Shown piece by piece: positions 1 through 64,000 of a stretch of 64,000 nt of DNA. Source of the stretch: Propionicicella superfundia DSM 22317 (GTDB taxonomy: Bacteria > Actinomycetota > Actinomycetes > Propionibacteriales > Propionibacteriaceae); contig NZ_KE384021.1 of NCBI RefSeq assembly GCF_000423465.1, positions 373,115 to 437,114 on the forward strand. The letters run 5' to 3'. Within the stretch, counting starts at the first letter, position 1; the number at the start of each line of letters is the position of its first letter. The translations under genes were made by a program, and so were the position numbers. The notes beneath the pieces are model-generated. The model was not told the origin of the DNA. It worked only from the letters and a program-made list of their open reading frames with translations, and did not search any database.

Positions 1-63
1 GGACCCGGTGGACGGGCTCGGGGACCCGGTGGACGGGCTCAAGGACCCGGCGAGCGGGCCGCT
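1..63. repeat. 21-bp direct repeat at window edge
   Basis: A 21-bp unit (seven codons, reading Asp-Pro-Val-Asp-Gly-Leu-Gly/Lys) occurs at 1-21 and 22-42, with a degenerate third unit at 43-63. It is in frame with the ABC ATPase that follows, so it may be a repetitive linker or N-terminal tail that continues upstream of the window. Confidence 0.7.
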
Positions 64-844
64 GCTCGACCTGCGCGACGTCACGAAGAGCTACCGCCGC
101 CGGGGACGACACCGCAAGCCCGTCGTCGACCGGATCAGCCTCGCGATCGGGGTCGGCGAGTTGGTCGCCCTGGTGGGGGAGTCGGGATCGGGCAAGTCGA
201 CCATCGGCAAGATCGTCGCCGGCCTGCTGTACGCCGACTCGGGCACGGTGCGCGTGGCGGGCCAGGATTACCCGACCGCCGTCTCCGAGGCGATTCCGCG
301 GCTCACCCGCGCCCAGCGCCGCTCCGTCCAGATGGTGTTCCAGGACTCCTACTCGAGCCTCAACCCGCGCCGCACGGTCCGCGACTCCATCGTCGCGCCC
401 CTTGTCGCAGGCCGGGCGTCACGGGCCGAGGCGGACACCCGGCTGCGCGAGGTCACCGACCTCGCCGGGCTCGCCACCGACCTCCTCGACCGCTATCCGT
501 CCCAGCTCTCCGGAGGACAGCGGCAGCGGGTCGCGATCGCCCGGGCCCTGGTCCTCGACCCCGGCCTGATCGTCGCCGACGAGGCCATCTCGGCCCTCGA
601 CGTCACCGCCCAGCAGGAGCTCATCGAGATGATCCGCGTCCTCAAGACCGAATCGCGGACGTCCTTCCTGTTCATCACCCACGACCTGGGCGTCGCCCGC
701 CACCTCGCCGACCGGGTCGTCGTGCTGAGCCCCGACGGCATCCAGGACACCGGAACGCCGGCGGAGGTCTTCCAGCACCCGCGCTCGGCGTACACGCGGG
801 CGCTCATCGACGCCGTCCCTCGCATCACGACGCGGGCATCATGA
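8..844 (+). CDS. Peptide-type ABC transporter ATP-binding protein (OppF/DppF-like), 5' end uncertain
   Basis: This is the ATPase of a dipeptide/oligopeptide-class importer; it hydrolyses ATP on the cytoplasmic face of the permease pair. Walker A GESGSGKS is at about residues 57-64, the Q-loop glutamine near 112 in VFQDSYSSLNPR, the signature LSGGQRQR from about 167, and Walker B LIVADE at about 187-192. The C-terminal part has the HP-rich tail usual for OppF/DppF. The GTG at 8 is only the first start inside the window: the frame is open to position 2 and runs through an in-frame 21-bp repeat. The gene could therefore start upstream, or be the second half of a fused double ATPase. It overlaps the next permease by 4 nt (ATGA), so the genes are translationally coupled. 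The transported substrate is unknown. Confidence 0.9.
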   Translation: MDGLGDPVDGLKDPASGPLLDLRDVTKSYRRRGRHRKPVVDRISLAIGVGELVALVGESGSGKSTIGKIVAGLLYADSGTVRVAGQDYPTAVSEAIPRLTRAQRRSVQMVFQDSYSSLNPRRTVRDSIVAPLVAGRASRAEADTRLREVTDLAGLATDLLDRYPSQLSGGQRQRVAIARALVLDPGLIVADEAISALDVTAQQELIEMIRVLKTESRTSFLFITHDLGVARHLADRVVVLSPDGIQDTGTPAEVFQHPRSAYTRALIDAVPRITTRAS

Positions 845-1767
845 CGGCCGACACCATCTCGCCGTCGCGCCCGACAGGGACAGCGCTCGTGCTGCGCCAC
901 CTGCGCCGTGACCGCACCTTCGTCGCGGGCGCGGTCATCGTCGCCCTCCTCGTGGCCCTCGCGCTGCTGGCCCCGGTCATCGCGGCCGTGGTGGGACACG
1001 GCCCGGACGCACAGTTCCCCGACATCGCCATCGACGAGTCGGGAATCCCGATCACGGGCGGGCACGGATTCCTGCTGGGGGCGGACGCGCTCGGGCGGGA
1101 CGTCTTCATCCGCGTGCTGTACGGGGCGCGCGTGTCCCTGGTCATCGGCGTCGTGTCGACGACCGCAGCCATGCTGATCGGTGTCGCGGTCGGCCTCGTC
1201 GCCGGGTACTGGCGGGGCTGGGCCGACGCCGTGCTCTCCGAGGTGACCAACGTCACGCTGGCGTTCCCGATGCTGCTCACGGCGCTGTCCATCGCCGCGC
1301 TCAACCGTGCGCCGGGCGGGTCGACCTACGTCAGCCCGCCGGTGGTCGTCGTGGTGATCATCTCGCTCTTCTCCTGGACGTATTTCGCGCGCGTGGTGCG
1401 CGGCGTGGTCATCGACGTCACGAACGCGAACTACGTGAAAGCGGCGATCGGGGCCGGGTCGCCGTCGTCGTGGATCGTGCTCAGGGAGATCCTGCCCAAC
1501 ACGGCGCCGTCGGTGATCGTCTACTGGGCGGTGCAACTGCCGACCAACATCATGGCCGAGGCGACGCTGTCCTACCTGGGCGTCGGCATCCGCACCCCGC
1601 AGGCGAGCTGGGGCCTGATGATCTCCGAGGCGCAGACCTCCGGGCTGTACGTCGCCCAGCCCATGATGCTCATCGCGCCCTGCCTCGCGCTGTTCGTCAC
1701 GGTCCTCGGCTTCAACATCGTGAGCACCCGGCTGCGTGCCCACCTGGACCCCGACAAGAAGGGCTGA
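841..1767 (+). CDS. ABC transporter permease, DppC type
   Basis: A 308-residue inner-membrane permease of the peptide/nickel family (BPD_transp_1). The first membrane span is about residues 28-50. An extracytoplasmic loop follows, with the DppC-type segment LGADALGRDVFIRVLYGARVSL, and then the remaining five spans. The cytoplasmic EAA-type loop that docks on the ATPase lies around 'KAAIGAGSPSSWIVLREILPN'. The start ATG overlaps the stop of the ATPase gene, and the dppB-type gene begins 2 nt after this stop, so the four transporter genes form one operon. The order (ATPase first, binding protein last) is the reverse of the common dppABCDF order. Confidence 0.9.
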   Translation: MTADTISPSRPTGTALVLRHLRRDRTFVAGAVIVALLVALALLAPVIAAVVGHGPDAQFPDIAIDESGIPITGGHGFLLGADALGRDVFIRVLYGARVSLVIGVVSTTAAMLIGVAVGLVAGYWRGWADAVLSEVTNVTLAFPMLLTALSIAALNRAPGGSTYVSPPVVVVVIISLFSWTYFARVVRGVVIDVTNANYVKAAIGAGSPSSWIVLREILPNTAPSVIVYWAVQLPTNIMAEATLSYLGVGIRTPQASWGLMISEAQTSGLYVAQPMMLIAPCLALFVTVLGFNIVSTRLRAHLDPDKKG

Positions 1768-1769
1768 CC

Positions 1770-2759
1770 GTGACCAGATCCATCGGCGTTCGGGCACTGC
1801 GGATGCTGCTGACCATCCTGCTGGTGACGCTGGTCGCGTTCCTGCTGACCAAGGTCGCCTACGCGAACCCGGCGCGGTCCCTCGCCCCCGAGAACGCGTC
1901 CCCCGAGACCGTCGCCCAGATCGCCGCGTCCCTCGGCCTCGACGAGCCGTGGTGGGTGCAGTTGCGGTACTTCCTGTTCGGAGGGCCGGCGATCAAGGGC
2001 GTCCGGACGGGCCTGTTCACGGTCCCCCCGAGCCTGGGCTACTCGTTCCGCGAGCAGCGGCCCGTCCTCGACCTCATCCTCGAGAAGATCCCGGTCACGG
2101 CCTCCCTGGCGATCGGCGCCCTGGTCATCTGGATGACCATCTCGATCCTGTCCGGCGTGCTCGCCACCCGGCGTCCCCAGGGGCTGTTCGACCGGGCGAG
2201 CTCGACGGTGAGCTACGCCCTGCTGTCCCTGCCGGTCTTCGTCACCGGCGTCCTGCTGCTCTATTTCGGCTACTACCGGCTCACCCTCGCCGGAATCGAC
2301 GTGTTCCCCAGCGGGGGGTACGTGCCGCTGACGGAGTCGCCGGGGCAGTGGGCGCGTCACCTGGTGCTGCCCTGGCTGACGCTCGTGCTCTACGAGGTCG
2401 GCGTCTTCCAGCGCGTCGTGCGCGGAGCGGTGCTCGACGTCTCGTCGTACGACTTCATCCGCACCGCCCGGGCCAAGGGGGCGGGCTGGTGGCGGGTCTC
2501 GTTCGGCCACGCGCTGCCCGGAGCCCTGACGCCGATCCTGACGCTGGCGGGCATCGAGTTCGCGTCCATCCTGGGCGGCGCCATCGTGACCGAGCAGATC
2601 TTCGGCCTGGACGGCGTGGGACGCCTCGCGGTCAGGGCCGCTCTCACCGGCGACGGCCCGGTGGTCATCGGCTGCACCCTCTTCGCGGCGGTCGTGTTCG
2701 TCGTCATCACCGCCGCCGTCGACATCGTCATCGACGTCCGAGCGCGCAGGGCGCGCTGA
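1770..2759 (+). CDS. ABC transporter permease, DppB type
   Basis: A 329-residue partner permease. The GTG at 1770 is chosen because it gives an N-terminal span (RMLLTILLVTLVAFLLTKVA) and starts just after the upstream stop; the reading frame is open further upstream but overlaps the previous gene. Typical DppB features are the 'G.D.P.W.Q' segment (SLGLDEPWWVQLRYFLFG), several hydrophobic spans between about residues 95 and 320, and the EAA loop 'IRTARAKGAGWWRVSFGHALPGALTP'. It forms the transmembrane channel with the DppC-type protein. Confidence 0.9.
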   Translation: MTRSIGVRALRMLLTILLVTLVAFLLTKVAYANPARSLAPENASPETVAQIAASLGLDEPWWVQLRYFLFGGPAIKGVRTGLFTVPPSLGYSFREQRPVLDLILEKIPVTASLAIGALVIWMTISILSGVLATRRPQGLFDRASSTVSYALLSLPVFVTGVLLLYFGYYRLTLAGIDVFPSGGYVPLTESPGQWARHLVLPWLTLVLYEVGVFQRVVRGAVLDVSSYDFIRTARAKGAGWWRVSFGHALPGALTPILTLAGIEFASILGGAIVTEQIFGLDGVGRLAVRAALTGDGPVVIGCTLFAAVVFVVITAAVDIVIDVRARRAR

Positions 2760-2819
2760 GGACATGTCTCCGCGCCGCCGTCCGGTCGGCGCGACGCATC
2801 AGGGAAAGGAAAGACAACC

Positions 2820-4580
2820 ATGAGGAACCGCAGAACATCGGCGGTCATAGCCTTGGCCGCCGGCGCCGCACTTCTCCTGTCCGCATGCGCACCAGGAGGG
2901 TCCGGCGGGGAGACCGCGGGAGCCGGCGCGCAGCGGGGTGGCACCTTGAAGATCGCGTCGGTGGGTGACATCGACAGGATCGACCCCCTGCAGGCCTACA
3001 CCGCCGAGGCATGGACCGTCGCCCGGGCGACGACCCGGCAACTGGTGACAACCAGCGGCAGCACCGAGAGCGTCGGCGACGACATCGAGATCGTGCCCGA
3101 TCTCGCGAAGTCGTGGGACGTGAGCGCCGATGGCCTCACATATACCTTCCATCTGCGCGACAACGCGTATTTCTCGGGGGCCTCGACCCGCAAGATCACG
3201 GCGGACGACTTCGTCTATGCCATCAAGCGGTTCGCCGATCCCAACGCCCAGGTCGGCGCCATCGCCTACTACAACGCGCTCCTGGACGGCTTCGCCGAAT
3301 ACGGGGCCGAATTCGCGAAGGTCAAGACCGGCGACCTGACGGCGGTCAAGGAGTTCATCGACAGCCATGAGATCTCCGGCGTCACCGCCACCGACGACAC
3401 CACGCTCGTCCTGAAGTTCACCCAGCCGGCGAACGACATCCTCGAAGTGCTCACGCTGCCGTTCGTGTCCCCGCTGCCCGAGGAGGTCGTGTCCAAGTAC
3501 TTCTCGGATTCGCTGGAGTTCCGCCAGAACTTCGCCTCCAGCGGGCCGTACTACATCTCGTCCTACAGCCCCAACAACTCGCTGGAGCTGAAGCGGGCGG
3601 AGACCTACGACGCGGCTGCCGACCCGGTCCGGGCGGCGTATGCCGACACGATCCTCATCGACACCACCGTCTCGTCGGCCGATGCCGTGGCGCAGCAACT
3701 CCAGACCGGTGAGGCCGACCTGCCGCTGTACGTCCGCTCGTTCCCGGCCACGGTGATCTCGCAGTACCAGCAGACCAAGGCCGACTACCTGCACACGTCC
3801 CCGGGCGGGCAGCAGGTGTTCCTGTCGATCAACGGCATCTCCGACGGGACGTCCCAGGGGCAGAAGGGCCTCAAGGAGTTGTCCGTGCGGCAGGCCCTGA
3901 GCTACGCCATCGACAAGTCCGCGGTCGTCAAGGCGATCGGCGGCTCCAGCGCCGCGAACGTCCAGGGCGAGATCCTGAACTCGACGCTCGTCGGCCACAC
4001 GGGCGAGGATCCGTACGCCACGACCGACAACGCGGGTGACCCGGCGAAGGCGAAGCAGCTCCTGGAGGATGCAGGGTTCGCGGGCCTGAAGCTGAACCTC
4101 GCGTACCGGACGAGCGACGAGTTCACGAAGATCGCCACCTCGCTGCAGGCATCGCTGGCGAAGTCGGGGATCACCGTCAACCTCGTGCCCGTGCCGGAGG
4201 CCGACTACTGGGCGTTCCTCGCCGACTCCGAGAACGCCGACCAGTGGGACGTCGCCCTGGCGACCTACACCCCGGACTGGCAGGGCAACAGCGCGCGGCA
4301 GATCCTCGGCGGCTGGCTGGACTCCGACTACGCGAGCCCGGGTGCGGTCTGGGGCATCGCCTACGACAATCCCGACCTGAACGCGGCCGTCGAGAAGGCC
4401 TTCGTGGCCAAGGATCCGGAGGCGGCCTGGCAGGAGGCGAACACGATCGCGACGAAGGACCTGGCCTGGGTGCCCCTGCTCGAACGGGTCGTCACGGTGC
4501 CGACGTCCACGAACGTCACGAAGTGGACGTGGGCCTCGCTCCCGGGCGGTGCCGACTGGACGAATGTCGCCGTCAAGTAG
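2820..4580 (+). CDS. ABC transporter substrate-binding lipoprotein, peptide family (SBP_bac_5)
   Basis: A 586-residue extracellular solute receptor anchored as a lipoprotein. The signal peptide (MRNRRTSAVIALAAGAALLL) ends in the lipobox SACA, with the lipidated Cys at residue 23. The mature part follows the DppA/OppA fold: an early 'RGGTLKIASVGDIDRIDPLQA' strand region, 'VPDLAKSWDVSADGLTYTFHLR' and 'VRQALSYAIDKSAV'. A clear ribosome-binding site (GGGAAAGGA) precedes the ATG. The ligand cannot be predicted; this family binds peptides, nickel, glycans and other solutes. The gene is last of the transporter genes and is followed by an enoyl-CoA hydratase after a 46-nt gap, so the imported molecule may feed an acyl-CoA route (inference). 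Confidence 0.9.
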   Translation: MRNRRTSAVIALAAGAALLLSACAPGGSGGETAGAGAQRGGTLKIASVGDIDRIDPLQAYTAEAWTVARATTRQLVTTSGSTESVGDDIEIVPDLAKSWDVSADGLTYTFHLRDNAYFSGASTRKITADDFVYAIKRFADPNAQVGAIAYYNALLDGFAEYGAEFAKVKTGDLTAVKEFIDSHEISGVTATDDTTLVLKFTQPANDILEVLTLPFVSPLPEEVVSKYFSDSLEFRQNFASSGPYYISSYSPNNSLELKRAETYDAAADPVRAAYADTILIDTTVSSADAVAQQLQTGEADLPLYVRSFPATVISQYQQTKADYLHTSPGGQQVFLSINGISDGTSQGQKGLKELSVRQALSYAIDKSAVVKAIGGSSAANVQGEILNSTLVGHTGEDPYATTDNAGDPAKAKQLLEDAGFAGLKLNLAYRTSDEFTKIATSLQASLAKSGITVNLVPVPEADYWAFLADSENADQWDVALATYTPDWQGNSARQILGGWLDSDYASPGAVWGIAYDNPDLNAAVEKAFVAKDPEAAWQEANTIATKDLAWVPLLERVVTVPTSTNVTKWTWASLPGGADWTNVAVK

Positions 4581-4626
4581 CACCGCGCCGCACCCGGCGG
4601 CGTCGCACAACGGAAAGGAACGAAGA

Positions 4627-5397
4627 ATGTCCGCTCTCACCGTCCGGATCGACGGACGTGTCGCCTGGCTCACCTTGGACAAGCCCCCGGCGAACGCGTT
4701 CGACTACTGGACCTACCACGAGCTCTACGACAACATCACGGCGCTGGACGCCGACGACGAGGTGTACGTCATCGTCATCAAGGCGAACGGCCGCTTCTTC
4801 AGCGGCGGGAACGACGTGAACGAATTCGCGAATCCGACGGTCGCGCCGGAGGGCGACATCCCGGCCGACGAGATCATCGACGTGGCACTCGGCTCCATCG
4901 GGCGGACGACGAAGCCGGTGATCGCGCTCGTCCAGGGTGTCGCGGCGGGCAGCGGCTTCTGCGTGGCCGCCTACGCCGACATCGTCGTGGCCACGCCCGA
5001 GGCCCGCTTCGGCATCCCCGAGGTCAAGCGCGGGATCGTCGGCGGAGCACCGGAGGCGGCCTCGGTGTTCCCGCCGAAGCTGGCCCGGTACCTGGCGCTG
5101 ACCGGTGATCTCATCGGCGCCGACCAGGCCTACGCCGTGGGTTTCGTGACGAGCCTCGTCCCGGCTGAGCAGTTGATCGAGGAGGGCAGGAGGATCGCCG
5201 AGAGCATCCTCGGCAATCCGCCGCTGACGGTGCGTCTCGCCAAGGAGTCGCTCGCGAACATCTATCCGCCCGATCGGGTCGCCGACCAGATCGCCGCCGA
5301 CGCACCCCGGTTCGTCGCCTCCGCGGCGACGGAGGACTACCAGGAGGCGATTCACTCCTTCCTGGAGAAGCGGCCGCCGGTGTTCCAGCGCCGGTAG
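4627..5397 (+). CDS. Enoyl-CoA hydratase/isomerase family protein
   Basis: A 256-residue crotonase-fold enzyme. The ATG at 4627 is preceded by GGAAAGGA and gives the standard N-terminus (MSALTVRIDGRVAWLTLDKPPANAF). The oxyanion-hole segment 'ANGRFFSGGNDVNEFA' and the second one 'VQGVAAGSGFCVAAYADIVVA' are present. Where hydratases carry the catalytic Glu pair, the sequence reads 'FGIPEVKRGIVGGAPEA', so one glutamate (FGIPE) is visible; the exact reaction (hydratase, isomerase or another crotonase activity) is not certain. The length is normal for the family. It directly follows the ABC importer genes on the same strand and probably shares their transcript. Confidence 0.85.
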   Translation: MSALTVRIDGRVAWLTLDKPPANAFDYWTYHELYDNITALDADDEVYVIVIKANGRFFSGGNDVNEFANPTVAPEGDIPADEIIDVALGSIGRTTKPVIALVQGVAAGSGFCVAAYADIVVATPEARFGIPEVKRGIVGGAPEAASVFPPKLARYLALTGDLIGADQAYAVGFVTSLVPAEQLIEEGRRIAESILGNPPLTVRLAKESLANIYPPDRVADQIAADAPRFVASAATEDYQEAIHSFLEKRPPVFQRR

Positions 5398-5403
5398 CTC
5401 CCA

Positions 5404-5473
5404 GCCCCGCCGAACGCTCCCAAACTGCCGGAAACCCGCCGGAATCCGGCAGTTGCGGAGCGTTCGGCGGGGC
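5404..5473. repeat. Long imperfect palindrome, element A (possible terminator)
   Basis: A 28-nt left arm (5404-5431) pairs with a right arm (5446-5473) at 26 of 28 positions, with a 14-nt loop. It starts 7 nt after the enoyl-CoA hydratase stop codon. A closely related palindrome lies at 19430-19499; both contain the core GCCGAACGCTCCC...GGAGCGTTCGGC. It can fold as a strong hairpin and may end transcription, but there is no U-tract. Confidence 0.75.
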
Positions 5474-5550
5474 CGTGTCCGGTGGTTGCGGAGCGTTCGG
5501 CGGGGCCGCGTCCGGCGGTTGCGGAGCGTTCGGCGGGGCCGCGTCCGGCA
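5452..5550. repeat. Three tandem 33-bp repeats
   Basis: Units at 5452-5484, 5485-5517 and 5518-5550 are identical except for a few bases. Each contains the right arm of palindrome element A (GGAGCGTTCGGCGGGGC), so the array looks like amplification of half of that element. Confidence 0.85.
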
Positions 5551-5604
5551 GCCCGCCCGCACGGACGCGGCCTGGACGAATTCCGGCTCCGGCTTCGGCG
5601 GTGC

Positions 5605-5610
5605 TACGGT
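5605..5610 (+). promoter_or_regulatory. Putative -10 hexamer TACGGT for leader peptide 1
   Basis: TACGGT is followed by six bases and then the ATG of the cysteine-rich mini-ORF, which predicts transcription starting at or next to the A of the ATG (leaderless). No convincing -35 box is visible. The same layout is seen before the other two cysteine-rich mini-ORFs. Confidence 0.5.
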
Positions 5611-5616
5611 GTGGGC

Positions 5617-5688
5617 ATGTCTGCTGCACGCGCCACCATGACCTGCCTGGGCGCAGCGCGTGCGCGAATGTGTTGTCTCAGCCACTGA
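5617..5688 (+). CDS. Cysteine/methionine-rich leader peptide 1 (23 aa) upstream of DUF4395-trx-cysK
   Basis: A 23-codon ORF that begins MSAARATMTCLG and ends ARMCCLSH before TGA. It has three Cys (two adjacent, both UGU codons) and three Met. UGU stands out because G/C-ending codons dominate this genome. The ATG sits 6 nt after a -10 hexamer, so it would be translated from a leaderless mRNA. The stop is 138 nt before the DUF4395 gene of a thiol/cysteine operon. Cysteine-rich upstream ORFs that attenuate sulfur genes are known in mycobacteria. By analogy, ribosome stalling at Cys codons under cysteine limitation would raise expression of the downstream operon (inference). Two small hairpins lie between the ORF and the gene (5759-5771 and 5772-5784). 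Confidence 0.7.
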   Translation: MSAARATMTCLGAARARMCCLSH

Positions 5689-5826
5689 TTCGCTCGCACA
5701 ACACGATCCTTCTCGCCCCTCCTTCCTGAGATTCGGCGACCCTTTCCTCTCCTGTCCACGACGGCTCGTCGCGAGGAACCCTCGTTGAGTTCCCGTCCGT
5801 TCCGCCTCAGCGCCAAGGACTCGTCC

Positions 5827-6312
5827 ATGTCTGTTGCCCAGCCGGCTTCGGCTGTTTCCCTCGTCGATCCCCGAAGCCCACGCTTCGGGGCCGCCATCAC
5901 CTCGGTGGTGCTCATCGCGACCCTGCTTCTCGGTCCCACCTGGGGATCGCCGCTCCTCGTCCTGCAGACCCTCGCCTTCGCGGCGGGGTCCCTGCTCGGC
6001 CTGCCGTTCCAGCCCTACGGGTGGGTCTTCCGCACCTGGGTGCGTCCGCGGCTCGGCCCCCCGGCCGAACTCGAGGACGCCCGTCCGCCACGCTTCGCGC
6101 AGACCGTGGGCCTCGTCTTCGCGCTCGCCGGCCTCGCCGGGGCGATCCTGACCCTGCCCGTGCTGTTCTACGTCGCCGTCGGGTTCGCACTCGTGGCCGC
6201 CCTGCTGAACGCGGTCTTCGACTTCTGCCTCGGATGCGAGCTCTACCTGCTCGTCGCGCGCCTCCGCGGCACGGCACCCGCGCCCGCCCAGGAAGGGCGA
6301 GCGGCGTCGTGA
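5827..6312 (+). CDS. DUF4395 family membrane protein
   Basis: A 161-residue predicted membrane protein with hydrophobic spans near residues 20-55 (two close segments), 95-115 and 115-135. The motif FCLGCELYLL near the C-terminus contains a membrane-embedded CxxC pair that could take part in thiol exchange. The function of DUF4395 is not established, but members often lie beside thioredoxin or rhodanese genes, as here. The ATG at 5827 is preferred over an upstream TTG because AAGGAC lies 6 nt before it. The stop overlaps the GTG of the thioredoxin gene (GTGA), so the two proteins are made together. Confidence 0.8.
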   Translation: MSVAQPASAVSLVDPRSPRFGAAITSVVLIATLLLGPTWGSPLLVLQTLAFAAGSLLGLPFQPYGWVFRTWVRPRLGPPAELEDARPPRFAQTVGLVFALAGLAGAILTLPVLFYVAVGFALVAALLNAVFDFCLGCELYLLVARLRGTAPAPAQEGRAAS

Positions 6313-6737
6313 CCGGACTGTGGATCGTGCTCGCCGCCGTGGGTGTGGCCGTCGCGTTCGGCGGGTATCGGTACGTCACCGACGGCCGTGCGAAGCGCGA
6401 GCGTCCGTCGCGGCAACGGCAGCTCCGCGCCGATCAGCTCGGAGCCGACCTCGGCACCGGCGCGACTCTCGTGCAATTCTCGGCACCCGTGTGCGGCCCG
6501 TGCCGGACCACGCACCGGCTGCTGGAGACCCTGACCGCCGACGACCCCACCGTCATTCACGTCGACATCGACGCCGAGACCCGGCTCGACCTCGTGAGCG
6601 AGTTCGGGATCACCAGAACCCCGACGGTCCTGCTGCTGGATCGCGACGGGACGGTGCGGCACCGGATCGTCGGTCCCGCACGCAGGCCCGACGTCCTCGA
6701 CGCCCTCGGCCAGGTGACCGGCTCCGCCGCCGCCTGA
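6309..6737 (+). CDS. Membrane-anchored thioredoxin-family protein
   Basis: A 142-residue protein with an N-terminal membrane anchor (about residues 3-22) and a thioredoxin fold. The redox motif CGPC occurs in 'QFSAPVCGPCRTTHRLLE', and the cis-proline segment 'GITRTPTVLLLDRDG' follows. The GTG at 6309 overlaps the DUF4395 stop by 4 nt. The pairing of an anchored CxxC thioredoxin with a CxxC membrane protein, both before cysK and behind a cysteine leader peptide, suggests a thiol-redox or sulfur-handling unit at the membrane. The topology (cytoplasmic or external catalytic domain) cannot be decided from sequence alone. Confidence 0.85.
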   Translation: MTGLWIVLAAVGVAVAFGGYRYVTDGRAKRERPSRQRQLRADQLGADLGTGATLVQFSAPVCGPCRTTHRLLETLTADDPTVIHVDIDAETRLDLVSEFGITRTPTVLLLDRDGTVRHRIVGPARRPDVLDALGQVTGSAAA

Positions 6738-6790
6738 GACGTCACGAAAGACCATAGAAGAAGAACAACGAAACTGGAGGAACACGAACA

Positions 6791-7723
6791 ATGGCCTACT
6801 ACGAAGACGCGACCGCACTCATCGGGCGCACCCCGCTGGTGAAGATCAACCGGCTCTACGGCGACTCCGCCGCGACCGTGCTCGGCAAGCTGGAGTACTA
6901 CAACCCGGCGAACTCGGTGAAGGACCGCATCGGCGTCTCGATCGTCGACGCGGCCGAGGCCGACGGTTCGTTGAAGCCGGGCGGGACGATCGTCGAGGGG
7001 ACGTCGGGCAACACGGGCATCGCGCTGGCCTGGGTCGGTGCCGCTCGCGGCTACCGGGTCATCATCACGCTGCCCGAGACCTTCTCGAAGGAGCGCCGTG
7101 CCGTGCTGCGCGCCTTCGGGGCAGAGCTCGTCCTCACGCCCGCCGCCGACGGCGTCCCCGGTGCGAACAAGCGGGCCGAGGAGATCGTCGCCAGCACGCC
7201 GGGCGCGATCCTCGCCAGCCAGTTCTCCAACCCGGCGAACGTCGCCATCCACCGCGCCACGACCGCCGAGGAGATCTGGGCGGACACCGAGGGCGCCGTG
7301 GACATCGTGGTGTCGGGCGTCGGCACCGGCGGCACCATCAGCGGCGTCGGCCAGGTGCTCAAGGAGCGCAAGCCCGAGGTGAAGCTGTACGCCGTGGAGG
7401 CGGCGGAGTCGGCCGTCCTGTCGGGCGAGCCGAAGGGGCCGCACAAGATCCAGGGCATCAGCCCGGGGTTCGTTCCCGAGATCCTGGACCGTGCCGTCGT
7501 CGACGGCATCATCAAGGTGGCATCCGAGGACGCCCTGGAATGGGCGCGGCGCTCCGCCAAGGAGGAAGGGCTGCTGGTGGGGATCTCCGCCGGCGCCGCC
7601 CTCCGCGCCGCGGCCGATCTCGCGGCCGACCCGGCCAATGCCGGCAAGACGATCGTCGTGATCGTGCCCGACTGGGGTGAGCGCTACCTGTCCACCCCGC
7701 TGTACGCCGATCTGCTCGACTGA
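6791..7723 (+). CDS. cysK: Cysteine synthase (O-acetylserine sulfhydrylase A)
   Basis: A 310-residue PLP enzyme that makes L-cysteine from O-acetyl-L-serine and sulfide in the cytoplasm. The PLP lysine is K44 in [11 protein letters not shown]. The substrate-binding loop EGTSGNTG and the phosphate-binding glycine-rich loop [12 protein letters not shown] are intact, and '[14 protein letters not shown]' is typical of CysK. A strong RBS (GGAGG) lies 9 nt before the ATG, 53 nt after the thioredoxin gene. As the last gene behind leader peptide 1 it supplies the obvious logic for cysteine feedback: the product of the pathway would control translation through the leader. A hairpin terminator follows. 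Confidence 0.97.
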
Positions 7724-7747
7724 TCGTCGCATCCGCGGTCCGGACAT

Positions 7748-7786
7748 CGCCGGGGGCTCCGGGGTTCACGCCCCGAGCCCCCGGCG
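7748..7786 (+). terminator. GC-rich hairpin after cysK
   Basis: A left arm CGCCGGGGGCTCCGGGG pairs with a right arm CCCCGAGCCCCCGGCG, with one bulged base and a short loop. It begins 24 nt after the cysK stop. There is no T-tract, as is common for actinobacterial hairpin terminators. Confidence 0.7.
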
Positions 7787-7992
7787 CTGTGGAACCCGAC
7801 CCCCGCCAGAGGGCCGGGCCACCGGACCGAGCCAAACGTCCACAGCCCCGATCACAGCGCCGGCCGACTCCCGACCATGGTGAGCCCGACCGCTCCGACC
7901 GGGGCGACGCCGATGCCCCGATGGGACGCCCGACGCGAACCGACCACGTGGCGTAGCGTTCCTCGGAAGCAGCAACACCTTCGAGGAATCCC

Positions 7993-8775
7993 ATGAGTGA
8001 CGGGCGAGCAGTCGCGCAGACCCACGGATCCGCCCCTGGCAGGAACGCGGACAGGGACGTGACCGTCCCCGGGTTCCGGAACCTGCGAGACGTCGGAGGC
8101 TATCCCCTGCTCGGCGGGGGGACGACCGCCCCGGGCCGCCTGCTGCGCGGGGACTTCCCCGCACCGGCGAGCGCCGAGACGCTCGACGGGCTGCGACGCG
8201 TCCCGATCGGGCTCGTGATCGACCTGCGCGGGGACGAGGAGACGACAGCCGACCCGTCCCCCTTCCCCGGCTGGGGCATCGCGGTGCACGCCGAACCGCT
8301 GTTCGAGGGTTCGGCCAGTTCCTTCGTCGCCCAGCGCTTCTCGATCGAGCAGATGTACGCGCACCTCGTCCAACACAGCGGTGCGGCCCTCGCCCGGGTG
8401 GCTCGAGCGGTCGCGACGACGGACACCGTGGGAGCGACCCTCGTGCACTGCACAGCGGGCAAGGACCGCACCGGGATCGCGGTCGCGCTGATCCTGTCGG
8501 CCATCGGGGTCGATCGCCGCCACGTCGTCGCCGACTATGCGGACACGGAACGCCACTACGACCAGGCGTGGCGGCGCGAGCGGATCGCGGCGCTGCAGCA
8601 GCACCATGTCGTGGACCTCACGGACGTGATCGACCTGCTCGCGACCAGCCCCGCCCCGGCCATGGCGGCGGTCCTTGACCGGATCGACGCCCGCTGGGGC
8701 AGCCCGGAGGGGTATCTGCGAGCCCACGGGCTGCGCGACGAGGAACTCGGCGGGTTGCGCGACCGCCTCACCTGA
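7993..8775 (+). CDS. Protein tyrosine/dual-specificity phosphatase (PtpB-like)
   Basis: A 260-residue phosphatase. The P-loop HCTAGKDRTG has nucleophile C153 and the arginine at its end; this variant with Lys and Asp in the loop is characteristic of PtpB-type (Y_phosphatase3) enzymes, which act on phosphotyrosine and in some members on phosphoinositides. The N-terminal 'FRNLRDVGGYP' and 'LLRGDFP' segments are also family signatures. A short disordered N-terminus precedes residue 25. It stands alone, separated from cysK by a terminator hairpin, with TAGCGT at 7954-7959 as a possible -10. The substrate is unknown. Confidence 0.88.
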   Translation: MSDGRAVAQTHGSAPGRNADRDVTVPGFRNLRDVGGYPLLGGGTTAPGRLLRGDFPAPASAETLDGLRRVPIGLVIDLRGDEETTADPSPFPGWGIAVHAEPLFEGSASSFVAQRFSIEQMYAHLVQHSGAALARVARAVATTDTVGATLVHCTAGKDRTGIAVALILSAIGVDRRHVVADYADTERHYDQAWRRERIAALQQHHVVDLTDVIDLLATSPAPAMAAVLDRIDARWGSPEGYLRAHGLRDEELGGLRDRLT

Positions 8776-8934
8776 GACCGCCCGGCCACCGCTGGACCTC
8801 CGGCCGCGAGCGTGACGAATTGCGCCCCCAGGGAACGGGACGAACGCCCCGGTCGCCCCGCCGCGCACCGGCGGGACGGTTTGTCACATCTCGGGAGACG
8901 CGGGCACTACCCCTAGCTACGCTCCGGCCGCGAA

Positions 8935-8954
8935 GCTACCGGGGGACCGGTAGC
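8935..8954. repeat. Perfect 8-bp hairpin GCTACCGG/CCGGTAGC
   Basis: Arms at 8935-8942 and 8947-8954 flank a GGGA tetraloop in the 270-nt gap before the hydrolase gene. Several further GTAGCG/GCTACG words lie within 60 nt. It may be an operator or a terminator for the phosphatase gene. I see nothing else in this gap apart from the promoter at its end. Confidence 0.5.
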
Positions 8955-9032
8955 GTCCTGACCGTGGCGTAGCGGCACGGCCGAAGGGTAGCGGGCCGCG
9001 GTGCGCTGGTCGTGGTCCGCGGCGCGCGTCAG

Positions 9033-9038
9033 TACGCT
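9033..9038 (+). promoter_or_regulatory. Putative -10 hexamer TACGCT, leaderless start
   Basis: TACGCT is separated by 7 nt from the ATG at 9046, matching the leaderless layout seen elsewhere in the window. This supports 9046 over the in-frame ATG at 9040. Confidence 0.5.
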
Positions 9039-9045
9039 GATGCGC

Positions 9046-9963
9046 ATGTCCTCCGCCGATCCCGACGACTTCGCATTCCTGGCCGCCGACGCAGCCGCCG
9101 TCGGCGCGGACGGACCGCTGCCTCCGGTGACGCGCGTGTCCCTGACCGACGAGGTCAGCGCCCTGTCCTGGGGGGATGCTCCCGCCACCGTCGCGCTGGC
9201 CCACGGGGCCGCGCTCAACGCACACACGTGGGACGCGACTCTGCTGGCGTGGCTCGCCGGCTCGCCGGCCTCCCCGCACGGCCTCCTCGCCATCGACCTT
9301 CCGGGACACGGCGACTCGCCCTGGCGCGACGACGGCGTCTACGCGCCCGACCGCATCGCGCCGGCGGTGGGCGACGCCCTCGCCGCCGCTGTCGGCGACG
9401 GACTCCTCGCCCCGGGCTTCACCCTGATCGGCCATTCGCTGGGCGGGCTCACCGGGCTCGAACTGCTGCGCACCGGGCGCGCCTCGTTCCGCCGACTGGT
9501 GCTGGTGGACATCCTGCCGCTGCCCCCCGACGCGGCCCGGACGGTCGCCGCGTTCCTCGACGGCCCCGCGTCCTTCGCCTCCCGCGCCGAGATCGTGGAA
9601 CGTGCGCTCGCGTTCGGCTTCGGCGGCGCCCGCGACGCCCTCGAACGGGGCGTCGCCCTCAACACGAGGACGACTCCCGACGGACGCGTGGTGTGGAAGC
9701 ACCACCTGGGACAGCTCGGCGCGCGCGGGATGCCGCCGATCGATGCCGAGGCGCTGTGGCCGGTCGTCGCGTCGGCGCCCGTCGGGCTCGACCTCGTCCT
9801 GGCCGAGCAGTCGCTCGTCGACGGGCCCACGCTGCGGCGATTCGAGGAGTTGCGCCCCGAGAGCAGCGTCCAACGGCTGGCCGGCGGGCACAACCTGCAG
9901 GAGGACGCGCCCGGGCCGCTGGCCGCCGTGTTCGCGAGCCTGCTCGACGCGCCGAACGCCTGA
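9046..9963 (+). CDS. Alpha/beta-fold hydrolase
   Basis: A 305-residue enzyme of the alpha/beta-hydrolase superfamily. The nucleophile elbow GHSLGG carries Ser131; the oxyanion region is around 'LAHGAALNAHTWD'; an acid residue lies in 'VLAEQSLVD', and the late His in 'LAGGHNLQEDAPG'. This gives a full Ser-Asp-His triad. The lid region between about residues 155 and 215 is variable. The substrate is not predictable. The start is set by the -10 hexamer 7 nt upstream. Confidence 0.85.
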   Translation: MSSADPDDFAFLAADAAAVGADGPLPPVTRVSLTDEVSALSWGDAPATVALAHGAALNAHTWDATLLAWLAGSPASPHGLLAIDLPGHGDSPWRDDGVYAPDRIAPAVGDALAAAVGDGLLAPGFTLIGHSLGGLTGLELLRTGRASFRRLVLVDILPLPPDAARTVAAFLDGPASFASRAEIVERALAFGFGGARDALERGVALNTRTTPDGRVVWKHHLGQLGARGMPPIDAEALWPVVASAPVGLDLVLAEQSLVDGPTLRRFEELRPESSVQRLAGGHNLQEDAPGPLAAVFASLLDAPNA

Positions 9964-10030
9964 AGCGGGCCGCCGCGGACGGCAGTGTCCAGATTCGCCG
10001 CTTCGCGCCGCGGGCGTCACCGGCCGTGGC

Positions 10031-10036
10031 TACACT
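10031..10036 (+). promoter_or_regulatory. Putative -10 hexamer TACACT for leader peptide 2
   Basis: TACACT lies 7 nt before the ATG of the second cysteine-rich mini-ORF and is a good match to the TANNNT consensus. The spacing predicts a leaderless transcript. No clear -35 box is visible. Confidence 0.55.
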
Positions 10037-10043
10037 GTGCCCC

Positions 10044-10136
10044 ATGCATGACGTTGCCACGTTCTCCGGCCCGGGTCGTCTCCCGCTCGCCGAGACGGCG
10101 ATGTGCATGTGTGCGTGTTGTCGAATGTCCAACTGA
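10044..10136 (+). CDS. Cysteine/methionine-rich leader peptide 2 (30 aa) upstream of ABC importer
   Basis: A 30-codon ORF beginning MHDVATFSGPG and ending ETAMCMCACCRMSN before TGA. The last 11 residues hold four Cys (one UGC, three UGU) and three Met. The ATG is 7 nt after a -10 hexamer. The stop lies 152 nt before the membrane-anchored binding-protein gene. In that gap, 10230-10237 can pair over eight bases (one G-U) with 10280-10287, which ends one base before the downstream start codon. As for leader 1, the expected role is cysteine-responsive attenuation (inference), which would make the following importer a sulfur-compound transporter. Confidence 0.7.
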   Translation: MHDVATFSGPGRLPLAETAMCMCACCRMSN

Positions 10137-10229
10137 CACCGCACCCTCGATCGTCGCCGCGCCGCGCGCCGGCAGCGGTCACCACAGTCTCCTGAGCTGA
10201 TCCGTCCCCCAGGGTGATCCCTGCCGGGC

Positions 10230-10287
10230 GTGCGGTGTTCTCTACCCGAATCCACACCTGTACTGCCCCTGAAAGGGACCACCGCGC
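10230..10287 (+). promoter_or_regulatory. Possible start-codon-proximal helix in the leader 2 mRNA
   Basis: GTGCGGTG at 10230-10237 is complementary to CACCGCGC at 10280-10287 with one G-U pair. The right arm ends one base before the ATG at 10289, and the SD-like AAAGGGA is in the loop. It could restrict translation initiation of the binding-protein gene. This is visual evidence only. Confidence 0.35.
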
Positions 10288-10288
10288 C

Positions 10289-11929
10289 ATGAGCGAAGAC
10301 ACCAACCAGACCCCGTCCGTACCCGAATCCACGCCACCGGAGAACTCCGCCCCGCCCGGCGACGAGGCACCCGCGACCGGCAGCGTCGACGCCAGCCTGG
10401 CCGGCAAGGAGCGTCGTTCCCGCTCCCGCTGGATCGTCCTCGGCGCCGTCGCCGCGGTCCTGATCGTGGCGATCGTGGCCACGTTCCTCATCCTCGGCAA
10501 CAAGCAGCAGGCCACCGCTGTCGCCGACACCGATGCCACGCTCACCGTCGGGCTGACCCTGGAGCCCACCAACCTCGACATCCGCAAGACGTCGGGCGCC
10601 GCGCTCGAGCAGGTCCTGATCGGCAACGTGTACCAGGGACTCGTGAGCCGCGCGACGGACGGCAGCATCAAGCCCGCGCTCGCCACCGAATGGAAGATCT
10701 CCGACGACGCGCTCACCTACACGTTCACGCTCGCCGAGGGCGTGACGTTCAGCAACGGCGACGCGCTCACCGCGAAGACGGCCGCGCAGAGCATCCAGAG
10801 CGTGATCGACGACAAGCTGCTGGGCTCGGAGTACCTCGGCTCGGTGAAGAGCGTGACCGCCGCCGACGACACCACGCTCACCATCGTCCTGACGCAGCCC
10901 TACCCGGATCTGCTCTGGGCCCTGTCGGGTCGCGCCGGACTCGTGCTCGATCCGGCCGCCACCAACGACGCCGCCACCACGGCGATCGGCTCCGGCCCGT
11001 TCACCCTCGAATCGTGGAAGCAGGGCGACTCGCTCACCCTCGCGCGCAGCGCCTCGTACGCCGGGGACAAGCCCAAGGTCGCCAAGGTCGTCTTCCGCTA
11101 CATCACCGACACGAACGCCGCGCTCAACGCCCTCAAGGCCGGCGATCTGGACGTCCTCGCCCCGGTCGACGGGAACCTCGTCTCCCAGTTGTCCACCGAC
11201 GAGTTCACGACCACCCGCGGGCAGGCGTCCGACAAGTTCGTCCTCGCGTTCAACAACACGGTCTCACCGTTGTCCGACAAGCGCGTGCGGCAGGCGATCC
11301 GCTACTCCATCGACCACGAGGCGATCATCAAGGCGCGCGGCGGAGCGGACACCGCGCTGGGCGGCCCGATCCCCGAGGGCGACCCGGGCTATGAGGACCT
11401 GACCGGCCTGTACACGCGCGACGTCGCGAAGGCGAAGAGCCTTCTCGCCGAGGCGGGCTACGCCGACGGGCTGACGCTCACGCTGACCATCCCGAGCTTC
11501 TACGGGGACGTCCTGCCCAACCTGCTGACCTCGCAGCTCGCCGAGGCCGGGATCACGCTCAAGACCACCTCGGTCGAGTTCGCCACCTGGCTGCAGGACG
11601 TGTACACGAACCACGACTACGAACTGAGCATCGTGGATCATGCCGAGAGCCACGACTTCGGCTCCTGGGCGAACCCGGACTATTACTTCGGCTACGACAA
11701 CGCCGAGGTGCAGAAGCTGTACGCCGAGTCGCAGGTCGCCACGTCGACCGAGACGTCGAGCGACCTGCTCGCACAGGCCGCGAAGATCGTCTCCGAGGAC
11801 GCCGCCGCGGACTGGCTGATCAACTTCCGGACCGTCACCGCGGTCCGCGCGGGGGTCGAGGGCTTCCCGACCGACCAGATCAACAACCGCCTCGACGTCA
11901 GCACGGTCACGGTAGCCAAGGCCGACTGA
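10289..11929 (+). CDS. ABC transporter substrate-binding protein, peptide family, with transmembrane anchor
   Basis: A 546-residue SBP_bac_5 receptor. Unlike the lipoprotein at 2820-4580 it has no lipobox. A Pro/Glu-rich polar N-terminus (about 47 residues) is followed by a basic patch (KERRSRSR) and a single membrane span (about residues 49-71), then the receptor domain starting 'DATLTVGLTLEPTNLDIRK'. Family segments 'TYTFTLAEGVTFSNGDALTA' and 'VRQAIRYSIDHEAII' are present. The polar N-terminus should be cytoplasmic and the receptor external. It is first of a tightly packed transporter operon (permease start 5 nt after the stop) and lies behind cysteine leader peptide 2, so a sulfur-containing ligand is likely (inference). 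Confidence 0.88.
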   Translation: MSEDTNQTPSVPESTPPENSAPPGDEAPATGSVDASLAGKERRSRSRWIVLGAVAAVLIVAIVATFLILGNKQQATAVADTDATLTVGLTLEPTNLDIRKTSGAALEQVLIGNVYQGLVSRATDGSIKPALATEWKISDDALTYTFTLAEGVTFSNGDALTAKTAAQSIQSVIDDKLLGSEYLGSVKSVTAADDTTLTIVLTQPYPDLLWALSGRAGLVLDPAATNDAATTAIGSGPFTLESWKQGDSLTLARSASYAGDKPKVAKVVFRYITDTNAALNALKAGDLDVLAPVDGNLVSQLSTDEFTTTRGQASDKFVLAFNNTVSPLSDKRVRQAIRYSIDHEAIIKARGGADTALGGPIPEGDPGYEDLTGLYTRDVAKAKSLLAEAGYADGLTLTLTIPSFYGDVLPNLLTSQLAEAGITLKTTSVEFATWLQDVYTNHDYELSIVDHAESHDFGSWANPDYYFGYDNAEVQKLYAESQVATSTETSSDLLAQAAKIVSEDAAADWLINFRTVTAVRAGVEGFPTDQINNRLDVSTVTVAKAD

Positions 11930-11933
11930 TCCG

Positions 11934-12896
11934 ATGCTGTCCTTCACCCTGCGCCGCGTCGCCCTGTTCGTGGGTGGCCTGTTCGTGACGACGATCGTCG
12001 TGTTCGTCGTCCTGCGGGTGCTGCCCGGCGACGTGGCGCAGGTCATCGGCGGCATCAAGGCGACGCCCGAGCAGATCGAGCAGATCCGATCCGAGTACGG
12101 GCTCGATCAGCCGCTCGTCGTGCAGTACGTCGCCTGGCTGGGCGGACTGCTCCGCTTCGACCTCGGGACCTCGCTGATCACCCACACGCCGATCGGCGCC
12201 GAGATCGCCGAGAAGCTGTCCGTGACCCTGCCGCTGTGCGTGGCGGGCATCGCGGTCGCCCTGGTGATCGGCGTGCCCCTCGGTGTCTACGGAGCCCTCC
12301 GGCACCGGACGACGGCGGGCCGCGTCGTCGCCTATGTCGCACAGGCCGCGGCGGCCGTCCCGGTGCTGTGGACGGGGCTCATCCTCATCCTGCTCCTGGG
12401 CCGGGGCGTCGGCGCGGTCAGCCTCCTTCCGACGCAGGGGTTCCCGAAGGACGGCTGGGCCGACCCGGCTGCGGCGCTGGCCTCCATCGCCCTTCCGGCT
12501 CTGACGATCGGGATCGTCGAGGGCGCCGTCGTCCTGCGCTACATGCGCTCGGCCGTCCTGAACGAGATGAACCTCGACTACATCCGGACCGCGATGTCGC
12601 GCGGCCTGACCCGGACGGGCGCCGTTCTCCGGCACGGCGTTCCGAACGCGAGCATCTCGGTCCTGTCGGTGGTGGGACTCCAGACCGCCTCGCTGGTGGG
12701 CGGTGCCGTCGTCATCGAGGAACTGTTCGCGCTGCCCGGTCTGGGGGCGAAGCTCGTCTCCGACGTCGGCAACCGGGATCTGCTGTCCGTGCAGGGGATC
12801 ATGGTCGTCCTGACGGGCCTCGTCCTGGCCATCGGCCTCGTGGTGGACCTCGCGCACCGGGTCATCGATCCCCGCCAACGGCGGGTGGAGGCGTGA
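11934..12896 (+). CDS. ABC transporter permease, DppB type
   Basis: A 320-residue permease with the DppB N-terminus (MLSFTLRRVALFVGGLFVTTIVVFVVLRVLPGD) and the segment 'YGLDQPLVVQYVAWL'. The EAA loop is 'IRTAMSRGLTRTGAVLRHGVPNA', and about six hydrophobic spans are visible. It forms the channel with the following DppC-type protein; the ATG of that gene overlaps this stop by one base (TGATG). Confidence 0.9.
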   Translation: MLSFTLRRVALFVGGLFVTTIVVFVVLRVLPGDVAQVIGGIKATPEQIEQIRSEYGLDQPLVVQYVAWLGGLLRFDLGTSLITHTPIGAEIAEKLSVTLPLCVAGIAVALVIGVPLGVYGALRHRTTAGRVVAYVAQAAAAVPVLWTGLILILLLGRGVGAVSLLPTQGFPKDGWADPAAALASIALPALTIGIVEGAVVLRYMRSAVLNEMNLDYIRTAMSRGLTRTGAVLRHGVPNASISVLSVVGLQTASLVGGAVVIEELFALPGLGAKLVSDVGNRDLLSVQGIMVVLTGLVLAIGLVVDLAHRVIDPRQRRVEA

Positions 12897-13819
12897 TGGC
12901 GGCCGAATGGACGGCGGCCGAGCTCGCCGAGATCGACATCAGCCCGGGCCGGCGGGCCTCCTGGCGGCTCCCGGGCTGGCTGGTGCGCACCGCCCGTCGC
13001 CCGCACGGCGTCTTCGGGCTCGTGGTGGTCGCCGCGGTGCTGATCGCGGCGGCCGTGTCCCTCGTCTGGACGCCGCACCCGCTGCTCGCCGCCGACTCGT
13101 CCCACACCTGGGCGCCGCCGTCGTGGACCCATCCCCTGGGCACCGACCAGATCGGGCGCGACACCGCGTCGTGGCTGCTGGCAGGCGCTCGCACGACGGT
13201 CCTCGTCGCCGCCGGTGCCACGGCGATCGCGGCGCTCGTGGGCCTGGCGCTGGGGACGCTGACCGCCTCGCTGCGGCCCCGCTTCGCCGAGCCGCTCGTC
13301 GTGCTCGTCGACATCCTCGTCGCGTTCCCGGTGCTGCTCATCGCCATGCTGCTGGCCACACCGTTCGGCGGCTCCATCGGCGTCGTGGTGGTCGCGGTGG
13401 GGATCGGCTACGGGGTGAACCTCGCCAGGGTCGTCCGCTCCGAGATCGTGCGCGTGAACGCCAGCGACTACATCCTCGCGGCGCGGGCGGCCGGAACGGG
13501 CCTGCTGCGCCGTCTGTGGCTGCATGTCCTGCCCAATGTCGTCCCCGTTCTCGTCGTGCAGCTCTCGCTGACGGCCGGCGTCGCGATCCTCGCCGAGTCG
13601 GGACTGACCTTCCTCGGCTACGGCGCCGCGCCCGCCGAGCCCTCGTGGGGGCGGGTGCTCGCCGACGCGCAGAAGTACATCGGCGTCGCGCCCCTGTCGG
13701 TGGTGTGGCCCGGCGTGGCCATCGGGGTGACGGTGCTCGCCCTCAATCTCCTGGGCGACGCCGTCGCCGAGGCGCTGGACCCCCGGCTCCGCAGTCAGGA
13801 GGCGCGCGATGGGGCTTGA
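12896..13819 (+). CDS. ABC transporter permease, DppC type
   Basis: A 307-residue permease. The polar N-terminus (about 40 residues) precedes the first span (FGLVVVAAVLIAAAVSLVW). 'HPLGTDQIGRDTASWLLAGARTTVLVA' is the DppC signature, and the EAA loop is '[25 protein letters not shown]'. It starts at the ATG overlapping the previous stop and overlaps the next ATPase gene by 11 nt, so translation is coupled through the operon. Confidence 0.9.
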   Translation: MAAEWTAAELAEIDISPGRRASWRLPGWLVRTARRPHGVFGLVVVAAVLIAAAVSLVWTPHPLLAADSSHTWAPPSWTHPLGTDQIGRDTASWLLAGARTTVLVAAGATAIAALVGLALGTLTASLRPRFAEPLVVLVDILVAFPVLLIAMLLATPFGGSIGVVVVAVGIGYGVNLARVVRSEIVRVNASDYILAARAAGTGLLRRLWLHVLPNVVPVLVVQLSLTAGVAILAESGLTFLGYGAAPAEPSWGRVLADAQKYIGVAPLSVVWPGVAIGVTVLALNLLGDAVAEALDPRLRSQEARDGA

Positions 13820-14597
13820 GGTCAGCGACCTGCGCATCCGGATCGGGAGGCGCGAGCTCGTCCACGGCGTCACCTTCGACGTCCCCACGGGGGAACGGCT
13901 GGGAATCATCGGAGAATCGGGCTCGGGCAAGACCCTGACCGTGCTCGCCGTCCTCGGCCTGCTGCCCGAAGGGGCGACGGCGGAGGGGTCGGTGCGATGG
14001 AACGGCCGTGAGCTGTTGGGCCTTCCCGACCGCGACCTCGCCCTGATCCGGGGCAAGGAGCTCGGCGTCGTCTTCCAGGACCCGAGCTCGGCGCTGAACC
14101 CGATCCGGACGGTCGGGGCTCAGATCGGCGAATCCTTGTCCATCCACTACGACCTGGATCGCCGCGAGCTGCGGCAGCGGGTCCTGGCCGCCGCGGCCCG
14201 GGTCGGGCTGCCCGACCCGGAGGAGATCGTCCGGCGCTACCCGCATCAGCTCTCCGGCGGGCAGCGGCAGCGTGTGGCCATCGCGATGGCCGTCGCCTCC
14301 GGTCCGCGACTCCTCGTGGCGGACGAGCCGACCACGGCGCTCGACGTCACGGTGCAGGCGGGCATCCTGCGGCTCTTCGACGACCTCGTCGGGACTCTGG
14401 GATCGTCCCTCGTGTTCGTCACGCACGACATCGCGCTGCTCGGCGCGGTCACCGACCACGTGGTCGTCATGGCCGACGGCCGGATCGTGGAGAGCGGCCG
14501 GCTCGACACCGTGGTGGACGACCCGCGCGAAGCCATCACCGCCGGGCTCGTGGAGGCGGCGCGGGTCGCCGCCTGGGACGGGGGGCCGGTCGCATGA
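13809..14597 (+). CDS. ABC transporter ATP-binding protein, DppD type
   Basis: A 262-residue ATPase. Walker A GESGSGKT is near residues 35-42, the Q-loop is in 'GVVFQDPSSALNPI', the signature is LSGGQRQR, and Walker B LLVADEPTTALD is followed by the switch His in 'FVTHDIALL'. It lacks a long C-terminal extension. It works as a heterodimer with the next gene product, whose ATG overlaps this stop by 4 nt. Confidence 0.93.
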   Translation: MGLEVSDLRIRIGRRELVHGVTFDVPTGERLGIIGESGSGKTLTVLAVLGLLPEGATAEGSVRWNGRELLGLPDRDLALIRGKELGVVFQDPSSALNPIRTVGAQIGESLSIHYDLDRRELRQRVLAAAARVGLPDPEEIVRRYPHQLSGGQRQRVAIAMAVASGPRLLVADEPTTALDVTVQAGILRLFDDLVGTLGSSLVFVTHDIALLGAVTDHVVVMADGRIVESGRLDTVVDDPREAITAGLVEAARVAAWDGGPVA

Positions 14598-15499
14598 GCG
14601 ACGTCCTGCTCCGGGGTCGCGGCGTCTCCCGCGACCATCGGCTGCCGCGGACGAAGGTGTTCGGGCCCGCGCCCGTGCGCCGCGTCCTGCACGGCGCCGA
14701 TGTGGACATCCACGCCGGCGAGGCGGTCGCCATCATCGGCGAGTCGGGATCGGGCAAGTCCACCCTGGTCCGCATCCTGCTGGGCCTGCAACACGCCACG
14801 GCCGGCACGGTCGAGTTCGACGGGCGGCCCGTGCGGCCGCGGGGCATCCGTACTCAGCACTGGCTGCGCCGTCGCACCGGGATCGTCCTGCAGGATCCCT
14901 ACGCGTCGTTGAACCCGCGGCTCACCGTCGCCCGGATCGTCGCCGAACCGCTGCGTTCGTTGCAGATCGACGGCGATCACCGGCGGCTCATCGGCGAGGT
15001 TCTCGAACGCGTCGGGCTGCCGCACGAGCTGGCGAGCGCCTATCCGCACGCCCTGTCGGGCGGCCAGCGTCAGCGGGTCGCCATCGCCCGGGCGATCGTC
15101 CACCGGCCCGACCTGCTCGTCGGCGACGAGCCCATGAGCGCCCTCGATGTGACGCTGCGGGCAAGCATCCTCGAACTCCTCCGCGACCTGCAGCGGGAGC
15201 GAGGGATGTCGTTGGTCGTCGTGTCACACGATCTGGGCCTGGTGCGGCACTTCGCCGACAGGGTCTTCGTCCTGCACGACGGGCGGATCGTCGAGCAGGG
15301 CCCGACGCATTCGCTGTTCCATCACCCGCGCCACGAGTACACGCGCCGTCTCGTGGACGCGGTCCCAAGGTTCTCCCGGCCCGGTGCCGCGCCCTCCGCC
15401 ACGGGCGACGCGCCGAGGCCGGGAGCGGACGACCCGTCCGCCCCGCGCGGTCCCGGCGGGCCGGCGTCCGAATCGACGACAACACACACTGAGGAGTGA
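14594..15499 (+). CDS. ABC transporter ATP-binding protein, DppF type
   Basis: A 301-residue ATPase partner. Walker A GESGSGKS, Q-loop 'GIVLQDPYASLNPRLTV', signature LSGGQRQR, and Walker B 'LLVGDEPMSALD' are intact, with the switch His in 'VVSHDLGLV'. The tail 'HHPRHEYTRRLVDAVPRF' is the conserved OppF/DppF end. A further 35 or so residues are Pro/Ala/Gly-rich and probably disordered. The CMD-family gene starts 4 nt after the stop. Confidence 0.93.
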   Translation: MSDVLLRGRGVSRDHRLPRTKVFGPAPVRRVLHGADVDIHAGEAVAIIGESGSGKSTLVRILLGLQHATAGTVEFDGRPVRPRGIRTQHWLRRRTGIVLQDPYASLNPRLTVARIVAEPLRSLQIDGDHRRLIGEVLERVGLPHELASAYPHALSGGQRQRVAIARAIVHRPDLLVGDEPMSALDVTLRASILELLRDLQRERGMSLVVVSHDLGLVRHFADRVFVLHDGRIVEQGPTHSLFHHPRHEYTRRLVDAVPRFSRPGAAPSATGDAPRPGADDPSAPRGPGGPASESTTTHTEE

Positions 15500-15503
15500 A
15501 CAC

Positions 15504-16091
15504 ATGGCACACGTGAAGCTGGTGACCCGGGAGGATCTGAGCCCCGAGGGTCAGAAGCGCTGGGACGCCGAGATCGTCCGGTCGGGGGCGCAGCCCACCC
15601 ACATGAAGCGCGCCCTGCTGAACCACCTGCCGTCCTACGACGCGCTGATGAACTGGTACCCGCTGTACGCGGAGGTGGAACGCATCGTGGGCCAGCGCGG
15701 TGCGGTCGTGTACTCCTTCGCGATCTCGACGCAGAACGAGTGCCTGCTCTGCACGACGTACTTCCGGCGCGCCCTGCGCGAGCGCGGAGAGGACATCAAC
15801 GGGCTGGACTTCGACGAGGTCGAGCAGGATCTGGCGGAGTTCGGACGTTCGCTGACCCGCCAGCACCGCAGCGACCCGGAGCTCGTGGCGCGTCTCGTCG
15901 AGCGCTACGGCGAGGAGGGCATCGTCGCGCTCGTCGGGTTCGGGATCCTCATGATCGGCAACAACATCACCAACTCGTTCCTGCACGTCGAGCTGGATCC
16001 CGGCCTGCAGGACCTCGCCGACGAGCTCGCGGCGCAGGCCGCCGGTGAACTCGCCGAGGCCGAGGCGGCGGTCAACGCCACACGGCCCTGA
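15504..16091 (+). CDS. Carboxymuconolactone decarboxylase (AhpD-like) family protein
   Basis: A 195-residue all-alpha CMD-family protein. The redox pair C80-x-x-C83 occurs in 'STQNECLLCTTYFRRAL', with the Glu/Asn context before it as in AhpD-like proteins; the His three residues after the second Cys that AhpD uses is here Phe/Tyr, so a peroxidase role is unproven. The ATG is preceded by GAGGAG. It is the last gene of the importer operon behind leader peptide 2. A cysteine-pair oxidoreductase placed after such an importer may process the imported compound, for example by reducing a disulfide or handling a peroxide by-product (inference). Confidence 0.85.
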   Translation: MAHVKLVTREDLSPEGQKRWDAEIVRSGAQPTHMKRALLNHLPSYDALMNWYPLYAEVERIVGQRGAVVYSFAISTQNECLLCTTYFRRALRERGEDINGLDFDEVEQDLAEFGRSLTRQHRSDPELVARLVERYGEEGIVALVGFGILMIGNNITNSFLHVELDPGLQDLADELAAQAAGELAEAEAAVNATRP

Positions 16092-16106
16092 TCCGCGGTC
16101 GAGCTG

Positions 16107-16475
16107 GTCGCAGCGGTCCTTGAGCTTGTCTCGTAAGCGGTCCTTGAGCTTGTCGATAGGACCTTGAGTCACCAGGCACCGGTCCTTGAGCTTGTCGAAA
16201 GGACCTTGCGCCATGGTGGTTTCGACAGGCTCAACCACCGTAAGAGGGCTCGCCCACCGTAAGAGGGCTCACCCACCAGGCAGTGGTCCTTGAGCTTGTC
16301 GAAAGGACCTTGAGTCATGGTGGTTTCGACAGGCTCAACCACCGTAAGAGGGCTCAACCACCGTAAGAGAGCTCGACCACCGTAAGAGAGCTCGCCCACC
16401 GCAAAGAGAGCTCACCCACCACAAAGAGAACTCACCCACCAGGCAGTGGTCCTTGAGCTTGTCGAAAGGACCTCA
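16107..16475. repeat. Cluster of short intergenic repeats
   Basis: Five copies of GGTCCTTGAGCTTGTC (16115, 16139, 16181, 16285 and 16448) alternate with two inverted-type copies of TTTCGACAGGCTCAACCA and several copies of CACCGTAAGAGRGCTC. GTCGAAAGGACC/GGTCCTTGAGC units can form small hairpins. The spacing is irregular, so this is not a CRISPR array. The cluster fills most of the 473-nt gap between the CMD-family gene and the mini-ORF at 16565. Confidence 0.9.
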
Positions 16476-16564
16476 ACCGCCGAGAAAGACCGGGCCCATT
16501 CACCCGGTCTCCCGCGGGTACCGTCCCGCATCCCGTTCGTCCTTCGACAGAAGCAGGATCCTCC

Positions 16565-16675
16565 ATGCCCATGAGCACCATCGCACCCACGACCACACCG
16601 GCCCGCGCCCCGGCCCACGAGGTCGCCTACCTGCCCGCGGCGCGCGTGGGCGAGCGGAGGCCGAGCCATGACTGA
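16565..16675 (+). CDS. Small ORF (36 aa) overlapping the aminotransferase start
   Basis: MPMSTIAPTTTPARAP... to ...RRPSHD, ending in TGA. The stop overlaps the ATG of the aminotransferase gene, the arrangement expected for translational coupling. There is no Cys and no recognisable domain. A weak RBS-like AGCAGGA precedes it. It may be a real small protein, a leader for the aminotransferase, or chance. Confidence 0.3.
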   Translation: MPMSTIAPTTTPARAPAHEVAYLPAARVGERRPSHD

Positions 16676-18050
16676 GACGAGCACGGCGACGCTGGTCGCA
16701 TCCGACCTCGCCCACGTGGTGCACCCGCAGCACTTCGTGGGAGAGACGCAGACCCCCCGGATCTGGGTCGGCGGCCACGGGGCCTACCTTCGCGACGCGG
16801 CAGGCAAGGACTATCTCGACGGACTGTCGGGCATGTGGAACGTCTACCTCGGCCACGGCCGGCGCGAGCTGATCGACGTCGCCGCCCGGCAGGCGGAACG
16901 GCTGTCCTTCGCCACCGGGTACGCGGGGTCGCTCAACCCCGTCACCGTCGAGTTGGCCGAGACGCTGGCCGGGATCACCTATCCGGGGATCGACTCCTTC
17001 TACTTCACCTCCGGCGGCGGTGAGGCGACCGACACGTCGATCCGGACCGCGCGGTACTACTGGCGTGCGCTCGGACGTCCCGGCAAGCGGATCGTGATCT
17101 CGCGCGAGCTCTCGTACCACGGGTCGACGATCGGCTCGTCCTCGGCGACCGGGGTCGCGGAGTTCTCCGAGCCGTTCGGCGGGAGGCTGCCCGACCACAC
17201 GCTGATCGGCTCCCCCTACCCGTACCGGTTCGCGTCGACCGACGGGGTGTCCGACGGCATCGCGGCCGCGAACCTCCTCGAACAGGCGATCCTCGCGGCG
17301 GGGCCCGAGAACGTGGCCGCCTTCATCGCCGAGCCGGTGCAGGGCGGCGGCGGGGGCGTGCTCGTGCCGCAGGACGACTACTTCCGCCGCATCCGGGAGA
17401 TCTGCGACACCTACGAGGTGCTGTTCATCAGCGACGACGTCATCACCGGCTTCGGCCGGACCGGACGCTGGTTCGGCCTCGACCACTGGGATGTCACCCC
17501 CGACATCGTCCAGTTCGCGAAGGGCATCACCAGCGGCTATTTCCCGTTCGGCGGCGTCGGCTTCTCGCGGGCGATCCGCGACGTCCTCGACGAGGCGTCG
17601 TCGGGCGGGCGCTGGTGGCACGGGTACACCTATTCGGGTCACCCCATCGGCTCCGCGGTCGCCCTGGAGACCATCAGGATCATTCGCGACGAAGGGCTCG
17701 TCGAGCGCTCGGCGGCGCTGGGCGGGCGGCTGCTGGACGGGCTGCGGGAGACTCTCGGCGATCATCCCCACGTCGGCGAGATCCGCGGGCTCGGGCTGCT
17801 GGCCGCCGTCGAGCCCGTGCAGGACAGGGCCACCAAGGAGCCGTTCGCCGAGGAGCTGACCGTCGCTCCCCGGATCAAGGAGGCGCTGTACGAGCGTGGG
17901 CTCGCCACCCGCGTCCTCGACAACGCCATCTGCCTCGCCCCGCCGCTGATCGTGTCGGAGTCCGACGTGGACCGGATCGTCGACACGGTGTCCTCGGCGG
18001 TGCGGGACGTCACATCTCATGGCGCGCGAAAGACAGGAGCCAATCGATGA
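16668..18050 (+). CDS. Class III aminotransferase (PLP-dependent)
   Basis: A 460-residue fold-type I aminotransferase of the class III (omega-transaminase) group, which moves amino groups from terminal or alpha amines such as beta-alanine, GABA or taurine to pyruvate or 2-oxoglutarate. The PLP lysine is K285 in 'QFAKGITSGYFP', and 'FISDDVITGFGRTG' carries the pyridine-binding Asp. 'YFTSGGGEATDTSIRTAR' is the phosphate-binding segment and 'WWHGYTYSGHPIGSAVAL' the conserved late loop. It lies between the sulfur-linked importer operon and an O-acetylhomoserine sulfhydrylase. A taurine- or homocysteine-related substrate is possible but not shown by the sequence. Confidence 0.88.
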   Translation: MTETSTATLVASDLAHVVHPQHFVGETQTPRIWVGGHGAYLRDAAGKDYLDGLSGMWNVYLGHGRRELIDVAARQAERLSFATGYAGSLNPVTVELAETLAGITYPGIDSFYFTSGGGEATDTSIRTARYYWRALGRPGKRIVISRELSYHGSTIGSSSATGVAEFSEPFGGRLPDHTLIGSPYPYRFASTDGVSDGIAAANLLEQAILAAGPENVAAFIAEPVQGGGGGVLVPQDDYFRRIREICDTYEVLFISDDVITGFGRTGRWFGLDHWDVTPDIVQFAKGITSGYFPFGGVGFSRAIRDVLDEASSGGRWWHGYTYSGHPIGSAVALETIRIIRDEGLVERSAALGGRLLDGLRETLGDHPHVGEIRGLGLLAAVEPVQDRATKEPFAEELTVAPRIKEALYERGLATRVLDNAICLAPPLIVSESDVDRIVDTVSSAVRDVTSHGARKTGANR

Positions 18051-18111
18051 GCACAGGTACGCAACCGTCCATGTCCGCCCGAACAGGGCAGCGGCGGGGG
18101 AGGGCGGCCGC

Positions 18112-19419
18112 ATGAGCGTCCCCGACCGCAGCCTCGGGTTCGAGACCCGGCAGCTCCACGCGGGATTCACCCCCGACAGCGACTACCACGCGGCGGCGCC
18201 GCCGATCTACCAGACGACGTCCTACGTCTTCCCCGACTTCGAGACCGCGCGGGCGATCAACGCGCTCGAGGATCTGTCCTACGACTACACCCGCATCGGC
18301 AACCCGACGGTGGAGTTCCTCGAGAACCGGCTCGCCGACCTCGAGGGCGGCACGGCGGCCGTCGCGTTCGCCTCCGGGCAGGCGGCGACGGCGAACACGA
18401 TCCTCAACATCACGCACGCGGGGGACAACGTGGTCGCGTCCCGGACGGTGTACGGCGGTTCGTACAACCTGTTCGCGAACACGCTGCCGCGGCACGGCGT
18501 CACAGGGAAGCTCGTGGACGCCGAGGATCCCGCCAACGTCGAGCGGGCCATCGACGAGCACACCAGAGGCGTGTTCATCGAGACCATCGGGAACCCCGAC
18601 ATCAACGTCCTCGACGTCGAGCGGCTCGCCGAGATCGCCCACGCGGCGGGGATCCCGCTGATTCTCGACAACACGTTCGCGACGCCGTACCTGTTCTCTC
18701 CCTTCGAGCACGGAGTCGACATCTCGATCCACTCGGCCACGAAGTTCATCGGCGGTCACGGGACGACCATCGGCGGGCTCGTGGTGGACGGCGGCACCTT
18801 CGACTGGAGCAGCGGCAAGTTCCCCGACTTCACCGAGCCCGATCCCAGCTACGGCGGCATCGTGCACTGGGAGAAGTGGGGCGACTTCCCCGATGCGGGC
18901 AACGTCGCCTTCGCGTTCAAGCTGCGCCTGCACTACCTGCGCACGCTGGGTGCCGCGATGAGCCCGTTCAGCGCGTTCCTGCTCATCCAGGGGCTGGAGA
19001 CGCTGTCGTTGCGGCTGGAGCGGCAGGTCGCCAACGCGAAGGCGGTGGCGGAGTTCCTCGCCGAGGACCCGCGCGTCGACTGGGTGAGCTACCCGGGCCT
19101 GCCGTCGAGCCCGTACTACGACCTGAGCCGGCGCTACCTGCCCCGGGGTGCGGGATCGGTGGTCGGCTTCGGCGTCAAGGGTGGTCTTGCGGCCGCGCGG
19201 ACCTTCATCGAGGCGTTGCAGGTGTTCACCTTCCTCGCGAACGTGGGGGACTCCCGCTCGCTCGCGCTGCATCCGGCGACCGTCACGCATTCGCAGTTGA
19301 GCGAGGAGCAGCAGATCGCCGCCGGCGTCCGTCCCGAGCAGATCCGGCTCTCGGTCGGCACCGAGTCCGTCGAGGACCTGCTCTGGGATCTCGATCAGGC
19401 GCTGGGCCGGGCGGTCTGA
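18112..19419 (+). CDS. O-acetylhomoserine sulfhydrylase-type PLP enzyme (MetY-like)
   Basis: A 435-residue Cys/Met-metabolism PLP enzyme (cystathionine gamma-synthase superfamily) of MetY length. The PLP lysine is K211 in 'SIHSATKFIGGHG'. The MetY-type N-terminus 'GFETRQLHAG' and 'PIYQTTSYVF' are clear, as is 'YTRIGNPTVEFLENRLADLEGG'. The expected reaction is O-acetyl-L-homoserine plus sulfide (or a thiol) giving homocysteine. The ATG at 18112 follows GGGGGAGGG and lies 61 nt after the aminotransferase stop. A second, more standard paralog is at 63489. A duplicated enzyme here may use a specialised thiol co-substrate supplied by the adjacent importer (inference). Confidence 0.9.
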   Translation: MSVPDRSLGFETRQLHAGFTPDSDYHAAAPPIYQTTSYVFPDFETARAINALEDLSYDYTRIGNPTVEFLENRLADLEGGTAAVAFASGQAATANTILNITHAGDNVVASRTVYGGSYNLFANTLPRHGVTGKLVDAEDPANVERAIDEHTRGVFIETIGNPDINVLDVERLAEIAHAAGIPLILDNTFATPYLFSPFEHGVDISIHSATKFIGGHGTTIGGLVVDGGTFDWSSGKFPDFTEPDPSYGGIVHWEKWGDFPDAGNVAFAFKLRLHYLRTLGAAMSPFSAFLLIQGLETLSLRLERQVANAKAVAEFLAEDPRVDWVSYPGLPSSPYYDLSRRYLPRGAGSVVGFGVKGGLAAARTFIEALQVFTFLANVGDSRSLALHPATVTHSQLSEEQQIAAGVRPEQIRLSVGTESVEDLLWDLDQALGRAV

Positions 19420-19429
19420 CCGCACCCCG

Positions 19430-19499
19430 CCACCGCCGAACGCTCCCGAACTGCCGGAATTCGCGCGAATTCCGGCGGTTTGGGAGCGTTCGGCGGTGG
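19430..19499. terminator. 70-bp near-perfect palindrome, element B (bidirectional terminator candidate)
   Basis: Two 35-nt arms match at 33 of 35 positions around the centre GAATTCGCGCGAATTC. It fills the gap between the convergent MetY-like and amidohydrolase genes, so it can act as a terminator for both. It is the same family as element A at 5404-5473. Confidence 0.8.
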
Positions 19500-19503
19500 C
19501 GGC

Positions 19504-21144
19504 TCAGCGTTCGTGGACCAGGCGGCCGTGGACGAAGGTCGCCTCGACCCGCAGGGTGCCGAGCGCGGCCGACTCGACCTGGAGCGGGTCGCGGTCGAGG
19601 ACGACGAGGTCGGCCTCCTTGCCCACCTCGATGGAGCCGGCGAACTCCGACAGCCCGCAGGCATGGGCCGCCTCGGAGGTGTAGGCCCGCACGGCGGCCT
19701 CCACCGGCAGCGCCTCGCCCGGCAGCAGGGGATCCGCCAGCGATCGAGGGTCGGACGCGTGGGGGTCGCCCGGCGCCGCCGTGCGGTTCACGGCGGTGTG
19801 GATGTTGGCGATCGGATCGGGCGTCGAGACGGGCCAGTCGGAGCCGAAGGCCACCCGCACGCCGGCGCGGGCCAGCGACCCGTACGCGAAGTGGCGTTCC
19901 TGCTGATCGGCGGTGAGCAGGGGCAGCTTGGTCTCCACGAGAACCGGGTCGTGGCGGGCCCACAGCGGCGTGACGTTGGCGATGGTCCCGAGCCGGCGCA
20001 TCCGTTCGAGATCGGGTCTCGCGATGAGGTCGATGTGAGCGATCTGGTGGCGCCGACGGCCGCGGTTCGCGGTCGCCTCGATGGCGTCCAGCGCCTGCGC
20101 GACGGCGCGGTCGCCGACCGCGTGAAGATGCAGGTCGAAGCCCAGGTCGTCGAGCGCCCGGGCGGCTGCCGCCAGCTCGTCGTCGCCGAACTGCAGCACT
20201 CCGTGCTCGCCGGGATGCCCGGCGTAGGCGTCGAACACGGCTCCCGTCAGGTTCTCGCAGTTGCCGTCGAGGATGAACTTCGCCGCCGTGGCCCGGAACC
20301 GGCCGTCGGCCGCATCCCGCCGGGCCGCGAGTTCCCGGGCCAGGTCGAGCCCGCTCCCGGGATGCCAGTACAGCGCCCCGGTCACACGGGACGCGAGCGA
20401 GCCGTCGGCGGCGGCGCGACGGTAGTGGTCGTACGGGTCCGGCATTCCGAGCGCCTCGCCGACCAGGGCGTCCTGCCACGCCGTGATACCGAGGCCGTGG
20501 AGATAGGCCTGCGCCTCCAGAAGGGCCCGGTCGACGGTGCCCCGGTCGGGTGCCGGGCGATGGGCGTCGATCAGATCGGCGGCCAGTTCGAGGACGTGAC
20601 CGGTCGGCTCGCCGTCGCTGTCGCGGGCGATCCGGCCTCCGGGCGGATCCGGCGTGTCCTTGTCGATGCCGGCGATGCGGAGCGCGGCCGAGTTCACCCA
20701 GAGACTGTGCGCGTCGTGGCTCTGGAACGCGGCGGGGCGGTCGGGGATCAGCCGGTCGAGCTCCCGCCTGTGGGGGAACCCGCCGGGGAAGAGGTCGCCG
20801 TACCAGCCGAATCCCTCGATCCACGGCCCGGGATGGCCCGCGGCGTAGTCGGCGATGAGCTGCCTGTAGCCCTCCAGGGAATGGACGCCGGAGAGATCGC
20901 ACTGCAGCCGCGCGATGCCGCCGCCGACGAGATGGAGGTGGCTGTCGATGAACCCCGGCAGGAGCGCTCGTCCGGCCAGGTCGACGACCTCGGTGCGCGG
21001 ACCGCGGTGCTGCGCCACCGCGTCGGCCCCGATCGCCACGATGCGTCCCCGGTCGACCGCCACCGCGCTGGCGGCGGCACGGCCATGCTGCTGGTGCACG
21101 GTGCCGTTCACGAAGACCGTGTCGGCCCATCGGTGATCGCTCAT
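19504..21144 (-). CDS. Amidohydrolase family protein, YtcJ-like (Amidohydro_3)
   Basis: A 546-residue metal-dependent hydrolase. The metal-binding DSHLH is at about residues 67-71, a later His occurs in 'DLHLHAVGDRAV' and another in 'HQIAHIDLIARPD', and the terminal Asp is in 'VAFGSDWPVSTPDP'. This is the YtcJ arrangement. The N- and C-terminal pieces form the usual beta-sandwich. Substrates in this group are mostly unknown (amides, N-acyl compounds). It lies 40 nt downstream of the TetR gene on the same strand, so the two probably form an operon. Confidence 0.9.
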   Translation of the reverse strand: MSDHRWADTVFVNGTVHQQHGRAAASAVAVDRGRIVAIGADAVAQHRGPRTEVVDLAGRALLPGFIDSHLHLVGGGIARLQCDLSGVHSLEGYRQLIADYAAGHPGPWIEGFGWYGDLFPGGFPHRRELDRLIPDRPAAFQSHDAHSLWVNSAALRIAGIDKDTPDPPGGRIARDSDGEPTGHVLELAADLIDAHRPAPDRGTVDRALLEAQAYLHGLGITAWQDALVGEALGMPDPYDHYRRAAADGSLASRVTGALYWHPGSGLDLARELAARRDAADGRFRATAAKFILDGNCENLTGAVFDAYAGHPGEHGVLQFGDDELAAAARALDDLGFDLHLHAVGDRAVAQALDAIEATANRGRRRHQIAHIDLIARPDLERMRRLGTIANVTPLWARHDPVLVETKLPLLTADQQERHFAYGSLARAGVRVAFGSDWPVSTPDPIANIHTAVNRTAAPGDPHASDPRSLADPLLPGEALPVEAAVRAYTSEAAHACGLSEFAGSIEVGKEADLVVLDRDPLQVESAALGTLRVEATFVHGRLVHER

Positions 21145-21184
21145 CCGGGATCCTCCTGTTCGGGGTGCTGGCCGGCGCCGGGCA

Positions 21185-21808
21185 TCAGGCGTACCTGCCC
21201 GACGCCGCGAGCGCGGGATCGCCGAGGAGGTGGGCCGCGGCGGTCAGGAAGGTCGTGAGCGCGAGGGGACTGCTCACGGCCTCGTTGCCGCTGATCAGGT
21301 GGAGCACCAGACCGTCCTCCAGCGCCAGCAGGGTGCGCGCGGTCGCCGCCGGGTCCGCGCACCGGAACACGCCGCGGGCGACCCCGGCGGAGACGAGCTC
21401 CACGTACAGCCCGTACTCCAGGCGCCACAGCCCCGAGAGAAGGACTGCATGGCGCGGGCTCTTCCTGCCGAGCCGGTGCATCTCGTAGAGCAGTTCGATC
21501 ACCTCCCGGTCGGCGTAGGGAGGGAGCCCGACCTTGAAGGTGGCGACGAGCCGGAGCCACGGGTCGTCCTGATGGCCGGCCGCCGCGGCCGTGCGCAGCG
21601 CCGAGTAGCGGGCGACCGCGTCCTCGTGGACGGCGAACAGCAGATCGTCGGTGCTGCCGAAGTGGTAGAGGACGGTGCCCGGCGAGACCCCCGCCGCGGC
21701 CGCGATCTCTCGGACCCGGGCACCCTCCAGGCCGCGGTCGCGCAGCACGCGTCCCGCGGCGGCCACGAGCCCACGTCTGCTGGTGTCGGATTTCGAGGGT
21801 GCTGTCAT
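21185..21808 (-). CDS. TetR-family transcriptional regulator
   Basis: A 207-residue regulator. The N-terminal helix-turn-helix spans about residues 10-55, with 'VREIAAAAGVSPGTVLYHFGSTDDLLFAVHEDAV' typical of TetR_N. The C-terminal helical ligand domain ends 'LTTFLTAAAHLLGDPALAASGRYA'. It is upstream of the amidohydrolase in the same direction and divergent from the ABC importer at 22163, so it may control one or both from the 354-nt region between them. Confidence 0.9.
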   Translation of the reverse strand: MTAPSKSDTSRRGLVAAAGRVLRDRGLEGARVREIAAAAGVSPGTVLYHFGSTDDLLFAVHEDAVARYSALRTAAAAGHQDDPWLRLVATFKVGLPPYADREVIELLYEMHRLGRKSPRHAVLLSGLWRLEYGLYVELVSAGVARGVFRCADPAATARTLLALEDGLVLHLISGNEAVSSPLALTTFLTAAAHLLGDPALAASGRYA

Positions 21809-22162
21809 GGCCCCACATCATGGCACCGTCTCGGTCGGAGGGCGGCCCTTTTTACACAGTTGTACAGTTCCAACCCTCGCGAGACCCCCGTCGGAGTGGC
21901 CGTCTCGCCGTCAGCGGTCTCGAAAGTTACAAACGTGCGACAACCGTGAAACCGTCCTTCTAGGCTGGGCACGCCTCGTTAGCATGCGGCATCGGGGCAC
22001 GCGCCTGGTGACGGGTTCGGCAGATGACGTTTCCGGCGGGTCGCCACAACACCAAAATCCTGAACTGTCGTTCAGAAATGAATGGAGCCAGACCGGTATG
22101 CGACGTGGTCGAGCACACAGCGAAGCGGCGGACCACACGCTGTCTGAAAGGAAGTAGCCGCC
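21809..22162. promoter_or_regulatory. Divergent control region between TetR gene and ABC importer
   Basis: A 354-nt non-coding stretch with visibly lower GC in parts. An imperfect inverted repeat TACACAGT-TGTACA lies at about 21852-21866 near the TetR start and is a candidate operator. TAGGCT at 21961-21966 is a possible -10 for the importer, with GCGACA at 21937-21942 as a weak -35. No Cys-rich mini-ORF is present. An open 57-codon frame from 21984 has no recognisable features. Confidence 0.4.
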
Positions 22163-23167
22163 ATGACCAGGACCCTTACCCGGACGGCGATCGCCGTCCT
22201 CGCGGGCGCGGTGGCGCTCTCGCTCGGCGCCTGTAGCTCACCCCAGACCTCCACGACGAGCGCTGCACCCACGACCGTGGGCATCGCCATGCAGCCGTGG
22301 ATCGGATACGGCCCGTGGTACATCGCCAAGGACCAGGGATTCGACGTGCAGAACGGGGTGAGCCTCGATCTGGTGACCTTCACGACCGACGCCGACGCCG
22401 CTGCCGCCTTCACCTCGGGCAAGGTGGTCGGCGCGAACTCCGCGATCAACAGCCTGGGCCACCTCGTCCATGCCGGTCAGGAGCACACGATCGTGATGCT
22501 GGAGGACGTCTCCACCACGGCCGACGCCATCCTCGCCGGCTCCGGCGTGGACTCGATCGCGGACCTGAAGGGGAAGAAGGTCGCCTTCGAGGCGGCGACC
22601 ACGAGCGACCTGCTGCTGCGGTACGCCCTCTCCACGGCCGGCCTGACCACCGACGACATCACCGTCGTCCCGACCCCGGCGGCCAACGCGGGCGCCGCGC
22701 TGCTGTCGGGCTCCGTGGACGCCGCCGTGACCTACGAGCCCTACATCAGCGCGGCCGTCGCGCAGGGCAAGGACGTCAAGCTCCTCTACACCGCCGGTGA
22801 GAAGCCGGGTCTCATCGCCGACGTCTTCACCGTGAACACGCCGTGGGCGAAGGAGAACCCCGACACCGTCAAGAGCCTCCTGCGTGCCTGGGACGCCGCG
22901 GTCGCCTATCTGAAGGAGAACCCCGACGAGGGGCACGCCATCATCGCCGAGGCCGTCGGAGCCAGCGTGGAGGATCTGGAGACGAGCTTCGAGGGGGTTC
23001 AGATCTACACGCTGGACGAGTCCAACACGTATCTGGCCGGTGACTTCGCCTCGACCGCCCGCGAGATCAACAAGATCCAGGTGGACTCCGGCGACACCGA
23101 CGTGACCGGTGTCGACCTGCCGTCGCTCGTCGACACGAGCCACGGGGTCGAGGCAGCGAAGAAATGA
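22163..23167 (+). CDS. ABC transporter substrate-binding lipoprotein, SsuA/NMT1 type
   Basis: A 334-residue periplasmic-binding protein of the nitrate/sulfonate/taurine/pyrimidine-precursor group. The signal peptide ends in the lipobox SLGAC, with lipidated Cys24. 'MQPWIGYGPWYIAKDQGF' is the ligand-site opening motif. The middle contains 'DLKGKKVAFEAATTSDLLLRYAL' and 'VDAAVTYEPYISAAV', both typical of this group. The ligand is unknown; because the hut operon follows, histidine, urocanate or a related nitrogen compound is possible, as are sulfonates. The stop overlaps the permease start by 4 nt. Confidence 0.88.
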   Translation: MTRTLTRTAIAVLAGAVALSLGACSSPQTSTTSAAPTTVGIAMQPWIGYGPWYIAKDQGFDVQNGVSLDLVTFTTDADAAAAFTSGKVVGANSAINSLGHLVHAGQEHTIVMLEDVSTTADAILAGSGVDSIADLKGKKVAFEAATTSDLLLRYALSTAGLTTDDITVVPTPAANAGAALLSGSVDAAVTYEPYISAAVAQGKDVKLLYTAGEKPGLIADVFTVNTPWAKENPDTVKSLLRAWDAAVAYLKENPDEGHAIIAEAVGASVEDLETSFEGVQIYTLDESNTYLAGDFASTAREINKIQVDSGDTDVTGVDLPSLVDTSHGVEAAKK

Positions 23168-24033
23168 CCTCTCGTCCGGTCGGCGAGGCCGCCGTGCAGG
23201 AGGCCGTACGTCCGGCCGGCCGGGCCGGGGCACGGCGGCCCAGGCCTCCGGGGCAGCTCTTCCAGCCCGTGAGCTGGCAGCGGTTCTGGATCCTGGGCGC
23301 CGGCGCGATCGTCGCGCTGCTGCTCGTGTGGTACCTCGTCACCGCTCTGGGGCTCGTCAGCCCCATGATCCTCCCGGCTCCCGGCGATGTGCTGAGCGCC
23401 GGGCTCGACCTGGCGCGCAGCGGCCAGCTCGCGGCCGACACCTGGGCAAGCGTGGAGCGGGTCATGATCGGCTTCGCGATCTCTCTCGTCGTCGCGCTGC
23501 CGATCGGCGTCCTCATGGGCACCCTCGGCTGGTTCGAGGCACTGCTGGAGCCGCTGATCGACTTCATCCGCTACATGCCGGCGGTGGCGTTCGTGCCGCT
23601 CACCATCGTCTGGTTCGGCGTGGACGAGAGTCAGAAGTACGCGATCCTGTTCATCGGCACCTTCTTCCAGCAGGTGCTGATGGTGATGGACAACGTCAAG
23701 CGGACTCCGCACGAGTTCGTCCAGGTCGGACAGACCATCGGCCTCTCGCGCGTCAAGCAGATGCTCCGGATCGTGCTGCCGGCGTCGGCACCCGCGCTCT
23801 GGGACACGATTCGCGTCACCCTCGGCTGGGCGTGGACCTGGCTCGTCGTCGCGGAGCTGGTCGCGGCCCCGGACGGGCTCGGGCAGCGCATCGTGGTGTC
23901 GCAGCGGTATCTGGCCACCGACCGCATCTTCTTCCTGATCGGGCTGATCGGGCTGATCGGCCTCGTGTCCGACCAGGTTCTCAAGGCTCTCGGCAGGGTG
24001 CTGTTCCCCTGGGCGTCGCGAGGAGCGAAATGA
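23164..24033 (+). CDS. ABC transporter permease, SsuC/TauC type
   Basis: A 289-residue permease with an Arg/Pro-rich cytoplasmic N-terminus (about 40 residues) and about six spans. The loop 'TIGLSRVKQMLRIVLPASAPALWDTIRVTLGWAWTW' is the EAA motif of the nitrate/sulfonate class. It begins at an ATGA overlap with the binding protein and ends with an ATGA overlap with the ATPase, so the three subunits are made stoichiometrically. Confidence 0.9.
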   Translation: MTSRPVGEAAVQEAVRPAGRAGARRPRPPGQLFQPVSWQRFWILGAGAIVALLLVWYLVTALGLVSPMILPAPGDVLSAGLDLARSGQLAADTWASVERVMIGFAISLVVALPIGVLMGTLGWFEALLEPLIDFIRYMPAVAFVPLTIVWFGVDESQKYAILFIGTFFQQVLMVMDNVKRTPHEFVQVGQTIGLSRVKQMLRIVLPASAPALWDTIRVTLGWAWTWLVVAELVAAPDGLGQRIVVSQRYLATDRIFFLIGLIGLIGLVSDQVLKALGRVLFPWASRGAK

Positions 24034-24839
24034 GTCGCATGGACACGGCACCGACCGAGGGCACCGACGCGGTCCTGACCGGCATCACGAAGACCTACCA
24101 CTCGCGCAAACGCACCGTGGAGGCGCTCGGTCCCGTGTCGCTGGAGCTGAAGGCCGACGAGTTCACGACGCTGATCGGCGTCTCCGGCTGCGGCAAGAGC
24201 ACCCTGCTGCACATCGTCGCGGGGCTCGAGCAGCCGACGTCCGGGCGCGTGGAGATCGGCGGCAGCGAGGTCTTCGGCCCGGGGCGCGACCGCGGGATGG
24301 TGTTCCAGAGCTACACGTTGTTCCCCTGGCTCACCGTGCAGGCCAACGTGGAGTTCGCGCTGCGCGACACCGAGCTGTCCCGTGCCGAACGGCGGGAACG
24401 CGCCCGGGAGTACCTCGAGCTCGTCGGCGTGAGCGACTTCCGCGACGCCTTCCCGTCACAGCTCTCGGGCGGCATGCGGCAGCGGGTGGCGATCGCGCGG
24501 GCCCTGTCGTACCGCCCGCGGATGCTGCTCATGGACGAGCCCTTCGGCGCCCTCGACGCCCAGACCCGCCAGGACATGCAGGAACTGCTGCTGCAGGTCT
24601 GGGAGGCCCATCGGCTCAACGTGCTCTTCGTCACCCACGACATCGACGAGGCGATCTTCCTGTCGGACAGGATCGTGATGCTGTCCGGCCGTCCCGGGCG
24701 CGTGAAGCTCGACCTCCGGCCGGGGATCCCTCGGCCCCGCACGGTCGACATCCTCACCTCCCCGGTGCTGATGTCCTACAAGGCGCGGCTGCTCGCCGCA
24801 CTGCGCGAGGAGGGCGCCGCCGCGACGAGGGCCGGCTGA
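24030..24839 (+). CDS. ABC transporter ATP-binding protein, SsuB/TauB type
   Basis: A 269-residue ATPase. Walker A is GVSGCGKS near residues 50-57, with 'GMVFQSYTLFPWLTV' (Q-loop, class-specific), the signature LSGGMRQR, Walker B 'MLLMDEPFGALD' and the switch His in 'FVTHDIDEAIFLSDR'. These are standard for the nitrate/sulfonate/taurine group. The stop is 15 nt from the convergent IclR gene stop. Confidence 0.92.
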   Translation: MSRMDTAPTEGTDAVLTGITKTYHSRKRTVEALGPVSLELKADEFTTLIGVSGCGKSTLLHIVAGLEQPTSGRVEIGGSEVFGPGRDRGMVFQSYTLFPWLTVQANVEFALRDTELSRAERRERAREYLELVGVSDFRDAFPSQLSGGMRQRVAIARALSYRPRMLLMDEPFGALDAQTRQDMQELLLQVWEAHRLNVLFVTHDIDEAIFLSDRIVMLSGRPGRVKLDLRPGIPRPRTVDILTSPVLMSYKARLLAALREEGAAATRAG

Positions 24840-24854
24840 GCCGACACGGCGGGG

Positions 24855-25598
24855 TCAGCGCAGTCTGTCCTCGATGGTGGCCGCCGTGGCGCGCAGCGCG
24901 GCCACGACGCCGGCCGGGTCGACGTCGGAGGCCACCGGCCAGGTGACGGCCAGGCTGGCGAGGTTCGCGGGGGACCGGATGGCGACCGCGACCGACGCGA
25001 AGCCCGGGGTGATCTCCGAGTCCTCGGTGGCATACCCGCGGGCGCGTGTCTCGGCGAGGACCCGCCGAAGCGCCGCAGAGGTGCGCGGCCCCGCGCCGGT
25101 GCGGTCGGTGAACGCGGCGGCCGACGGATAGAGCGCTCGCACCTGCTGCCGCGGCAGCCCGGCCAGGATCGCCCGTCCCGATGCCGCGAGGTGCGCCGGG
25201 AGCCGGACGCCGACATCGGTGACCAGCGGGGGACGCCCGGGGGCGCGCTCCTCGTGGATGTAGACCACGTCGGAGCCATGGAGCACCGACAGGTGGGCGG
25301 ACTGCCCCACCCGGTCGACCAGCCGCGTCAACGGCAGGCGGGCGAGGCGGGCGAGCGGCGCCTGCCGCGTGTACCCCTGGCCGACCTCCCAGGCAGCGAT
25401 GCCGACGCCCCAGGCGTGCTCCTCGGGATAGTGGACGACGAAGGACTCCGCGGCCATGGCGGCCAGCAGGTGGTAGGCGGTCGAGCGGGGCAGGCCGAGA
25501 TCGCGCGCGATCCTTCCCGCGGGCACCGGGGCGGCTCTCTCGGAGAGATAGCGGAGGACGCGCAGGGCGGCGGAGGCTGCCGGGACGGGACGGCTCAC
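24855..25598 (-). CDS. IclR-family transcriptional regulator, probable hut regulator
   Basis: A 247-residue regulator. The winged HTH (about residues 5-60, 'PVPAGRIARDLGLPRSTAYHLLAAM') is followed by an IclR effector domain (about 75-245) with 'GQSAHLSVLHGSDVVYIHEERAPG' and 'LPAHLAASGRAILAGL'. The GTG at 25598 is chosen because it starts just before the HTH; the frame stays open further upstream into hutH. It is divergent from hutH with 85 nt between the starts, so control of the hut operon is the natural inference. A CTCG-TATC-CGAG inverted repeat at 25615-25626 is a weak operator candidate. Confidence 0.87.
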   Translation of the reverse strand: MSRPVPAASAALRVLRYLSERAAPVPAGRIARDLGLPRSTAYHLLAAMAAESFVVHYPEEHAWGVGIAAWEVGQGYTRQAPLARLARLPLTRLVDRVGQSAHLSVLHGSDVVYIHEERAPGRPPLVTDVGVRLPAHLAASGRAILAGLPRQQVRALYPSAAAFTDRTGAGPRTSAALRRVLAETRARGYATEDSEITPGFASVAVAIRSPANLASLAVTWPVASDVDPAGVVAALRATAATIEDRLR

Positions 25599-25671
25599 GG
25601 CACCATCCTGACGTCTCGTATCCGAGGCACATTCCGTTTTCAGCATCTGGCCCCGGTGTCCCTCCCGGTCC

Positions 25672-25677
25672 TTGAAT
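25672..25677 (+). promoter_or_regulatory. Putative -10 hexamer for hutH (leaderless)
   Basis: TTGAAT is separated by six bases from the hutH GTG at 25684. No Shine-Dalgarno is visible in front of the GTG, which fits a leaderless message as at several other genes in this window. Confidence 0.4.
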
Positions 25678-25683
25678 TGTCCC

Positions 25684-27210
25684 GTGGATCGCATTCTCGT
25701 ACGACCGGGCCCGCTCACCCGGGCCGAGGTCGTGGCCGTCGCCCGGCATGGTGCCCGGGTCGAGCTCAGCGACGCCGCCCGCGAGGCCATCACGGTGTCG
25801 CGGCATGCCGTGGAGGCCCTCGCCGCGTCGGACGACGCCGTCTATGGGATCTCCACCGGCTTCGGCGCCCTGGCCCGCCGATCGATCCCGCCCGAGTCCC
25901 GCACCGCCCTGCAGCGGAGCCTCATCCGCTCCCACGCGGCCGGCAACGGGCCCCGGGTCGAGGACGAGGTCGTGCGTGCTCTCATGGTGTTGCGCCTCTC
26001 GACCATGGCGACCGGTCACTGCGGCGTCCGGGTGGAGGTCGCACAGGCCTACGCCGGGCTGCTCAACGCCGGGCTCGTGCCGGTGGTCCACGAGTACGGC
26101 AGCCTGGGCTGCTCCGGCGACCTGGCGCCGCTGGCGCACTGTGCGCTCGCCGTGACGGGTGAGGGAGAGGTCGTCGACCGCGGGGTGATCCGTCCCGCCG
26201 CCGAGGCGCTGCCCGACCACGGGCTGCACCCGGTGGTGCTGGCCGAGAAGGAGGGCCTCGCGCTGATCAACGGCACCGAGGGCATGCTCGGCATGCTGGT
26301 GCTGGCCCTGGACGACCTCGCGCGGCTCGCGGACACCGCTGACCTGGCCGCGGCGATGAGCGTGGAGGGGCAGTGCGGCACGGACCGGGTCTTCGCGGCC
26401 GACCTGATGGCGCTCCGTCCCCACCCGGGCCAGGCGACGTCGGCGGCCAACCTGCGGCGGTTCCTCGCGGGGTCGCCGATCGTGGCCAGCCACCGGCACG
26501 GCGACGGCGAGGTGCAGGACGCGTACTCGCTGCGCTGCGCCCCGCAGGTGCACGGGAGCCTGCGCGATGTGCTCGACTACGCCACCGCCGTGGCGGAGCG
26601 TGAGCTCGCCGCGGCGATCGACAATCCGTCCGTCCTCCCCGGCGGGCGGATCGAGTCCCACGGCAACTTCCACGGGGCGCCGCTGGCGCATACCTTGGAC
26701 TTCCTCGCGATCGCCGTCGCCGATGTCGCCTCCATGAGCGAGCGGCGCACCGACAGGTTCCTCGACGTCGCCCGCAACCGGGGCCTGCCGGCGTTCCTCG
26801 CCGACGACCCGGGGGTCGACTCCGGTCACATGATCGCCCAGTACACGCAGGCCGCGATCGTGTCGGAGCTGAAGCGCCTGGCCGTGCCGGCGAGCGTGGA
26901 CTCCATCCCGTCCAGCGCCATGCAGGAGGACCACGTCTCGATGGGGTGGCATGCCGCCCGCAAGCTGCGCACCGCCGTCGACGGGCTCACCCGGGTGCTC
27001 GCGATCGAGGTGCTGACCGCCGCCCGCGGGATCGAGCTGCGCGCGCCGCTGGAACCGGCGCCGGCCACCGGAGCGGCGGTGCGCAGACTCCGCAGGTCGG
27101 TCGCCGGGCCCGGCCCGGACCGGTACCTCGCCCCAGAGATCGAAGCCACCGTCATGCTGATCGCCGGCGGGGACCTGCTCACCGCCGCCGTCCCGAAGGA
27201 GTCCCGATGA
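25684..27210 (+). CDS. hutH: Histidine ammonia-lyase
   Basis: A 508-residue enzyme that removes ammonia from L-histidine to give trans-urocanate, the first step of histidine degradation. The MIO prosthetic group forms from three residues: here C143-S144-G145 in '[14 protein letters not shown]', instead of the usual Ala-Ser-Gly. The catalytic Tyr segment '[12 protein letters not shown]', 'NGTEGML' and '[14 protein letters not shown]' are intact, so activity is expected. A GTG start at 25684 is chosen; a TTG four codons upstream is possible. The stop overlaps hutU by 4 nt (ATGA). Confidence 0.95.
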
Positions 27211-28856
27211 CCCATGCCTCCGTCCGCGCGCCGCGCGGCACCCGGCTCACCGCCCGGTCCTGGCAGACCGAGGCGCCCCTGCGCATGATCATGAACAACC
27301 TCGACCCCGAGGTCGCCGAGCGTCCCGACGATCTCGTCGTGTACGGCGGGACGGGCCGCGCCGCCCGCTCCTGGGAGGCGTTCGACGCCATCGTCGCGAG
27401 CCTCGCCGACCTCGCGGCCGACGAGACGCTGCTCGTGCAGTCGGGCAAGCCGGTGGGCGTCTTCCGCACTCACGAGTGGGCCCCGCGCGTGCTGATCGCG
27501 AACTCCAACCTCGTCGGGGACTGGGCGACCTGGCCCGAGTTCCGGCGCCTGGAGTCCCTGGGGCTCATCATGTACGGGCAGATGACGGCCGGCTCGTGGA
27601 TCTACATCGGCACGCAGGGGATCCTGCAGGGCACCTATGAGACCTTCGGCGCGGTCGCGCGCAAGCGCTTCGGCGGCACCCTGGCCGGCACGCTCACGCT
27701 CACCGGCGGCTGCGGCGGCATGGGCGGGGCTCAGCCGCTGGCGGTCACGATGAACGAGGGTGTCGTCCTGATCGTCGAGGTGGACGCCGGCCGGCTCGCC
27801 CGCCGGGTCGAGCACGGCTATCTCGACGAGTACACCGACGACTACGCCGACGCGGTCGCGCGGGTGCTGGCGGCCAAGGCCGACGGGCGGGCGCTGTCGG
27901 TGGGCCTGGTCGGCAACGCGGCCGAGGTGTTCCCGCGGCTGCTCGCCGACGGCGTGCCGGTCGACATCGTCACCGACCAGACCTCGGCGCACGACCCGCT
28001 GAGCTACCTTCCGCTCGGCATCTCCGTCGCGGACTGGCACACGGTCGCCGCCGCCGACCCCGAGGACTTCACCCGCCGCGCACGGGAGTCGATGGCCGCG
28101 CACGTGGCGGCCATGGTGGGCTTCCAGGACGCCGGGGCGGAGGTGTTCGACTACGGCAACTCGATCCGCGCCGAGGCCGAGCTCGGCGGGTACGACCGGG
28201 CCTTCGCGTTCCCGGGATTCGTGCCGGCGTACATCCGTCCGCTCTTCTGCGAGGGCAAGGGCCCGTTCCGCTGGGCAGCGCTCTCGGGCGATCCGGCCGA
28301 CATCGCCGCCACCGACGCCGCGATCCTCGACCTCTTCCCCGACGACGAGCACCTGCGGCGCTGGATCACCAAGGCGGGCGAGAAGGTGCACTTCGAAGGG
28401 CTGCCGGCCCGGATCTGCTGGCTCGGCTACGGCGAACGGCACCTCGCGGGTCTTCGGTTCAACGAGCTCGTCGCATCGGGAGCCGTGTCGGCGCCGATCG
28501 TGATCGGCCGTGATCATCTCGACGCCGGCTCCGTCGCCTCCCCCTACCGCGAGACGGAGGGAATGGCCGACGGATCGGACGCGATCGCCGACTGGCCGCT
28601 GCTCAACGCCCTGCTCAACACAGCCTCGGGCGCGACCTGGGTCTCGATCCACCACGGTGGCGGAGTCGGCATCGGAAGGTCCATCCACGCCGGCCAGGTG
28701 GTCGTCGCCGACGGTACGGCGCTCGCGGCGGAGAAGATCGCCCGGGTCCTCACCAACGATCCCGGGACGGGCGTCATGCGGCATGTCGACGCCGGCTACG
28801 ACCGGGCACGCGACGTCGCCCGCGAGCGCGGCGTCCGGATCCCGATGGGGCTGTGA
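27207..28856 (+). CDS. hutU: Urocanate hydratase
   Basis: A 549-residue NAD-dependent enzyme that converts urocanate to 4-imidazolone-5-propanoate. Conserved stretches include '[14 protein letters not shown]', '[17 protein letters not shown]', '[16 protein letters not shown]' and the glycine-rich '[15 protein letters not shown]', which binds NAD. The late segment '[18 protein letters not shown]' and '[19 protein letters not shown]' are also diagnostic. The length is normal. It is the second gene of the coupled hut operon and overlaps the next gene by one base (TGATG). Confidence 0.96.
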
Positions 28857-30043
28857 TGGCGACGGCGACGGGGCTGCTGGACGACCTCGCGGGGATCGGC
28901 CGCGATCTGACGGGCGGCGGGTACCACCGGCTCGCCTGGGAACGTCCCACGCTCGAACTGCGCGAGTGGTTCGCCGCCGAGGCGGGCCGGCGCGGGCTCG
29001 ACGTCACGGAGGACGGCAACGGCAATCAGCTCGCCTGGTGGGGCAGCGGGGACGACGCGTTGCTGATCGGCTCCCACCTGGACTCGGTCCGCGGGGGCGG
29101 CGCCTTCGACGGGCCCCTCGGCGTGGCGTCCTCCCTGGCTGCCGTCGACACCCTTCGCGACGCCGGCTTCACTCCGTCGCGTCCGATCGTCGTGGCGAAC
29201 TTCACCGACGAGGAGGGGGCGCGTTTCGGTGTCGCCTGCGTCGGATCGCGGCTCGCCACCGGCGTCCTGGCGCCCGAGCGGGCGCTGAGCCTGCGCGACG
29301 ACGACGGCACGACCCTGGCGGAGGCGATGCGGGCCGGCGGCGCCGACCCGGCCGCGGTCGGCCCGGCGGACTGGCTGGCCTCGATCGGTGCGTTCGTCGA
29401 GTTGCACGTCGAGCAGGGACGGGCGCTGATCGACTCCGGCGACGCGGTCGGCGTGGCCTCGGCGATCTGGCCGCACGGACGGTACCGGCTCGACCTGCAC
29501 GGCCAGGGCAACCATGCCGGCACGACCGCGATGACCGATCGTCACGACCCGATGCTCACCTACGCGGCCGCGGTCCTGGCGTCGGCGGCCGCGGCGTCCG
29601 AGACCGCCCGGCGGGCCACGTTCGGCCGGGTCCGGGTGGCGCCCGGCAGCACGAACTCCATCCCGGTGCAGGTCACCGCATGGCTGGACGCGCGTGCGGA
29701 GTCGGAGGAGGCGCTCGCCGGACTGGTGGACCGCATCCTGTCCGACACGCGCAGGGCCGCGGCCGGACACGGCACCCGGGCGGAGCTCACCGAGGAGTCG
29801 GTCACGTCCGCCGTCACGTTCGATCCCGGTCTGCGGGATCGGCTCGCGACGCTGCTCGGCGCTCCGCAACTGCCCACCGGGGCGGGGCACGACGCCGGAA
29901 TCCTGGCGTCGCGCGTCCCCACCGCGATGCTGTTCGTCCGCAACCCGAGCGGGATCTCGCACGCGCCCGAGGAGTACGCCGAGCCCGCCGACTGCGAGGC
30001 GGGGGTCGCGGCGCTGGCCGAGGTGATCCGGGAGCTCGCGTGA
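28856..30043 (+). CDS. M20-family amidohydrolase (allantoate amidohydrolase / N-carbamoylase type) in hut operon
   Basis: A 395-residue di-metal M20 hydrolase. Metal-site motifs are 'GSHLDSV', the EE pair in 'FTDEEGARFG', 'VELHVEQGR' and the late His in 'GAGHDAGIL', and the dimerisation domain lies in the middle. The family cleaves N-carbamoyl or ureido groups (AllC, HyuC). Its place between hutU and hutF in a coupled operon suggests a role in histidine degradation. Since HutF yields N-formyl-L-glutamate and no hutG is visible here, this enzyme is a candidate N-formylglutamate deformylase (inference). The ATG at 28856 overlaps the hutU stop; the stop overlaps the hutF GTG. Confidence 0.9.
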   Translation: MATATGLLDDLAGIGRDLTGGGYHRLAWERPTLELREWFAAEAGRRGLDVTEDGNGNQLAWWGSGDDALLIGSHLDSVRGGGAFDGPLGVASSLAAVDTLRDAGFTPSRPIVVANFTDEEGARFGVACVGSRLATGVLAPERALSLRDDDGTTLAEAMRAGGADPAAVGPADWLASIGAFVELHVEQGRALIDSGDAVGVASAIWPHGRYRLDLHGQGNHAGTTAMTDRHDPMLTYAAAVLASAAAASETARRATFGRVRVAPGSTNSIPVQVTAWLDARAESEEALAGLVDRILSDTRRAAAGHGTRAELTEESVTSAVTFDPGLRDRLATLLGAPQLPTGAGHDAGILASRVPTAMLFVRNPSGISHAPEEYAEPADCEAGVAALAEVIRELA

Positions 30044-31164
30044 CGCCCCGTCCGGCTTTCGCGAACTGCCACTCCCATGCCTTTCACCGTGCCCTGCGCG
30101 GCCGCGCGCACACCGGGCGGACGTTCTGGGGCTGGCGGGACGGGATGTACGCGGTCGCCGGCGTGCTGGATCCCGACCTCTACTTCCGGCTCGCCCGCGC
30201 CACCTATGCCGAGATGGCCTGTGCCGGGATCGGAGCCGTCGGCGAGTTCCACTACCTCCACCACGGCCCGGGAGGCAGGCGGTACGCCGACCCGCACGCC
30301 ATGGCCGAGGCGGTGATCGCCGCCGCCCGGGAGGCCGGGCTCCGGATCTGCCTGCTCGACGCCTGCTACCTGCGGGCCGGCTTCGCGGGAGAGGAACTCG
30401 CTTCCGCGCAGCTCCGGTTCGCACACGCCGACGCCGCGTCCTGGGCGCAGGATGTGCGGGAGCTCGCGGCGCGCCATGCCGGCGATCCGGCGGTGGTGGT
30501 GGGCGCAGCGATCCACTCGGTCCGCGCGGTCGACGAGGCGTCCCTGGCGCTGGTGGCCGGAGCCCTGCCCGAGGCGCCGCTGCACGTCCACGTGAGCGAG
30601 CAGCCGGCCGAGAACGATGCCTGCCTGGCCGCGACCGGACGCACCCCCGTCGGGTTGCTCGCCGATGCGGGCGTGTGGACGTCGCGCACGACCGCCGTCC
30701 ACGCGACCCATCTGACCGCCGCGGACGTCGGGATCCTCGGCCGGGCCGCGGGCTGGGCGTGTTTCTGCCCGACGACTGAGGCGGAGCTGGCCGACGGGAT
30801 CGGGCCCAGCGTGGCGCTGCGCGACGCGGGGGCACGGATCACCCTCGGCTCGGACTCCAACACCGTGATCGACACGTTCGCCGAGGCTCGCGGCCTGGCC
30901 ATGCACGAGCGCCTCGCCAGCGGCGACCGGCAGGGCTGGGACGCCGCCGGGCTGTGGCGGGCGGCCACGTCCGACGGCGCGGCATCGCTCGGGTTCGGGG
31001 ACCTCGGCGGGTTCGATCTCGCCGAGTCGGTGCGGACCGCCGGAGCCACCGAGCCGATCTGGGCCGCGACGGCAGCCGACGTCGTGCCACCGCCGGAGCT
31101 GGACCCGCAGTGGGTGCGCGCCGAGCTGCGGTCCGTCGTCGACGAGGTCTGGGGGAGGCTGTGA
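30040..31164 (+). CDS. hutF: Formimidoylglutamate deiminase (HutF), short form
   Basis: A 374-residue amidohydrolase that deaminates N-formimino-L-glutamate to N-formyl-L-glutamate. The metal-binding '[11 protein letters not shown]' starts at residue 9, followed by '[12 protein letters not shown]', a HutF hallmark; '[11 protein letters not shown]' and '[17 protein letters not shown]' hold later ligands. Typical HutF proteins are about 450 residues; this one lacks most of the N-terminal beta-domain segment before the HxH motif. The start is the GTG at 30040 that overlaps the previous stop. No better upstream start fits, because the frame would then run through the M20 gene. Confidence 0.92.
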
Positions 31165-32312
31165 GCACCGCGTACACGAACATCGGAGAACTCGTCACGT
31201 GGGACGAGGGGCGCCCGCTGCGGCACGGCGCGGGGCTGGTCGTCGACGGGGGACGCGTGGCGTGGGTGGGCGACGCCGTCGACACCCCGGCCGCCGACGA
31301 GCGGGTCGACGTGCAGGGTGCGGCCGTCGTCCCCGGTTTCGTCGATGCGCACACGCACCTGGTCTTCGCCGGCGATCGCGCCGCCGAGTTCGAGGCCCGG
31401 ATGTCGGGGGCGCCGTACAGCGCGGGCGGGATCCGGTCCACCGTGGCGGCGACGGCGGCGGCCGGCGATGCAGAACTCGGCGCCCTGGTCGCGAGCCGGA
31501 CCGCCGAGCTGCGGCGTCAGGGGACGACGACCTTCGAGGTCAAGAGCGGCTACGGGCTCACCGTCGAGGCGGAGGAACGCCTCCTGCGGATCGCCCGGGC
31601 GGCCACCGCCGAGACGACCTATCTCGGCGCCCACGTCGTGCCCGACGGCGTGGATCCGGACGACTACGTGGCGCTGGTCACCGGCGAGATGCTCACCGCC
31701 TGCGCGCCGCACGCGCGCTGGGTCGACGTGTTCTGCGAGACGGGGGCGTTCGATGCCGATCAGTCGCGCGCCGTGCTCGAGGCGGGCCGGGCGGCCGGGC
31801 TGCTCGCCCGGATCCACGCCAACCAGCTCGGCTATGGTCCGGGCGTGCAGCTCGCATGCGAGATCGGCGCGGTCGCGGCCGACCACTGCACCTATCTCAC
31901 CGACGCCGATGTCTCCGCGCTCGCCGACAGCGGGGTCGTCGCCGGTCTTCTGCCCGGAGCGGAGTTCGCCACCCGGGAGCGCTACTCCGATGCGCGGCGG
32001 CTGCTCGACGCCGGTGTGCGGGTCGCCATCGCCACCGACTGCAACCCGGGGAGCTCCTACACGTCGTCGATGTCCTTCTGCATCGCGTTAGCGGTGCGGG
32101 AGCTGGGGATGACTCCCCTGGAGGCGCTGCATGCCGCCACCGAGGCGGGAGCGTGGTCGCTGCGACGTGACGACGTGGGCCACCTCCGGCTGGGCGCGCG
32201 GGCCGACCTGGTGATCCTCGACGCGCCCAGTCACGTCCACCTCAGCTACCGGCCCGGCGTCCCCCTCATCGCCTCGGTGAGGACGGGGCGGGGCGCCTCA
32301 CTCGAGCAGTGA
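31161..32312 (+). CDS. hutI: Imidazolonepropionase
   Basis: A 383-residue amidohydrolase that opens the imidazolone ring of 4-imidazolone-5-propanoate to N-formimino-L-glutamate. The metal ligands H64 and H66 are in '[14 protein letters not shown]', the substrate motif in '[16 protein letters not shown]', '[16 protein letters not shown]' is conserved, and the later ligands are in 'RIHANQLG', 'AADHCTYL' and '[14 protein letters not shown]'. The GTG at 31161 overlaps the hutF stop. It is last in the hut operon; its 3' end overlaps the convergent LuxR-type gene by 15 bp. Confidence 0.96.
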
Positions 32313-34322
32313 GGCGTCGCGCGCCCGCCGGACGAGTTCGGAGCGGCTCTTCGCGCCGAACTTCGCGCGGAGCGTCACGACCTGCTTCCGGATCGTGTTC
32401 GGAGACACATGGAGCTCGGCCGAGAGCTCGGGCACGGACCGGTCGGTGGCGAGCAGGGGAAGCAGGATCCGTTCCCTCCGGGTGAGCCTGACATGAGCGA
32501 AGGTGCCCAGCGCGTCGAGGCCGGCGTCGGACAGGCCGGCCAGCGCGCGGTCCAGTTCGTCGTAGGGCGTCGTGGGGACGTCCGCCGCTGCCGCGGCGGT
32601 GCGGCAGGCGCTCATGAGCGCGTCGCGGAAGGGATGTGGCAGGTGCGCGACGCTCAAGGGCGAGTTCACGCGCAGGCAGAGGTCCACGGCAGCGCGGGCC
32701 GAGGACTGCCGTTCGGCGTCGGTGCCCGTGGTGCTCATGACGATCGCGGCAGCGCGGAGGACGGTGAGATGCGAGCGGATCGAGGGCCAGACGTCGTGGC
32801 GGACCAGCTCCTTGTCCGCGACGCGGATGGCCTCGTCGAAGTGCCCGGTGCACAGCTCGGCCTCGACCACCGCCAGACAGGCGACGGGGGCCTGCGCGCA
32901 GGCCGCGAGCTCGCGGGCGGCACCGTGGGCTCCGATGCGGATGAGCAATCGGAAGCGCGCCAGTGTCAGGAGTGCCCGAGCGATCGGGAGCTCGTGGTCG
33001 GAGAAGCCGTCGGAGTAGAACGCGAGCCCGGCATCCAGATCGTTCAGCCCGGCCGCCGCGTCGCCCCACAGCGCGCTGTGCTCGGCGCGGAACGCGATGC
33101 TCAGCCACCACAGGGGAGCCCGCCGCGCCGAGGCGTCCGCAAGCCGGGCGATCATCTGCGCGGATGCCTCGGAGTCGAGGGAGCGCAGGGCGTGGAAGCC
33201 CAGCGCCATGTCACCGGCCGCGCCGCTCAGCGACGGGTACGGGCCTCCGGGGTCGGCCGGGCCGCCGGGACGTGGGAGGACCGCTCCGGGCGCCGGGGCC
33301 CGTGGATCGTCCCGGGTGTGCCCCCACAACTCCAGCGCGAGGGAGCGCAGGGGCCGGGCACTGGGGCTCTGCTCGTCGCCCTCGGCCACCAGCATCGCCA
33401 TTTCGGCGTACCTGCGCGTGAGTTCGAGGTCCCCTCGCGCGAAGGCGAGCCACGCCGACATCGTGTGGAAGCGAGAACTCGTGCTCGCCGAGGGCGACCA
33501 TCCCTCTTCCTGCAGCGCCCCGATCCGGCCGGCGACGGCCTCTCGCGTCTCCCAGGCCTTGTCCAGGTTCACGGAGACGGCGGCGTCGGGCAGGTAGAGG
33601 AGCACAGCGGCCCACAGGACCCCGCGCTGGATCGCTCGTTCCGGATCCGTCTCGTGTCTCCACTGCGCATGGTGCTCGAGTCCGTCCCGGGCCAGGTGGT
33701 TCAGGCCCTCGACGAGGCCGCCTGCGCCCTCCGATCCGGCCGCCCACGCCTGTGGGCAGGCGAACGACAGTTCCGGGTATTGTCCGCGAACCGCGCCGGG
33801 CACGGATCGGAATACGGACGAGGCTCGGGGAAAGGATTGGACGCCGGTCCATCGCAGAACCTTCGTCCACAGTTTTCCGAGGATGTCCCATCGCTGAATA
33901 TCCAGTGCCCACACCGCGATATCGTCGGGCGCACCGTGAACGGGGTCGGTGATCCAGGCATCCAGCAATCTCTCCTTTCCGCTGTCCTCTCCGCCGAGGT
34001 CTTCCAGAAGAGCGATACCGCGTGCGCGTGGCTCGGGGCGCAGCGTGAGAGCGGAGCCGGGTACGAGCCATATCGCCGCACCGTCGCGCACCGCGCCGGA
34101 ACTCCACTGCTCCCACCCGAGGTCGCGATCGATTCCTGCAGCGCGAGAGGCAAGCTCGAAAAGGTCGTCGCTGATCTCCTCCTTGACGACCAGGAGCGCC
34201 AGCAAGAGGTCTTCGCCTGATGGAAGACTCTGCCATTCCTCGTCGATCGGTGGGTACATCGACGGATTGTCCCCGTCAAGTAAGGTGGATCCTTCTTTCC
34301 AGCGTTGGTCGTGCTGCCTCAT
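32298..34322 (-). CDS. LuxR-type HTH protein without an N-terminal ATPase
   Basis: A 674-residue protein with a C-terminal LuxR/GerE helix-turn-helix (about residues 612-674; '[39 protein letters not shown]'). The preceding 550 or so residues are alpha-helical and TPR-like. No P-loop NTPase motif is visible, so it looks like a MalT/LAL-type regulator lacking the STAND ATPase module. A good RBS (GGGGGAGGA) lies before the ATG. The gene appears less GC-rich near its N-terminus. The target genes are unknown; the hut operon (convergent) and the polysaccharide locus are neighbours. Confidence 0.8.
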
Positions 34323-34791
34323 TGCGTGAGTTCCTCCCCCTCATCCTCCTGTCGGATCAACCAGGAGCTCGCAGATAGACATCCGAGGGAATGCGTTGGC
34401 CCATCTACCTCGACTTCCTGATGTGTTGATCGCTGCGGCGATTCCCGTCGTTGGGGCGGAGGACGAGGCGTCCCCGCGAAGCGAGCTGTCTCGGAGATGG
34501 GAACCCCTGTCGCTGTCGCGTGGATGAAAACGCTAAGGCCGTTGAGGTTGTTGTACTCGTCGGTCCAAATACTAGACGCGAGGCTCGTGAGGAGTGCCCG
34601 GGCGATGGTTCCTCACCAGTTCGTGCGTTGCGCGACGCTCGTGGTGCAGCAATGGTCGTGAGTCGAATGGTGTTTGGTCGTGGCATTCATGTACAAATGC
34701 CCACGGGATTTGGTGCCGAACGGAGTCGGCGGGCGCGGTCGGAGCAGGCGGTGCGTGCGCCGGCCGCGGCGGAGGGGGACCGCACGGGGGC
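34323..34791. other. 469-nt intergenic region upstream of the LuxR-type gene
   Basis: The sequence is noticeably richer in A/T than its surroundings. It should hold the promoter of the LuxR-type gene (minus strand) and the end of the LCP transcript. Short open frames exist, but none has an RBS or recognisable protein features. No clear hairpin terminator or repeat is seen. Confidence 0.4.
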
Positions 34792-35814
34792 TCAGTAGTC
34801 CTCGTCGAGGCTGTCGTGACGGGAGGTGTAGCTCCGGAGCCCGTCGTCGCGCAGGGCCGCTCCGAGTTCGCTCATGCTCGTCGGATCGTAGAGGTCGATC
34901 GATGCTCCGTCGGGGGACGTACCGAATCCCGTTGTCGGGGCCTGAAGCGTGAGGATGTCGCTCGCGGCGTCCAGTTTGAGGCTCGCGCCGATGCGAAGGA
35001 TCGTCTCGTCGGAGAGTCCCGCGTCGACGGTGAGGTAGCCGCCGACCTCGCTCAGCACGGTGTCGAGCTTCGCGGGGTCGGACAGGGTCTCGCGGGTTGA
35101 CAGCTTGACCAGCATGGCCCTGAGGACCGTCCGCTGCCGCTTGGCGCGGTCGAGGTCGCCGTTCGGAAGCCCGTATCGCTGTCGGACGTAGGCGAGGAGC
35201 GCGTCGGATTGCAGAGTCAACTCGCCTCGCGGGAACCGGTATTCGCCACTGCGAGAACTCGTCTCGTTCCATACCGTGATCTCGCCCACGGTGTCGGACA
35301 GCGAGAGAAACCCCTCGAAGTCGACGGAGACGGCGTGATCTATGGTGATGCCCAGCAGAGCCTCGAGGGTCTCGGCCGTGAGCGCCGTTCCCCCCAGCGA
35401 ATGAGCCGCGTTGATCTTATTCTCTCCGTGTCCAGGAATGTTGACGTAGAGATCACGAGGAAACGAGATGAGATAGACTTTGTCCCGATTCGCGGTCACG
35501 TGCGCGATCAACAGGGCGTCGCTACGGCCCGCATCGTCACCGCGAGAGTCGCTGCCGACGACGAGGATGTTCAGCGGGGATCCGTCGGCGTCGGAGGATT
35601 CGGCTCCGCCGGTCGACGGAAGCAGCCCCGGGTCGCGCTGGATGGCCGAAAGGGCTGCCTTCGTGCGCCAGACCGCATACCCTGTTGCCCCACCGGCGAT
35701 CAGCGCTATCGCGATTATGAGCGCGACGAGCCATCGCCACAGCCTCGACGGCCGGCCACGGCGAGGACCGGGCTTTCCCGGATCGGGGAGTCCCTGTTCT
35801 TTCTCGTCGGTCAC
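34792..35814 (-). CDS. LCP-family (LytR-CpsA-Psr) cell-wall ligase
   Basis: A 340-residue type II membrane protein: a short basic cytoplasmic N-terminus, one span (about residues 26-48) and an external LCP domain. The phosphate-binding and catalytic motifs are 'LNILVVGSDSRGDDAGRSDALLIAHV', 'VYLISFPRDLYVNIPG' and 'YVRQRYGLPNGDLDRAKRQRTVL'. LCP enzymes move undecaprenyl-linked polymers (polysaccharide, teichoic acid, arabinogalactan) onto peptidoglycan. The GTG at 35814 is preferred over a TTG 12 codons upstream, which would only add a charged tail. The nearby exopolysaccharide operon suggests that its product is the polymer attached (inference). Confidence 0.92.
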   Translation of the reverse strand: MTDEKEQGLPDPGKPGPRRGRPSRLWRWLVALIIAIALIAGGATGYAVWRTKAALSAIQRDPGLLPSTGGAESSDADGSPLNILVVGSDSRGDDAGRSDALLIAHVTANRDKVYLISFPRDLYVNIPGHGENKINAAHSLGGTALTAETLEALLGITIDHAVSVDFEGFLSLSDTVGEITVWNETSSRSGEYRFPRGELTLQSDALLAYVRQRYGLPNGDLDRAKRQRTVLRAMLVKLSTRETLSDPAKLDTVLSEVGGYLTVDAGLSDETILRIGASLKLDAASDILTLQAPTTGFGTSPDGASIDLYDPTSMSELGAALRDDGLRSYTSRHDSLDEDY

Positions 35815-36337
35815 TATCCGAGTCTTCGTGCGAATTGCGGCACGGGGCAAGGCGTAGATGGAATTGCCTGCAGAAATAGCTCATCCTTCGTGCCGCAATG
35901 GGTCTGCGATTCGTGTCGCGCACGGCCTGGGGGCGTCGGCGTCCGCGACCGGGCATCGCGGGACGGGACCGCGTCCTCGGCCGGGAGGGGCCTTTCGGTC
36001 GCTCACGGGGTCGGCGGCGCCGAGCTGTGGAAAGCCTGAGGCCCCGCCGGGTCCCCTCTGTGGTGTGGCGGAGCACCCCGTCGGTATGAATACGTGGGGA
36101 TCATCGATATGAAAAGGCCCGGGAAGAGTGTCGCCGGCGTGCTCGACGGAGCAGGCTGTAATCGCCGTCCACCGGTGGGCGGTCCACAGTCCGATCCGTG
36201 CGTGTGGTGTCGACGCACACTCCGGGACGGACGAGCGAGTGTGCGCCGCAGGTCCGGGTCCCCCGAGCCGGGCCTGCGGTGCATTCGCTCCGGCGCGCAC
36301 CTTCGGTGCTCGCGGCTCGGACGAGAGCCGGCGCGCG
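35815..36337. other. 523-nt intergenic region between LCP and phosphatase genes
   Basis: No gene with an RBS and plausible composition is visible on either strand. The small palindrome CATCGATATG lies near 36101. The stretch must hold the LCP promoter and the 3' end of the kinase-phosphatase transcript. No clear terminator or structured RNA was recognised. Confidence 0.4.
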
Positions 36338-36910
36338 TCAGCTCTCGACGGCGCGCACGATCGTCTCGACGGACTCGGCGATGAGGCGGAGGGCCCTCGC
36401 GTAGGCGGCGGCATCCCGCCCCGTCGGATCCGGCACATCGTCGCCGTTCTCGGGCCGGGCTGTGATCGCGCGCGCGAGGCTCACCCGCGGGAGGAGCTGA
36501 CGCAGCCGCTCCGCCGAGGTGTGCCCGGTCAGCGCGACAGGATCGAGCGCGTGCGCGATCCTCGCGAACTCCCGCAGCGTGTAGGTGCGCCGAACGGCGC
36601 CGGGAACCCGGCGGAGGATCGCGGACCGGTGCTCGGTGGCAAGGGCGAGGACCAGGTCGGCTTCGACGATCGACGCGTCGGTCACCTGATGGGCCCGGAA
36701 GCCCTCCGCCCGCACCCCGGAGCGCCGAAGGAACGCGGCGACCGGGGGATCGATGGCACCTCCCACCACGGCTCTCACCCCGGCGCTGCGCACGGCGACC
36801 GAGTCGTCCAGTCCTTGCCGCAGGAGGTGTTCGGCGACCGGGGAGCGGCAGAGGTTTCCTGTGCAGACGGTCAGCAGGCGTACCGGTGCCGCGGCGACGG
36901 GCGCGTTCAT
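36338..36910 (-). CDS. Low-molecular-weight protein-tyrosine phosphatase
   Basis: A 190-residue LMW-PTP (Wzb/Ptp type). The catalytic P-loop is 'VCTGNLCRSP' at about residues 15-24 (Cys nucleophile, Arg and Ser), and the general-acid Asp is in 'DVPDPTGRD' near the C-terminus. It overlaps the upstream BY-kinase gene by 4 nt, so kinase and phosphatase form a regulatory pair that sets the phosphorylation state of the kinase tail and thereby polysaccharide chain length and export. Confidence 0.93.
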   Translation of the reverse strand: MNAPVAAAPVRLLTVCTGNLCRSPVAEHLLRQGLDDSVAVRSAGVRAVVGGAIDPPVAAFLRRSGVRAEGFRAHQVTDASIVEADLVLALATEHRSAILRRVPGAVRRTYTLREFARIAHALDPVALTGHTSAERLRQLLPRVSLARAITARPENGDDVPDPTGRDAAAYARALRLIAESVETIVRAVES

Positions 36911-38385
36911 CGCAGACTGCGGGGCAGGCTGTCGTCCTTGCCGGAAGCGACGATGAGCTCCTGCGGCGCGATGGGCATGGCGCGCCGGCTCGCCCGTCGT
37001 ACGGATGTGTCGAACGTCAGGTCCGGTCCGGAGTGCGCGCCGTAGTCGTAGCGCTGCCGCCCGTACCCGTCACCATGGCCGGCTCGGCGCCGGTTGAGGA
37101 CGAGCCCGAGGATCTCGGCCTCGACGTGCTCGAGCGACCCGATGGACGCCGCGAGCTGCGGTTTGGTGACCACTCCGCAGCCGGCCACGAGGAGCACTCC
37201 GCCGCCGACGCGGGCGAGAAGCGCGGCGTCCGTCACGGGAAGAAGCGGCGGCGAATCCACGATGACGATGTCGTACTCCGCCATCGCCCGGTCCAGCAGG
37301 TCCTCCATCGGACGTGAGCCGAGCAGTTCCGCGGGATTCGGCGGCGTCGAGCCGGCGGGGAGAGCGTGGAGGTTGCCGCGTGCGACCGGCTGGACGACGT
37401 CGGCGAGCCGCGCCCGCCCGATGACGACATCCGTGAGGCCCACCGTGCCGTCCAGGCCCAGCGTCGGAGCGATCGAGGGCCTCCGCAGGTCGGCCTCCAC
37501 GAGCAGGACCGATCGCCCGGTGTCAGCAAGGGCGCCGGCGAGATTGATCGCAGTGGACGTCTTTCCCTCGCCGACCACGGACGAGCTGACGACGATCGAG
37601 TTGCGTCGGAGGCCGAGCTCCAGGAACTGCACGTTGGTGCGCAGGTGCCGGTAGGCCTCGGCCCGGGCCGAGTGCGGCGCGGATTCGAACACCAGCGGGT
37701 GGTGAGCCGCTTCGGAGTCGAACGCCACGACGCCGACGACGGAACGCTCGGTCACGTCCGCGACGTCCTGCTCGGAGACGACGGTGATGTCGAGACGTGA
37801 GCGCAGGACGGCCTGCCCCACGCCCAGGAGGAGTCCCAGGATGGCGCCGAGAGAGAGGTTGAGCGCCAGGCTCGGCGACGTCGCCGATGTGGGAACCGCG
37901 GCCGGCTGGATCACCGTGGCGGTGACGCGCTTGGCCCCGGTGTCGGACTGCGGCGACAACTGCGTGACGACCGTCCTCATCTGGGCGGCGATGGCGTTCG
38001 CGATGCTCGCGCTCTGCGTGGCGTCCGCGTTCGTGACGGAGATCTCCAGGATCGCGGTGTTGGTGGGGACGGTGGTGCTGACCGACTGTGCCAGCTCGCT
38101 CGGGCTCATCGTGAGCTCGAGCCGCTCGATGACCGGTTGCAGGACGGTCTGCGTCGTGACGACCTGCATATAGGACTTCACCTGCGTGTTCGCATATGTC
38201 GAGCCCTGGTTCAGATCCCCGACCGTGTCCGCACCGTTCACGGTGAAGAACAAGGACGTGGACGCGGTGAAGACGGGCGTCATGAAAAACGTCACGCTCG
38301 CCGCCGCGATCAACCCCGACACAAGAAGGCCCAGAACGCTCAGCCAGTATTTGCGCAGGATTGAGATGTAATCGGTCAGTTCCAT
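36907..38385 (-). CDS. Fused polysaccharide co-polymerase / BY-type tyrosine kinase (Wzz-CpsD)
   Basis: A 492-residue inner-membrane protein. An N-terminal Wzz domain lies between two spans (about residues 13-35 and 172-195, the second followed by a basic segment). The cytoplasmic BY-kinase domain carries Walker A 'SSVVGEGKTSTAINLA', Walker A' 'VLLVEADLRRP' and Walker B 'IVIVDSPPLLPV'. The C-terminal region has only a small tyrosine cluster (YGRQRYDYG). It controls chain length and export of the exopolysaccharide made by the divergent operon at 38803, with which it shares a 417-nt upstream region. Confidence 0.93.
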   Translation of the reverse strand: MELTDYISILRKYWLSVLGLLVSGLIAAASVTFFMTPVFTASTSLFFTVNGADTVGDLNQGSTYANTQVKSYMQVVTTQTVLQPVIERLELTMSPSELAQSVSTTVPTNTAILEISVTNADATQSASIANAIAAQMRTVVTQLSPQSDTGAKRVTATVIQPAAVPTSATSPSLALNLSLGAILGLLLGVGQAVLRSRLDITVVSEQDVADVTERSVVGVVAFDSEAAHHPLVFESAPHSARAEAYRHLRTNVQFLELGLRRNSIVVSSSVVGEGKTSTAINLAGALADTGRSVLLVEADLRRPSIAPTLGLDGTVGLTDVVIGRARLADVVQPVARGNLHALPAGSTPPNPAELLGSRPMEDLLDRAMAEYDIVIVDSPPLLPVTDAALLARVGGGVLLVAGCGVVTKPQLAASIGSLEHVEAEILGLVLNRRRAGHGDGYGRQRYDYGAHSGPDLTFDTSVRRASRRAMPIAPQELIVASGKDDSLPRSLR

Positions 38386-38802
38386 GTAGGCACGCTTTCT
38401 CGGACTCGTAGCCGTCGTAAGGCCAGCCTATGGAGCCGCCGCATGCCTTCCGGCGCGTGGAGGATGACCGACGGGAGCACGCGGAGGACCAATTCCGGTA
38501 CCAACGCGGAAGGGCAGGGGCACGTCACCTGCAACTCGACCCGCGTGTGCAGGCGGGAGACCCGGCGGCCTCGACCGCGCGGCGCACGCCGCCGCCGAGG
38601 TCTCCGCCGCCGGGCAGCGAGCCCCGAACCCCTCGTCTCCTCCTCGCCGGTGGTGCAGGAGTCGTCCCCTTCCACCTGCATTTCCCTCACCATTTGGTGC
38701 GGCATGACCCTCCTTGTCGAATCACGAGCGAGCACCGTCGTGGCAGACTCTCGAATCGGGTTCCCCGAGGCATGTCGTGTGCCCCGCAAGGGAGGAAGAA
38801 AA
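38386..38802. promoter_or_regulatory. Divergent promoter region of the exopolysaccharide locus
   Basis: A 417-nt stretch between the kinase gene (minus) and the dehydratase gene (plus). The frame of the dehydratase is open through it, but there is no RBS for an earlier start and its translation does not resemble the family. The region includes many CGCCGCCG-type words. A strong RBS, GGAGGAAG at 38791-38798, closes the region 5 nt before the TTG start. Confidence 0.45.
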
Positions 38803-40626
38803 TTGCAGAAAGCAATGGCGAGCAGGCAGAGCAGGAACGGTGTGCGATTCACGTTCCAGTTCCTGTTGGATGCGGTCGCATGGTCCGCGGCTCTTCTCAT
38901 GGCCGTCGTGCTCCGAAGTGAGTTCCACGTCGATACCGCGTCCCTGGCGGCGGTTCTCGTGGCGGCCGTGGCGGTCTCGGCCGTGCAACTCGTCGTCGGA
39001 CTGGCGCTCCGCCTCTACCAGGGCCGTTACAGGTACGGGTCCTTCGAGGAGGTGCGCGCGGTCACGCTGACGTCCTTCCTCGTGGTCGCCGTGCTCCTGG
39101 TGGGCGCCACCGTGCTGGACGGGGACCTGAGGCTGCCGCGGAGCGCCGTTCTCATCGCGCTCCCGATCGCCCTGCTCCTCCTGCTCGCCGTCCGCTACGT
39201 CGCGCGGTTGGCGCGCGAGTCCGCGGCGCGAACGTCCACAGGCGTGGAGCCGGCGATCGTCTTCGGCGCCGGGTACCTGGGCGAGACGCTGGTCCGGAGG
39301 ATGGCGACGGACCCGGCGTCGCCGTACGTCCCGGTCGGCCTCCTGGACGACGACCCGGGAAAGCGGCATGTGCGGATCCGCAGCGTCGACGTCCTGGGCC
39401 GCCTCGACGATCTGCCGGACGTCGTCTCCCGGACGGGTGCGACCGTGCTGGTGGTTGCGATCGCCGGGGCCGGTGCCGACCTCATCGAACGGGTCGTGGA
39501 CCTGGCGAGTCCCTGCGGTCTGCAGGTGAAGGTGCTGCCGCCTCTGTCCGAGGTGCTGCGCGGAGCCACACAGGTCGATGATCTCCGCGACCTGTCGATG
39601 GAGGACCTGCTGGGAAGGCCGCCGGTCAACACCGACGTCGAGAGGATCGCGGGCTACCTGACCGGCAAGCGGGTCCTGGTGACCGGGGCGGGCGGCTCGA
39701 TCGGCTCCGAGCTCTGCCGGCAGATCAACCGATACGGTCCCGCTGAGCTCATCATGCTCGACCGCGACGAGACCGGCCTCCAGTCGGCCGAGCTCGGCGT
39801 CCTCGGCCACGGACTGCTCACCGGCCCCGAGGTGGTTCTCGCCGACATCCGGGACGCGGCGACGCTGCTGGGCGTGTTCCGGAGCCGACGCCCGGAGGTC
39901 GTGTTCCACGCCGCCGCGCTGAAGCACCTCCCGATGCTGCAGCAGTATCCCGAAGAGGCGTGGAAGACCAACGTCCTCGGCACCCAGAGTGTGCTCGATG
40001 CCGCGCGGGCCGTCGGCGTCTCGACGTTCGTCAACATCTCCACCGACAAGGCGGCCAACCCGTGCAGCGTCCTGGGGCACTCGAAACGCCTGGCCGAGCG
40101 GCTCACGGCCGAGGTCGCGCGACAGACCGGGTCCGCCTACCTCTCGGTGCGCTTCGGAAACGTCCTCGGCAGCCGGGGATCGGTGCTCCCCCTGTTCACG
40201 GCGATGATCGAGCACGGCGGCCCTGTGACGGTGACCGATCCCGACGTCACGAGGTACTTCATGACGATCCCGGAAGCCTGCCAGCTCGTCATCCAGGCCG
40301 GCGCCATCGGTCACCCGGGCGAGGTCCTCATCCTGGACATGGGAGAGCCGGTGAGGATCCTCGACATCGCAGAGCGCATGATCCAGCTCTCCGGACGCGA
40401 TGTGGAGATCGTGTTCACCGGACTCCGTGAGGGCGAGAAGCTGCACGAGGACCTCGTCTCCGAGGGGGAGCAGCACCGGTCACGGGTGCACCCGAAGATC
40501 TCGCGGGCCGCGGTTCCGGCCCTCTCGCCGACCGGGCTCGACTGGACCGACTGGTCCCGCGTCTGGCTGGAGGACCCCCTGTCCGCAGCCGCGTTGACCT
40601 CCCCCGTCGGGGCGGGCAACCGATGA
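38803..40626 (+). CDS. Membrane-bound nucleotide-sugar 4,6-dehydratase (CapD/PglF/WbpM type)
   Basis: A 607-residue protein. Four N-terminal spans (about residues 15-115) are followed by a first Rossmann-like domain with 'VFGAGYLGETLVRRM' and a second catalytic SDR domain starting 'LVTGAGGSIGSELCRQI'. The active-site stretch 'NISTDKAANPCSVLGHSKRLAERL' has the Thr-Asp-Lys triad of UDP-GlcNAc 4,6-dehydratases. It should convert UDP-GlcNAc to the 4-keto-6-deoxy sugar. A TTG start at 38803 is chosen because GGAGG lies 7 nt before it; an ATG at 38815 is the alternative. The stop overlaps the aminotransferase ATG by 4 nt. Confidence 0.92.
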   Translation: MQKAMASRQSRNGVRFTFQFLLDAVAWSAALLMAVVLRSEFHVDTASLAAVLVAAVAVSAVQLVVGLALRLYQGRYRYGSFEEVRAVTLTSFLVVAVLLVGATVLDGDLRLPRSAVLIALPIALLLLLAVRYVARLARESAARTSTGVEPAIVFGAGYLGETLVRRMATDPASPYVPVGLLDDDPGKRHVRIRSVDVLGRLDDLPDVVSRTGATVLVVAIAGAGADLIERVVDLASPCGLQVKVLPPLSEVLRGATQVDDLRDLSMEDLLGRPPVNTDVERIAGYLTGKRVLVTGAGGSIGSELCRQINRYGPAELIMLDRDETGLQSAELGVLGHGLLTGPEVVLADIRDAATLLGVFRSRRPEVVFHAAALKHLPMLQQYPEEAWKTNVLGTQSVLDAARAVGVSTFVNISTDKAANPCSVLGHSKRLAERLTAEVARQTGSAYLSVRFGNVLGSRGSVLPLFTAMIEHGGPVTVTDPDVTRYFMTIPEACQLVIQAGAIGHPGEVLILDMGEPVRILDIAERMIQLSGRDVEIVFTGLREGEKLHEDLVSEGEQHRSRVHPKISRAAVPALSPTGLDWTDWSRVWLEDPLSAAALTSPVGAGNR

Positions 40627-41750
40627 CCGGGCGCGTCACGCTCTCCGGGCCCGATGTGGGCGTCCTGGAGGAGCGATACCTCGTGCGAGCGATCCGGTCG
40701 GGCTGGGTGGCCCCGCTCGGCCCGGAGGTCGACGCGTTCGAGGCCGAGCTCGCCGCGCGGTGCGATCGGCTCCACTGCGTGGCGCTGTCCTCCGGGACCG
40801 CGGCTCTCCACCTCGCGCTCGTCGGCCTCGGGGTCGGCCCGGGCGACGTCGTCCTGACCTCGACGATGACCTTCGCGGCGACGGCGAACGCCATCGTGTA
40901 CACGGGGGCCGAACCGGGCTTCGTCGACTCGGCGCCCGACGGGAACCTGAACCCCGCCCTGGTGCGACGTGCCGTCGACGACCTGCGAAGGAGAGGGCGC
41001 CGGGTTGCGGCGATACTTCCGGTCGATCTTCTCGGAAAGGTCTGCCGGCATGAGGAGATCGACGGGATCGCCGCCGCTGCCGGCGTCCCGGTCGTGTCCG
41101 ATGCCGCGGAATCGTTCGGTTCCCTGCGCCGCGGACGTCCGGCGGCGTCCTACGGCGTCGCCGCTGCGATCTCCTTCAACGGCAACAAGGTGATGACGAC
41201 CTCGGGAGGAGGTGCCCTGCTCACCGACGATGCCGAGCTGGCCCGGCGCGTGCGGTACCTCGCGACCCAGGCGCGTCAGCCGGTGGCGCACTACGAGCAC
41301 ACCGACATCGGGTTCAACTACCGGCTGTCGAATCTCCTCGCGGCGGTCGGGCGGGCGCAGCTGATCCGGATCGATTCCATGATCGCCCGCCGGCGGGCGC
41401 TTCGCGACCGGTACAAGGAGGCCTTCGCGGACGTCGCGGGTGTCGACGTCTTCGGTGCCGAGGCGGACGAGGAGGACAACGCCTGGCTGACCGCGATCCT
41501 GGTCGACGAGGCGACGGCCGGGTGGAATGCCGGCGAGCTCGCCGCCGCGCTCAGCGACCTGGCCATCGAATCGCGGCCGATGTGGAAGCCGATGCATCTC
41601 CAGCCGGTCTTCGCGCAGGCCATGTCCTGGATCGACGGCACCTCGGAGCGACTGTTCCGCACCGGGCTGACTCTGCCGAGCGGCTCCGCGCTGGGGGGCG
41701 CGGACCAGGAGAGGGTCTTCGCCGCCATCGACCGGTTCCTCGCGAGGTAG
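40623..41750 (+). CDS. DegT/DnrJ/EryC1-family sugar aminotransferase (PglE-like)
   Basis: A 375-residue PLP enzyme. The PLP lysine is in 'SFNGNKVMTTSGGGAL', with 'SSGTAALHLALVGLGVGPGDVV' and 'VVSDAAESFGSLRRG' also conserved. The N-terminal 'LSGPDVGVLEERYLVRAIRSGWVAPLGPEV' is close to the PglE/LegC subgroup, which aminates the 4-keto sugar made by the preceding enzyme. It is coupled to the dehydratase by an ATGA overlap. Confidence 0.93.
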   Translation: MTGRVTLSGPDVGVLEERYLVRAIRSGWVAPLGPEVDAFEAELAARCDRLHCVALSSGTAALHLALVGLGVGPGDVVLTSTMTFAATANAIVYTGAEPGFVDSAPDGNLNPALVRRAVDDLRRRGRRVAAILPVDLLGKVCRHEEIDGIAAAAGVPVVSDAAESFGSLRRGRPAASYGVAAAISFNGNKVMTTSGGGALLTDDAELARRVRYLATQARQPVAHYEHTDIGFNYRLSNLLAAVGRAQLIRIDSMIARRRALRDRYKEAFADVAGVDVFGAEADEEDNAWLTAILVDEATAGWNAGELAAALSDLAIESRPMWKPMHLQPVFAQAMSWIDGTSERLFRTGLTLPSGSALGGADQERVFAAIDRFLAR

Positions 41751-41797
41751 CCGGATGCGGGGACACAGGGGTCGTGGGGATCGGCACGCCCGGCGGG

Positions 41798-42442
41798 ATG
41801 CCTGACGTGGCGACCGGTCGTCCGGCGGCGTACGAGGCCGGGAAGCGCGTTGTCGACGTGGTCGCGTCAGCGCTGGCGCTGGTCGTGCTCTCGCCGGTGG
41901 TCGCGGCGGTGGCCGTGCTCGTCGCCGTGCGGCTGGGGCGGCCGGTCGTCTTCCGGCAGGAGCGGCCGGGGCGAGGCGGGGAGCTGTTCACCGTCGTGAA
42001 GTTCCGGACGATGCTCGACGTCGACGAGTCCCGCGGGGTCGTGACGAACGAGCAGCGCATGACCCCCGTGGGGTCGTGGCTGCGCGCGTGCAGTCTGGAC
42101 GAGCTCCCGAGCCTGTGGAACGTCCTGCGAGGCGACATGAGCCTCGTCGGCCCGCGTCCGCTGCTGCCGCGATACCTGCCTCTGTTCACGCCGGAGCAGC
42201 GGCGCCGCCACGAGGTGCGGCCCGGCCTCACGGGGCTGGCGCAGGTGAGCGGTCGCAACTCCCTGGACTGGGGCAGACGGTTGGAACTGGACGTGCACTA
42301 CGTGGATCACCGCTGCGCCCGGTTGGACGCCGCGATCCTGGCGAGGACGGTGCTGACCGTCCTACGCAGGGAAGGCATCCGTTCGGAGGGCTGCCCGGTG
42401 GGGGAGCCCTTCCCGGGCGCGGGTCCTGGTGGGGTGTCGTGA
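41798..42442 (+). CDS. Initiating sugar-phosphate transferase (PglC/WcaJ-type bacterial sugar transferase)
   Basis: A 214-residue membrane enzyme that transfers a sugar-1-phosphate to undecaprenyl phosphate and starts the repeat unit. One N-terminal hydrophobic segment (about residues 18-46) precedes the catalytic block 'VFRQERPGRGGELFTVVKFRTM', 'RACSLDELPSLWNVLRGDMSLVGPRPLLPRYLPLF' and 'EVRPGLTGLAQVSGRN'. The small size matches the minimal PglC type, which uses diacetamido-trideoxy sugars. The ATG at 41798 is used; an in-frame GTG at 41774 is possible. The stop overlaps the acetyltransferase GTG. Confidence 0.93.
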   Translation: MPDVATGRPAAYEAGKRVVDVVASALALVVLSPVVAAVAVLVAVRLGRPVVFRQERPGRGGELFTVVKFRTMLDVDESRGVVTNEQRMTPVGSWLRACSLDELPSLWNVLRGDMSLVGPRPLLPRYLPLFTPEQRRRHEVRPGLTGLAQVSGRNSLDWGRRLELDVHYVDHRCARLDAAILARTVLTVLRREGIRSEGCPVGEPFPGAGPGGVS

Positions 42443-43110
42443 CGCGGCGGATCCTGATCGTGGGGGCGGGAGGGTTCGGCCGAGGGGTGTTCGGCTGGCT
42501 CGAGGGGTCGCCGCGGCATCGGTTCCTTCACGGGATCGGTGACGTGGCGTTCCTCGACGACGGTGCTCCGGCCGCGCCGCTTCTCGCCCCGATCGTCTCC
42601 ACGGTCAGGGGATATGTGCCCGGGCCCCGGGACCGGGTCGTCTGCGCGGTCGCCGATCCCGGCGTCCGCCGCTCGCTCGTGGACCTGCTGCGAGGTCGAG
42701 GTGCGCGATTCCACACGTTCGTGGACGATCGCGCCGTGCTGGGCCAGGGGGTGGTCGTCGGGACGGGAGCCGTTGTCTGCCCCGGCGTCGTCGTCTCGGC
42801 GGGTGCCCGCATCGGGGATCACGTGCAGGTGAACTTCAACTGTTCGGTGGGGCACGACGTCGTCCTCGGCGCGTTCACGACGCTGAGCCCGTCGGTCAAC
42901 ATCATGGGCGAGGTCCAGGTGGGGGAGTCGGCGTTCTTCGGGGGGAGCGCGGTCGTCCTCCCCCGGCTGGCCGTCGGAGCGGGCGCCGTCGTCGGGGCGG
43001 GTGCCACCATTCGCGGAGGCGTGGCGGCCGGCACGACGGTGGTCGGCAGCGACGGGCGGGTCATCGCAGGCTCGGGCGAGCGTCCCGTGCGGGCGGTGCG
43101 CAGTTCATGA
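42439..43110 (+). CDS. Sugar O/N-acetyltransferase (PglD/NeuD-like)
   Basis: A 223-residue protein with an N-terminal Rossmann-like nucleotide-sugar-binding domain ('ILIVGAGGFGRGVFGWL') and a C-terminal left-handed beta-helix made of hexapeptide repeats ('VLGQGVVVGTGAVVCPGVVVSAGARIGDHVQVN'). The catalytic His is in 'NCSVGHDVVLG'. PglD-type enzymes N-acetylate the 4-amino sugar made by a PglE-type enzyme. With the three genes before it this completes a UDP-diacetamido-trideoxyhexose pathway plus initiating transferase. The GTG overlaps the previous stop, and the next gene starts 4 nt inside this one. Confidence 0.9.
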   Translation: MTRRILIVGAGGFGRGVFGWLEGSPRHRFLHGIGDVAFLDDGAPAAPLLAPIVSTVRGYVPGPRDRVVCAVADPGVRRSLVDLLRGRGARFHTFVDDRAVLGQGVVVGTGAVVCPGVVVSAGARIGDHVQVNFNCSVGHDVVLGAFTTLSPSVNIMGEVQVGESAFFGGSAVVLPRLAVGAGAVVGAGATIRGGVAAGTTVVGSDGRVIAGSGERPVRAVRSS

Positions 43111-44363
43111 CGAGAGCGCCGACGCGTCGCGGAGACGCCGCCGTCCTCGTCGGGGGACAACTGGTGGCCGCCGGCGGGGCCTTCGCCGTGAATCTCCTGG
43201 CGGCCCGGGCGATGTCGCCGGCGCAGCGCGGCGAACTGGCCTTCGCGCTGCAGATCGCCTACTTCGCCACGGTCTTCGCGCTGACCGGCCTGGAGCGCCC
43301 CTACATCTCGACGCGGTCGGGTCCGTTCCCGGATCATCTTCGCCGGTTCGTCTCGCTGGTCCTGCCCGGCATCGGGCTCGTTGCGCCGCTCACCGGCGTT
43401 CTCGTCGGCGCGATTCCGACGCTGGCGGGGTGGCTGGTGGGCGGAGCGGTCCTCGTCGCGGCGTATGTGGCGCTCAACGCCCTGTCCCGAAGCGTGCGGG
43501 CAGCGTTTCTCGTCAGCGGCGAGCGCCGGTGGTTCGTGTCGAATGCCGTCTTCACGCAGGTGGTCATCGTCGCCGGCGCGGTCGTGCTGGTGGTGCTCCG
43601 GGTGGCGAACCCGGTTGTGTGGATGGCGTTGTACACCCTGTCCGGTCTCGCTCCGCTCCTGATCCTCGGTCTCGCCCTGCGACGTCCGGCGGCCGCCGTC
43701 GACGGCGCCGACGTCCGTGTCCTGCGCCGCCGGGGTCTCAAGCTACTCGTCTCCGACCTCGGGAACACGGCGATGCTGCGGTCGGACCGGCTGCTGCTGC
43801 CGCTGCTCGGGTCGGCGGCGCAACTCGGTCTGTACGTCACGGTCGCGACCGTGATGGAGATGGCGACCTGGCCGGTCCAGCAGTGGGTCGACGCGTCCCT
43901 GCGCACCTGGACGAAGGAGAAGACCGGGCCGCTGACCCTGCTGCGCAGGATCGTGCTTCCGGCGCTGGGCCTGACCGCGGCGACGGCGGTGCTTCTCGGG
44001 GGGATCTGCTACGTCCTGGTGGTCCTCGTGCTCCCGGCGTCCTACCGTCCGTCGCTCCAGGTCGTCGTGCCGCTGGGGCTTGCCGCCGTCATCTATGCGT
44101 GGACGCGGGTTCAGCAGGGGATTCTCATCTCGGCGGGAGTCGCCGGACGCGTGACGGTGGCGGAGCTGTCCGGTATGGCCGCGTCGATCGCCGGATATGT
44201 CGTGTTCATTCCGGAGTGGGGGATGGGGGGCGCCGCGGCGGGGTCGATCCTCGGATACGCGGTCTGCGGTGTCGTCGGCGCGCTGTTCCTGCGGCAGGTG
44301 TCGTCGGGGACGTCCGCCGTCGGGGGAGCGAGACGGACCGGAGGTCGACGTGTCGAGAAGTGA
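43107..44363 (+). CDS. Polysaccharide flippase (Wzx/MATE-like, oligosaccharide flippase family)
   Basis: A 418-residue integral membrane protein with about twelve hydrophobic spans spread over its length. The first, 'VLVGGQLVAAGGAFAVNLLAARAMSPAQRGELAF', is the typical Polysacc_synt start. It should flip the lipid-linked repeat unit across the membrane. A moderately charged C-terminus overlaps the following glycosyltransferase gene by 14 nt. Confidence 0.87.
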   Translation: MTRAPTRRGDAAVLVGGQLVAAGGAFAVNLLAARAMSPAQRGELAFALQIAYFATVFALTGLERPYISTRSGPFPDHLRRFVSLVLPGIGLVAPLTGVLVGAIPTLAGWLVGGAVLVAAYVALNALSRSVRAAFLVSGERRWFVSNAVFTQVVIVAGAVVLVVLRVANPVVWMALYTLSGLAPLLILGLALRRPAAAVDGADVRVLRRRGLKLLVSDLGNTAMLRSDRLLLPLLGSAAQLGLYVTVATVMEMATWPVQQWVDASLRTWTKEKTGPLTLLRRIVLPALGLTAATAVLLGGICYVLVVLVLPASYRPSLQVVVPLGLAAVIYAWTRVQQGILISAGVAGRVTVAELSGMAASIAGYVVFIPEWGMGGAAAGSILGYAVCGVVGALFLRQVSSGTSAVGGARRTGGRRVEK

Positions 44364-45597
44364 TGTCCTCATGGTCGCTCACTACGTGGGCGATCCCGGG
44401 GGGACGAACAACAGGTTCAACGAGCTCGCCGAGCGGCTGCAGGCCGGTGTCGGCGACGTCGAGCTCGTGACGTCGTCCTTCTCCCATCGACGCAAGCGGC
44501 AGCGCGTGGAGGGCGGAGTCGGCACGCCGTATGCCTTCACCGCGATCCCCGAGCCGGGATACCGGACGAACGTGTCGCTGCGCCGGATCGTCAGCCACAG
44601 GGTGTTCGCGCGCCGCGTGCGCAGGTACCTGGAAAGGCGGACACCGCCGGATCTCCTCTATTGCGCCGTGCCGTCGCTGGCCGCGGCCGGCGTCGTCGCG
44701 CGCTACGCGAGGCGGCGGGGGGTTCCGCTGGTCCTGGACGTGCAGGATCTGTGGCCCGAGGCCTTCTTGATGGTGATCCGTCCGAGGTGGCTGGGCAGGC
44801 TCGTGATGCGGCCCGTCTTCCGGCGGGCGGAGTCGGTCTACCGGGCGGCCGATCGCGTCGTCACGGTGTCCCGCACGTACTCGGATCGGGTCCTCGCCGC
44901 CCGTGGCGGGCGCGGCGGCGTGTCGACGGTTCATCTCGGGACCGATCTGGAGAGGTTCGACCGCTGGGCGGGTGGATCGCGCCCGTCGCCGCGGAGCGGG
45001 ATCCGGCTGGCGTACATCGGCACCTTGGGCAGGAGCTACGACCTCGCGACGGTGTTCGAGGCGATGCGGCTCGCCGGAGAGGCGGGGATCGGCGACGTCA
45101 GCATCACCGTCATGGGCACGGGGCCGCTCGATCGCGAGGTCAGGGCGGCGGCCGTCACGTGCGGCGTGGAGGCGGAGTTCACCGGTCACCTCCCGTACCC
45201 CGACATGGTGCGCCGTCTCGCGGCGTGCGATGTCGCGGTCAATCCCATCAGGTCCGGCTCGGCGGGCAGTGTCATCAACAAGGTCGCCGACTACGCGGCC
45301 GCCGGCCTGCCCGTCATCAACACGCAGGATTCGAGCGAGTACAGGTCGCTGCTGACGGCGTACAGGGCGGGGATCAACTGCCCCCCGGAGAGTCCCGAGC
45401 CGCTGATGGAGGCCATCGGCCTGTTGAGTTCCTCCGACGTCCTGCGGCGGACGATGGGGGCAAACAGCCGCCGCCTCGCGGAGGAGGTCTTCGACCGTGC
45501 CCGCACCTATGGGGAGATCGTCGACCTGGTTCGCCGGACGCTCGATGCCGGAGACGCCGACGACCTCGTCCGAGGCGAGGCAGCGCCCGCGAACTGA
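44350..45597 (+). CDS. Glycosyltransferase family 4
   Basis: A 415-residue GT-B enzyme. The N-terminal domain includes 'LMVAHYVGDPGGTNNRFNELAERL' and 'PLVLDVQDLWPEAF', as in WbuB-like GT4 enzymes. The C-terminal donor domain has 'LAYIGTLGRSYDLATVFEAM', 'FTGHLPYPDMVRRLAACDVAVNPIR' and the E-x7-type segment 'AGSVINKVADYAAAGLPVI', where the usual catalytic 'P.K..EYMA.G.P' is shifted to 'NKVADYAAAGLP'. It adds a sugar to the growing lipid-linked unit. The GTG at 44350 overlaps the flippase gene. Confidence 0.9.
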   Translation: MSRSDVLMVAHYVGDPGGTNNRFNELAERLQAGVGDVELVTSSFSHRRKRQRVEGGVGTPYAFTAIPEPGYRTNVSLRRIVSHRVFARRVRRYLERRTPPDLLYCAVPSLAAAGVVARYARRRGVPLVLDVQDLWPEAFLMVIRPRWLGRLVMRPVFRRAESVYRAADRVVTVSRTYSDRVLAARGGRGGVSTVHLGTDLERFDRWAGGSRPSPRSGIRLAYIGTLGRSYDLATVFEAMRLAGEAGIGDVSITVMGTGPLDREVRAAAVTCGVEAEFTGHLPYPDMVRRLAACDVAVNPIRSGSAGSVINKVADYAAAGLPVINTQDSSEYRSLLTAYRAGINCPPESPEPLMEAIGLLSSSDVLRRTMGANSRRLAEEVFDRARTYGEIVDLVRRTLDAGDADDLVRGEAAPAN

Positions 45598-45655
45598 TCG
45601 CTCGGGCGCGAATCCGCCGCGCGGGGCCGACACGAACGAGAAGGGGGGAACGTCC

Positions 45656-46939
45656 TTGCCGAAGACCGGCTCATCGCGATCGAGGACCCTCGGCCCCGGC
45701 CTGGGGGACGACGTGGCCGCCGGGTCGTCCTCCGTGTGGCCATCGACTCTGGTCGCGGCCGTCCTGATATCGCTCGGTCCTGTCGCGGCCTGCTCGATCA
45801 CGGGGGACTGGTCCCGGTATGTTCTGCTCGTCGTCGTCGCCGCGTGCCTTCAGTACGCCGTGCTCGCCTGGCCGGTCGTCACCCGCCGCATCGGCCCCGG
45901 CGTCGGGTGGCTGGGTGTCGCCCTCGTCTATGGGGTGGCGCAGTCCGTGACCCTGTGGTCGACGTTGCTCGACCAGGGTTCGTTCGACGTGCTCGATCTC
46001 GTGGCGCTGGCCGGGAAGGTCGTGGGCGTCCTGCTGTTCGCCGGTGTCGCGTCGCGGATGCGGGTGGGCATTCGAGGTCTTCGTCCGTTCCTTCTCGTGT
46101 TCCTGGCCACGTCGATCGTCGCCTGCCTCTACAACCTCGTCGCCTTCGGGGACCAGTTCGGACGGTTGCTGTCCGTCAGCTCGAGCTATCAGCTCGACTT
46201 CCGCGGGTTCTTCGCCAATCGAAACCAGTTCGGACACTTCCTCTTCCTGTCGCTCGTCGCGCACGAGCTGCTTCTGTGTCGTCGACGGGTGCGCATCCGT
46301 AACGTCGTGCTGGGGCTGCTGCACGTCGTCTCCTTGCTGCTGACCATGTCGCGAGGCTCGCTGCTGGGTGCGTTCGTGTTCTTGAGCGCGATGGCGGTTC
46401 GAGGGTCGCGGTTGAGCAGGTCGCTGCTGCTGCTGTGCGGTGCCGCCGCGCTGGTGGGCTGGGCGGCGCTCCCGCAGTCGCTGTTCGCGGAGCTCGCCGA
46501 GGTCGTGTTCCGCCCGGACTCGGGGCTCGCGGGTCGTGACGATGCCTGGTCTCATGGGATCCAGGTCTGGCTGGGGACGAACGTCTTCTTCGGGGTGGGG
46601 TCGTTTCGTGGTGTCGCCCTGGCCCAGGCCGGCGGCATGTCCGTGAGCGAGTTCCACAGCTTCTTCCTCGAAACCCTCGTGAGCGGCGGCCTCGCCGAGC
46701 TCGCGCTGGTCCTGCTCGTCCTCGGAGTCGCATGGCGATCCCTGAAGGGCTCGACTGCGGACAGGTCGTTCGTCGGGATCTACGGCAGCGCCTTCCTCGC
46801 CTTGGTCCTCCTCGCGTCGGTGGAGAGCGTCAGCTTCTTCACGGTCGGGTTCGTCGGAACCGTCTTCACGGTCTTCTTCGTGTCCATTCCGCTTCTCGTG
46901 GGCGCGGACGAGGGCGGGGCCACGCCTCGCCCCGGCTGA
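45656..46939 (+). CDS. O-antigen ligase/polymerase-like membrane protein (Wzy candidate)
   Basis: A 427-residue protein with about ten to twelve hydrophobic spans. A large external loop lies around 'FRPDSGLAGRDDAWSHGIQVWLGTNVFFGVGSF', with 'SEFHSFFLETLVSGGLAELALVLLVL' after it, as in Wzy_C/O-antigen ligase proteins. It probably polymerises the repeat units outside. The TTG at 45656 is chosen because AGGGGGGAA lies just before it. It is the last gene of the operon; downstream sequence changes character. Confidence 0.82.
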   Translation: MPKTGSSRSRTLGPGLGDDVAAGSSSVWPSTLVAAVLISLGPVAACSITGDWSRYVLLVVVAACLQYAVLAWPVVTRRIGPGVGWLGVALVYGVAQSVTLWSTLLDQGSFDVLDLVALAGKVVGVLLFAGVASRMRVGIRGLRPFLLVFLATSIVACLYNLVAFGDQFGRLLSVSSSYQLDFRGFFANRNQFGHFLFLSLVAHELLLCRRRVRIRNVVLGLLHVVSLLLTMSRGSLLGAFVFLSAMAVRGSRLSRSLLLLCGAAALVGWAALPQSLFAELAEVVFRPDSGLAGRDDAWSHGIQVWLGTNVFFGVGSFRGVALAQAGGMSVSEFHSFFLETLVSGGLAELALVLLVLGVAWRSLKGSTADRSFVGIYGSAFLALVLLASVESVSFFTVGFVGTVFTVFFVSIPLLVGADEGGATPRPG

Positions 46940-46981
46940 GGAGCGCAGCACCTTCGCGATCGCAGGCTGGACGCCGGTCGG

Positions 46982-47098
46982 CTACGCCCTGACCAGCTCG
47001 AAGCTCGCCGCAACGACGTCCACGGTGTCCTCCTTGAGCAGGATGACCCAATGGTTCAGGTTCGTCGTTCGGGCCGAGGCGAAGCTCGCACCTGCCAT
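46982..47098 (-). CDS. Small ORF (38 aa), possible remnant downstream of mcrC
   Basis: MAGASFASARTT... to ...VVAASFELVRA. The composition looks protein-like, with a hydrophobic strand pattern (NHWVILLKEDTVDVVAASFEL), and it resembles the C-terminal end of a larger protein. No RBS is evident. It lies 19 nt after the mcrC stop on the same strand. It may be the tail of a gene broken when the accessory region was inserted, or a short real gene. No family is recognised. Confidence 0.25.
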   Translation of the reverse strand: MAGASFASARTTNLNHWVILLKEDTVDVVAASFELVRA

Positions 47099-47117
47099 CC
47101 GACGGCGTCGCAGAACC

Positions 47118-48305
47118 TCAGTGTCCGAACCGCAGATACCGAGCGAGCCGGTCGAACTCGTCGGCAATGTCATCGAACGACCCTGAGAGGCCGACCTGGA
47201 AGGTGTCGAGAACCGTCCCAGATTGGCGTACCTCGATCGAGTGCGGCGGTCGTGGCTCGTCACCGGCGTCGCAGTAGATCAGGACGCCTCGCGGGAGTCC
47301 GAGGGATGTGCAGTAGGCCAGCAGTTGGTAGTAGTCGGCGTTGCGTCCCCGGCCGGCGCTGATGAGTTTGTACTTGCTGTCCGCGACGAGCACATTGGTG
47401 CCGGATTGGTCGGCGAAGAGGAGGTCCGGCTCGGTCGGCACGCGATGGGCGACGTCCAGCGGTACTTTGTGTTTGTCGATGCCCCAGGTGCCGCGCAGTT
47501 GGTGCTTCAGGCTGGCAAAGACGAAGTCTTCGAACACGTCGTTCATGTTGATCATGAAGGATGAGACCGCTGTACGCCCAGCACCTTGCGAAGGTCCGCC
47601 GGCTCGCAGGATGATGCGCGCGAGCTGGACGGTGCTTCGGTAGTGCTCGTTGAGGCGCGTCAGGACGTCAGTGTGGCCCGACAGGTCATCGGGCCGTAGT
47701 GGTCCGACTCCCGCCAGGAGCTTCAAGAGGCGCCGCAGCGTGAAGGCGGACTGCGGCGGGACGGCCGGGTTACGGAGAAGGGCAAGCGCTGCGGCCGCAG
47801 CAATGCGGTTGGGACGGGTGTCGATCGACCAATCGTCGTAGCGGCAGGCGATCGGGGTCGGGAGGCTGACAGCTTTCGCTTGAGCCGGCCAGTCGATACG
47901 GCCGCGGAGCGCAATGACGCGATCAGTCTCTTCGACGTACGCGCGGTCGACCCCGAGCACCAGGCTGCGTTCGAGCATCCGTGCGTACCACGTGGCGACC
48001 GCTGCCGTGAGGCTCCCGGTGGCTTGGCCGATCTCGCTCTGGCTGAATGCGATCCGCTCGGTGCTCCAGGCCATCAGGTACAGGACGTTCGCCACCGGCA
48101 CTTTGGGCACGATGTGGAGGACGATCCCCGGGACGGAGATCGAGCCGACATAGGAGGACGCGCGGATCAGGTAGCCGTGCGGGCCGGGCGACAGCGCGAG
48201 GCGGGTGCCTGCGGCTGCCTGCAACCGGCGGGCCGCGCTGTCGGTGAGTTCCACCTCGATCTGCTGGTACTCCGCGAGTTGGCACACCAGCGTCTCATCC
48301 GGCAT
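47118..48305 (-). CDS. mcrC: McrC-family restriction endonuclease subunit
   Basis: A 395-residue McrC-like protein, the nuclease and assembly partner of McrB in methyl-dependent restriction. The N-terminal part ('GYLIRASSYVGSISVPGIVLHIVPKVPVANVLYLM') is typical. The PD-(D/E)xK nuclease site is seen as 'PDLLFADQ' followed by 'VLVADSKYK'. Its ATG lies 6 nt after the McrB stop, so both are made from one message. The coding sequence is visibly less GC-rich than the polysaccharide and hut genes, consistent with transfer. Confidence 0.92.
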   Translation of the reverse strand: MPDETLVCQLAEYQQIEVELTDSAARRLQAAAGTRLALSPGPHGYLIRASSYVGSISVPGIVLHIVPKVPVANVLYLMAWSTERIAFSQSEIGQATGSLTAAVATWYARMLERSLVLGVDRAYVEETDRVIALRGRIDWPAQAKAVSLPTPIACRYDDWSIDTRPNRIAAAAALALLRNPAVPPQSAFTLRRLLKLLAGVGPLRPDDLSGHTDVLTRLNEHYRSTVQLARIILRAGGPSQGAGRTAVSSFMINMNDVFEDFVFASLKHQLRGTWGIDKHKVPLDVAHRVPTEPDLLFADQSGTNVLVADSKYKLISAGRGRNADYYQLLAYCTSLGLPRGVLIYCDAGDEPRPPHSIEVRQSGTVLDTFQVGLSGSFDDIADEFDRLARYLRFGH

Positions 48306-48311
48306 CCCCGG

Positions 48312-50807
48312 TCACTGCTCCGGTTCGGTTGCTGACGCAGCCCCGGCGGCTGCCTCTGCCTCCGCCGTGGCGTCGTCGTCGTTGGGCAGGCGCAGCTTCG
48401 CGGCATAGCGGCGCCGGACGGCCGTCCATTGCCAGGCGGCGAGTTCCTCCGTCCTTCCCCATAGGAGCTCTTCGAGTGTGGGGTAGATGTTGAACTCCCA
48501 GATGCGTTGCAGGGCCCCTTCGGACAGGTCATCCTTCATGAAGTGGCTTGGGCCGATGACGAGATGGTCGCCGATCTGTCCCTGGAGTTCCGAGTTCACC
48601 GCGTCGAGCAGGTCGGCGACCGCCGTGTCGCGGCCGTGATCGCTGAGCCAGCGCCGCAGCAGGCCTTTCATCTCGCCGAGGTGCGGGAAGAACGGAATGA
48701 AGTGGAAGCGTCGCCGTAGCGCAGCGTCGACGAGTGCCACCGACCGATCGGCAGTGTTCATGGTGGCGATGAAGAACAGGTTCTCGGGCAACTCGAACTT
48801 CTCGCCCGGCCGATAGAGCGTTGCGACGGGCTCTTGTCGGTACTCGAGGAGGAAGAGCAGTTCGCCGAACACCTTCGGAAGATTGGCACGGTTCAGTTCG
48901 TCGATGACCATGACGTACCGATGGTTGGGGTTGTCTGTGGCGTCCTTCGCCATCTGTGAGAGCGGCCCTCGGCGCAGTTCGTAGCTCACGGCGCCGTCCT
49001 CGTCGAGCCTCGGACGCAGCCCCTCGAAGAAGTCCTCGTAGGTGGTAGCCGGGTGGAACTGTACGACAGTCACCCGATCCGGGTCTTCCTCCACCATGGC
49101 CCGTGCCAGCCGCTTGGCGATGTAGGTCTTGCCGGTGCCGGGCGGGCCGTAGAAGACCACCTGACCCTTGTCTTCGAGCAGCGTGACGATCTTGTCCAGG
49201 AAGGCGCGATCGACATGAAGATCCTTCGCGGCTGAGGCGATGAAGTCCTTCGTCTGCACCGCGGTGTCGTCGGGTGGCTCAACAGGATCCTCGGGCTCCT
49301 CACCCGTTTCGTGTGCGTCATCCATCTGGGCGCCGCCCTGGAAGGCCGTGAAGTCGTTCCACTCGTCTTCCGTCCACGAATCCGGGCGTTCACTGAGATA
49401 CCCCAAAGTCCACAACGCCCCTTGTACGTCGAGTCGATCGCGCATGGGTCGTTCCCAGCCGGAGGTGTCGCGGAGCAGTTCGTCGAAGAAGACATACGCG
49501 CGACACACAAACTGTCCCGGCGACGTGTTGGCCGGTTCGTTGCCCCAGCCAGCGAGTCTCCAGAACTTCCGGGTCATCTCGACCGTGAGCGGGGGGTGAG
49601 TCTCGGGTTCCGTCGCCATCAGGAGCCCTGACGCGAGGTTCACAGCAGCACCGGTCGTCGTGAGGCCAGCCGGACGGATGCCGTCGGCGAACGCATCGAT
49701 TCGCGACTTCTCGGAGCTTCCAGGGTCGGATTCCCACAGGGCACGCAGCGCCGCTTCAGCATCGTCTGGATTGTCCTTCGCCCAGCGGACGAAGTCGCCC
49801 TTGCGTCGCCATCCGAGCAGGTTGTTCTCGCGATGGGCAAGCCCTCGCCGCAGGGTGTCGTACCAGTCGGACTCCCGTGCAAGCAGGGCTGCGCGTCCTT
49901 TGGCGAACTCTTCCGCGACGGACAGCTTGTAGTTGCGCTCGAGTCCGCCCAGGTCGAGCGTGGCCCAGATTCGCCCCAGCCAGCGAAGAAGTGCATCCCA
50001 CGCCTTCGGGTTCTTCAGCCACAGGTGGAGCAGCGGGTCAACGTCCTCGGAGTAGAAGCTGAAGTCGTCGCCGTAGATCGGTTCGAGGCCCTCGCGGATA
50101 CGAAGAAGCGCCCGGTCGGGGTCTGCCTCACCGCCTGTGAGATCGGCGAACCGCTCGATGAGCAGCCTCCTGTGGCGGTCAGACGAGATGTGCTCAAAGG
50201 TGTCCGGGAAGACAAGGTGGAGCAGGCCGAGCTTCGCAGCGTCGCCGGACGGAGCTGGCACGGCAAGAACGAAGTCCCGGAACGCGAATGGGTCCTGGAG
50301 CAGCGCCGTGTACTCCTGGGGCGGCAGCCGCTGGAGAGCGGTGCTGGCACGGATCACGGACGTGATCTGCGTGCCGCGCCGGGTCATCGGCCACGTACCT
50401 GGGTGCGCGAACCCGGGTCTTAGCGAGGCTACGATCTCTGGCGGCACCTGGGGCCGATCCGGATGCCAGGAGAGGATCGCGTTGAGATCCGAGAGCTTCC
50501 TCGGAGCCGAGATCGCGCCCTCCCAGATCCACCAGAAGAAGGGAAAGTGCAGCTCGACCATCAGTTGCACGGCATCTGGCGAAGCGCCGCTCAACTGCTC
50601 CTGAAGCTTGGCCAGGAACGATTTGTCAGACGAGTCATCCGGGTGGCCGACGAAGCGATCCTCAAGCTCAAGGAGGTTCTCGAGGGTCCAGATCTTTGTT
50701 CCTGGCGTCAGTATCGAGTCACGTTCAGGCAGCACCCGGGAGGCCCAGTCCCACGCGAACCGGTAGATGCGTTCCTCTCCCTCAACGTCCCCGCGCTTGC
50801 TCCTCAT
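48312..50807 (-). CDS. mcrB: McrB-family AAA+ restriction GTPase with long N-terminal domain
   Basis: An 831-residue protein. The last 300 residues form the McrB AAA+ motor: Walker A GPPGTGKT at about 554-561, Walker B 'YVMVIDELNRANLPKVFGELLFLLEYR', sensor 'FIATMNTADRSVALVDAALRRRF'. The roughly 500-residue N-terminal part is large for the family and presumably recognises modified DNA; it has no obvious motif. The ATG at 50807 is preferred because GGGAGGG precedes it; an ATG 22 codons upstream also exists. With McrC it should cut DNA with modified cytosines, as phage defence. Confidence 0.92.
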   Translation of the reverse strand: MRSKRGDVEGEERIYRFAWDWASRVLPERDSILTPGTKIWTLENLLELEDRFVGHPDDSSDKSFLAKLQEQLSGASPDAVQLMVELHFPFFWWIWEGAISAPRKLSDLNAILSWHPDRPQVPPEIVASLRPGFAHPGTWPMTRRGTQITSVIRASTALQRLPPQEYTALLQDPFAFRDFVLAVPAPSGDAAKLGLLHLVFPDTFEHISSDRHRRLLIERFADLTGGEADPDRALLRIREGLEPIYGDDFSFYSEDVDPLLHLWLKNPKAWDALLRWLGRIWATLDLGGLERNYKLSVAEEFAKGRAALLARESDWYDTLRRGLAHRENNLLGWRRKGDFVRWAKDNPDDAEAALRALWESDPGSSEKSRIDAFADGIRPAGLTTTGAAVNLASGLLMATEPETHPPLTVEMTRKFWRLAGWGNEPANTSPGQFVCRAYVFFDELLRDTSGWERPMRDRLDVQGALWTLGYLSERPDSWTEDEWNDFTAFQGGAQMDDAHETGEEPEDPVEPPDDTAVQTKDFIASAAKDLHVDRAFLDKIVTLLEDKGQVVFYGPPGTGKTYIAKRLARAMVEEDPDRVTVVQFHPATTYEDFFEGLRPRLDEDGAVSYELRRGPLSQMAKDATDNPNHRYVMVIDELNRANLPKVFGELLFLLEYRQEPVATLYRPGEKFELPENLFFIATMNTADRSVALVDAALRRRFHFIPFFPHLGEMKGLLRRWLSDHGRDTAVADLLDAVNSELQGQIGDHLVIGPSHFMKDDLSEGALQRIWEFNIYPTLEELLWGRTEELAAWQWTAVRRRYAAKLRLPNDDDATAEAEAAAGAASATEPEQ

Positions 50808-51154
50808 CGGTGTCCGCCCTCCCGAGAACGGGGCTTTCGGCTGACACAGCCCGATCGCGTGACTGGTCGGCAACGTCGCCCACTTCGAATACGAAGAAAC
50901 TTAGCGACTCAACGCGGGCACCGAGGCGCAGACCTGCACGCGGCATGGCCGTCCGGTGCGGCCTGCTGTCAGCGGAATCCCGAATGTGAACCCTGCGCTA
51001 CCGGTGCTCGCTGAGTTCCAGGCGGTGGCGGCCGGTCGTCGGACCCTGGTGGAGGGACCCGAATCCGATGTGCTCTGTCGCGCTGGCAGCGTCTTTCGCC
51101 GCGTGCGGCGCGTTGGTGCGAGCGGAGGGATCGAAGGCATCCAGGTCACTGGCG
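50808..51154. other. 347-nt gap between mcrB and the TA pair
   Basis: This stretch should contain the mcrB promoter on the minus strand. Short open frames occur, but none has a convincing start or composition. No repeat, tRNA or terminator was recognised. Confidence 0.35.
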
Positions 51155-51553
51155 TCACGGTCCGGTCGGCCGAGACTGGGCCGTGGGCGGCTCATGCCAT
51201 TTCGCGAGGAGGAGCGCTGCCTCCTGGTAGGCGGTGGTGCTGCCGGCGATCGCGATGACGAGGTCGTACGCGTCGTCGTCGGGGGCGTCAAGGGAGGTGT
51301 CGTTGAGGCCGTAGAAGACGACCGTGGCGAGCCAGCCGAGGCGTTTGTTGCCATCGATCAGAGCATGGTTGCGGACCAGTGATTCCAGCAGCACCGCGGC
51401 CTTGTCGTCCAAAGTGGGGTAGGCGTCCTGCCCGAACACGGTGACCTGCGGGCGGTGCAGTGCCGAGTCGAGCAGGCCGATGTCACGGATCGGCCCAACG
51501 CCCAGGTCTTCGATCAGGGCCAGGACGTCCTCGAGCGTGAGGTGCTCGGTCAC
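51155..51553 (-). CDS. Doc/Fic-type toxin (death-on-curing family)
   Basis: A 132-residue Fic-fold toxin. The active-site loop 'HALIDGNKRLGW' at residues 63-74 has the His, Asp-Gly-Asn-Lys and Arg of Doc. Doc proteins phosphorylate elongation factor EF-Tu and stop translation. The N-terminal 'EDVLALIEDLGVGPIRDIGLLDSALHRPQ' is typical. The ATG overlaps the antitoxin stop by 4 nt, the standard TA arrangement with the antitoxin first. Confidence 0.92.
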   Translation of the reverse strand: MTEHLTLEDVLALIEDLGVGPIRDIGLLDSALHRPQVTVFGQDAYPTLDDKAAVLLESLVRNHALIDGNKRLGWLATVVFYGLNDTSLDAPDDDAYDLVIAIAGSTTAYQEAALLLAKWHEPPTAQSRPTGP

Positions 51554-51753
51554 TGGCCGAGGCGGTCCAGAAGGTCCGCGTATCGCTGCCGGGCATCGGC
51601 CGACAGGGTGCGGATCTTGTCCTGCCGCAGCCGGCGGGATGCCGCCTCGTGGATCGCCCGCACCGTGGCCTCCTGCTTGCTGATGCCGTCAGCCTCGGCG
51701 AGCAGGGTGAGGGCTCGCTCGTCTTCGGGAGTGAGTCGAAGAGTCATCGCCAT
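51550..51753 (-). CDS. Ribbon-helix-helix antitoxin for Doc-type toxin
   Basis: A 67-residue protein. The N-terminal 'MTLRLTPEDERALTLLAEADGISKQEATVRAIHEA' fits a ribbon-helix-helix DNA-binding domain; the C-terminal half is charged and should wrap the toxin. The ATG at 51753 is favoured by TATCAT exactly 6 nt upstream (leaderless); the ATG two codons later (51747) is possible. A perfect palindrome overlapping the promoter suggests autoregulation. Confidence 0.8.
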   Translation of the reverse strand: MAMTLRLTPEDERALTLLAEADGISKQEATVRAIHEAASRRLRQDKIRTLSADARQRYADLLDRLGQ

Positions 51754-51759
51754 GCCGTC

Positions 51760-51779
51760 ATGATACCAACCTGGTATCA
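51760..51779 (-). promoter_or_regulatory. Operator palindrome and -10 of the Doc TA operon
   Basis: TGATACCA-ACC-TGGTATCA (51761-51779) is a perfect 8-bp inverted repeat with a 3-nt spacer. On the minus strand it contains the -10 TATCAT (complement of 51760-51765), six bases before the antitoxin ATG. An RHH dimer pair bound here would cover the promoter, giving conditional autorepression. Confidence 0.75.
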
Positions 51780-51869
51780 CATGACCGCGCGCGGCTCCGC
51801 CGCGTTGAGAACCGCTACGTCCTCAGCGGTTGCGCCCAACCTGCGGGCGTCCGAGCCAGTCTGGACCAC

Positions 51870-52535
51870 TCAGCGTCGCGACGTGTCTCCGGCTGGGTGT
51901 TCCGGGGCCAGGATGCCGTCGAGGAGGTTGTTGAGGAGTGCGTCGATGAAGGTGGTGGTGATGGGTTCGTCGGGAATGAGGAGGCGGTGGTAGACGGCGC
52001 CCCAGAGCTGGTCGATGACGACTTGGGGGTCGACGTCGGGGCGGAGTTGCCCGGCTGCTTGGGCGCGCTCCATGCGTGCGGCGGCGAGGTGGCGTCGTTC
52101 CGACGAGTAGAGCGAGCGGTAGGCGATCGCAAGTTCGGCATCGGTCTGGGCTGCGCCGATGAGTTCGGCGAGCAGTCGACCCGCGGGAGTTGCGCCGACA
52201 AGCCGTCCGAAGGCGTGGAGTTGGGCTGTGAGGTCGGCCCGGACGTCCCCGGTCTCGGGAAAGGCGAGGGTCGGCTCGACGGCGTGGAAGTAGCCGTCGA
52301 GCGCGAGCGCGCCGCGTGAGGGCCACCACTTGTAGATGGTCGTCTTGCTCACGCCGGAGATGCGGGACACCCGCTCGATCGTGAAGTCGGCGAGGCCTTC
52401 GCTGAGGAGGAGTTCGCCGACCGTCCGGAGCACGTCCGCGCGTACATCGCCTGCGGGGCGGCGGCCCCGGCCGCGACGAGCGGGCGTGCCTGCGACCGCG
52501 GTGGGCGCTGCCTTGATGGACGGGACGGCGGGCAC
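51870..52535 (-). CDS. TetR-family transcriptional regulator
   Basis: A 221-residue regulator with a basic, Pro/Arg-rich N-terminus (about 30 residues), a TetR HTH ('FTIERVSRISGVSKTTIYKWWPSRGALALDGY') and a helical C-terminal domain of the TetR_C type. It lies downstream of an SDR gene and its decayed neighbour in the same direction. It probably controls the SDR genes, whose upstream region has inverted repeats at 53774-53824 (inference). Confidence 0.88.
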   Translation of the reverse strand: MPAVPSIKAAPTAVAGTPARRGRGRRPAGDVRADVLRTVGELLLSEGLADFTIERVSRISGVSKTTIYKWWPSRGALALDGYFHAVEPTLAFPETGDVRADLTAQLHAFGRLVGATPAGRLLAELIGAAQTDAELAIAYRSLYSSERRHLAAARMERAQAAGQLRPDVDPQVVIDQLWGAVYHRLLIPDEPITTTFIDALLNNLLDGILAPEHPAGDTSRR

Positions 52536-52743
52536 GGAGACTCCTGTCGGTTTGCTGGGTCAGTCTAGGTGGTCCGCCCCGCGCCTCGGCTGCTGCCAAG
52601 AGCACGGGTTGCGACGGGGATGAAGGTCGCGGCGATCACGACGACCAGCGCCCAGCCGAGCGAGGTGTTTGCCATCAAACAGGCGACCAGGAGCGGGCAA
52701 CTCGGGGTGCTCGGTCATGGGTGTCGGTCTCCCTCGGTGATGA

Positions 52744-52971
52744 CTACTTCGCGATGTGCAGGAGATCGCCAAGGTCGACGCGAGTGAGGAACTCGCGGCG
52801 GACTCGATCGGCGACTTCCGAGACTTCTTCGGAGCCGTCTCGGAGGGGTCGACATGAACCCGGTAAGGTCGCTCACCCGGCGTAGACGGTGTTGCCGACC
52901 CGGGCCAGAGCGCGGGCAGTGAGGGCTCCAAAGCCGCTGGAGGCTCCGGTGATAACAACGATGTTGCTCAT
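52744..52971 (-). pseudogene. SDR oxidoreductase remnant (internal deletion plus frameshift)
   Basis: The minus strand from 52971 encodes a normal SDR N-terminus, 'MSNIVVITGASSGFGALTA' with the TGxxxGxG motif, for 32 codons to ...TVYAG and then TGA at 52873. Immediately after comes the C-terminal tail of the same type of protein: 'YRVHVDPSE', then after a one-base shift 'DGSEEVSEVADRVRREF...DLGDLLHIAK' and TAG at 52744. About 200 residues that carry the active site are missing. The gene was therefore lost by an internal deletion. Confidence 0.8.
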
Positions 52972-53003
52972 GATGTGCCCCCGATATCGGTAGGCGGGGC
53001 CGG

Positions 53004-53747
53004 TCAGGCCATGCCGCCGTTGGCGAAGATGATCTGGCCGTTGACCCAGCGGGCAGGGCCCGCGAGGAAGGCGACGACCTCGGCGATGTCCTCAGGCTGT
53101 CCGAGGCGTTCCAGCGGCGCGGCCTTGGACAGGTTCGCGATGGTGGCATCGTCCTTCGCGTCGAGGAACAGCGGCGTCGCGGTGGGGCCGGGGGCGACGG
53201 CGTTGACGGTGATGTCCCTGCCACGCAGCTCGCGAGCCAGGATCAGGGTCAGGGCCTCGACGGCGGCCTTGGACGCGGCGTAGGCGCCGTATGCAGGGAA
53301 GGACGTCCTGGTGATGCTGGTGGAGAAGTTGATGATCGCGCCGCCGGCACGCAACTGGTTGACTGCAAGCTGCGAGACGACGAAGGTGCCGCGGATGTTG
53401 GTCCGGTGCATCCGGTCGAGGTCGGCAAGGTCCATGGTCGCGATGGGCGACAGGAGCATGATGCCCGCCGTGTTCACGACGACATCGATGCCCCCGAATG
53501 CGGAGGTTGTCGCGTCGAACGCGGCCTTCATCGCGTCGTCGTCGGCCACGTCACCGCCCACGGCGATGGCCCGGCCGCCGTTGCCGACGACCTCGGCGAC
53601 GATCGCCTCGGCCTTGGCTGCGTTTCCGGCGTAGTGGACTGCGACGGCGAAGCCGTCCTGTGCGAGACGATCGACGACGGCGCGGCCGATGCCGCCGGAG
53701 CCGCCGGTCACCAAGGCCACGCGGTTGGTGGTGGGTGTGGTGTTCAC
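53004..53747 (-). CDS. SDR-family NAD(P)-dependent oxidoreductase
   Basis: A 247-residue short-chain dehydrogenase. The cofactor motif GGSGGIG is at residues 15-21, 'NTAG' follows, the catalytic Ser is in 'NFSTS', and Y156/K160 in 'YAASK' complete the active site. The C-terminal 'GQIIFANGGMA' is the usual classical-SDR end. The GTG at 53747 has GGGAGG 7 nt upstream. The SDR remnant follows 32 nt downstream, then the TetR gene. The substrate is unknown. Confidence 0.92.
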   Translation of the reverse strand: MNTTPTTNRVALVTGGSGGIGRAVVDRLAQDGFAVAVHYAGNAAKAEAIVAEVVGNGGRAIAVGGDVADDDAMKAAFDATTSAFGGIDVVVNTAGIMLLSPIATMDLADLDRMHRTNIRGTFVVSQLAVNQLRAGGAIINFSTSITRTSFPAYGAYAASKAAVEALTLILARELRGRDITVNAVAPGPTATPLFLDAKDDATIANLSKAAPLERLGQPEDIAEVVAFLAGPARWVNGQIIFANGGMA

Positions 53748-53773
53748 GATGAGACCTCCCGGGCCCGCTCACT

Positions 53774-53824
53774 TATATGGACGATGTGTACATATCATCA
53801 CAAAATGCACGGTTCGTCCATATA
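53774..53824. promoter_or_regulatory. Inverted repeat in the SDR promoter region
   Basis: TATATGGACGA (53774-53784) and its exact complement TCGTCCATATA (53814-53824) are separated by 29 nt. Between them GATGTGTACATATC forms a near-perfect 14-bp palindrome. Upstream of the SDR on the minus strand this places CATATA as a possible -10 with TTGTGA 18 nt before it. The arrangement suggests a regulator, most simply the neighbouring TetR protein, binding at the promoter. Confidence 0.6.
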
Positions 53825-53886
53825 GGTGGCTGGGGCACTCACAGGATCAGATGAGTCCGGCTCCTCCCCGGTCCTCGCGGTCGATG

Positions 53887-54204
53887 TCAGGCGACGGCGT
53901 GCAACTCGAAGCGCAGGCCGAGCGCTTCGGTGACCTTGAGGATGGTCGACCAGGTGGGGTTGCCGTCTGCGGACAGTGCCTTGTAGAGCCCGTCGCGGCT
54001 CATGCCGACGCGGCGGGCGAGTTCGCTCATGTTGCGGGAGTGCGCGATCACGCCGAGCGCGCGCGGCACGGCGGAGGGGTCTTCGGTGGACTCTTCGAGC
54101 GCGATCGCCAGGTAGGCGGCAACGTCGTCGAGGCCGTCGAGGTAGTCGGCCGCGTCGAACGGCTTGAACGTATTGGTTGCCTGTTCTTCTGCTCCTCTCG
54201 CCAC
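53887..54204 (-). CDS. HigA-like XRE antitoxin (addiction-module antidote family)
   Basis: A 105-residue antitoxin. 'TFKPFDAADYLDGLDDVAAYLAIALEE' is the family N-terminus and 'MSELARRVGMSRDGLYKALSADGNPTWSTILKVTEALGLRF' is the HTH. The only usable start is a GTG at 54204 inside the tail of the toxin remnant. Because the partner toxin looks broken, the antitoxin may be an orphan. Confidence 0.8.
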   Translation of the reverse strand: MARGAEEQATNTFKPFDAADYLDGLDDVAAYLAIALEESTEDPSAVPRALGVIAHSRNMSELARRVGMSRDGLYKALSADGNPTWSTILKVTEALGLRFELHAVA

Positions 54205-54420
54205 TCGTCCGCAAGCTCATGGGCCTTCTCGATGTCCGCCTGCTGGATGGACTTGTCGCCGCCGGCCAGCAGCACGATCAGGATGTCTCCGTCCTGCAGG
54301 AAGGAGACCCGGCAGCCCGGGCCGAGGTGCATTCGCAGTTCGGAGACGCCTTCACCGACCGGCCCCACATCACCCGGATTTCCGTGCGTGAGCCGGGAAC
54401 ATGCTCCGAGATCGCCGTTT
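54170..54420 (-). pseudogene. RelE/HigB-type toxin remnant lacking its N-terminus
   Basis: The minus strand codes for 'RLTHGNPGDVGPVGEGVSEL', 'GPGCRVSFLQDGDILIVLLAGGDKS' and 'QQADIEKAHELADEWREEQK', which is the second two-thirds of the roughly 100-residue addiction-module killer protein (RelE fold). No start codon or family N-terminus is found in frame: the upstream part is replaced by the end of the AAA_14 gene. The natural stop is also missing, and the frame runs on into the antitoxin gene. Boundaries are approximate. Confidence 0.65.
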
Positions 54421-54456
54421 TCGATACGCCCGCAGACACACGGCTCGATGACCTGG

Positions 54457-55710
54457 TCATGGAGCGAGGGAGGTGACCGGGGCGACGTGCACACCGTCAC
54501 GTCGTTGGCCGGCGGCACCGGTCGCCGTGACCACGACGAGTGCCGCGGGTTCGCCCTGGACCGCCACGTCAACGCGTTCGGTGAACTTCAGCAGATTCGC
54601 CGCCCCGGCATCCACGTCAGCCTGGCTCATCTTGATCTCGAACGCGGCCCACTTGCCTCCCGGAAGGCTGACGATCACGTCGACCTCGTTGCCCTCGGCG
54701 TCACGCCAGGTGTCTAGCCGTCCCCCGAGCGCCTGGGCGTAGATCCGCAGGTCGCGGACGACCAGCGCCTCGAAGTGGAAGCCGGCTGCCCTGAGATCGG
54801 CCAGGAGGTCACGGCTACCCACGCCGAGAGCAGTGGTCGCGATGGAGGGATCGACGAAGTACCGGGTCGGGGTGGTCCGCAGCCGGGTGCGCGATCGCAT
54901 GTGGGGCCGCCAGGCCGCGGAGTCGTCCAGCAGTCGGAGGCGGTCGAGCGCGTCCAAGTGGCTGTAGATCGTGGGCGCCGTCACCGGGCCGCGCTCACCT
55001 CCCGCGTCTGCGGCCAACGTGCGGGTTGCCGGGCTCTGTGCGACGAATCGCCCCAGTGACGCCAGAACCCGTTCGAGGGTTCTTGGGTCGCGGCGTCCGA
55101 CGAAGGAGGCGATGTCGACCTCGATGATCTGGCGCAGGTATCCCTGCAGCCACTCCCGGGCGTCCGCTTCCTCGGCGTCGAGCAGATCCGGCCAGCCGCC
55201 GATGACGATTCGCTCCATCAGGTCAGGCACCGTTAGCCCACTGTCGGCTCCGAGCTGCCGCCGACCTTCCAGAAGGCCGGCCAGCGAGACCTGACCGGTC
55301 GAGTGCCCTGACTCGAACAGGCTCATCGGGCGCATCCGGAGCACTCCGATCCGGCCGGCTCCGGAGTGGCGGTTCACGTCGTCGCGCGGCGTCGCCGATC
55401 CGGTGAGCAGGTATAGGCCCCGACCGCGGTTGGAGTTGTCGACCGCGCGCCGCACCCGGTTCCACAGGGCGGGGGTTGCCTGCCACTCGTCGAACAGGAT
55501 CGGTGTCGGCCGATCGAACAGCCAGTCGGGGTTCAGATCGACCGATGCTTGCGCGGTGGGGTCGCCGGCCATGTCGAAGGTCGTTGCCGCGGCTCGTGAA
55601 GCGGTCGCAGTCTTCCCGCACGCCTTCGGACCCTCGATCAACACAGCGCCGACCGCGCGCATCTTCGCGGCCAACTCGCCGTCCGCGACCCGGGGTCGAT
55701 ACTCAACCAT
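54457..55710 (-). CDS. AAA_14 / DUF4143 ATPase
   Basis: A 417-residue protein. The N-terminal AAA_14 domain has Walker A 'EGPKACGKTATA' near residues 27-38 and Walker B 'PILFDEW'; 'YLLTGSATP' is the sensor. The C-terminal DUF4143 part ends with 'GNEVDVIVSLPGGKWAAFEIK', which resembles a PD-(D/E)xK-type fold. Such proteins are common in accessory regions and are of unknown function. It is upstream of the decayed toxin-antitoxin genes on the same strand. Confidence 0.85.
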   Translation of the reverse strand: MVEYRPRVADGELAAKMRAVGAVLIEGPKACGKTATASRAAATTFDMAGDPTAQASVDLNPDWLFDRPTPILFDEWQATPALWNRVRRAVDNSNRGRGLYLLTGSATPRDDVNRHSGAGRIGVLRMRPMSLFESGHSTGQVSLAGLLEGRRQLGADSGLTVPDLMERIVIGGWPDLLDAEEADAREWLQGYLRQIIEVDIASFVGRRDPRTLERVLASLGRFVAQSPATRTLAADAGGERGPVTAPTIYSHLDALDRLRLLDDSAAWRPHMRSRTRLRTTPTRYFVDPSIATTALGVGSRDLLADLRAAGFHFEALVVRDLRIYAQALGGRLDTWRDAEGNEVDVIVSLPGGKWAAFEIKMSQADVDAGAANLLKFTERVDVAVQGEPAALVVVTATGAAGQRRDGVHVAPVTSLAP

Positions 55711-55870
55711 GCGCCGACTTTACACTTTGCCGGATCTGAACTTTACAGATTGCCGGAATCGGATTGAACGGATTGCTCAGAGGGGACAGCGTATTTCGTG
55801 CAACGAAATCCGAGCCGATGATGCAGGAGGTGCTTGGGCCATCTGCTTTGGCTTGGGGCGGTGTGGAGGG

Positions 55871-56573
55871 TCAGTCGTCGAGTCGGTCGAGCAGATGGGA
55901 AGTGATGAGCGCTGCAGCGGCCTCAATGCTGTAGCGGTCGGGCCATCTCGGGACGAGCGGATCGAGGTCGGCGCGGAAGACCGGATCGGCGAGTTTCCGG
56001 GCGAGGTTCTCGGCTGCCCTGGCTGCCGTCAGCCCCTCAGGCCGATAGGGGCCGAATGCCGACAGGATCTCGTCGGGGGCCAGTTGCAGGTGATCGAGGG
56101 CGAGCCAGAGGTCGAACAGGTCACGCCCCTTGGATCGCTGGTAGAGGGCGCGGATCTTGGTGGCCACCAGTTCGGCAGGCTGGAAGGTGAGCACGTCCGC
56201 CCGTCCGCCCCACCAGGCTGACTCAACCTGGATGGGGTCGCGTCGTCAGCGGAAGCGCCGGAGATCGCTCATGGGTGTTGACCTCGATCTTCAGCCGCAA
56301 CGGCACGCCCGTGGCGGCGGCCGCGCGCCAGTACACCTTCGGGTGCTGGCTCACCCTGGGTGTTGACGGGTAGCCGAGTTCGGCACCGAGCCTGGTCAGC
56401 GCCTGGGGCAGCGGGCCGATTCCGGACGCCGAGCTGCGCACATAGCCGAGGTCTTCGCTGTAGTCGTCGGCGGCGATCGCGCAGATCGCGCGGGACAGCA
56501 GCAGGTCTTGTTCGACCTCCTCGGCGGTCGGCCACGGGTGGTCGGCACTCCAGGCAGGGATCTTCAGATTCGG
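55871..56573 (-). pseudogene. AbiEii-type nucleotidyltransferase toxin, degenerate
   Basis: Two pieces on the minus strand match the AbiEii/AbiGii family. The first (to about 56223) reads 'PTAEEVEQDLLLSRAICAIA', 'YSEDLGYVRSS' and 'KIEVNTHERSPALPLTT'. The second, in another frame, reads 'VESAWWGGRADVLTFQPAELVATK' and 'RSKGRDLFDLWLALDHLQL'. The segment with the GG-S/T nucleotide-binding motif is deleted between 'ICAIA' and 'YSEDL', and the DxD acid pair is changed (EDLGY). A frameshift near 56230 splits the gene, and there is no start codon: the frame runs straight out of the tRNA-Arg 3' end. It should encode no active toxin. Confidence 0.8.
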
Positions 56574-56646
56574 CGGCCCCAGCAAGATTCGAACTTGCGA
56601 CACAAGGTTTAGGAAACCTCTGCTCTATCCCCTGAGCTATGGGGCC
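56574..56646 (-). tRNA. tRNA-Arg (CCU)
   Basis: A complete cloverleaf on the minus strand. The acceptor stem is GGCCCCA/TGGGGCC, the D-stem GCTC/GAGC, the anticodon stem GAGGT/ACCTT with loop TTCCTAA (anticodon CCT), the variable loop GTGTC, and the T-stem GCAAG/CTTGC with loop TTCGAAT. The discriminator is G, and CCA is not encoded. The accessory region begins directly at its 3' end. Confidence 0.95.
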
Positions 56647-56859
56647 GAGGATGCCTTGAAAGCATACCGGGTTGCCGCCGCGGGGCGGAGGAAGGGGCGC
56701 GGCACCTGTGCGAGTCGGACGGACGCCGAAAGCGCGTGGGGCTGCACCTCGACGGGGCCGCCCAAGGTCGAATGTCCCGTTTTGTCCCCTCGTGGGGGGA
56801 TCGAACGCTGTGTGTAGCCTGTGAACCAGGCAACTCTGGGGGCCGTTTCCGGGCTGGAG

Positions 56860-56888
56860 TTGGCATTGAGCCGGTTCTGCCCTAAGCT
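56860..56888 (+). promoter_or_regulatory. Sigma-70-like promoter TTGGCA-17-TAAGCT
   Basis: TTGGCA at 56860-56865 and TAAGCT at 56883-56888 are separated by exactly 17 nt, the best two-box promoter I see in the window. It is followed within 10 nt by a strong stem-loop. Confidence 0.6.
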
Positions 56889-56895
56889 GCTGAGT

Positions 56896-56978
56896 GCGAG
56901 AGCGACGCCGGGTTGATGATGTCTCCTGGGGGTGGGTAGACGGCTTCAAGCCCTTCGACCGGCGTCGCTCTCCTTTTG
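56896..56978 (+). ncRNA. Candidate small structured RNA
   Basis: A perfect 14-bp stem (GAGAGCGACGCCGG at 56898-56911 with CCGGCGTCGCTCTC at 56959-56972) encloses 47 nt that contain a further GTCT/AGAC hairpin with a G-rich loop; CTTTTG follows the stem. A good promoter ends 9 nt upstream. This looks like a self-terminating sRNA of about 80 nt in the 423-nt gap between tRNA-Arg and the UDP-glucose pyrophosphorylase gene. No known family is recognised, and an antisense transcript cannot be excluded. Confidence 0.5.
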
Positions 56979-57056
56979 CGTCCCGAGACGGGTTCTGGAG
57001 GGGCGCCCTCGGACCTCCCTCCCCGTTGGCCTCATCGTGCGGTCGGACGCTGCCGC

Positions 57057-57062
57057 TAGAGT
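57057..57062 (+). promoter_or_regulatory. Putative -10 hexamer TAGAGT (leaderless)
   Basis: TAGAGT is 7 nt before the ATG at 57070, and no Shine-Dalgarno is present, so the UDP-glucose pyrophosphorylase mRNA is probably leaderless. Confidence 0.5.
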
Positions 57063-57069
57063 TCGGGTC

Positions 57070-58482
57070 ATGACCGCTGAAGGACTGGCCGCCGCCGTCG
57101 CCAAGATGCGGCGCCACGACTGCTCGCAGTCGGAGATCGACGGATTCACCCACTCCTATCAACTCTTCGACTCCGGGGTCACCGGCATGATCCCGGAATC
57201 GTCCATCGCTCCGCTGCCCGATCCGCCGCGCTCGGCGGATGTCGCGGAGGACGCAGGCGCTGAGGCGTTGCGCCGCACGGCCGTCCTGAAACTGAACGGC
57301 GGGCTCGGGACATCCATGGGCCTGGCGGCCGCGAAGACCCTGCTGCCGGTGCGCGAGGGGCTCACCTTTCTCGACCTCATCGTCGAGCAGGTGCGCGCGG
57401 CGCGGAAGGCCTACGACGTGCCGCTGCCATTGCTGTTCATGAACAGCTTCCGCACGCGCGACGACACTCTCGCGCGGCTCGCGTCCCATCGCGACCTGCC
57501 GGTTCCGGGCATCCCGCTGGACTTCCTGCAGAGCCAGTATCCGAAGGTCCGCGAAGACGATTCGACGCCGGTCTCCTGGCCCGCCGACCCCGAGAAGGAA
57601 TGGTGTCCGCCCGGCCACGGCGAGGTGTTCGCCCAGTTGGCGGCCTCGGGGATTCTGGCGGCGCTGCTGGATGGCGGCTATCGGTACCTCAGCCTGTCCA
57701 ACGGGGACAACCTCGGCGCGGCGCCGAGCGCGCCGCTCGCCGGCTGGTTCGCCTCGTCGGGTGCGCCGTTCGCGGTCGAGGTGTGCGAGCGGACCGCCAA
57801 CGACCGGAAGGGCGGTCACCTCGCCGTCCGGAGGTCGGACGGGCGCGTCATCCTCCGTGAACTCAGTCAGACCCCGGCCGAAGACGCCGAGGCGTTCATG
57901 GACGCATCGCGCCACCGCTTCTTCAACACCAACAACCTGTGGGTCGATCTCGTCGCGCTCCGCGCGCTGATGCAGGTTCGCGGCACGCATCTGGGGCTGC
58001 CCCTCATCAAGAACCGCAAGACCGTGGACCCGGCCGACCCGGCCTCGATCCCCGTGATCCAACTGGAGACGGCGATGGGCGCCGCCGTCGAGGTGTTCGA
58101 AGGGGCGACCGCGATCCAGGTCGACCGGTCGCGCTTCCTTCCCGTCAAGACGACCAACGAGCTGCTGCTCATCCGTTCCGACCTGTTCGGGCTCGCCGCC
58201 GACGGCCGGCTCGTCGCCACGCGCGACTCCCTGCCCCGCGTCGACCTCGATCCGAAGCACTACCAGGTGCTCTCCGAGTTCGAGCAGCGCATCCCGCTGC
58301 CGCCGTCCCTCAGCGGAGCCGACCGCCTGCGCATCCGCGGCGACGTGACGTTCGGTGCCGGCGTCGTGGTCTCCGGGGACGTCGACATCGAGGTGTCCGT
58401 GCCCACCGACGTGCCCGCGGGGGCCGTTCTCGACGGTGCCGCACTGGCCACCGGCGAGCCGCTGCCCACCGTCGCCCGGTGA
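57070..58482 (+). CDS. UTP-glucose-1-phosphate uridylyltransferase, UDPGP family
   Basis: A 470-residue enzyme that makes UDP-glucose from UTP and glucose-1-phosphate. It belongs to the eukaryote-like UDPGP family rather than GalU. 'LKLNGGLGTSMG' is the nucleotide-binding loop, with 'FMNSFRTRDDTL', 'YPKVREDD', 'WCPPGHGEVF' and 'FNTNNLWVDL' all conserved. A C-terminal left-handed beta-helix follows. UDP-glucose feeds envelope polysaccharide and trehalose synthesis. The stop overlaps a small gene (GTGA). Confidence 0.95.
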   Translation: MTAEGLAAAVAKMRRHDCSQSEIDGFTHSYQLFDSGVTGMIPESSIAPLPDPPRSADVAEDAGAEALRRTAVLKLNGGLGTSMGLAAAKTLLPVREGLTFLDLIVEQVRAARKAYDVPLPLLFMNSFRTRDDTLARLASHRDLPVPGIPLDFLQSQYPKVREDDSTPVSWPADPEKEWCPPGHGEVFAQLAASGILAALLDGGYRYLSLSNGDNLGAAPSAPLAGWFASSGAPFAVEVCERTANDRKGGHLAVRRSDGRVILRELSQTPAEDAEAFMDASRHRFFNTNNLWVDLVALRALMQVRGTHLGLPLIKNRKTVDPADPASIPVIQLETAMGAAVEVFEGATAIQVDRSRFLPVKTTNELLLIRSDLFGLAADGRLVATRDSLPRVDLDPKHYQVLSEFEQRIPLPPSLSGADRLRIRGDVTFGAGVVVSGDVDIEVSVPTDVPAGAVLDGAALATGEPLPTVAR

Positions 58483-58829
58483 GCATCGACGGGTTGCGCC
58501 GCGCGGTCGCGTACGCGGTGACCCGGTCGGATATCGCGTTGCCGCCGGCGGACCGATGGCGGGTCGCCGACCTCGTCGGCGACCTCGCGGCGGCGGGCTG
58601 GGGGCGTGACCGGATCGCAGCGCTGGCGGCAGGTCCCGAGCCATGGCCCTGTGCGGTGCCCGCACCGATCCGCGAGGGGACCGGCGCGGCGCAGGTGGCA
58701 GCGGCGGTGCGGGAGGTGCGAACGGCGCTGGGGCTCACCGGGCTGGCATCGCCGACCGTGTCGAATCGCCGCCGTCTCACCGCCGACGAGCGTCGCCTCA
58801 TGGACGACGTCCCGCCGCACTACCGCTAG
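58479..58829 (+). CDS. Hypothetical protein (116 aa)
   Basis: A 116-residue, Ala/Arg-rich, probably helical protein of no recognised family. The GTG at 58479 overlaps the pyrophosphorylase stop by 4 nt, so it is translationally coupled and likely real. No signal peptide, membrane span or metal motif is visible. The C-terminal 'RLTADERRLMDDVPPHYR' looks like a conserved end. Confidence 0.6.
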   Translation: MSIDGLRRAVAYAVTRSDIALPPADRWRVADLVGDLAAAGWGRDRIAALAAGPEPWPCAVPAPIREGTGAAQVAAAVREVRTALGLTGLASPTVSNRRRLTADERRLMDDVPPHYR

Positions 58830-58876
58830 GTCCGAGACACGGCGGGCTCGTCTGTCGGCCCGGCGTCGGACCCGAC

Positions 58877-58918
58877 GGGGAGCCGTTGCCCGGGATCGTG
58901 GTGCGGCTGCGGCTCCCC
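58877..58918. terminator. Hairpin between convergent genes
   Basis: GGGGAGCCG (58877-58885) pairs with CGGCTCCCC (58910-58918) in the 104-nt gap between the hypothetical gene and mscL, which converge. It is a plausible bidirectional terminator without a T-tract. Confidence 0.4.
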
Positions 58919-58933
58919 GCCTGGGTCGGCGTC

Positions 58934-59290
58934 CTACTTCTGCTTGAGGATGTCGCGGATCTCCCCGAGCAGGTCCTCGGTGGTCGCCGGGGTGTCCTCC
59001 TCCTCCTTCACGAACCGGTCGCGGATCCTGTTGTACGGGACCACGATCGCGAAGTACACGACCGCCGCGATGATCACGAAGTTCACCAGCGCGGTGATGA
59101 ACGGACCGACGGCGACACCGGCGATCGCGACCTGGTCGAAGTTCGGCTGCCCGCCGACGACCTTGCCGATCGCGTCCAGCAGGACCTTGGTGAAGGTCGT
59201 GACGACGCTGGCGAACGCGGTGCCCATGATGAAGGCGACAGCCAACTCGATGAGGTTGCCGCGTAACAGGAAATCCCTGAAACCCTTCAT
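58934..59290 (-). CDS. mscL: Large-conductance mechanosensitive channel
   Basis: A 118-residue channel that opens on osmotic downshock. 'FLLRGNLIELAVAFIMGTAFASVVTTF' is the N-terminal amphipathic helix plus TM1, 'VNFVIIAAVVYFAIVVPYNRI' is TM2, and 'TTEDLLGEIRDILKQK' is the C-terminal bundle helix. The length is normal. It is last of four genes read on the minus strand (cyclo-ligase, FmdB, SAF protein, mscL). Confidence 0.96.
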   Translation of the reverse strand: MKGFRDFLLRGNLIELAVAFIMGTAFASVVTTFTKVLLDAIGKVVGGQPNFDQVAIAGVAVGPFITALVNFVIIAAVVYFAIVVPYNRIRDRFVKEEEDTPATTEDLLGEIRDILKQK

Positions 59291-59406
59291 TGCTCCTCCT
59301 GAGAGTGGGATCGGATCGAAGCCATGGTATGACAGCCGATTCCGGGCAAAACCATGTCCCGCGTGGCGACCGGCTCACGCCCTGGGGCGCCGCGATCCGA
59401 CTCCGG

Positions 59407-60030
59407 TCAGGTGATGATGACGGTGAGGCGGGACGCCACCGCGGCGGTGGCCAGAGCGCTCGCCGCGTCGGGCGAGACCTCGATGAGGACCAGCATGCCC
59501 TCGCCGGCGCTCGTCTGGAAGGTGCCCGAGGCGGCGACGGTCGGAATCGCAACGATCCGCACATCGCGCGCGAGCACCTGCGCGCTCCCGGTCGCGGAGC
59601 TGAAGCCGATCAGGTCGACCCTCGTCCCGACCGTCAAGAGCCCCTGCAGGCCCTCCTCCTGCAGGCGCAGCGGCATGATCGCCTTACCCGGGGACGCCTG
59701 GAGATCGCCGGACGTGAACACCGCGGCCGTCGAGAGGATCGTGTTCCGTGGCAGCGGGCCCAGAGCCATCCGCCCGACCACGTCCGCAGGGTCGGAGACG
59801 AGGAGATCGGGCAGCGAGCGTTCGGGGAGACGGACACGCGTCACATCCGTGGCAGCGAGAACCTCCCCGGCCGGGACCGCCCGCGTCGTCACGACGGCCC
59901 AGGCGGAGGCCGGCTCGGCCGGGGCCAGAGCGGATGCAAGCAGGACGGTGCCGAGGACGGCGGCGACCACCGCCAGAGCGCGACGGTGCCAGGAGATGGC
60001 GCGGCGGATGGCGCCGAGGAAGCTCTTCAC
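59407..60030 (-). CDS. SAF-domain protein (CpaB/RcpC-like)
   Basis: A 207-residue protein with one N-terminal span (about residues 17-36) and an external SAF domain ('AVVTTRAVPAGEVLAATDVTRVRLPE'), followed by a RcpC/CpaB-like beta region ('GTRVDLIGFSS'). CpaB proteins belong to Flp/Tad pilus assembly; isolated copies in this gene context have no proven role. No other pilus genes are in the window. Confidence 0.8.
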   Translation of the reverse strand: MKSFLGAIRRAISWHRRALAVVAAVLGTVLLASALAPAEPASAWAVVTTRAVPAGEVLAATDVTRVRLPERSLPDLLVSDPADVVGRMALGPLPRNTILSTAAVFTSGDLQASPGKAIMPLRLQEEGLQGLLTVGTRVDLIGFSSATGSAQVLARDVRIVAIPTVAASGTFQTSAGEGMLVLIEVSPDAASALATAAVASRLTVIIT

Positions 60031-60201
60031 GGTCGTGCCATGGGACCGGGGACGGCGATCTGCCCGTTATCCACAGGGCGAATCGAGAACCTGCCTCGTC
60101 ACCGTCGGCGCAGACCCGTCAGCGCCGGGCGGGCGTGCGATGCGTCCATCTGCCGCCGTCGGTACGAGACGATCCTCTGTGCGCTCGCCGTTCGCTTCGG
60201 A

Positions 60202-60552
60202 TCAGGCCGCCGAGACGTCCTTCTTCGCCGATGAGCCGGTGGAGGAGGACGAACCCGACGACGCGGGGGAGGACGAACCCGACGACTCCGCGGAGGACGA
60301 TGCGCCGGAACCGGACGACGATGCGGACGATGCCTTCGTGTCGGACTTCCCACCGGCCGCGTTGCGGGCACCCTTCGTGCGGTTGTCGGTCGCGTAGAAG
60401 CCCGAGCCCTTGAAGACGATGCCGACGGCACCGAACCGCTTGCGCAGCCCACCGCCACAGGTGGGGCATTCGGTCAGAGGGTCGTCCGTGAACTTCTGGA
60501 CGGCCTCCAGGTCATTGCCGCAATCGGCGCAGCGGTACTGGTAAGTGGGCAT
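60202..60552 (-). CDS. FmdB-family zinc-ribbon protein
   Basis: A 116-residue protein. The first 55 residues form the FmdB zinc ribbon 'MPTYQYRCADCGNDLE...CPTCGGGLRKRFG' with two CxxC pairs, followed by the conserved 'GIVFKGSGFYATDNR'. The last 60 residues are a low-complexity Ser/Gly/Ala tail. GAGGT precedes the ATG. The role is unknown (putative regulator). Confidence 0.92.
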   Translation of the reverse strand: MPTYQYRCADCGNDLEAVQKFTDDPLTECPTCGGGLRKRFGAVGIVFKGSGFYATDNRTKGARNAAGGKSDTKASSASSSGSGASSSAESSGSSSPASSGSSSSTGSSAKKDVSAA

Positions 60553-60631
60553 ATGGTTCGACCTCGGAGTGCGATGGACGCGTGTGTGTTATCACTCTCA
60601 TCATACGAGTGCTAACGGACGAGGCCAAGTC

Positions 60632-61246
60632 TCACTTGTCCCGCCAGACGCGAAGCCGCGTCTGCGTGGCGATCAGGTCCATGCGGACGTCCCACGGATC
60701 GGTCGGCAGGGAGGGAAAGACCTCGTCGTCGTCCACGAGGCAGGCCGTCTTCGCGCGGGCCGAGGCATGCAGCAGCGCCCTGTCGTACCACCCGCCTCCG
60801 GTGCCGAGGCGGATCCCGGTCGGGGTCGCGGCCAGAGCCGGGCACAGCACCAGCGACGCCTCGGCCAGCGCCTCGGCGCCCAGCGACACCGCGGGCTGCA
60901 GGATCCCGCGCGGGCCCGGGACCAGGCTCTCCGGTCCCTGATAGCGGCCCCAGCCGATCTCCAGCGGACCGCTCCCGTCACCCATCCAGGGGATCAGGAC
61001 GCGCCGGCCGCGGCGATACAAGACGTCGAGGAGCGGCAGCGTCCCCGGCTCGGGATCCTGTGACACATAGCAGGCGATCGTCGCATGCTGGGCGGACAGC
61101 TCGACGAGGAGCTCGGTCCGGGACGCGTCGGCGGCCTCCCGCTCGGAACGGGAGCGCAATGCGCGGAGCCGCAGGATCTCGCGACGGAGATCCGCCTTGC
61201 CAGGACCCGCGTTGTGCGAGGGTCGCACCGGGGCGGAGGTCGTCAC
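60632..61246 (-). CDS. 5-formyltetrahydrofolate cyclo-ligase
   Basis: A 204-residue enzyme that uses ATP to turn 5-formyl-THF into 5,10-methenyl-THF. The N-terminal 'KADLRREILRLRALRS' and the signature 'PTGIRLGTGGGWYDRALLHA' are clear, as is 'VLCPALAATPTG'. The GTG at 61246 is set by a TACGAT -10 hexamer 7 nt upstream (leaderless). The promoter overlaps that of moeA on the other strand. Confidence 0.93.
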   Translation of the reverse strand: MTTSAPVRPSHNAGPGKADLRREILRLRALRSRSEREAADASRTELLVELSAQHATIACYVSQDPEPGTLPLLDVLYRRGRRVLIPWMGDGSGPLEIGWGRYQGPESLVPGPRGILQPAVSLGAEALAEASLVLCPALAATPTGIRLGTGGGWYDRALLHASARAKTACLVDDDEVFPSLPTDPWDVRMDLIATQTRLRVWRDK

Positions 61247-61252
61247 GCGCTC

Positions 61253-61259
61253 TATCGTA
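61253..61259. promoter_or_regulatory. Overlapping divergent -10 hexamers
   Basis: On the plus strand TATCGT (61253-61258) lies 6 nt before the moeA ATG. On the minus strand TACGAT (complement of 61254-61259) lies 7 nt before the cyclo-ligase GTG. The two start codons are only 18 bp apart, and both messages would be leaderless, so the promoters share the same base pairs and probably exclude one another. Confidence 0.6.
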
Positions 61260-61264
61260 AGCCC

Positions 61265-62560
61265 ATGCCCTTGTTCGGTCGTTCCCGGAAAGCCGCTGAC
61301 AACGAGGACGCCGTGACGTCCGCCGCCGTCGCCGAGGAGGAGGCGCCCGCGAACGGCGCCGACCCGGCCATGAGCGTGGGCGGATACCGCGAGTACCTGC
61401 TGACCAGAACCTCGCCCATGCAACCGTTCGGCGTCGACATCATGGCGGCGCTCGGGCTCTCGCTCTGCGAGACCATCCTGTCCGACTTCGACGTCCCGCA
61501 TTTCGACGCTGCGGCTGCTCCGGGGTACGGCGTCCGTGCCGAGGACGTCCGCGGCGCGTCCCCCGCGAGCCCGGTGACGCTGGCCGTCGTCGGCGAACTG
61601 GCGTCCGGTGCGATCGCCGAGGACGCGCTCGCACCGCGCACCGCCATGCTGCTCGCCGCCGGGGCACCGATCCCGCGCGGCGTCGACACCGTCGTGCCCG
61701 TGGCCGACACCGATGCGGGGACGGTCGACGTGACGATCCGACGCGCCACCGACGTCGGGGAGGGAGTCCGCTCCAAGGGTGTCGACATCGCCGAGGGCGA
61801 CGTGATCGCTCGCGAGGGCGAACGGGTCACCCCGCCGATGGTGGGTGTCCTCGCCGGGATCGGCATCGACCGCATCCTCGTGCGCCCGCGGCCCCGCGTC
61901 GTCGTCATGTCCTTCGCGAAGGACATGGTCGAACCCGGCCTGCCGCTCACCCATCGCGGGGAGTCGTACGACGCCGCGTCGTGGTACGTCGCGGCCGCGG
62001 CGCGCGAGGCGGGCGCGCTGTCGGTCCATGTCTCCACCGACCTCTCCGACCGGGCGTCGCTGCGCCAGGCTCTCGCCGACCAGCTCATCCGCGCCGATCT
62101 CCTCATCACCGTCGGCGGCACGGAGCGCGGCGGGATCCTGCGCGACACGCTCGACGCGCGCGACGACCCGCTGTTCGCCGCGGTCGACATGCATCCCGGC
62201 TCCGAGCACGGTTTCGCGATCCTCGACGGGACGGTCCCGGCCCTCCTTCTTCCCGCCGGGCTCGTGGCCGCCGCCGCCGGGTTCACCGCGTTCGCGGAAC
62301 CGCTGCTGCGGCGGCTGCAGGGACTGCCGGACGACACCGGGCAGACCACCGCCGTCGCGCAACGGCTCCTCGCTCCCAGGGCGGCGGGGGAGACGACCTA
62401 CGTGCCGGTTCGGGTGGACAACGGCCAGGCCGTCCGGGCCGGCGACCCGCACACCGAACTGCAGGCGCTGAAGGAGGCCGACGGGCTCGCGGTCGTCTCC
62501 GAGCAGGTCGCCGCCGGCTCCGAGGTCACGGTGCTGCCGTGGCGCGCCGGGGAGCGATGA
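61265..62560 (+). CDS. moeA: MoeA-family molybdopterin molybdotransferase
   Basis: A 431-residue protein of the molybdenum cofactor pathway, which inserts molybdate into adenylated molybdopterin. 'GLSLCETILSDFDVPHFDAAAAPGYGVRAEDV' is the MoeA N-terminal motif, but the usual 'SAMDGYA' reads 'AAAPGYGV', so the key Asp is lost. The 'LITVGGTERG' of the MPT-binding domain has Thr-Glu where 'GG.S.G' is usual. Both changes suggest a divergent paralog whose catalytic role is uncertain. A 40-residue charged N-terminal extension precedes the domain. The ATG follows TATCGT by 6 nt. Confidence 0.8.
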   Translation: MPLFGRSRKAADNEDAVTSAAVAEEEAPANGADPAMSVGGYREYLLTRTSPMQPFGVDIMAALGLSLCETILSDFDVPHFDAAAAPGYGVRAEDVRGASPASPVTLAVVGELASGAIAEDALAPRTAMLLAAGAPIPRGVDTVVPVADTDAGTVDVTIRRATDVGEGVRSKGVDIAEGDVIAREGERVTPPMVGVLAGIGIDRILVRPRPRVVVMSFAKDMVEPGLPLTHRGESYDAASWYVAAAAREAGALSVHVSTDLSDRASLRQALADQLIRADLLITVGGTERGGILRDTLDARDDPLFAAVDMHPGSEHGFAILDGTVPALLLPAGLVAAAAGFTAFAEPLLRRLQGLPDDTGQTTAVAQRLLAPRAAGETTYVPVRVDNGQAVRAGDPHTELQALKEADGLAVVSEQVAAGSEVTVLPWRAGER

Positions 62561-62567
62561 CGGCGCG

Positions 62568-63209
62568 ATGAAATTCGAGGCACGGGACATTCCGACGCTG
62601 GTCGAGGGGGATGTCGAGCTGCGGCCGGTGCGCTATCGCGACCACGCTGCCTGGGCCGAGGTGCGGCACCGCAACCGCGACTGGTGCGGCCCCTGGGATC
62701 CGACGCCGCCGCCCGGCTCCAGCGACCAGCCTCGCGACTTCCTGACGATGGTGCGCGGGTTCCGCCAGCTTGCGCGGCTGGGGGAGACCGTCCCGTGGTT
62801 CGTGTGGTACCGAGACGGCGCCGCCGATCCCGTGCTGGCCGGCCAGTTGACGGTGTCCGGCATCGCCTACGGCTCGGCCCGGTGGGCCAACCTGGGCTAC
62901 TGGGTGGACGAGAGGTGGGCGGGTCGCGGCATCATCCCCCAGGCGGTCGCGATGGCCACCGACTACTGCTTCGACTGGTTGCGGCTGCATCGGCTGGAGA
63001 TCGCCATCCGCCCCGAGAACGCCAAGAGCCTGCGCGTCGTCGAGAAACTCGGCTACCGCTACGAAGGACGCCGGGAGAAGTACCTTCACATCGATGGCGA
63101 CTGGCGCGATCACGACGTGTTCGTCCTCAACGCCGGGGATTTCCCCGACGGGCTCGTCGCCGAGTACCGGCAGCGGCGTTGCGCGGCCCGCACGCTGCCA
63201 CCGGAGTGA
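62568..63209 (+). CDS. GNAT N-acetyltransferase (RimJ/RimL-like)
   Basis: A 213-residue acetyltransferase of the RimJ/RimL type, which acetylates protein N-termini. 'VELRPVRYRDHAAWAEVRHRNRDW' is the N-terminal motif, 'ANLGYWVDERWAGRGIIPQAVAMATDYCF' binds acetyl-CoA, and 'RPENAKSLRVVEKLGYRYEGRREKYLHIDG' is the C-terminal motif. It starts 7 nt after moeA, probably in the same transcript. Confidence 0.92.
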   Translation: MKFEARDIPTLVEGDVELRPVRYRDHAAWAEVRHRNRDWCGPWDPTPPPGSSDQPRDFLTMVRGFRQLARLGETVPWFVWYRDGAADPVLAGQLTVSGIAYGSARWANLGYWVDERWAGRGIIPQAVAMATDYCFDWLRLHRLEIAIRPENAKSLRVVEKLGYRYEGRREKYLHIDGDWRDHDVFVLNAGDFPDGLVAEYRQRRCAARTLPPE

Positions 63210-63277
63210 GGTCGTCGGCGGGCGCGTCCCGGCTCGCATCGTGGATGGACACGGTGGCGCAGACCGGGCGGCTCCAC

Positions 63278-63283
63278 TACCCT
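63278..63283 (+). promoter_or_regulatory. Putative -10 hexamer TACCCT for leader peptide 3
   Basis: TACCCT lies 6 nt before the ATG at 63290, the same leaderless geometry as the other two cysteine-rich mini-ORFs. No -35 is obvious. Confidence 0.5.
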
Positions 63284-63289
63284 TGCCGC

Positions 63290-63316
63290 ATGTCCAGCTG
63301 TCTGATGTGCCGCTAG
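63290..63316 (+). CDS. Cysteine/methionine-rich leader peptide 3 (8 aa) upstream of metY
   Basis: The peptide is MSSCLMCR, then TAG. Four of eight residues contain sulfur (two Met, two Cys; one UGU and one UGC). The ATG is 6 nt after a -10 hexamer. The stop is 172 nt before an O-acetylhomoserine sulfhydrylase gene whose ribosome-binding site can be sequestered by a nearby helix (63442-63482). By analogy with leaders 1 and 2 it should sense cysteine or methionine supply (inference). The very short length makes the call rest mainly on position, composition and the repeated layout. Confidence 0.6.
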   Translation: MSSCLMCR

Positions 63317-63441
63317 CGCACGTCCGGCTGTCTTCAACAGATCGCATCGTCTCAGACGCGAACCTGTAGCACCCGGCCCGAAGGCCCGCACGTGCGCCAC
63401 CACCGAACCCCCCGCGGGGCGATCGTGGGCTGCACGTACCC

Positions 63442-63482
63442 CTCGTTCTCGCGGGAAGCCATCCGCCAACCCGAGGAACGAG
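63442..63482 (+). promoter_or_regulatory. Ribosome-binding-site-sequestering helix before metY
   Basis: CTCGTTCTCG (63442-63451) is complementary to CGAGGAACGAG (63472-63482) over ten pairs with one bulged G. The right arm contains the metY Shine-Dalgarno GAGGAA, and the loop is 20 nt. This is the structure expected of a translational attenuator. No alternative partner that would free the site was identified with confidence. Confidence 0.5.
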
Positions 63483-63488
63483 CAAGCA

Positions 63489-64000
63489 ATGACCAACGAG
63501 AATTGGAACTTCGAGACCCGCCAGATCCACGCCGGCCAGGTGCCGGACCCCTCGACAGGCGCACGCGCGCTGCCGATCTTCCAGACGACGTCCTACGTGT
63601 TCGACTCCGCCGAGCAGGCCGCTGCGCGGTTCGCGCTGAAGGAACTCGGCCCGATCTACACACGGATCGGGAACCCGACTCAGGAGGCGGTGGAGAACCG
63701 TCTCGCCTCGCTCGAAGGAGGCGTCGGCGCACTCCTGGTCGCGTCGGGACAGGCGGCGGGGTCCCTGGCGATCCTCAGCATCGCCGAGGCCGGGGACCAC
63801 ATCGTCTCCAGTGCGTCGCTGTACGGCGGCACCTACAACCTGTTCCACTACACGCTGCCGAAGCTGGGCATTCAGACGACCTTCGTGAACGACCCGCACG
63901 ACCCGCAGCAGTGGCGCGACGCCATCCGGCCCAACACCAAGCTGCTCTTCGGCGAGACGGTGCCGAACCCGAAGACCGACGTGCTCGACCTCGAGACGGT
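63489..64000 (+). CDS. metY: O-acetylhomoserine sulfhydrylase (3' end beyond window)
   Basis: The first 170 or so residues of a MetY-type PLP enzyme are visible: 'NFETRQIHAGQVPDPSTGARALPIFQTTSYVFDS', 'YTRIGNPTQEAVENRLASLEGGVGALL' and 'SLYGGTYNLFHYTLPKLGI'. The PLP lysine lies outside the window. The expected reaction is O-acetylhomoserine plus sulfide to homocysteine in methionine synthesis. GAGGAA is 10 nt before the ATG. A related gene lies at 18112. This copy is closer to the standard MetY sequence and has the cysteine/methionine-rich leader upstream. Confidence 0.93.
   Translation, partial: MTNENWNFETRQIHAGQVPDPSTGARALPIFQTTSYVFDSAEQAAARFALKELGPIYTRIGNPTQEAVENRLASLEGGVGALLVASGQAAGSLAILSIAEAGDHIVSSASLYGGTYNLFHYTLPKLGIQTTFVNDPHDPQQWRDAIRPNTKLLFGETVPNPKTDVLDLET

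Follow-up and report, generated by a model that had tools for sequence, protein, structure and literature searches.

The closest described counterparts of the leader analysed here are the mycobacterial polycysteine attenuators, short leaderless upstream ORFs with Cys codons near the stop that precede sulfur genes and through which cysteine is sensed (Canestrari et al. 2020; sections consulted of PMC9094748 and PMC13236596). The metL leader upstream of metNIQ in Streptomyces lividans is leaderless as well, has 29 residues ending in CMCRRMCAF, and is interpreted as methionine/threonine rich in the sections consulted of that report (PMC8079986). Cys leader peptides have also been predicted for Mycobacterium and Propionibacterium, where they precede cys operons, and for Bifidobacterium, where the gene that follows is cbs; no terminator accompanies them, and Rho was suggested (Seliverstov 2005, PMC1262725, sections consulted). 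A different device, the SAM-IV riboswitch (RF00634), also controls metY, both in sister lineages and at one locus (L310) of f1, the window's own family. In the open literature we found no description of a leader with an R-M-C core (RMC leader) before metY; subscription journals lay mostly outside that scope, hence this is no proof of novelty.

The window is a 64,000-nt stretch of the genome of Propionicicella superfundia DSM 22317, and metY occupies its end (63489-64000, + strand), extending past it. The full-length gene from the same genome (L001) scores above the curated cut-off as a bifunctional O-acetylhomoserine/O-acetylserine sulfhydrylase (NF005872, 741.6 vs 703 bits). Beyond the window, metX overlaps the end of metY; as metX is a partial gene in L001, it scores under the full-length cut-offs. 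Upstream of metY, the ORF at 63290-63316 (+ strand) reads ATG TCC AGC TGT CTG ATG TGC CGC TAG, that is MSSCLMCR with its TAG stop at 63314-63316. Met and Cys make up four of the eight residues; a consecutive Cys run is absent from MSSCLMCR, its two Cys codons (63299-63301 and 63308-63310) standing apart. The ATG (63290-63292) follows a TACCCT hexamer (63278-63283, + strand) after a 6-nt spacer. A consensus scan passed no sigma-70-like -35/-10 site at this leader start, and it is the spacing of TACCCT as a -10 hexamer that suggests a transcription start at or near the leader ATG. The original prediction of an eight-codon leader upstream of metY, half Cys and Met and 6 nt after TACCCT, is borne out by the sequence itself and by the conservation described below. 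Its description as one of the shortest plausible sulfur leader peptides also stands: the ORF is leaderless by position, and relatives are shorter still (7 codons). A SAM riboswitch at this place was rejected, since an Rfam search, SAM-IV included, gave no match in the window leader. An imperfect direct repeat, GTCCAGCTGTCT / GTCCGGCTGTCT, covers the leader and the stretch after it (63290-63342), and may have arisen as a side effect of the pairing arms discussed below.

Like the mycobacterial polycysteine attenuators, the window leader is short, leaderless by position (TACCCT plus 6 nt) and placed before sulfur genes, with Cys codons near the stop. Unlike them, as described in the sections consulted, it has no Cys run and belongs to a family with an R-M-C core and an invariant CGA codon; the leaders have 7-8 codons, precede a metY-metX methionine operon, and are accompanied by conserved alternative pairing segments. 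With metL the family shares the R-M-C core, the leaderless placement and a methionine gene set downstream, but metL precedes uptake genes whereas the RMC leader precedes synthesis genes, and the sections consulted of PMC8079986 leave CGA and the shared core unremarked. The RMC leader resembles the leaders of PMC1262725 in having no terminator and in the proposal of Rho; those leaders, however, carry Cys codon runs before cys or cbs genes, and the text consulted does not mention metY (0 occurrences). The likeness to a classical trp/his-type attenuator lies in the conserved frame, start placement and Cys enrichment of a putative translated leader. Taken at roughly 60% probability, our reading is that 63278-63489 is a cysteine-responsive leader-peptide attenuator of metY-metX that works through ribosome stalling.

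A MetY scan of genome contigs yielded 80 named loci. At the nearest of these the same place is held by ORFs ending in R-M-C-R-stop, namely MSRRMCR (L037), MTRRMCR (L038, Actinotalea lenta), MFTRRMCR (L041) and MFCRMCR (L042); none of the four has a SAM-IV or other Rfam match, and a SAM-IV aptamer stays below the gathering score in L001. At L039 (Miniimonas arenae), which lies outside the set described next, an RMC leader is absent within 420 nt. Two loci were left out: the contig of L040 begins 160 nt upstream, and L166 offers only 54 nt upstream. A close metY is present in 184 of 200 genomes of the family to which the L038 genome belongs. The upstream DNA of 109 of these 184 (29 from the metY search loci, 80 fetched additionally), together with that of the window, L037, L041 and L042, gave 113 regions. 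A script found a sister leader in 110 of them; one more, longer leader (MIRRMCCPTDHC, L253) was recognised by eye, and the metY upstream regions of L239 and L250 have none. The script-found leaders have 6-10 codons with MC and one or two further residues at the end, most commonly in the form M-x2-3-R-M-C-[R/S/C]-stop. TANNNT precedes the ATG in 109 of the 110, at 6 nt (57) or 7 nt (52), again a leaderless placement. An additional 35 rows were found by a CGA-demanding pattern, and one of them (L278) is the same locus as L042; CGA counts are therefore given below for the 110 only. The ATG precedes CGA by 9 or 12 nt in all 145 rows, in each case by whole codons. The frame is kept across leaders that differ in first residue, length and last residue, and the C-terminal variants CGC, AGC, TGC, TGT-TGC and AGT-TGC all preserve it to the stop.

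We define an RMC leader by R(CGA)-M-C one or two codons before the stop, an ATG 9-12 nt upstream, and GCGCAC past the stop. The window retains M-C-R-stop, the ATG at 12 nt and GCGCAC, with CTG in place of CGA; a covariance model, R1, scores it at 37.4 bits (E 2.0e-8), the window being among the 40 rows on which R1 was trained. The pattern CGAATGTGYNGCTGAN{0,8}GCAC, which joins the core to the 3' arm, was searched in 396 genomes of the order to which the L038 genome belongs; it matched 61 times, in 60 of them, and its reversed control never. Fifty-eight of the 61 lie upstream of metY: 30/30 loci at 129-210 nt (where the protein match starts inside the gene, these distances carry an error of at most 12 nt), 21/21 further fetched, L357-L360, and those of G456, G489 and G485. 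The other three are L356, directly before metX in a genome without a close metY, L361 at a contig end, and L355, which is no leader. A looser leader pattern (stop as TRR, which admits TGG) was rejected, its matches being at the level of the reversed control and the six contexts examined being non-leaders; near-matches outside metY likewise read as non-leader contexts. Judged by sequence comparison, the leader is real and strongly conserved in many actinobacteria.

Four RNA segments of the window (all + strand) can enter alternative pairings. Segment 2, GCGCACGTCCGGC (63316-63328), is the partner of segment 1, CTG ATG TGC CGC (63302-63313; in relatives CGA ATG TGY). Over 63316-63323, segment 2 can pair instead with its perfect complement, segment 3, ACGTGCGC (63390-63397), which itself pairs with segment 4, GTGGGCTGCACGT (63425-63437), as the hairpin 63390-63437 in the MFE fold of the window. 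The leader codons thus pair with GCGCACGUUCG directly past the stop, while GCGCACGU alternatively pairs with a conserved downstream CGUGCGC. Structure statistics were computed on 83 of the 110 sequences (near-identical rows removed) plus the 35, that is 118 including the L042/L278 duplicate, and on fewer where a segment is missing. Hairpin 1:2 is strong relative to shuffles, with a median z of -3.12 and z < -2 in 100/118 (window z -1.66). Double-sided covariation was seen in 0/5 of its pairs in 40 aligned rows, because the 5' arm is invariant; by eye, the window helix has one double-sided change (A-U to G-C) adjoining a mismatch. The downstream block CGTGCGC matches ACGTGCGC at 7/8 positions or more in 76/110, vs 16.2 expected from shuffles. 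When segments 2 and 3 are paired with their own partners, 926/1064 cells are standard pairs, against 900.5 +/- 3.8 and at most 915 in 1000 swaps, and compensatory pair types occur, such as CCGCACAT/AGGTGCGG and GCGCACAT/ATGTGCGC. We take this excess as support and not proof, because related sequences can beat swaps without structure. The 2:3 duplex energies were -14.30 kcal/mol for own pairs, only slightly weaker for swapped ones (-13.75), -12.4 with a reversed segment and -11.16 when shuffled; 40 of 80 sequences had a duplex at 5 or fewer of 100 shuffles. Set against the exclusive helices of a classical trp/his-type attenuator, 1:2 and 2:3 are supported, and 3:4 folds in 63/99, segment 3 pairing more than 20 nt downstream in the MFE, at a strength no greater than that of shuffles (median z -0.33; window -1.16). 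The comparison thus points to a translated leader with a fixed frame and Cys enrichment, followed by segments 2 and 3, which are conserved across the family with partial covariation; the mutual exclusion of 1:2, 2:3 and 3:4 is a modelled feature.

In the mechanism that we propose, transcription would begin close to or exactly at the leader ATG, and a ribosome would load on the leaderless ORF. With Cys-tRNA plentiful, the ribosome would reach the stop codon and cover segment 2, so that 3:4 would form and expression would stay low. With Cys-tRNA short, it would stall at a Cys codon within segment 1, and segment 2 would emerge just ahead; the freed segment 2 would then pair with segment 3 (GCGCACGU/ACGUGCGC), dismantling 3:4 and allowing metY-metX to be expressed. 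The ribosome in our model occupies the RNA from 15 nt upstream to 11 nt downstream of the A-site codon's first base. In 99 sequences, a stall at the core Cys codon gave a mean P(2:3) of 0.384, vs 0.040 without a ribosome and 0.006 with one at the stop codon. P(2:3) exceeded 0.5 in 46/99 with the core-Cys stall, in 3/99 when free and in 0/99 with the stop-codon ribosome, so the core-Cys stall leaves it at 0.5 or less in 53/99. The same stall lowered the pairing of segment 3 with downstream sequence in 38/99 and raised it in 2/99. Segment 2 starts 10-14 nt beyond the Cys codon in 103/115, where the front edge of a waiting ribosome is expected. In the window, placing the first Cys codon in the A site gives a P(2:3) of 0.97, whereas placing the core Cys codon (63308) there gives 0.00; only the first yields 2:3 here because segment 2 starts 8 nt past the core Cys. 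No terminator-like site and no U-tract were found in 63150-63600, and nothing there corresponds to the intrinsic terminator of a classical trp/his-type attenuator. In the rest of the leader C exceeds G in 145/145 rows (0.448 vs 0.300; window 0.424 vs 0.280), a comparison made among RMC leaders alone. As the leader RNA is C-rich and has no U-tract, the output is perhaps Rho-dependent.

It was originally predicted that a helix covers the metY ribosome-binding site, and translational attenuation, in which the stalled ribosome frees the Shine-Dalgarno from that helix, is the first alternative to consider. The helix 63442-63451 / 63472-63482 (63442-63482, + strand), covering the Shine-Dalgarno GAGGA, is indeed in the MFE fold of the window, its duplex energy being reached by 3/100 dinucleotide shuffles and stronger than in the other 97/100. 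Some relatives have strong GCUCC/GGAGC helices, and in 14/110 no more than 5 of 100 shuffles reach the strength of the helix, vs ~5.5 such sequences expected. Over the 110, however, the median z is -0.14, that is shuffle strength, so that the helix is present in the window but is not a feature of the family. Nor does the modelled core-Cys stall open it: in ensemble folds Shine-Dalgarno accessibility goes up by more than 0.1 in 12/99 and down in 13/99, and stalling at the first Cys codon of the window leader lowers it from 0.24 to 0.01. On the shuffle z-scores and the stall model we rejected the ribosome-binding-site helix as the family switch, and we regard translational attenuation as improbable. 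Since Shine-Dalgarno accessibility does not follow the stall, the point at which output is decided probably lies 5' of the metY ribosome-binding site, and attenuation would act more probably on transcription. The switch supported by comparison likewise lies upstream of this helix, in the leader codons, 63316-63323 and 63390-63397, through which metY-metX expression would change; the original prediction does not mention it.

A second alternative concerns the residue that is sensed. The operon is metY-metX, which makes homocysteine, and the core Met codon varies no more than the Cys codon, an invariance that the script filter imposes; the leader might accordingly sense methionine through the Met codon before Cys. 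Two leaders without the core Cys keep R-M, MTRRMRS before metX (L377) and VTCRMRR before metY (L398). Against this, the 110 leaders offer 462 free positions, at which further Cys outnumbers further Met by 55 to 2; extra Cys occurs in 49/110, and Cys is duplicated as RMCC, RMCCC, TCRMC and CCRMC. Moreover, a methionine-starved cell would presumably also fail to initiate the leader. Methionine sensing is therefore unlikely, and the counts at free positions suggest cysteine as the residue sensed. The original prediction that the leader targets methionine rather than cysteine synthesis holds as far as the operon is concerned; it does not hold for the enzyme, which is scored as a bifunctional homocysteine/cysteine synthase, nor for the residue enriched in the leader. 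In the two exceptional leaders CGA-AUG is kept and Arg replaces the core Cys; an earlier Cys is present in L398 and there is none in L377. At L356 and L377 the RMC/RMR leader is followed immediately by metX, without an intervening metY. The core Cys codon is TGT in 87 and TGC in 23 of the 110 leaders, and the stop is TGA in 108, TAA in 1 and TAG in 1.

We also followed the family beyond metY. By inference from the genomes, f1 corresponds to Propionibacteriaceae, f39 to Microbacteriaceae and f22 to Streptomyces. In f1, a MetY match at E 1e-140 was found in 31/177 genomes. The six closest other f1 loci (L305-L310) have no RMC leader, L310 carrying SAM-IV, and the window metY is 82% identical to that of L037 vs 73% to the closest other f1 locus; these two observations suggest that metY and leader arrived in the window's genome together by horizontal transfer. 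Named Arthrobacter, Nesterenkonia, Kocuria, Galactobacter and others have SAM-IV ahead of metY, and several Arthrobacter-type loci (L043-L056, L065, L080) have two SAM-IV, before metY and ~120 nt past the metY match. An R1 search of 394 genomes of the class gave 87 at E 0.01. Among the matches listed (30 loci), 13 were judged real, namely 10 MCCRMC leaders, L377, L398 and the window, and 17 were judged chance. The 10 MCCRMC leaders, ATG TGY TGY CGA ATG TGY, belong to f39. A pattern allowing any CGN/AGN at the Arg codon matched 67/199 f39 genomes, with CGA in 67/67 and 0 in the control. The same winged-helix (Trans_reg_C) gene lies 98-500 nt downstream in 29/30 loci, L410 being cut off; this undescribed protein may be a sulfur regulator. 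Most f39 loci (L407-L436; for example L387, gene at 667-1374 on the - strand) have a GCCGGCATGATGATGCCGGC-like inverted repeat just 5' of the leader. In 81 putative Streptomyces genomes, a pattern with eight Arg codons matched 15, all CGA, and the reversed control 1, and a metN-like gene follows 209-273 nt downstream in 15/15. For the two metN-like genes scanned, the best model was MetN, below its cut-off, with a NIL domain above cut-off. All 15 metN-type leaders (L362-L376) end in C-R(CGA)-M-C-A-F-stop, and a conserved downstream CCCCGCGCAC block at these loci can pair with GTGCG of the core.

The 110 leaders upstream of metY were found without requiring any Arg codon, and Met-Cys is preceded by CGA in 109 of them and by CTG in the window. 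CGA is rare in the metY genes, at 3/553 Arg codons in 30 of the same loci. It is retained where the 3' arm is missing (L237, L249 and L267 have no GCAC) and likewise kept in f39 and metN-type leaders, the window copy being without it; pairing alone does not account for the invariant CGA codon. CGA is read by an inosine-adenine wobble, which is slow, and its conservation is perhaps a codon-level constraint of that kind. That CGAATGTG is instead a DNA or RNA binding site of a regulator, its reading frame incidental, would suit the nucleotide invariance of CGA (109/110 at metY, 67/67 in f39, 15/15 in metN-type leaders) but is the least probable alternative, as CGAATGTG shares the reading frame of an ATG that precedes it by 9 or 12 nt (145/145 rows), is closed by a stop one or two codons later, stands at differing distances from the start across three gene contexts, and is accompanied by free positions that fill with Cys. 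To return to the stalling attenuator, we tentatively extend it, at lower confidence than the reading of the metY leader, to a superfamily of actinobacterial sulfur RMC leaders. In it, CGA-AUG-UGY might be a codon-level regulatory word, CGA before Met-Cys being a built-in slow step that times the ribosome against RNA polymerase before Cys-tRNA is tested. No fewer than three gene contexts, unrelated to one another, would share this word: one with metY-metX or metX by itself, one with a metN-like gene and one with a winged-helix regulator gene.

Altogether, a leader with just seven or eight codons may serve a methionine operon as its conserved control element across an actinobacterial order. Sister lineages use SAM-IV for metY, and peptide leader and riboswitch would thus substitute for each other. 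The rare CGA before Met-Cys in three contexts raises the question of whether decoding speed, besides the amino acid, is part of attenuation, and the MCCRMC leaders draw attention to a winged-helix protein, so far unstudied, that may be a sulfur regulator.
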